From Candidatus Latescibacterota bacterium (GTDB taxonomy: Bacteria; JAAXHH01; JABIQT01): DNA of 18,085 bases. Numbering within the stretch: the first letter of the stretch is position 1; each line of letters opens with the position of its first letter. A model generated the notes under the pieces. The model ran no database searches and had not been told where the DNA came from. It saw only the letters and a list, made by a program, of their open reading frames with translations. Shown here piece by piece: positions 1-18,085 of this stretch. The stretch covers positions 1 through 18,085 of the forward strand of contig JABIQT010000067.1 of assembly GCA_018667995.1 (NCBI GenBank). The letters are read 5' to 3'. The translations under genes were made by a program, and so were the position numbers.

Positions 1-95
1 AGACTATTTACTTCATTTCCCAATATACCCGCTCCGGGATCCCCCAACCTACCTGCAGGCACAACCGAGGCCGTTTACGTACTGAGTGACCCCTC

Positions 96-242
96 GTGAC
101 GGGTATACAAAAGAACCAGTTTCTTTCGTACCACTCCACGGTTAAGGAAGCCATCGCCGCAGCACAATACGCATCCGATGAATCTGGATATCGTACCGTA
201 GTTGCATCCCCCTCCTTCGAGTATCCCCAGGGCATTTCCTGA
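96..242 (+). CDS. doubtful small ORF or gene remnant upstream of yfbR
   Basis: A frame opening at GTG 96 and closing at TGA 240-242 encodes 48 residues, with a plausible protein-like tail (VKEAIAAAQYASDESGYRT around residues 16-34). It ends three bases before the yfbR ATG, so if translated it could couple translation into yfbR, whose own ribosome binding site is weak. No Shine-Dalgarno sequence precedes the GTG, and a stop in the same frame (TGA at 87) lies just upstream. It may be a real short gene, the decayed end of a longer one, or chance. I do not recognise a family. Bases 1-95 show nothing else I can support. Confidence 0.2.
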   Translation: MTGIQKNQFLSYHSTVKEAIAAAQYASDESGYRTVVASPSFEYPQGIS

Positions 243-245
243 GCC

Positions 246-833
246 ATGAGTAATTTCTTCGCTTATTTGTCGCGCATGAAGTTCATACAGCGTTGGGGGC
301 TGATGCGTAACACATATCCGGAGAATATTCAGGAACACTCCGCCCGCGTGGCCATGATAGCCCACGCCTTGGCGGTAATCAGGAATGAGCGATTTGGTGG
401 CGACGTGAACCCCGACCGCATTGCTGTCCTGGCACTGTATCACGATGCGAGCGAGGTGTTTACAGGTGATCTACCTGCCCCAGTAAAGTATTCCAATCCT
501 GAAATCAACTCAGCCTACAAGGCACTGGAATCAACGGCCACGAGAAAGCTCCAGGACATGTTGCCAAATGATCTGAGGCGCACATTCGATGGCATTCTAG
601 TGCCAGAGGCAAGCGAGGAAGATCATGTAGCGCTTGTTAAGGCTGCAGACAAGCTATGTGCCTATCTAAAGTGCCTGGAGGAAATTGGTGCTGGAAACAG
701 GGAATTCGCAGACGCGGAAACTACCCTGAGAACTAGCGTGGAGGAAATGGAGCTTCCCGAGGTAGCGTACTTCATGGAGACTTTTGTGCCCGGCTTTCGC
801 CTCACACTGGACGAATTGGAGATCGGAACCTGA
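246..833 (+). CDS. yfbR: 5'-deoxynucleotidase YfbR (HD-domain phosphohydrolase)
   Basis: This 195-residue protein closely follows Escherichia coli YfbR over its full length. YfbR is a cytoplasmic metal-dependent HD phosphohydrolase that removes the 5' phosphate from deoxynucleoside monophosphates, with a role in pyrimidine deoxynucleotide salvage and synthesis. Visible hallmarks in order: RWGLMRN at 16-22 (substrate-binding Arg-Trp), EHS with metal His31, YHDASE at 65-70 (His66-Asp67 metal pair and likely catalytic Glu70), TGDLPAPVKY at 73-82, AADKLCAYLKCLEE at 133-146 with metal Asp135, and the C-terminal YFMETFVPGF. All key residues are present and length is normal. The ATG at 246 begins exactly where the family begins (SNFFAYLSR). 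No good Shine-Dalgarno precedes it, so translation may be weak or coupled to the ORF ending at 242. It converges with the next gene, only 19 bp away. Confidence 0.95.
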   Translation: MSNFFAYLSRMKFIQRWGLMRNTYPENIQEHSARVAMIAHALAVIRNERFGGDVNPDRIAVLALYHDASEVFTGDLPAPVKYSNPEINSAYKALESTATRKLQDMLPNDLRRTFDGILVPEASEEDHVALVKAADKLCAYLKCLEEIGAGNREFADAETTLRTSVEEMELPEVAYFMETFVPGFRLTLDELEIGT

Positions 834-852
834 AGTACCTGTGTACCAAAGA

Positions 853-3153
853 CTAGGCTTCGACCACCCTCAGATCGAATCCCTGTACGTCAACGCCGCC
901 CTGACCATTCTGCACTCGGATGGTGACCGTATGGGTGCCGACAGCATCTGCTCCCGGCGATGCCGTCAACTGTCCAGTCTTGTCGAGTACAAGCCAGGGC
1001 GGCCCCTCATCAAGAATATAGGTCAGGACATCACCGTCGCGATACGCAATCTTGTAGCGCGTTGCTCCCTTGCTGAGAGCCCGTAGATCCCCCAGAGACC
1101 GAACCGCCGCTACCTGGTAAATAGCGGACTTTGAAGCTGTAATCCTCCGCGGTGGCTGAGAGTGAATGAAGGGTCTGGGGCTTGAGACGAATTCTGAAGG
1201 TCCACTTCGCATGCCTTGCCCATTTACCGCGACCACCCTGTAGAAACAAGGGAGGGCACTTCCTTTGCGCCCAATAATATCTGTCAAACTAACAGAAGTA
1301 TCCTCGACCGTAGTCAGAAAATTCTCCGGGAACGATTCAACGCCCATCTCACCTCCGACGACGGCCTCATAGGCTTCCCGGCTGATACTGAATCCACGTT
1401 CGTCACTTCCATATAATTCGTAATGGCTTACCGGTGTGCCATGTTCCGGAGCATCCCAAGTCAGATTAAGCGTCCGCGAATCCCAGTTCGCATCAATCCG
1501 TAGGTTGCGTGGTACAGCCGGCGCCAATGCCGCGAAGCGCCACGTCTCACTCCACCTCCCCCATAGACCCGCTGAATTACGGCACCGAACCCGCCAGAAA
1601 TAGACCTGATCGGGATTCAACAGCCCGGCCTCCGGTATGGTCCATTCGGCTCTTCCTTCCGCAGGTGTTTTTGAACTGAGTTTCTCAAAGACAGGCGATA
1701 GTGCGTAACGCATGTCCTCATGGGAACTGAGCTGAAACATGTAGTCCGAAGCCTCGTCCACGGTTGCCCAGGCAAAAGTGAATTGGGTACCGGCAACCTC
1801 GGCACCATCACTCGGGAAAATTGGACCTGAGGGCCGGCCTGGCGGAATAACATCACTTTTTTCGTACCAGCCATGCGTGATTTGGATGTTACGCGTACCG
1901 GCATTCTCATCCATGTATTCGATGGAATTCTCACCTACTTCCAGAGCCGGAAGTGATAGAGGCGCCATTTGTAGATCTGTCTCAATGAACATGCGTTTAA
2001 CGTGGATTCCGTGACCGCTGAGTCTCAGAACATACTCATATCTGGCCGTCCCCTCGGCAGGAAAATGATCGTCCAACGGGATAACACGCGGACGCTGCCC
2101 TGGCATAGACGTCACATATTCCCAGTATTCATTATCAAACGAGATTTCGAGACGGGCGTTTGTGCCTGAGAATATCACTTTTCCCCCGACGATGACGTAC
2201 GGGCTGCGAACACGAAAGCATACTACGGACTCCGTTTCGAGATCTGTGGGCTGTAGTCCATCATCCGTCGCCTCCATATTCTCAACACTCTCGCACCACT
2301 CTTCGAACCCCTCATTCAACGGAAGCATATACTGCATACGTCCATTGCAGGACCGGGGTGGCTTTTCCCAATGGCCGTGATACTTATCCCGATCTTCCCA
2401 TTCCCAAACCATGGCTTCACCAGGCCTCAAGGTCATGTCCATGGTATGTGATCCGATTACGTCACGCCCCCCACTGCGCGGACCATCGTAAACGAAGAGA
2501 GCCGCCGCACGTTCACTGGTCTGCCGATTTTCAGGGCTCAGTATACCGTAAGCATGTCCTCGCTTTACCAGATCGTGGTCGCGTGCTAAATCTTCTTCTG
2601 AAGCTATAGTTTCATTGTCGCGGAGCAGAAAAAGTAGGTGTTCATCACTGTCCAGCAGATGGTATGCGCCACCAAAGAATACCTCCGTTGTGCAGTGGCC
2701 ATGAGGCACGCCACGTCGAACCATGAGTCCTGCCGCCTGCCACAGATTAGATACGGTGTAGGCCTCGTCCCAACACAGTGAGTAACCGTAGATATTGAGC
2801 ATTTTGATCGTATCTTTGACTTCATCGTCCGCAGTGGTATTGTGGTACCGGTTTGATCTGGCGAATTCCCAGATAGCTCGAGCCTTCTCCTTGTCAGACA
2901 TGGCCTCCGTCAAAATACTATCCAGAATGTCCGCATAGGATCGCCACCATCGCTTACCGTTGACGATCAACCATGGATTGACTACTGCCTCCGTACCTCG
3001 GTTTTCCATCGAGACGAAAACGTTGTTTTCGTATGCCTGATCGAAACTCCCATACCCTATGGGGTCCCGCGTGTTCTGTCCGTCTAGAGTTCCACCAACA
3101 GTGACCCGATAGGTGAGCGTTTGAGTGCTGATCTGTTCAACGTGTTCTGGCAT
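853..3153 (-). CDS. transglutaminase-like protein with Fn3 and Ig-like C-terminal modules
   Basis: The 766-residue product has an N-terminal transglutaminase-like (papain-fold) domain: YGYSLCWDEA places the candidate nucleophile Cys at residue 127, and GGAYHLLDSD gives His165 and Asp168, completing a Cys-His-Asp triad. Two beta-sandwich, fibronectin III-like modules follow at about 434-542 and 546-660, then a putative Ig/cadherin-like module at about 667-766 (PPWLVLDKTGQLTASP). Such proteins can be peptidases, amidases or glycan-binding enzymes; the substrate here is unknown. I chose the ATG at 3153. The frame continues 66 codons upstream to 3351, but that extension would run across the divergent promoters and looks non-coding. 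No signal peptide is visible in either version, which is odd for this modular, extracellular-style architecture. A strong promoter lies 49-77 bp upstream. Confidence 0.8.
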   Translation of the reverse strand: MPEHVEQISTQTLTYRVTVGGTLDGQNTRDPIGYGSFDQAYENNVFVSMENRGTEAVVNPWLIVNGKRWWRSYADILDSILTEAMSDKEKARAIWEFARSNRYHNTTADDEVKDTIKMLNIYGYSLCWDEAYTVSNLWQAAGLMVRRGVPHGHCTTEVFFGGAYHLLDSDEHLLFLLRDNETIASEEDLARDHDLVKRGHAYGILSPENRQTSERAAALFVYDGPRSGGRDVIGSHTMDMTLRPGEAMVWEWEDRDKYHGHWEKPPRSCNGRMQYMLPLNEGFEEWCESVENMEATDDGLQPTDLETESVVCFRVRSPYVIVGGKVIFSGTNARLEISFDNEYWEYVTSMPGQRPRVIPLDDHFPAEGTARYEYVLRLSGHGIHVKRMFIETDLQMAPLSLPALEVGENSIEYMDENAGTRNIQITHGWYEKSDVIPPGRPSGPIFPSDGAEVAGTQFTFAWATVDEASDYMFQLSSHEDMRYALSPVFEKLSSKTPAEGRAEWTIPEAGLLNPDQVYFWRVRCRNSAGLWGRWSETWRFAALAPAVPRNLRIDANWDSRTLNLTWDAPEHGTPVSHYELYGSDERGFSISREAYEAVVGGEMGVESFPENFLTTVEDTSVSLTDIIGRKGSALPCFYRVVAVNGQGMRSGPSEFVSSPRPFIHSQPPRRITASKSAIYQVAAVRSLGDLRALSKGATRYKIAYRDGDVLTYILDEGPPWLVLDKTGQLTASPGADAVGTHTVTIRVQNGQGGVDVQGFDLRVVEA

Positions 3154-3201
3154 TGTCGGATTTCCGTTAGGTGAGCTGATTACCGCGAATGAACAGTGAT
3201 A

Positions 3202-3230
3202 TTTGTAAAGAATTGACTTGGAAATGTCAA
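3202..3230 (-). promoter_or_regulatory. sigma70-type promoter for the transglutaminase-like gene
   Basis: Read on the minus strand, TTGACA (3230-3225) is separated by exactly 17 bases from TACAAA (3207-3202). This is a perfect -35 hexamer and a 5/6 match to TATAAT. Transcription would start near 3195, giving a leader of about 40 bases before the ATG at 3153. It also argues for that start over the longer open frame. Confidence 0.65.
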
Positions 3231-3279
3231 CCGCGATTTCCGGGTGCTGGGTGACGGGCTTTCGATAAGATGAAATATG

Positions 3280-3308
3280 TTGACACAGGTATGCCTGCCG
3301 CACACAAT
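3280..3308 (+). promoter_or_regulatory. candidate sigma70-type promoter for the SMP-30 gene
   Basis: TTGACA (3280-3285) is followed after 17 bases by CACAAT (3303-3308), a perfect -35 and a 4/6 -10 element. A start near 3315 would give a leader of about 39 bases before the ATG at 3354. Together with the minus-strand promoter at 3202-3230, it makes 3154-3353 a compact divergent control region with the two -35 boxes about 50 bp apart. Confidence 0.5.
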
Positions 3309-3353
3309 GTCCCAGTGAAATCCATACATAATCACAATCGAAAGAGAGCAATT

Positions 3354-4331
3354 ATGGACGACTTCTTATTATCGAGAGACTGGGACCGGGACGTGGTGGC
3401 ATACCCGGACCCGGCCATTGAGACTCTTGATCCGCGCTTTTCCGACTACGTACTCGGCACCGCCACGATCGAGCGACTCTACACGGGTGCCCGATGGTCT
3501 GAAGGACCAGTCTGGTTTGGTGACAGTAGAAGCCTGATCTGGAGTGATATACCGAATAACCGTATGCTTCGCTGGTCGGAAGAAACACGCAGTGTCAGCG
3601 TATTTCGAACCCCGTCGAACAATACCAATGGAAACACGCGCGACCAGCAGGGAAGGCTTATATCCTGCGAACATGACAGTCGCCGGGTGACGCGGACAGA
3701 GTATGACGGCGCCATCACCGTCCTGATGGATCAGTTTGAAGAAAAGTCCCTCAATGCGCCTAACGACGTCGTCGTACACACCGATGGATCCATCTGGTTT
3801 ACCGACCCGGGTTACGGGATCCTGATGGAGTACGAGGGACATCGCGCAGAATTTGAATTGCCAACGAATGTGTACAGACTCGACCCCGTGACGAGAGAAG
3901 CAACCGTAGTTACAGATGACCTGGAGAAACCAAACGGATTATGTTTTTCGCCAGACGGTACAAAACTGTACATCGTTGACACTGGTCGATCACACAATCC
4001 AAATGGTCCCGCCCATATCCGAGTCTTTGACGTAATCGACGGCAACAGGCTATCAGGGGGCGCTGTGTTTGCGGACCTGAATCCCGCCATGGCAGACGGA
4101 ATACGAACCGATCGTGATGGAAATCTCTGGGCGAGTGCCGGATGGGGTGGCCCCGAAACAAACGGAGTGTGGTGCTACGCTCCCGATGGAGACTTGATCG
4201 GACGCATTCACATTCCTGAAGTCGTAGCAAACCTTTGCTTTGGAGGTCGCAAGAAGAATCGTCTTTTTATCGCTGCCAGCCAGTCATTGTACTCCGTTTA
4301 TTTGGAGGCCCTTGGGGCGCAGACTCCGTAG
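3354..4331 (+). CDS. SMP-30/gluconolactonase/LRE family protein
   Basis: A 325-residue six-bladed beta-propeller protein of the SMP-30/gluconolactonase family, whose members hydrolyse sugar-acid lactones using a bound divalent metal. Hallmarks: SEGPVW with metal-ligand Glu50, NAPND at 134-138 (Asn ligand), PNGLCFSPDG at 183-192 leading to YIVDTG, and ADGIRTDRDGNLWAS with the catalytic/metal Asp228. All four regions are intact. I chose ATG 3354, which has AAAGAGAG about 7 bases upstream. The frame extends to 3270, but that version would overlap the promoter and add 28 atypical residues. No signal peptide is visible, so it is likely cytoplasmic. The HAD hydrolase follows 126 bp downstream on the same strand and may share the transcript. 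The substrate cannot be named; a sugar lactone is the family expectation. Confidence 0.9.
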   Translation: MDDFLLSRDWDRDVVAYPDPAIETLDPRFSDYVLGTATIERLYTGARWSEGPVWFGDSRSLIWSDIPNNRMLRWSEETRSVSVFRTPSNNTNGNTRDQQGRLISCEHDSRRVTRTEYDGAITVLMDQFEEKSLNAPNDVVVHTDGSIWFTDPGYGILMEYEGHRAEFELPTNVYRLDPVTREATVVTDDLEKPNGLCFSPDGTKLYIVDTGRSHNPNGPAHIRVFDVIDGNRLSGGAVFADLNPAMADGIRTDRDGNLWASAGWGGPETNGVWCYAPDGDLIGRIHIPEVVANLCFGGRKKNRLFIAASQSLYSVYLEALGAQTP

Positions 4332-4347
4332 CTGATCCCTTGGGTCT

Positions 4348-4364
4348 TTCTTGTAGCACAAGAA
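4348..4364 (+). repeat. 7-bp perfect inverted repeat downstream of the SMP-30 gene
   Basis: TTCTTGT (4348-4354) and ACAAGAA (4358-4364) form a perfect stem around a 3-base loop, 17 bases after the SMP-30 stop codon. There is no following T-run, so it is not a standard intrinsic terminator. It could be a 3'-end or processing hairpin between this gene and the HAD gene. Confidence 0.35.
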
Positions 4365-4457
4365 TATCGTCACGAAGGTCCTCATGCTTGTAAGGATCGT
4401 TTATAGAGACAGGTGGGGCGCTCGTGATGAGCATTAGAAGCTATTGAATAAGGACGA

Positions 4458-5231
4458 ATGGGACCGAAGGAGAGGATATTGCTGATTTTTGATTTTGATG
4501 GTGTATTAGTGGATACTGTCGACGAAATGGCGGTGTCCACGTTCAACACGGTAACCGACAACCTCGCCACCACCACGGATGAGCTCCCGGGAAATTCGAG
4601 TGCTCTATTTAGAACCAACAGGTATCACATACAGACGGCGGGCGACGGCGTCGCACTGATGGGCTGGTGCCTCGCACAAGCCCATCGCGCACCCGACCAT
4701 CAAATGACCAAGACGGAATACGAGACACAGCGTGATGGCGCTCCGGGAAGCCGCCACGATAGAGCCATGAGATTCTTCGAGGTAAGGAAGACGTTTATTG
4801 ATCACGATACGGATCGATGGCGAGCTTTGAACGCGCCCTATCAACCGCTTTGGGATCAGCTCCTGACCAGAGGCGACAGCATTATAATTCTGACTCACAA
4901 GAACCGTGAGGCGGTAGTGAACCTGTGCCATCACTACGGTCTCATGATTCTACCGAAACAGGTGTATTCCGGCGACACTGGCGCAAGTAAGATTGAGAAC
5001 TTGCTTTCCATTCAAAAGAATCTTGGACGCGAAGAGTTCACTTTCGTTGATGACAACGTCGAAAATCTGAAAGAACTGAACGCACATTTCAACCACGAAA
5101 ATCCTGTTATCCGCCTGCTTCTTGCAACGTGGGGCTATATAGGTCCGGATGACAAGGCAGAAGCCGGTCGCAACGGTTTCTCAGTCGTCTCCCAGACTGA
5201 AGTCATAGAAATGCTGGTGGAATCACCCTAA
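4458..5231 (+). CDS. HAD superfamily hydrolase (phosphoglycolate phosphatase-like)
   Basis: A 257-residue haloacid dehalogenase-fold phosphohydrolase. Motif I is FDFDGVLVDT with nucleophile Asp12 and acid/base Asp14. Motif II is the threonine of IILTHK (Thr146). The motif III lysine is probably Lys178 (GASKIENL), and motif IV is TFVDDN with Asp198-Asp199. Residues 22-110 would form a helical cap. The acceptor is likely a small phosphorylated metabolite, possibly a sugar phosphate, given the adjacent lactonase and isomerase genes, but the sequence does not identify it. The ATG at 4458 has AAGGA upstream at good spacing. The stop codon overlaps the stop of the convergent TIM-barrel gene by four bases, with no room for a separate terminator. 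Confidence 0.88.
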   Translation: MGPKERILLIFDFDGVLVDTVDEMAVSTFNTVTDNLATTTDELPGNSSALFRTNRYHIQTAGDGVALMGWCLAQAHRAPDHQMTKTEYETQRDGAPGSRHDRAMRFFEVRKTFIDHDTDRWRALNAPYQPLWDQLLTRGDSIIILTHKNREAVVNLCHHYGLMILPKQVYSGDTGASKIENLLSIQKNLGREEFTFVDDNVENLKELNAHFNHENPVIRLLLATWGYIGPDDKAEAGRNGFSVVSQTEVIEMLVESP

Positions 5232-6061
5232 TCAGTGGGTTCAAGCGATCTATACCACGACACAAATTCTGGAAACACCTTCTCGGGCTCTGAGAGTTCT
5301 GGATGCCATCTTTTCTCATGCTCAAATAACAACCAATCGTCATATCCGGCCTGTCTGAGCAAATGAATTGCTTCGGCAATAGGCAGTTCCCCCTCCCCTG
5401 GCTTAACATATCGCCATCCGTCCGGCATGGCGTTCGGGTGGCCATCGTCGTGAACAGCATCCTTGATATGCAATCCATAGATCCTATCGCCAAGGGCCGA
5501 CATAGAGACAATAGGTGTCTCTCCTCCCACGCGTGAAGTGTGCCCCACGTCCCAAAGAACGCCAAAGGCGGCATGGGGAATCCTATCAAGCAGAAGTTTG
5601 GCATCACTTGCTGCAATCCAGCTATCGTGCGTCTCGAAAATCCACTTTAAGGATTCGGCGCCGTCAAGTCGAAGAACCGACTCCATAGTGCGACATCCTA
5701 TATCCGCAAGATCCTCTCGTTTGAACGCTGCAGTGTCGCCACCACCGAACACCCGAATGGTATCCACATCCAGGTCCAGAGCGATCGCGATCGTGCGTTT
5801 GGCCTCTTCCAGATTTTCATCATGCAAGGTCGATTCACAGATTTTCAGACTTGAACTGATGCCGCTGACAACTACGCCGTGGTTGGAGAACAACCGTTTT
5901 GTGATGGCCAAACCGCTTGTGAACTCGGGTAACATAGTGACATCGATATGTTCTCCCAATCCCCGAAAATCAACCCCCTCGAAGCCATAATCATGAGCAC
6001 GCGCACACATAGTCTCCAAATCCCAATCTGGACACCCCAAGGTGGAGAAACCTAATCTCAT
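5228..6061 (-). CDS. sugar phosphate isomerase/epimerase family protein (xylose isomerase-like TIM barrel)
   Basis: A 277-residue AP-endonuclease-2/xylose-isomerase-like TIM barrel. It begins MRLGFSTLGCPDWDLE, typical of the family. The expected divalent-metal ligands are visible at strand ends: Glu143 in IFETHD, Asp171 in WDVGHT, His198 in GLHIKD and Glu247 in LLFEHE. GEGELP at 222-227 is also characteristic. Such enzymes isomerise or epimerise sugars, inositols or hydroxy acids; the substrate is not predictable here. I chose ATG 6061 because GAGGAGG sits at ideal spacing; a TTG at 6082 would place that Shine-Dalgarno inside the gene. Divergent from a second family member 154 bp away, and overlapping the HAD gene's stop by four bases. 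Confidence 0.88.
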   Translation of the reverse strand: MRLGFSTLGCPDWDLETMCARAHDYGFEGVDFRGLGEHIDVTMLPEFTSGLAITKRLFSNHGVVVSGISSSLKICESTLHDENLEEAKRTIAIALDLDVDTIRVFGGGDTAAFKREDLADIGCRTMESVLRLDGAESLKWIFETHDSWIAASDAKLLLDRIPHAAFGVLWDVGHTSRVGGETPIVSMSALGDRIYGLHIKDAVHDDGHPNAMPDGWRYVKPGEGELPIAEAIHLLRQAGYDDWLLFEHEKRWHPELSEPEKVFPEFVSWYRSLEPTD

Positions 6062-6215
6062 CACTTCCTCCTCTATTGCCAATGCATCATGTGATTAATC
6101 TTGCTGGTGTATCGCCATATAGCAATATTACTTTGGGATTCACCAGAGCAAGAAAATACGAAAAGTCGTTTCGATTATAGGTCTACCAACACACGGATTA
6201 CTGGAGGAATTGAAC

Positions 6216-7055
6216 ATGCCAAGACCTGCCCTATCGACTTGGAGCATACACCATGCCCTCGGTCCAATTTATAGTCCAGCAGATGATAATTCGGGGCGCC
6301 TGACAGCCGATCGAGATGATAGCGGCGCATTGACGTTGCTGGAGGTACCTGAACGAATGGCACGCTTGGGCATTCTGGATCTGGAAATTTGCCATTTTCA
6401 TTTTCCGAGCATTACCCCTGAGTACGTGTCCGAGCTCAGGGGCAAACTTCTGGCGTCCGGTGTACGCTTGTTCAGCATCCTCGTTGACTCGGGAGATATC
6501 ACACACCCCGATGAAAGGAAACGCGAAGACCAGTTAGATTGGATCCGCTCCTGGATCGATATTGCCAGCGACTGCGGTGCGTCGCACGCCAGGGTTATTG
6601 CCGGCGAAGCTGAAATCGGTAATACCCAATCCCTTGATAATCATCCTGCCATTGAAATGAGCGCCACGAATCTGAGCATGCTTGCCCAATACGGTAAAGA
6701 CCATGGCGTGCAGATAATCACCGAGAATTTCCGAACGTTGACGCAGCGACCTGCCCCCCTGTTGGAAATTCTTAAGCGCTGTGAGGGCACAGTTGGTCTT
6801 TGTGCTGATTTTGGCAATTACCCGCGAACAAGTCGCCTTGAGGATCTGAATGCCATTTTACCCTATGCTACTTCCTGTCACGCCAAGCCGGATTATCTGA
6901 ACAATGGAACTATGGACCGCACGGAGTTCGATCGCAATTTGGTGGCCGCTCGAGCTACGGGATTCGACGGACCATATTCCTTGATATTCGAGGGGGAAGG
7001 AGACGAGTGGGCGGGAGTCGAGACCATCCGAGACGCAGTACAGGCATTCATATAA
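6216..7055 (+). CDS. sugar phosphate isomerase/epimerase family protein
   Basis: A second xylose-isomerase-like TIM barrel, 279 residues. It is only distantly similar in sequence to its divergent neighbour, with the same ligand pattern: Glu170 in IITENF, Asp198 in CADFGNY, His222 in CHAKPDY and Glu259 in IFEGEG. Motifs suggest an intact enzyme of sugar or polyol metabolism, substrate unknown. GGAGG at 6203-6207 lies 8 bases before ATG 6216; an in-frame TTG at 6210 is too close to that site. The head-to-head arrangement with the gene at 5228-6061 suggests shared control of two steps in one catabolic route. In the 154 bp between them I see no promoter I would defend on either strand. Confidence 0.87.
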   Translation: MPRPALSTWSIHHALGPIYSPADDNSGRLTADRDDSGALTLLEVPERMARLGILDLEICHFHFPSITPEYVSELRGKLLASGVRLFSILVDSGDITHPDERKREDQLDWIRSWIDIASDCGASHARVIAGEAEIGNTQSLDNHPAIEMSATNLSMLAQYGKDHGVQIITENFRTLTQRPAPLLEILKRCEGTVGLCADFGNYPRTSRLEDLNAILPYATSCHAKPDYLNNGTMDRTEFDRNLVAARATGFDGPYSLIFEGEGDEWAGVETIRDAVQAFI

Positions 7056-7105
7056 GTGATTACGCCATCCTCATCCACGCCGGCCCGTGATACTTCAGGA
7101 GAGGC

Positions 7106-7598
7106 ATGAATTCGCATCAGGCGTACGACGCATATCGCATGGACCCGAAATTTATGCCATTAGAAAATGGTGAGATTGTAGACGGGAAGAAACAAGGCCC
7201 ATGGATCGTCTTCTTCACGAATGATGGACGACGGAGTGAAAGCGCCTATAGGAACGGATGACGGCACGGGCACTGGAGGGACTACTATCCCAATTGTCAT
7301 CGAAAGCAGGAAGGAACATTCAGGAACGGGCTCTATGAGGACACCTACACTACATTCCATGATAAGGGAAAAATAGACTATACGGAGCGCCCATGGGAAA
7401 CATACCGGCTTTTCCTCGGATGGAAAGAAGGAGCAGATATGGCACTCCTACTGCCGCGAAGGAGAGAAGGGCTGGCGTGTCATGACCTAATGGCGAGGTA
7501 CTCGCTCTAAGCCAAACGGCCATGTCCTTAGTCTGTGCGGTGAATGCAATTCACGACACAAGGAGTGCGGTCAATCGATCTGTCCCGAGTGCCGATAA
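7106..7598 (+). pseudogene. degraded YwqK/MORN-like repeat gene
   Basis: ATG 7106 has a good ribosome binding site (AGGAGAGG) and opens a frame with clear YwqK-type units: NGEIVDGKKQGPW, then FTNDGRRSESAYRNG. The frame is broken by TGA at 7259-7261 (codon 52) but continues in register (RHGHWRDYYP, QEGTFRNG, FHDKGKIDYTE). Near 7385 the similarity jumps to the +1 frame (HGKHTGFSSDGKKEQIWHSY), which meets TAA at 7488-7490 and then a cysteine-rich tail (CGECNSRHKECGQSICPECR) ending at TAA 7596-7598. With a stop, a frameshift and a second stop, this is a decayed relative of the intact gene at 7825. It lacks a signal peptide, unlike that gene. If translated as read, only a 51-residue peptide results. 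Confidence 0.75.
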
Positions 7599-7697
7599 GA
7601 CATATATCGGACGAAGCATAAATAACGAGTAGCACAATCCCCGCAAGAGATCCTATTCTCTTAATGCCTATTCAGCACCCGCAAGATCAATTGGTCG

Positions 7698-7728
7698 CTC
7701 TATCCTCCTGATAGCCTCAGGGATAGAG
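7698..7728 (+). repeat. long stem-loop just upstream of the YwqK-like gene promoter
   Basis: CTCTATC (7698-7704) pairs with GATAGAG (7722-7728), and inside it CCTGA (7707-7711) pairs with TCAGG (7717-7721) around loop TAGCC. This gives 12 base pairs with a 2-base bulge. The following bases (aatgtttgac) are only mildly T-rich, so it is a weak intrinsic terminator at best. Its position between the pseudogene and the -35 box at 7734 suggests either termination of upstream transcription or a protein-binding dyad. The rest of 7599-7697 shows nothing clear. Confidence 0.5.
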
Positions 7729-7733
7729 AATGT

Positions 7734-7762
7734 TTGACTAATCGAGATTTTGACATTATAAT
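7734..7762 (+). promoter_or_regulatory. near-consensus sigma70 promoter for the YwqK-like gene
   Basis: TTGACT (7734-7739), a 17-base spacer and a perfect TATAAT (7757-7762). Transcription would begin near 7769, giving an AT-rich leader of about 56 bases that ends in a G-run (7812-7817) acting as ribosome binding site before ATG 7825. This is the strongest promoter-like sequence in the window. Confidence 0.75.
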
Positions 7763-7824
7763 GCTTTTGGGCAGATTTATAGATACTCAGCTAATCAATA
7801 CAATTAAATAGGGGGGACGGCTCC

Positions 7825-8466
7825 ATGAAATGGATGCTATCGGGCCTGTTACGGTCGATGACCATTCCGGTCGCTGCTGTCATTCTCGCGTACAGTTCGG
7901 ATGTTGTTGCGCAGAATGGTTCAACGGCGCCGCCTGAAAACGGCAAATGGACCGAGGAATACACCACCGGTAATAAGAAGGTCGAAGGCAATTATGCCAA
8001 CGGCACTCGCCATGGAAAATGGGCCGAGTGGCATTCCAATGGGAAGAAACACGTAGAAGGTGAATACAAGCGTGGCCATCGCGAAGGCAACTGGAAGTAC
8101 TGGGACAGAAACGGCAAGAAACAGTACACCGAATCATATAAAGCGGGAGTCCACCACGGCCTCTGGTTGGCCTGGTTTGTAAACGGCAAGAAGCAGTTCG
8201 AGAAGCCATATGCCGGTGGCGAACCACACGGAAAATGGAAAGAGTATTATCCGACCGGCGACAAGAAACTCGAAGGGAAGTATGTCAAAGGACTAAAACA
8301 GGGCACCTGGAAGTCCTGGCATGAAAGTGGCAAGACGCAGTCTGAGGGCACTTTTGTAGACAACAAACAGGATGGTCGCTGGAAGTACTGGGATTTCGAC
8401 GGTGAAAAGAAGCCTGATCAATACTACGAACACGGTCACCATGTGAACAGACTGCTCAAGAGGTAA
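7825..8466 (+). CDS. secreted YwqK-family MORN_2-type repeat protein
   Basis: A 213-residue protein with an N-terminal signal peptide: hydrophobic core at about 5-24 and likely cleavage after VVA near residue 29. The mature part is built from about seven units of roughly 23 residues, each with the pattern hGxW-x(2)-(Y/W)-x(2)-(N/T/S)G-x-K: NGKWTEEYTTG, HGKWAEWHSNG, EGNWKYWDRNG, HGLWLAWFVNG, HGKWKEYYPTG, QGTWKSWHESG, DGRWKYWDFDG. Databases often call this family 'toxin-antitoxin system YwqK family antitoxin', but no toxin gene is adjacent and export argues against an antitoxin role. The function is unknown; repeats like these may bind envelope components. The decayed relative just upstream suggests an old tandem duplication. 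Expression should be strong given its promoter. Confidence 0.87.
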   Translation: MKWMLSGLLRSMTIPVAAVILAYSSDVVAQNGSTAPPENGKWTEEYTTGNKKVEGNYANGTRHGKWAEWHSNGKKHVEGEYKRGHREGNWKYWDRNGKKQYTESYKAGVHHGLWLAWFVNGKKQFEKPYAGGEPHGKWKEYYPTGDKKLEGKYVKGLKQGTWKSWHESGKTQSEGTFVDNKQDGRWKYWDFDGEKKPDQYYEHGHHVNRLLKR

Positions 8467-8499
8467 CCGTTAGGACATTCTAAGAAAAAGGCGACCCCT

Positions 8500-8558
8500 C
8501 CGCCATATACGTTGAAACATCAGAGCGGCCAGGGTCTAATATCTCAAGCGTATGGCGG
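8500..8558. repeat. imperfect inverted repeat in the convergent intergenic region
   Basis: CCGCCATATACG (8500-8511) is the inverse of CGTATGGCGG (8549-8558) apart from a 2-base bulge, with about 37 bases between the arms. It lies between the convergent YwqK-like gene and the first sulfatase (8467-8713). There is no T-run on either side, so it may be a weak bidirectional transcription barrier or chance. Confidence 0.3.
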
Positions 8559-8628
8559 CCGTTACATGGTAGCCCGGTGCTGAAGAGGTAGTCCGTAGTT
8601 ACCGCAAGTACCGGAGACACATAGCCAT

Positions 8629-8673
8629 GTGCGGGGCGGGTCGACTCCTCAATAATACGCTCCGCCCCACTTT
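8629..8673 (+). terminator. possible GC-rich terminator hairpin between convergent genes
   Basis: GGGGCGG (8633-8639) pairs with CCGCCCC (8662-8668). The stem extends by GTG (8629-8631) with CAC (8668-8670), sharing one base across a bulge. Only TTT follows on the plus strand and no T-run follows on the minus strand. It lies 44 bases beyond the sulfatase stop and 163 beyond the YwqK-like gene stop. It is a candidate terminator, not a clean one. Confidence 0.35.
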
Positions 8674-8713
8674 GAGTTCCTGTACGACTGAAGGCTCCCC
8701 GTCTTCTTTCTTG

Positions 8714-10186
8714 TTATGGTACATAAGAAACATCTGATCCCGATGCAGGCATCGGATTGTGGGTCCCTCTCTGGCCTGACAATCCACGATTAGGAGTGGG
8801 TAAATAGTCCTGGTCGGGTAAGCCTGCAAGCATACCGTCCTTGATCCACGCCTCATCGCCACCATAAAGTTGATCCATCAGTTTTCGGCTCAACCGGCCT
8901 CGAATTTCATTGTGTTCTCGTGAGCCGGAGAGGTCGTACCGCTCTGCAGGATCATCTACAAGATCGAATAGGTGCACCCTATTTCCGACCGGGTAATAGA
9001 TCAGTTTGTATCGCCCATCATGCATCATGCGAGAGGCCTGCCCGTCTTCGCCGGTTTCGCCGTACAGATATGATCGTCCTTCTCCTGCCACCATAGAAAC
9101 GCCCTCAACCGATTCTGGAATATCTATTCCCGCAAGATCAAGCAGTGTCGGCATGATGTCCTGCCAGCCCACAAGCCTGTCATCAATACGATGATGCCCC
9201 ACTCGATCATCTCCCGCTGCACCCAGCAGGATCATCGGGACGTTCGCCGATTGCTCGTAGAATAGGCGCTTGGCCCAAAGGCCGTGCGTACCAAGCATAT
9301 CACCATGGTCAGCGGTAAAAAGGATAATGGTGTTGTCGAGAATCCCTTCCTCGCGCAGCGTGCCGATTACGATACGCAATTGGTGGTCGATATGCGTACA
9401 CAGTGCATAGAATGCTCGAATTGCCCAGGCAATCTGACTGTCGTTCATGGTGGCGAATTTCCCCTGGACCGTTCGAAGCGCATAGGGCAATTCGGTTACA
9501 TCTGCTGCCCAGTCTCCAACGTACGGAACACCAGGATCTTCATCCCGGTACAGATCCAGATAACACTGAAGTGGGGCGAGCGGTGGATGGGGATGGCAGT
9601 ATGACAGATACCAGAATCCCGGCTTCGTCGGGTCACGCCGCTTGATCGTCCGCGCCATCTGCTGTGTGGTCCAATTCGTGGGGTGCATGGCTTCAGGCAG
9701 ATGCCATGGGCGCTGCGCATATTCATTGTTGCTCATGCCGTGTGCAAAGGCTTCTCCCGCATACCCGTTGTCGGCCAGAAACAGCTCATAATCGTCAATG
9801 GCTCCGAGATGCGGACGCCCCTCCTCCAGTAGTACAACATCATCAAATCCGATACGATCCCTCTGCGGATATACATGAAGTTTTCCCACCGCATATGCTT
9901 GATATCCGGCATTGCGAAACGTCTGGGCAACGGTCGGAACCTGAGGCATCGGCTCATCTACTTTGAATACCCGGTCTCCATGACCACGCGGCGAGAGGCC
10001 CGTCATCAGCGTCCTCCTGGCCGGAATGCAAACGGGGCACTCGCTGTACGCCCTCGGAAAACGCACACCGCTCTGGGCAAGCGTGTCGAGCGTAGGCGTA
10101 TGTATTACCGGATGGCCAGCTGTCCCGAATAGGCCCGCCGGCCAATGGTCCGTGGAAATAAGCAGAACATTAGGTTTCGACAACAC
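8714..10186 (-). CDS. sulfatase, Cys-type (formylglycine-dependent)
   Basis: A 490-residue arylsulfatase-superfamily hydrolase that should cleave sulfate esters. The start gives the metal site (NVLLISTDH, Asp13). The signature CIPARRTLMTG carries Cys53 and Arg57; Cys53 would be oxidised to formylglycine. GKLHVYP (Lys102, His104) and FTADHGDMLGTHG (Asp293, His294) complete the active site. I chose GTG 10186, with AAGGAG five bases upstream; TTG 10183 is also possible. The longer frame to 10255 adds residues unlike the family. No signal peptide is present, so the enzyme seems cytoplasmic and would act on an imported substrate. It probably needs a formylglycine-generating enzyme or anSME encoded elsewhere. 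A second sulfatase lies 212 bp upstream on the same strand. That gap (10187-10398) holds no promoter or terminator I can defend. Confidence 0.93.
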   Translation of the reverse strand: MLSKPNVLLISTDHWPAGLFGTAGHPVIHTPTLDTLAQSGVRFPRAYSECPVCIPARRTLMTGLSPRGHGDRVFKVDEPMPQVPTVAQTFRNAGYQAYAVGKLHVYPQRDRIGFDDVVLLEEGRPHLGAIDDYELFLADNGYAGEAFAHGMSNNEYAQRPWHLPEAMHPTNWTTQQMARTIKRRDPTKPGFWYLSYCHPHPPLAPLQCYLDLYRDEDPGVPYVGDWAADVTELPYALRTVQGKFATMNDSQIAWAIRAFYALCTHIDHQLRIVIGTLREEGILDNTIILFTADHGDMLGTHGLWAKRLFYEQSANVPMILLGAAGDDRVGHHRIDDRLVGWQDIMPTLLDLAGIDIPESVEGVSMVAGEGRSYLYGETGEDGQASRMMHDGRYKLIYYPVGNRVHLFDLVDDPAERYDLSGSREHNEIRGRLSRKLMDQLYGGDEAWIKDGMLAGLPDQDYLPTPNRGLSGQRGTHNPMPASGSDVSYVP

Positions 10187-10398
10187 GACTGCTCCTTTTC
10201 TGATGCTATATAATCCGCCCATATCGCTTTGAGGAATGCGGTCAAGGCGTACCACAACCGCGCCTCAGCAGTTTACACTTTCAAACTTTCGAGATTCGTA
10301 TCTATTCTGACAAGGGCATCACATCCGCTAATCATATCGGGGATCCATGCAGAGAGGAGACAGGGGAGTACTGGAACTCTATCAACGAATCGGAACAG

Positions 10399-11862
10399 TT
10401 AGTATACCGCCTTCATCGTATTGAACCAGCCCTTTACGGGGTCATCCAAAGACTGCATGTGGACTTCCATCCGATCCATCAAACTCTTCTGAATATCCTT
10501 GTACGCAGCTTCCCCATGTACATTCCTAAGCTGATACGGGTCATTTTCTAAATCGTAGAGTTCACCCATATCGCACGAATTAAACGTGAGCTGATGGCTT
10601 TTGGTACGCACCATCCGCTGGTTTGCCTGCGTAAAGTGACGATTGAATATGCAGTATACATCTTCTCGGCCATTGTAGCTGTCGTCTCCCAGCATAGCAG
10701 GCAAGAATGAATTCCCGTCCAGATGCTCCGGCACTTCTAATCCTGCCATATCGAGAGAGGAACACATCAGTTCGTGCAGGTAGTAGAAATTCTCATTCAC
10801 AGTACCTTTATTCTTGCAGTCCGGGTGCGACACCACCATGGGAATCCGATAGATCTCGTCATACATGAACTCACCCTTTTCGATGAGCTTATGAGCACCA
10901 AGGCAGTCGCCGTGATCAGATGTGAATATAACCACTGTATTTTCAGCCTGCCCCGTGCGCTCGAGCGCGTCTAGTATTCGCCCTACCATATCATCTATCA
11001 GCGTACAGTGTCCGTAATATCTGGCGGCTATTTCCTGAAATCCTGCCCAGCCATAGTCCCCAAGCCCCCACATCTTCTCGATCAACTGCTGCACACCAGG
11101 TTTTCGGTCAAACGTCTCGCAGTAGCTGGGATGTTCGGGTATAGAACGAGGATCATACATAGAGAAGTACGGTTCAGGAATGACACAGGGCGTGTGCGGT
11201 CCCCAGAAGTTCGCCCACATGAAAAAGGGCTCATCACCAGCCGCCATATCCTCCATCACACGAATAGTCTCTTGCGCGACAAAATACTCAATGCACGATT
11301 CGACTGGTCCGTCGTGCAGAGCAAACATTTCCTGCCTTGATGTGGGTGGGTTCTGGCCAGAGAATCGTTTCTTGACCGTGGGTATATCAAACCCATTTTC
11401 CCGAAGGTAGACCTCGTAGTGGTTGGGGGTATTGAGTGGTCCCGCACCGAATTGGAGCCCTGGCAAAACTTTTGAGCCCGGAAAGCCATAACCAAGAAAA
11501 TCCTTCCCCAGAAACCCAAGGTCACTCGGTCCACGCTCATGATCTACATGCCACTTTCCTGAGTATCCACTGACATATCCTGCGTCATCCAGATAATTAT
11601 TGATTCCGCGAACGCCTTCATTAATAGTCAGGCTATTGGCCGTCACCCCGTGTTTATGAGGATAGAGCCCAGTATAGAACGATGCCCTGGCGGGTGAGCA
11701 AATTGCGGTCGGTGTGAAAGCATGATTGAACAGAACTCCATTGGCCGCAAGGCGGTCGATATTGGGTGTCTGGCAGATCGGGTTCAGTCCATAGGCAGCT
11801 ACCGTATCATATCGTTGTTGATCGGTCATCAACACAAGAATGTTCGGACGATTTTCGGGCAT
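10399..11862 (-). CDS. sulfatase, Cys-type (formylglycine-dependent)
   Basis: A 487-residue sulfatase with all active-site blocks: RPNILVLMTDQQRYDT (metal Asp14), the signature ICSPARASFYTG (Cys55 for formylglycine, Arg59), SGKWHVDHE (Lys103, His105), and FTSDHGDCLGAHK (Asp316, His317). The DQQ and FFMWANFWGPHTP segments resemble the large environmental group of choline-sulfatase/heparan-sulfatase-like enzymes, but substrate cannot be assigned. The ATG at 11862 is preceded by GGAGACC at short spacing. Like its neighbour it has no signal peptide. It is clearly divergent from the downstream sulfatase, so the pair is not a recent duplication and may act on different sulfate positions of one glycan. 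Transcription may start in 11863-12006, just past the terminator of the redox operon, but no clear promoter was seen. Confidence 0.94.
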   Translation of the reverse strand: MPENRPNILVLMTDQQRYDTVAAYGLNPICQTPNIDRLAANGVLFNHAFTPTAICSPARASFYTGLYPHKHGVTANSLTINEGVRGINNYLDDAGYVSGYSGKWHVDHERGPSDLGFLGKDFLGYGFPGSKVLPGLQFGAGPLNTPNHYEVYLRENGFDIPTVKKRFSGQNPPTSRQEMFALHDGPVESCIEYFVAQETIRVMEDMAAGDEPFFMWANFWGPHTPCVIPEPYFSMYDPRSIPEHPSYCETFDRKPGVQQLIEKMWGLGDYGWAGFQEIAARYYGHCTLIDDMVGRILDALERTGQAENTVVIFTSDHGDCLGAHKLIEKGEFMYDEIYRIPMVVSHPDCKNKGTVNENFYYLHELMCSSLDMAGLEVPEHLDGNSFLPAMLGDDSYNGREDVYCIFNRHFTQANQRMVRTKSHQLTFNSCDMGELYDLENDPYQLRNVHGEAAYKDIQKSLMDRMEVHMQSLDDPVKGWFNTMKAVY

Positions 11863-12006
11863 TCAGGTCTCCATATTCTTAGAGAAATCAATTTCACGGA
11901 GGGGGATGAGCGTCCACATGCCACCGTCGTAGTTACCTCGGCCTTGGGCTTACGGACGCTGTCTGTCAGTACCTGCTCAGAAACAAACTTCTGTGAGAGA
12001 ATTCTC

Positions 12007-12043
12007 AAAAAAGAAAAAGAGGGTAGCACACGGCAAGCCCTCT
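12007..12043 (-). terminator. rho-independent terminator of the dsbD-redoxin operon
   Basis: On the minus strand AGAGGG (12043-12038), a 14-base loop and CCCTCT (12023-12018) form a hairpin that G-U pairs can lengthen. It is followed at once by TTTTTCTTTTTT (12018-12007, sharing the final stem base). It sits about 55 bases after the redoxin stop codon. This is a textbook intrinsic terminator and separates the redox cluster from the sulfatases. The remainder of 11863-12097 holds nothing else certain. Confidence 0.85.
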
Positions 12044-12097
12044 CCTCTTCTATATGATATATATCTTAGTTTGTAACGCCCCACGGGCCCAGACAGG

Positions 12098-12724
12098 CTA
12101 ATATTTAATCGTACATCCGTAGGCTTTGGTAGCCGAGACGGGCACAGCCTTACCCTCGAGGACGGCGTCCAGACTCAGAGTCATATAATTGTCAGCTTCT
12201 TCTATGTCAGACTGTCTGGAAGACGCAATTGAGTCAATCGCGCCCATGTAGACAAGCGTACCGGCTGGATTCACTATGTACATGTGCGGTGTATTGGTGG
12301 CGCCGTACAGGCGCCCGACTGAACCGTCATCGTCTCGCAAATACGCCGTTACGGTTGAACCATGGTTCTTACGGCGTCTCTCAATTTCAGCGTTCTCGAA
12401 ATTTCCTTGCGAGCCCGGCCGGTTGGAGCATATGGCAAGCCAGATAACCCCCTTGTCCGTGTACTTCTTCTGTAACGCTTGCATATTGCCGCTTTCATAG
12501 TGCTTCCGGACAAAGGGACAATCATAATTGATCCATTCAAGGACCACGTGCATTCCTCGGTAGTCAGACAATTTCACAGACCGTCCATCTGTGTCGGTCA
12601 GTTCAAAATCCAGCGCGGCCTCGCCGACGCGGACCTTGCCTTTGGCCATGGGTTCGGACGTCAGACCAAAGAGAACAACAGCAGCTGTGACCACTATCAA
12701 TCCTGAAAGAGCATACCGTTTCAT
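12098..12724 (-). CDS. exported redoxin (AhpC/TSA thioredoxin-like) protein
   Basis: A 208-residue thioredoxin-fold protein with an N-terminal signal peptide or anchor (hydrophobic residues 6-22). The redoxin domain spans about 32-165: ALDFELTDTDGRSVKLSDYRG, then INYDCPFVRKHYES with single redox Cys69, and the cis-proline loop ATNTPHMYIV (Pro146). The tail ends AYGCTIKY, giving a second conserved-looking Cys204 that could form a disulfide with Cys69. This matches envelope-associated redoxins common in environmental bacteria; peroxidase or thiol-exchange activity is likely but unproven. The start ATG 12724 has a GGGGGG ribosome binding site 7 bases upstream; the frame opens earlier at 12748 but without support. 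It follows dsbD by 39 bp, so the two are probably cotranscribed, and DsbD could keep Cys69 reduced. Confidence 0.88.
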   Translation of the reverse strand: MKRYALSGLIVVTAAVVLFGLTSEPMAKGKVRVGEAALDFELTDTDGRSVKLSDYRGMHVVLEWINYDCPFVRKHYESGNMQALQKKYTDKGVIWLAICSNRPGSQGNFENAEIERRRKNHGSTVTAYLRDDDGSVGRLYGATNTPHMYIVNPAGTLVYMGAIDSIASSRQSDIEEADNYMTLSLDAVLEGKAVPVSATKAYGCTIKY

Positions 12725-12763
12725 GTATCTACCCCCCATACAACCCATTGGAGTGTCTCCAGA

Positions 12764-14938
12764 TCACCTGACGCTAGCCGTGCTGAGCGGAGTCACACTT
12801 TCAAGTGCCTCCAGTACTGCTCCCGGCGTAAGGATCTCTGATAGAATAAGCGGAGCTGCGTCTTTCGATCCCGTATAGAGCACATAGAGCGGGACACTGT
12901 TTCGGCCGAATTTCGCCAATGCGCTTGTGATTTCTGGATCACGAGAAGTCCAGTCGGCTTTCAGCATCACTACACCGAGCTCCTTGAATTTCGCCACAAC
13001 CGCGCTGTTGTGGAGAGCCACGCGCTCATTGACCTGGCAGCTCAAACACCACGCCGCCGTGAAATCCACAAATACAGGTTGGCCGGACCGTCGTAATTCA
13101 TCAACCCGTTGTGATGAAAAAGCCTCCCAATTTGGCCCCGAATCAGCCGAAGTTGTACGAGCCATGGCCCCGCCACCGGACGATGCACCGGGAGGGAGAA
13201 TTGACAGTGTGTAGCCAAGGCTTCCAGCCACGACAATGACAGCCACAGCCCTTGCCAACAGCCGAGTATTATCCGCGGCGGAAATGGTACCCCATCGGCC
13301 CAGAATCCAGGCGCCGATCCCGAGGAATACGAGCAGGCCTAACAGCATGGTCATGCCGATCACACCCGTCTGGCTGCCAATCACGAACACAAGCCAGACT
13401 ACGGTCGCCATAAGGAGGAAGCCCATGAACTGCTTGAAAGACTCCATCCAGGCACCGGGCCTCGGCACGAATTTAAGCAAAGATGGGACTGACGACAGCA
13501 ACAGGTAGGGAGCCGACATTCCAAGCCCGAGGAATCCAAAAATGAGAAGTGAGTCAACAGTTGATTGAGTTAGTGCAAATCCAAGTGCCGACCCCATGAA
13601 CGGCGCGGTGCAAGGCGTTGCAACCACCGTGGCGGTTACGCCACTCAGGAATGAACCTGTCATTCCTGACCGGTTGTCCAGCTTGGCCCCGGCGCCGATG
13701 AGAGAGGTACCCAATTCAAATACGCCAAATAGACTCAGACCGAATAGGAACAAGAACGCCGAAATAACCGTAACAAACAGCGGCGACTGAAGCTGGAAGC
13801 CCCATCCGAGTTGCTCGCCGCCAGCACGCAGCGCTATCAGAACGCCGGCTAGTGTCAGAAAAGAGAGGAGTACGCCAACAGTGAACATAGCTCCATGCTG
13901 CCAGCTCTTGTTGTCATCTTCACCTGCTTGCTGCACGAATCCCAGTATCTTGAGCGAGAGCACGGGTAGCACGCAAGGCATCAGATTAAGAATCATACCG
14001 CCAATGAAAGCAAATCCAAGGGCCAGCCAGATGGAACTGATTTCCGTATTCACCTTAGCCACGGATGCCGCTATGGGGGTCAACGCGGTCGACACCGGCA
14101 CACTCACTTCGATGGCGTGCTCCGAGCCCGGGCCTCGCCAACCATCTTCCGAAACGAGCACTCCGGTAATCCGCTCGGGGGGACTGGACATCAGCATGCT
14201 GACGTTTGCCGAGATCTGATACAGGTTCGCACTTTTGCCAAACGATTGTGGATCGAAATGGTTGATTAACGAGCCATCATAGGGAAAGAACTGCATCGAA
14301 GAAATGTCACCCGAAAACCAATCGGGAGCCGTCGCCTGGATAACAACCAAGCTATCATTGACGGAAGCCTCCAAGGTCCAATCATGTTCAACGAGTGGTA
14401 AATTCCCGCGTGCGGTTGCGAATCCCTCAGCCCATGCCGTATTGGCCTCAGGCGGGGATTCGGTAACAGGAAGAGACACTGTATAGGCGGCTGATCCGGG
14501 AATGCAGACCTCTTCGCAGACCAGCCAGTCTCCATAGGCGCTAATCTCAATTGACGTACCGGGCTTCAGGTTGGCCGGTGGGGTGATCTCCGTAAGAAGA
14601 TAAACTTCGCCTTCATAAGCGTAGTTGGCCAGGGGCGGCAGATCGATCTGCTCAGGATAGGGCCAATGAATGGGTCCGGCTTCAAACCCCTCGGGCAAGG
14701 TCCACTCTATGCTCGTCGCATAGGCGGCATCACCTGGATTTCTCCAATACACGTGCCAATGCTCGTCCATCTTCATCCGTAGCGCCATCCAGAAAGGACG
14801 GCCAGGTTGAATCGACGATTCCTCGGCTACGAGTTCGCTCTCCATGTAGTCGGTACGCACCGGCTGGGCCTGAGCTGAGGCGGCTACAAACAGGAACGCG
14901 CAGAAGGCTGCAATTATGAATCTCTGGTATCTTATCAT
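12764..14938 (-). CDS. dsbD: thiol:disulfide interchange protein DsbD (ScsB-like type)
   Basis: A 724-residue inner-membrane protein passing electrons from cytoplasmic thioredoxin to periplasmic thiol proteins. Parts in order: signal peptide about 1-24; periplasmic alpha domain with DWLVCEEVCIPG (Cys141, Cys145), the spacing typical of ScsB-like variants rather than E. coli DsbD; a membrane core from about 303 to 585 with eight or so helices, holding NLMPCVLPVLSLK (Cys322) and VATPCTAPFMG (Cys443), the transmembrane redox pair; and a C-terminal thioredoxin domain with FTAAWCLSCQ (Cys631, Cys634) and cis-proline in NSVPLYVLY. All three cysteine pairs are intact. ATG 14938 follows AAGAGACC. The redoxin gene is 39 bp downstream. 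Upstream, 180 bp separate it from the TlpA-like gene, so all three may share a transcript or dsbD may have its own start; no firm promoter was seen in 14939-15118. Confidence 0.94.
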   Translation of the reverse strand: MIRYQRFIIAAFCAFLFVAASAQAQPVRTDYMESELVAEESSIQPGRPFWMALRMKMDEHWHVYWRNPGDAAYATSIEWTLPEGFEAGPIHWPYPEQIDLPPLANYAYEGEVYLLTEITPPANLKPGTSIEISAYGDWLVCEEVCIPGSAAYTVSLPVTESPPEANTAWAEGFATARGNLPLVEHDWTLEASVNDSLVVIQATAPDWFSGDISSMQFFPYDGSLINHFDPQSFGKSANLYQISANVSMLMSSPPERITGVLVSEDGWRGPGSEHAIEVSVPVSTALTPIAASVAKVNTEISSIWLALGFAFIGGMILNLMPCVLPVLSLKILGFVQQAGEDDNKSWQHGAMFTVGVLLSFLTLAGVLIALRAGGEQLGWGFQLQSPLFVTVISAFLFLFGLSLFGVFELGTSLIGAGAKLDNRSGMTGSFLSGVTATVVATPCTAPFMGSALGFALTQSTVDSLLIFGFLGLGMSAPYLLLSSVPSLLKFVPRPGAWMESFKQFMGFLLMATVVWLVFVIGSQTGVIGMTMLLGLLVFLGIGAWILGRWGTISAADNTRLLARAVAVIVVAGSLGYTLSILPPGASSGGGAMARTTSADSGPNWEAFSSQRVDELRRSGQPVFVDFTAAWCLSCQVNERVALHNSAVVAKFKELGVVMLKADWTSRDPEITSALAKFGRNSVPLYVLYTGSKDAAPLILSEILTPGAVLEALESVTPLSTASVR

Positions 14939-15079
14939 GGTCTCTTAACCGGTTCGTTTTTAGGTTGCTGAGGTATGATTTATCTTACAATCATTACGGA
15001 TGTGGCTTCATATATAAATGCTAAAGATCTAAATGGAGAAATGTAGAGTTATGTTCCCGTTATGCACTATTCCGAACGA

Positions 15080-15114
15080 ATCGCCGCGTATAGCAACGAA
15101 ATCGATGGTAGCGG
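15080..15114. repeat. GC-rich inverted repeat after the TlpA-like gene
   Basis: CGCCGC (15080-15085) and GCGGCG (15109-15114) form a 6-bp stem with a 23-base loop, five bases beyond the TlpA-like stop codon on the minus strand. No T-run follows (the minus strand continues ATTCGTTCGG), so termination would be partial at best. It may dampen read-through into dsbD. Confidence 0.3.
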
Positions 15115-15118
15115 CGCG

Positions 15119-15823
15119 TCATCGGCCCGCGGCGATCTGTACCTTCTGCCAATCGAAATCCACCTCGCCGCTATAGAACTTCTCCGGATTCTCCAGAGCC
15201 CAGATCTGTTTTCGCACAATCCAGTTGTTTGGTACCAGAGACACACTGGAGCGCCAAAGTGTCAAGGCGGATTTCAGATCACCGGATTTGAATCGTTCCA
15301 GGCCATCACGATACAGTCGGCGTGCCTCTTCGTCTTCAAAGGCATAACCCCGCTCCGATTGAGCAGCTAAGTCCTCAAGATTCGGACTGCCGGCAAATCC
15401 TTCTGCCAACACCTTATCAGCCGGCATCCGGATATCAAATCCCCCAAACTTCATGTACCGAATTATCCCCGTTTCATCGACAAAGACGGCGTTGGGGATG
15501 GCCTGAAATCCAAAGAGATCTCCGAAGAGATTCGCGCTATCAACCACGTTGGCATAGGTCGCGTGGGCGTGCGCTACAAAGGCAGTGGCCTTCACCGACC
15601 CTTGAAAGTCAATGGCCACAGAGAGTACTTCGAATCTGCTTCCTCTATTATCAACGTAAAATTCCTGCCACTCCGGCAGTTGATCACGGCACGCTCACCA
15701 GGATGCCCACATGAAGATAATGAATCTCTTGCCGGCAAAATCCTCAAGCCCAACAGCCTGACCTTCCATGGTTGGCAATTCAAATATGGGCATCTTATCA
15801 CCAACCTGCAGTACAGCTGTCAT
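15119..15823 (-). CDS. candidate selenoprotein: TlpA-like thioredoxin-fold protein with in-frame TGA at the redox site
   Basis: Translated through one TGA, the frame gives a 234-residue TlpA/ResA-like protein. Start ATG 15823 has GGAGG five bases before it. LQVGDKMPIFELPTMEG (5-21) and FIIFMWASW (35-42) lead into TGA at 15697-15695 (codon 43), where the first redox Cys of WASWC normally lies. Then come Ala44, Cys45 and RDQLPEWQEFY in unbroken frame, the cis-Pro segment AIPNAVFVDETG, and a C-terminal region (PNNWIVRKQIWALENPEKFY). No other stop or frameshift occurs. A SECIS-like hairpin lies just after the TGA. If decoded as selenocysteine the motif is U-A-C, one residue shorter than CxxC. Otherwise this is a pseudogene giving a 42-residue stub, or a codon deletion or sequencing error. 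No signal peptide is seen. It lies upstream of dsbD on the same strand. Confidence 0.6.
15665..15697 (-). promoter_or_regulatory. bacterial SECIS-like stem-loop with UGA
   Basis: On the minus strand the UGA (15697-15695) is followed after 20 bases by loop GGAGU (15674-15670), closed by the 5-bp perfect stem CUGCC (15679-15675) and GGCAG (15669-15665). The loop starts with two guanosines and its distance from UGA lies inside the roughly 16-37 base range known for bacterial SECIS elements. A further outer pairing, AUCAA (15684-15680) with UUGAU (15654-15650), is possible across a 10-base one-sided bulge. The stem is short and overlaps coding sequence, so chance is not excluded. Confidence 0.45.
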
Positions 15824-15874
15824 GCCTGCCTCCGTACCACCCGTTCGGCCATTAGGTATCATTCGACTACGGTA

Positions 15875-15902
15875 AATATACCACATGCCAAACCGTTGGC
15901 AA
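15875..15902 (-). promoter_or_regulatory. promoter with internal dyad upstream of the TlpA-like gene
   Basis: On the minus strand TTGCCA (15902-15897), a 16-base spacer and TATATT (15880-15875) match the sigma70 pattern at 5/6 each, with a start near 15868 and a leader of about 45 bases. A perfect inverted repeat TGCCAA-ACCG-TTGGCA (15886-15901) covers the -35 box and part of the spacer, a typical site for a dimeric repressor. It could instead be a short hairpin at the end of the hutH transcript, but no T-run follows. Confidence 0.45.
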
Positions 15903-15955
15903 TACTATCTATATGAAAGATGATGAAAAGACGGAAGGATGTCGGTTTTCTCGGT

Positions 15956-17530
15956 TCAGTCCAGAGTGACCCTGGAGAGATCGACTACCGAATTTATGGA
16001 TGCAACAACTTCGCCAGAATAGACCAGACTCCGAACCATCTCTATGTATGGGGCGAGTGGGACATCATGCTCGAGAAAGGGAACACTCTTGCGAACAAGC
16101 TCATAGACCGCACGTGTCCCTTCTCCCATGTCTGAAGGATTCAAGCCCATGGTCCGGCACCTAAAATCTATACCTTGTGCAGCCGTAAGCAACTCGATAG
16201 CCACGATTGTTTCCGTATGATTGAGTACCAGCTCAGTGTGGTGAACCGCCGTAGCGCCCATACTTACATGGTCTTCCGTATTGGCGCTACTCGGGATGGT
16301 ATCGGTACTGGCAGGATGGGAGAGAACCTTGTTTTCAGAAGCCAGAGCTGCCGCGGTGTACTGGACGATCATTAGGCCGCTTTCCAGTCCACCTTGAGTC
16401 GTGAGGAACATCGGCAGCACCCCCCCATTGCAGTCGGCATCCACCAATCTGGCAGTACGGCGCTCACTCATGTTGCCCATGTCGGTCACCGACAGCTTCA
16501 TGCTGTCCATTGCGACGGCGATGGGTTCCCCATGAAAGTTCCCCGCACTGATAATATCCGCTTCGCCGGTCTCCTCATCGAGAAAAACAAGCGGATTATC
16601 GTTGGCAGCATTGAGCTCAATGCTCACGACCCAGCGGGCATAGTCAATGGCATCGCGTACAGCACCATGCACCTGAGGGACACAGCGAAGGGTATAAGGG
16701 TCCTGCACGTTGTTGGGATCATCGGTCCGCAGAAATTGACTTGTGGAGAGAAGGGACCGAAGAAATGCGGCGCAGGCAATTTGCCGAGGATGTGGCCGGA
16801 CCGCATGTACGCGAGCATCGTAGGCCCGGTCCGTTCCATACAGCGCCTCCAACGTCAGTGCAGCGGCAGCATCGGCCGTTCGGGCTAAGTTGGTGGCTTG
16901 CTTGACCAATAATGCCCCGAGCCCTGCCATAAGGGTCGTTCCATTCGTAAGGGCCAATCCTTCTTTTGCGCCGAGAACCACGGGCTTAAGGTCGGCCCGA
17001 CATAGCGCCTCCATACCACCCAATCGTTCTCCATCCAACAACGCCTCTCCTTCACCAATCAGGACAAGCGCGAGATGGGCCAGCGGCGCCAGATCACCAC
17101 TGGCGCCCAATGACCCACGACCTGGTATACATGGATGGACACCAGCATTCAGCATATCCAGCAACAACTGAACCACCACCGGCCGAATTCCCGAATATCC
17201 CATGGCAAGTGTATTCGCTCGTATCAACAGCATCGCCCGGACAGTCTGCTCATCCAACTCGTCGCCCGTGCCCGCCGCATGACTACGAATCAGATTCAGT
17301 TGCAGCTGTGCGACCTGCTCCGGAGAAATCAAACGATCCTTAAATCGCCCGAAACCCGTTGTAATCCCATAGGCCACGCGGCCTTCGGCAACAAGACGTT
17401 CGACTGCGTCCCGGGATCTTTGCATTCTGGGCAGTGCATCAGGGTCTAGTTCGACCTTCATGCCACCAGACACAGAGACCACATCGTCAATGGACAGGCC
17501 CTCGCCGGAGACCAATAATGGAGTTATCAA
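15956..17530 (-). CDS. hutH: histidine ammonia-lyase
   Basis: A 524-residue aromatic-amino-acid lyase that deaminates L-histidine to urocanate, the first step of histidine utilisation, in the cytoplasm as a tetramer. GRGSLGASGDLAPLAHL contains Ala143-Ser144-Gly145, which cyclise into the MIO electrophile. YGITTGFG supplies catalytic Tyr54. IRSHAAGTGDEL has the Ser-His (His84) that marks histidine rather than phenylalanine/tyrosine lyases. NAANDNPLVF, GNFHGEP and the ASTDTIPSSANTEDHVSMG segment are also classic. Length is normal. The start is TTG 17530 with GGAAGGAG 7 bases upstream; the first internal ATG is at residue 24 and would remove conserved sequence. No hutU, hutI or hutG is in the window; the partner genes could only lie upstream past the membrane protein or elsewhere. 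Confidence 0.96.
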   Translation of the reverse strand: MITPLLVSGEGLSIDDVVSVSGGMKVELDPDALPRMQRSRDAVERLVAEGRVAYGITTGFGRFKDRLISPEQVAQLQLNLIRSHAAGTGDELDEQTVRAMLLIRANTLAMGYSGIRPVVVQLLLDMLNAGVHPCIPGRGSLGASGDLAPLAHLALVLIGEGEALLDGERLGGMEALCRADLKPVVLGAKEGLALTNGTTLMAGLGALLVKQATNLARTADAAAALTLEALYGTDRAYDARVHAVRPHPRQIACAAFLRSLLSTSQFLRTDDPNNVQDPYTLRCVPQVHGAVRDAIDYARWVVSIELNAANDNPLVFLDEETGEADIISAGNFHGEPIAVAMDSMKLSVTDMGNMSERRTARLVDADCNGGVLPMFLTTQGGLESGLMIVQYTAAALASENKVLSHPASTDTIPSSANTEDHVSMGATAVHHTELVLNHTETIVAIELLTAAQGIDFRCRTMGLNPSDMGEGTRAVYELVRKSVPFLEHDVPLAPYIEMVRSLVYSGEVVASINSVVDLSRVTLD

Positions 17531-17581
17531 TGGGCTTCTCCTTCCTGTGTAGTGATGGGAACCCCAGTCTGACGATTCGGC

Positions 17582-17601
17582 TTGTTCCCTGTCAAGAACA
17601 A
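17582..17601. promoter_or_regulatory. dyad and -35-like box upstream of hutH
   Basis: TTGTTC (17582-17587) and GAACAA (17596-17601) form a perfect inverted repeat with an 8-base centre. The minus strand reads TTGACA at 17595-17590 within it, a perfect -35 hexamer, but no good -10 element follows at 16-18 bases. It could be an operator for hutH or a hairpin after the membrane-protein gene, which ends 14 bases away. Confidence 0.3.
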
Positions 17602-17614
17602 TTGATACGCGGGA

Positions 17615-18085
17615 CTAGTCGTCCTCCCGCTCAAACGCCACAATGTCATCGAGAAATGCGATGGCGCTAATCAAACTCTTTCCCGTGAAATCGTTGAGAG
17701 AGACATTATCGACCAGCTTAATCAGAAACGGCGATGTTATCTTGCCTGCAGCCCAGCGCTGCGATAGCCAGAACGCAAAGAGGACACACGCAACGCCTAT
17801 CAGTAGATTCAGGACCAGCCAAGTCGTGTCAAGGTACTCGAACAGATTGACTCCAAACGCAGCCTCAACGCCCACCGTCACCACAGGTATCCACAAAATC
17901 GCATAGGCGAATCTTGTGATGGTCAAATAGCGGATCCTATGTACCCTCATGGCAGCCAGCTTCCTTTGAATCGCCGTAATAGGTTCGTCATAACTGACAT
18001 GAAGGACGACCGATGACTGGTAGATTCCGAAGACCACCTGCCCGAGTGCGAAAATGAAGAGAAGGATCGCCGGAGCCAAGAATTC
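17615..18085 (-). CDS. integral membrane protein of unknown function, C-terminal part
   Basis: The last 156 residues of a longer protein; the frame is open to the window edge, so its start lies outside. Visible hydrophobic segments: about 4-22 (APAILLFIFALGQVVFGIY), 60-80 (FAYAILWIPVVTVGVEAAF) and 88-108 (WLVLNLLIGVACVLFAFWL). Between the first two is a charged stretch, YDEPITAIQRKLAAMRVHRIRYL, typical of a cytoplasmic loop. The soluble tail has SLNDFTGKSLISAIAFLDDIVAFE. I recall similarly organised anonymous membrane proteins in several phyla but cannot name a function. It precedes hutH by 84 bp on the same strand; a shared transcript is possible. The TTG at 18079 is probably not the true start. 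Confidence 0.7.
   Translation of the reverse strand, partial: EFLAPAILLFIFALGQVVFGIYQSSVVLHVSYDEPITAIQRKLAAMRVHRIRYLTITRFAYAILWIPVVTVGVEAAFGVNLFEYLDTTWLVLNLLIGVACVLFAFWLSQRWAAGKITSPFLIKLVDNVSLNDFTGKSLISAIAFLDDIVAFEREDD

What the first reader, a model, noticed from the sequence alone, without database searches (positions are those of the whole stretch)
15119..15823. Candidate selenoprotein: TlpA-like thioredoxin fold with TGA at the active site
The only stop inside a 234-codon TlpA-like frame is TGA at codon 43, directly after FMWASW, where this fold places its nucleophilic cysteine. Frame, fold landmarks (cis-Pro loop, C-terminal block) and ribosome binding site are otherwise intact, which is unlike the neighbouring YwqK pseudogene with several lesions. 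Selenocysteine replacing a redox Cys in thioredoxin-like proteins is a well-known pattern. Ordinary gene finders would split this into a 42-residue stub and an N-terminally truncated protein.
Basis: partly seen in the sequence, partly recalled or inferred. Interest (0 to 1): 0.88.

Follow-up and report, generated by a model that had tools for sequence, protein, structure and literature searches.

The report
Thioredoxin-like selenoprotein with UxC active site
A gene that looks broken by a stop codon is almost certainly an intact redox enzyme that carries selenocysteine, the 21st amino acid, in its active site; it is a divergent, unannotated member of a selenoprotein group already known from metagenomes.

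Summary
On the minus strand, 15119-15823 is a 234-codon TlpA/AhpC-like frame whose only internal stop is TGA at codon 43 (15695-15697). Every full-length orthologue recovered (29 in named genomes at 33-53% identity, plus 3 more distant ones; Poribacteria, Latescibacterota and MAGs labelled Chloroflexota, Acidobacteria and Armatimonadota) has TGA at the same codon and none has Cys, although the DNA scan was set up to find Cys. A 5-bp hairpin with a GG-starting loop lies 20 nt after the TGA in all 23 distinct sequences. Its outer pair switched from C-G to U-A on three separate branches, by matched synonymous changes. It fits the published bacterial SECIS model. The source genome encodes SelA and a SelD that itself has TGA at its catalytic position. 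SelB and tRNA-Sec were not found in this fragmented, 85%-complete assembly, but same-order relatives carry them. Selenocysteine is therefore near certain. The kind is not new: 'Prx-like (UGC-containing)' selenoproteins (ocean survey, 2008) and NCBIfam NF041054 (WAxxUGC; score below its cut-off). This gene falls in a short branch without the exported N-terminal domain. Oxidoreductase chemistry is inferred; substrate and partner are unknown.

The parts
15119..15823 (-). Selenoprotein gene: 234-residue TlpA/AhpC-like thioredoxin-fold protein, read through TGA at codon 43; own stop TGA at 15119-15121
15695..15697 (-). In-frame TGA, selenocysteine codon (U43), at the N-cap of the first thioredoxin helix
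15689..15691 (-). Codon for Cys45, the likely resolving thiol of the UxC motif; invariant in the 13-row family alignment
15665..15679 (-). Predicted bacterial SECIS hairpin CUGCC-GGAGU-GGCAG, loop 20 nt after the TGA; compensatory C-G to U-A in L089, L136 and L137
15829..15833 (-). Likely ribosome-binding site GGAGG, 5 nt before ATG
   Evidence: read directly from the sequence
15119..15337 (-). C-terminal TPR-like helical region with the family motif NWIxRKQ(I/L)WAxE(N/H)P..FY

Best explanation
The gene encodes a cytosolic selenoprotein. Ribosomes insert selenocysteine at UGA codon 43, guided by a SECIS hairpin 20 nt downstream, using SelA, SelD and (inferred) SelB and tRNA-Sec. The protein is a TlpA/ResA-like thioredoxin fold followed by a TPR-like unit. 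U43 sits at the N-cap of helix alpha-1, the nucleophile position. Most likely U43 attacks a disulfide or peroxide and the intermediate is resolved by Cys45 in the unusual UxC motif. The TPR-like tail probably binds a partner. Shown: frame, conservation of TGA, hairpin covariation, fold model, selA and selD. Inferred: actual Sec insertion, reaction, cytosolic location. Not known: substrate and electron donor.
For: All 29 full-length orthologues (33-53% identity) have TGA at this codon and none Cys; the scan patterns were built with Cys at that site, so the bias was against this result. Three more distant family members also have TGA. After the TGA, Leu49 is CTG or TTG and Gln53 is CAG or CAA in exact pairing register (29 CTG/CAG and 1 TTG/CAA in 30; background CTG 16%, CAG 43%). 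With the added sequences, 100% of cells pair, 3 have compensatory changes and 0 of 500 shuffles reach this; the three changed rows lie on separate tree branches. The hairpin meets the bacterial SECIS constraints listed in PMC13188914. Own genome: selA at 487 bits and selD at 373 bits, SelD with in-frame TGA at the catalytic position and its own hairpin. Same-order relatives have selB (5 of 5 checked; split over two contigs in G013) and tRNA-Sec (4 of 5). Model pLDDT 91.6; best VIA-align match the ResA-type oxidoreductase 4nmu, Z 19.0.
Against: selB and tRNA-Sec were not found in the source assembly. SelA lacks the N-terminal ~70 positions of its model. The hairpin alone is not unusually stable against shuffles (z -1.16), much of its sequence is also fixed by the protein, and only one of its five pairs shows compensatory change. 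No protein-level evidence.
Confidence: 0.94

Rival explanations
1. Recent nonsense mutation, assembly error or pseudogene: the TGA is a real stop or a sequencing error in a former Cys codon.
For: Single MAG contig; raw reads were not available; selB and tRNA-Sec not in the assembly.
Against: The same TGA in 32 relatives from independent assemblies; purifying selection on both sides of the TGA; no other lesion; selD in the same genome is also a TGA gene.
Confidence: 0.01
2. General or suppressor-tRNA reading of TGA (for example as Trp or Cys) rather than selenocysteine.
For: SelB and tRNA-Sec missing from the source assembly.
Against: TGA also ends this very gene at the position where relatives end; selA and selD are present; a conserved SECIS-type hairpin with compensatory changes; the site is the redox nucleophile of the fold.
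Confidence: 0.02
3. It is a selenoprotein, but a peroxidase (peroxiredoxin-like) rather than a disulfide reductase. (This is a sub-question within the best explanation, not an alternative to Sec.)
For: Pfam AhpC-TSA and Redoxin match best; peroxiredoxins appear in the fold list (5enu, Z 18.5); the 2008 survey named the kind Prx-like.
Against: The U43/Cys45 pair and WASW context resemble the WCxxC site of ResA/TlpA; the usual peroxiredoxin PxxxTxxC context (general knowledge) is not seen (FMWASWUAC); ResA-type structures score equal or higher.
Confidence: 0.3

Closest known systems
Prx-like (UGC-containing) selenoproteins, Global Ocean Sampling survey 2008 (PMC2398784); listed as 'UGC-containing TlpA disulfide reductase family protein' in the 2026 review PMC13188914
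   Same: AhpC-TSA/TlpA fold, Sec followed two residues later by Cys
   Different: Here the middle residue is Ala (UAC), and in this branch it varies (A, G, T, K, I, V); the survey's sequences were not aligned here
NCBIfam NF041054 WAxxUGC_long
   Same: Best NCBIfam match, over residues 10-121 plus a second stretch; orthologues with the long N-terminal part match it too
   Different: 121.8 bits against a cut-off of 300; the N-terminal ~80 positions of the profile are absent; UAC not UGC
ResA / TlpA / DsbE thiol-disulfide oxidoreductases
   Same: Thioredoxin fold, WASW context, nucleophile at helix N-cap
   Different: Those use CxxC; here UxC, plus a C-terminal TPR-like tail with a family-specific motif

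Membership tests
Bacterial selenoprotein gene | In-frame UGA conserved across homologues | tested here: met
   TGA in 29/29 full-length orthologues and 3 distant ones
Bacterial selenoprotein gene | SECIS model of PMC13188914: loop 3-9 nt, stem 4-16 bp, G in first two loop positions, 16-37 nt from UGA, energy at most -7.5 kcal/mol | tested here: met
   Loop 5 nt (GGAGU), stem 5 bp, spacing 20 nt, -8.3 kcal/mol with 3 flanking bases (-6.7 for the bare 15 nt)
Bacterial selenoprotein gene | Covariation in the hairpin | tested here: met
   One pair with three compensatory C-G to U-A changes on separate branches; 0/500 shuffles
Bacterial selenoprotein gene | selA and selD in the genome | tested here: met
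   Both over cut-off, 487 and 373 bits
Bacterial selenoprotein gene | selB and tRNA-Sec in the genome | tested here: inconclusive
   Not found in an 85% complete assembly of 1165 contigs; present in same-order relatives
Bacterial selenoprotein gene | Sec detected in the protein | not testable with these tools
   Needs an experiment
NF041054 WAxxUGC_long | Score at or above the curated cut-off of 300 bits | tested here: not met
   121.8 bits; best relative here 181 bits
UGC-containing Prx-like/TlpA selenoproteins | U-G-C motif in an AhpC-TSA fold | tested here: inconclusive
   AhpC-TSA met; motif is UAC, UxC in the branch; survey sequences not aligned
ResA/TlpA thiol-disulfide oxidoreductases | CxxC active site | tested here: not met
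   UxC: U43, C45

The most novel reading that the evidence does not exclude
The short, apparently cytosolic UxC branch (window, L063, L064, L065) is a separate, obligately selenocysteine-using redox family with its own partner, held by the TPR-like tail, for which no Cys form exists.
Probability: 0.3. Interest if true: 0.45.

Novelty: new member of a known kind. Interest (0 to 1): 0.3.

Why it matters
Standard gene finders split this gene, so the enzyme is lost from annotation. The case gives clean comparative evidence of Sec in poorly studied uncultured phyla, in a family for which no Cys form was found here, which makes it a good subject for asking why Sec is irreplaceable in a UxC site.

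Tried and rejected
Pseudogene or sequencing error: rejected by TGA conservation and selection. A frameshift or lost codon to explain UxC instead of CxxC: rejected, all relatives have UxC. A longer SECIS lower stem (columns 11-14 with 39-42): only 79% of cells pair, no excess over shuffles, so not claimed. A conserved operon with the neighbouring DsbD and redoxin: no homologue of the window's HutH, DsbD or sulfatases lies near the orthologues; the only matches are weak redoxin hits to the gene itself. SelB in own genome: candidates were a 388-residue GTPase next to a CysD-like gene (probably a sulfate adenylyltransferase subunit), other translation GTPases and an Era-like GTPase. tRNA-Sec candidates in own genome were tRNA-Ser and tRNA-Leu. 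Rfam on the window: nothing. Viral contigs: no relative. NF041054 members over cut-off: none in 384 genomes, so a direct comparison with that family's core was not possible. A first extraction of L135-L137 used the wrong strand and was repeated. The paper PMC12013261 is not held.

Full report
What is there. On the minus strand, 15119-15823 holds a 234-codon frame with one internal stop, TGA at codon 43 (15695-15697), in FMWASW-U-ACRDQLPEW. ATG follows GGAGG at 5 nt. The read-through protein matches Pfam AhpC-TSA (60.3 bits) and Redoxin (53 bits) over residues 6-130; the ORF after the TGA alone matches nothing. The best NCBIfam match is NF041054, 'ResA-like WAxxUGC motif-containing protein', a selenoprotein family, at 121.8 bits against a cut-off of 300.

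Homologues. A scan of 84,980 species genomes with a three-row alignment gave 29 full-length relatives, 33-53% identical. All 29 have TGA at the same codon and none has Cys; one of them (L088) has a frameshift further on. The scan's pattern over this site was made with Cys codons, so it favoured Cys forms; the TGA forms were found through the C-terminal motif NWI[IV][RH]K. Three more distant relatives found with NF041054 also have TGA there. The motif is [WY][AG]SW-U-x-C-R with x = A, G, T, K, I or V. Against L063 the codons after the TGA have pN 0.30 and pS 0.73, and third positions change about twice as often as first or second, so the downstream part is selected as protein.

SECIS. From the TGA (base 1), bases 19-33 form CUGCC-GGAGU-GGCAG (15665-15679). 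RNAalifold picks exactly this helix in the alignment. Leu49 is CTG in 29 of 30 and TTG in one; Gln53 is CAG in 29 and CAA in that same one, against 16% CTG and 43% CAG elsewhere in these genes. After adding three sequences, all 115 cells pair, the outer pair is C-G in 20 and U-A in 3, and no shuffle of 500 does as well. The three U-A rows (L089, L136, L137) lie on separate branches of the tree, so these look like three independent compensatory events; support values on that tree are moderate. Loop size, stem, G position and spacing (20 nt) fit the published model (PMC13188914); the energy is -6.7 kcal/mol for the bare 15 nt and -8.3 with three flanking bases. Against random sequence the fold alone is unremarkable (z -1.16); the evidence is the covariation and codon choice. 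A longer lower stem was tested and not supported.

Machinery. The source genome (6.06 Mb, 1165 contigs, 85% complete) has selA (487 bits) and selD (373 bits). selD reads KTCG-TGA-AAKISP, TGA at the position of the catalytic Cys17 of E. coli SelD (position from general knowledge), with its own hairpin CAGUCC-GGUA-GGACUG. selB and tRNA-Sec were not found by family models, by a relative's SelB or by a relative's tRNA-Sec DNA. All five same-order genomes checked have selB over the cut-off and four have tRNA-Sec with anticodon TCA; in those four, selB (in G013 its C-terminal part, at a contig end) lies beside tRNA-Sec. One missing contig would therefore explain both gaps. SelA lacks the first 70 positions of its model and begins with its own ATG; this was not resolved.

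Fold and domains. AlphaFold2 gives pLDDT 91.6. U43 is the residue before helix 44-59. The closest solved folds over residues 4-150 are ResA-type oxidoreductases (4nmu Z 19.0, 139 residues, 1.9 A; 3gl3 Z 18.6), nearly tied with peroxiredoxins such as 5enu (Z 18.5), so fold alone does not choose between them. Residues about 163-197 match TPR units. Poribacterial relatives carry about 170-195 residues before the motif, with a copper amine oxidase N-terminal-like domain (40.9 bits in L068) and what reads like a signal peptide. The window's protein has 42 residues there and no signal peptide by eye; it groups with other short forms (L063 and L064, 95/89; L065 next).

Mechanism. Best supported: U43 is the attacking selenol and Cys45 resolves. 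That U43 is the nucleophile follows from the fold; that Cys45 resolves is inferred from its invariance in the family alignment. Substrate and reductant are unknown; the neighbouring DsbD and redoxin genes are not conserved near the orthologues.

Novelty. 'Prx-like (UGC-containing)' selenoproteins were reported from the Global Ocean Sampling data in 2008 (PMC2398784) and are listed again in a 2026 review (PMC13188914). This gene is a divergent, unannotated member of that kind; formal membership in NF041054 was tested and not met.

Noticed in passing
L056 (G000:C1058), minus strand, around base 2480: selD of the same genome is itself a TGA gene, TGA at the catalytic position, followed by hairpin CAGUCC-GGUA-GGACUG.
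   Followed up: yes
L055:1512-2705 (G000:C455): selA begins with its own ATG but lacks the N-terminal ~70 positions of the SelA model; the frame upstream is an unrelated gene.
   Followed up: partly
window 12098-14938, minus strand: A DsbD-like membrane protein (724 aa) and a redoxin with motif DCPFVRKHY lie directly downstream of the selenoprotein gene; DsbD's best NCBIfam match is the selenoprotein TsoB model (far below its cut-off), but here the frame has no TGA.
   Followed up: partly
relatives G047:C158, G046:C245, G100:C14, G110:C1: Several other TlpA-like matches in distant genomes hold one in-frame TGA and could be further selenoproteins.
   Followed up: no
   Followed up: no
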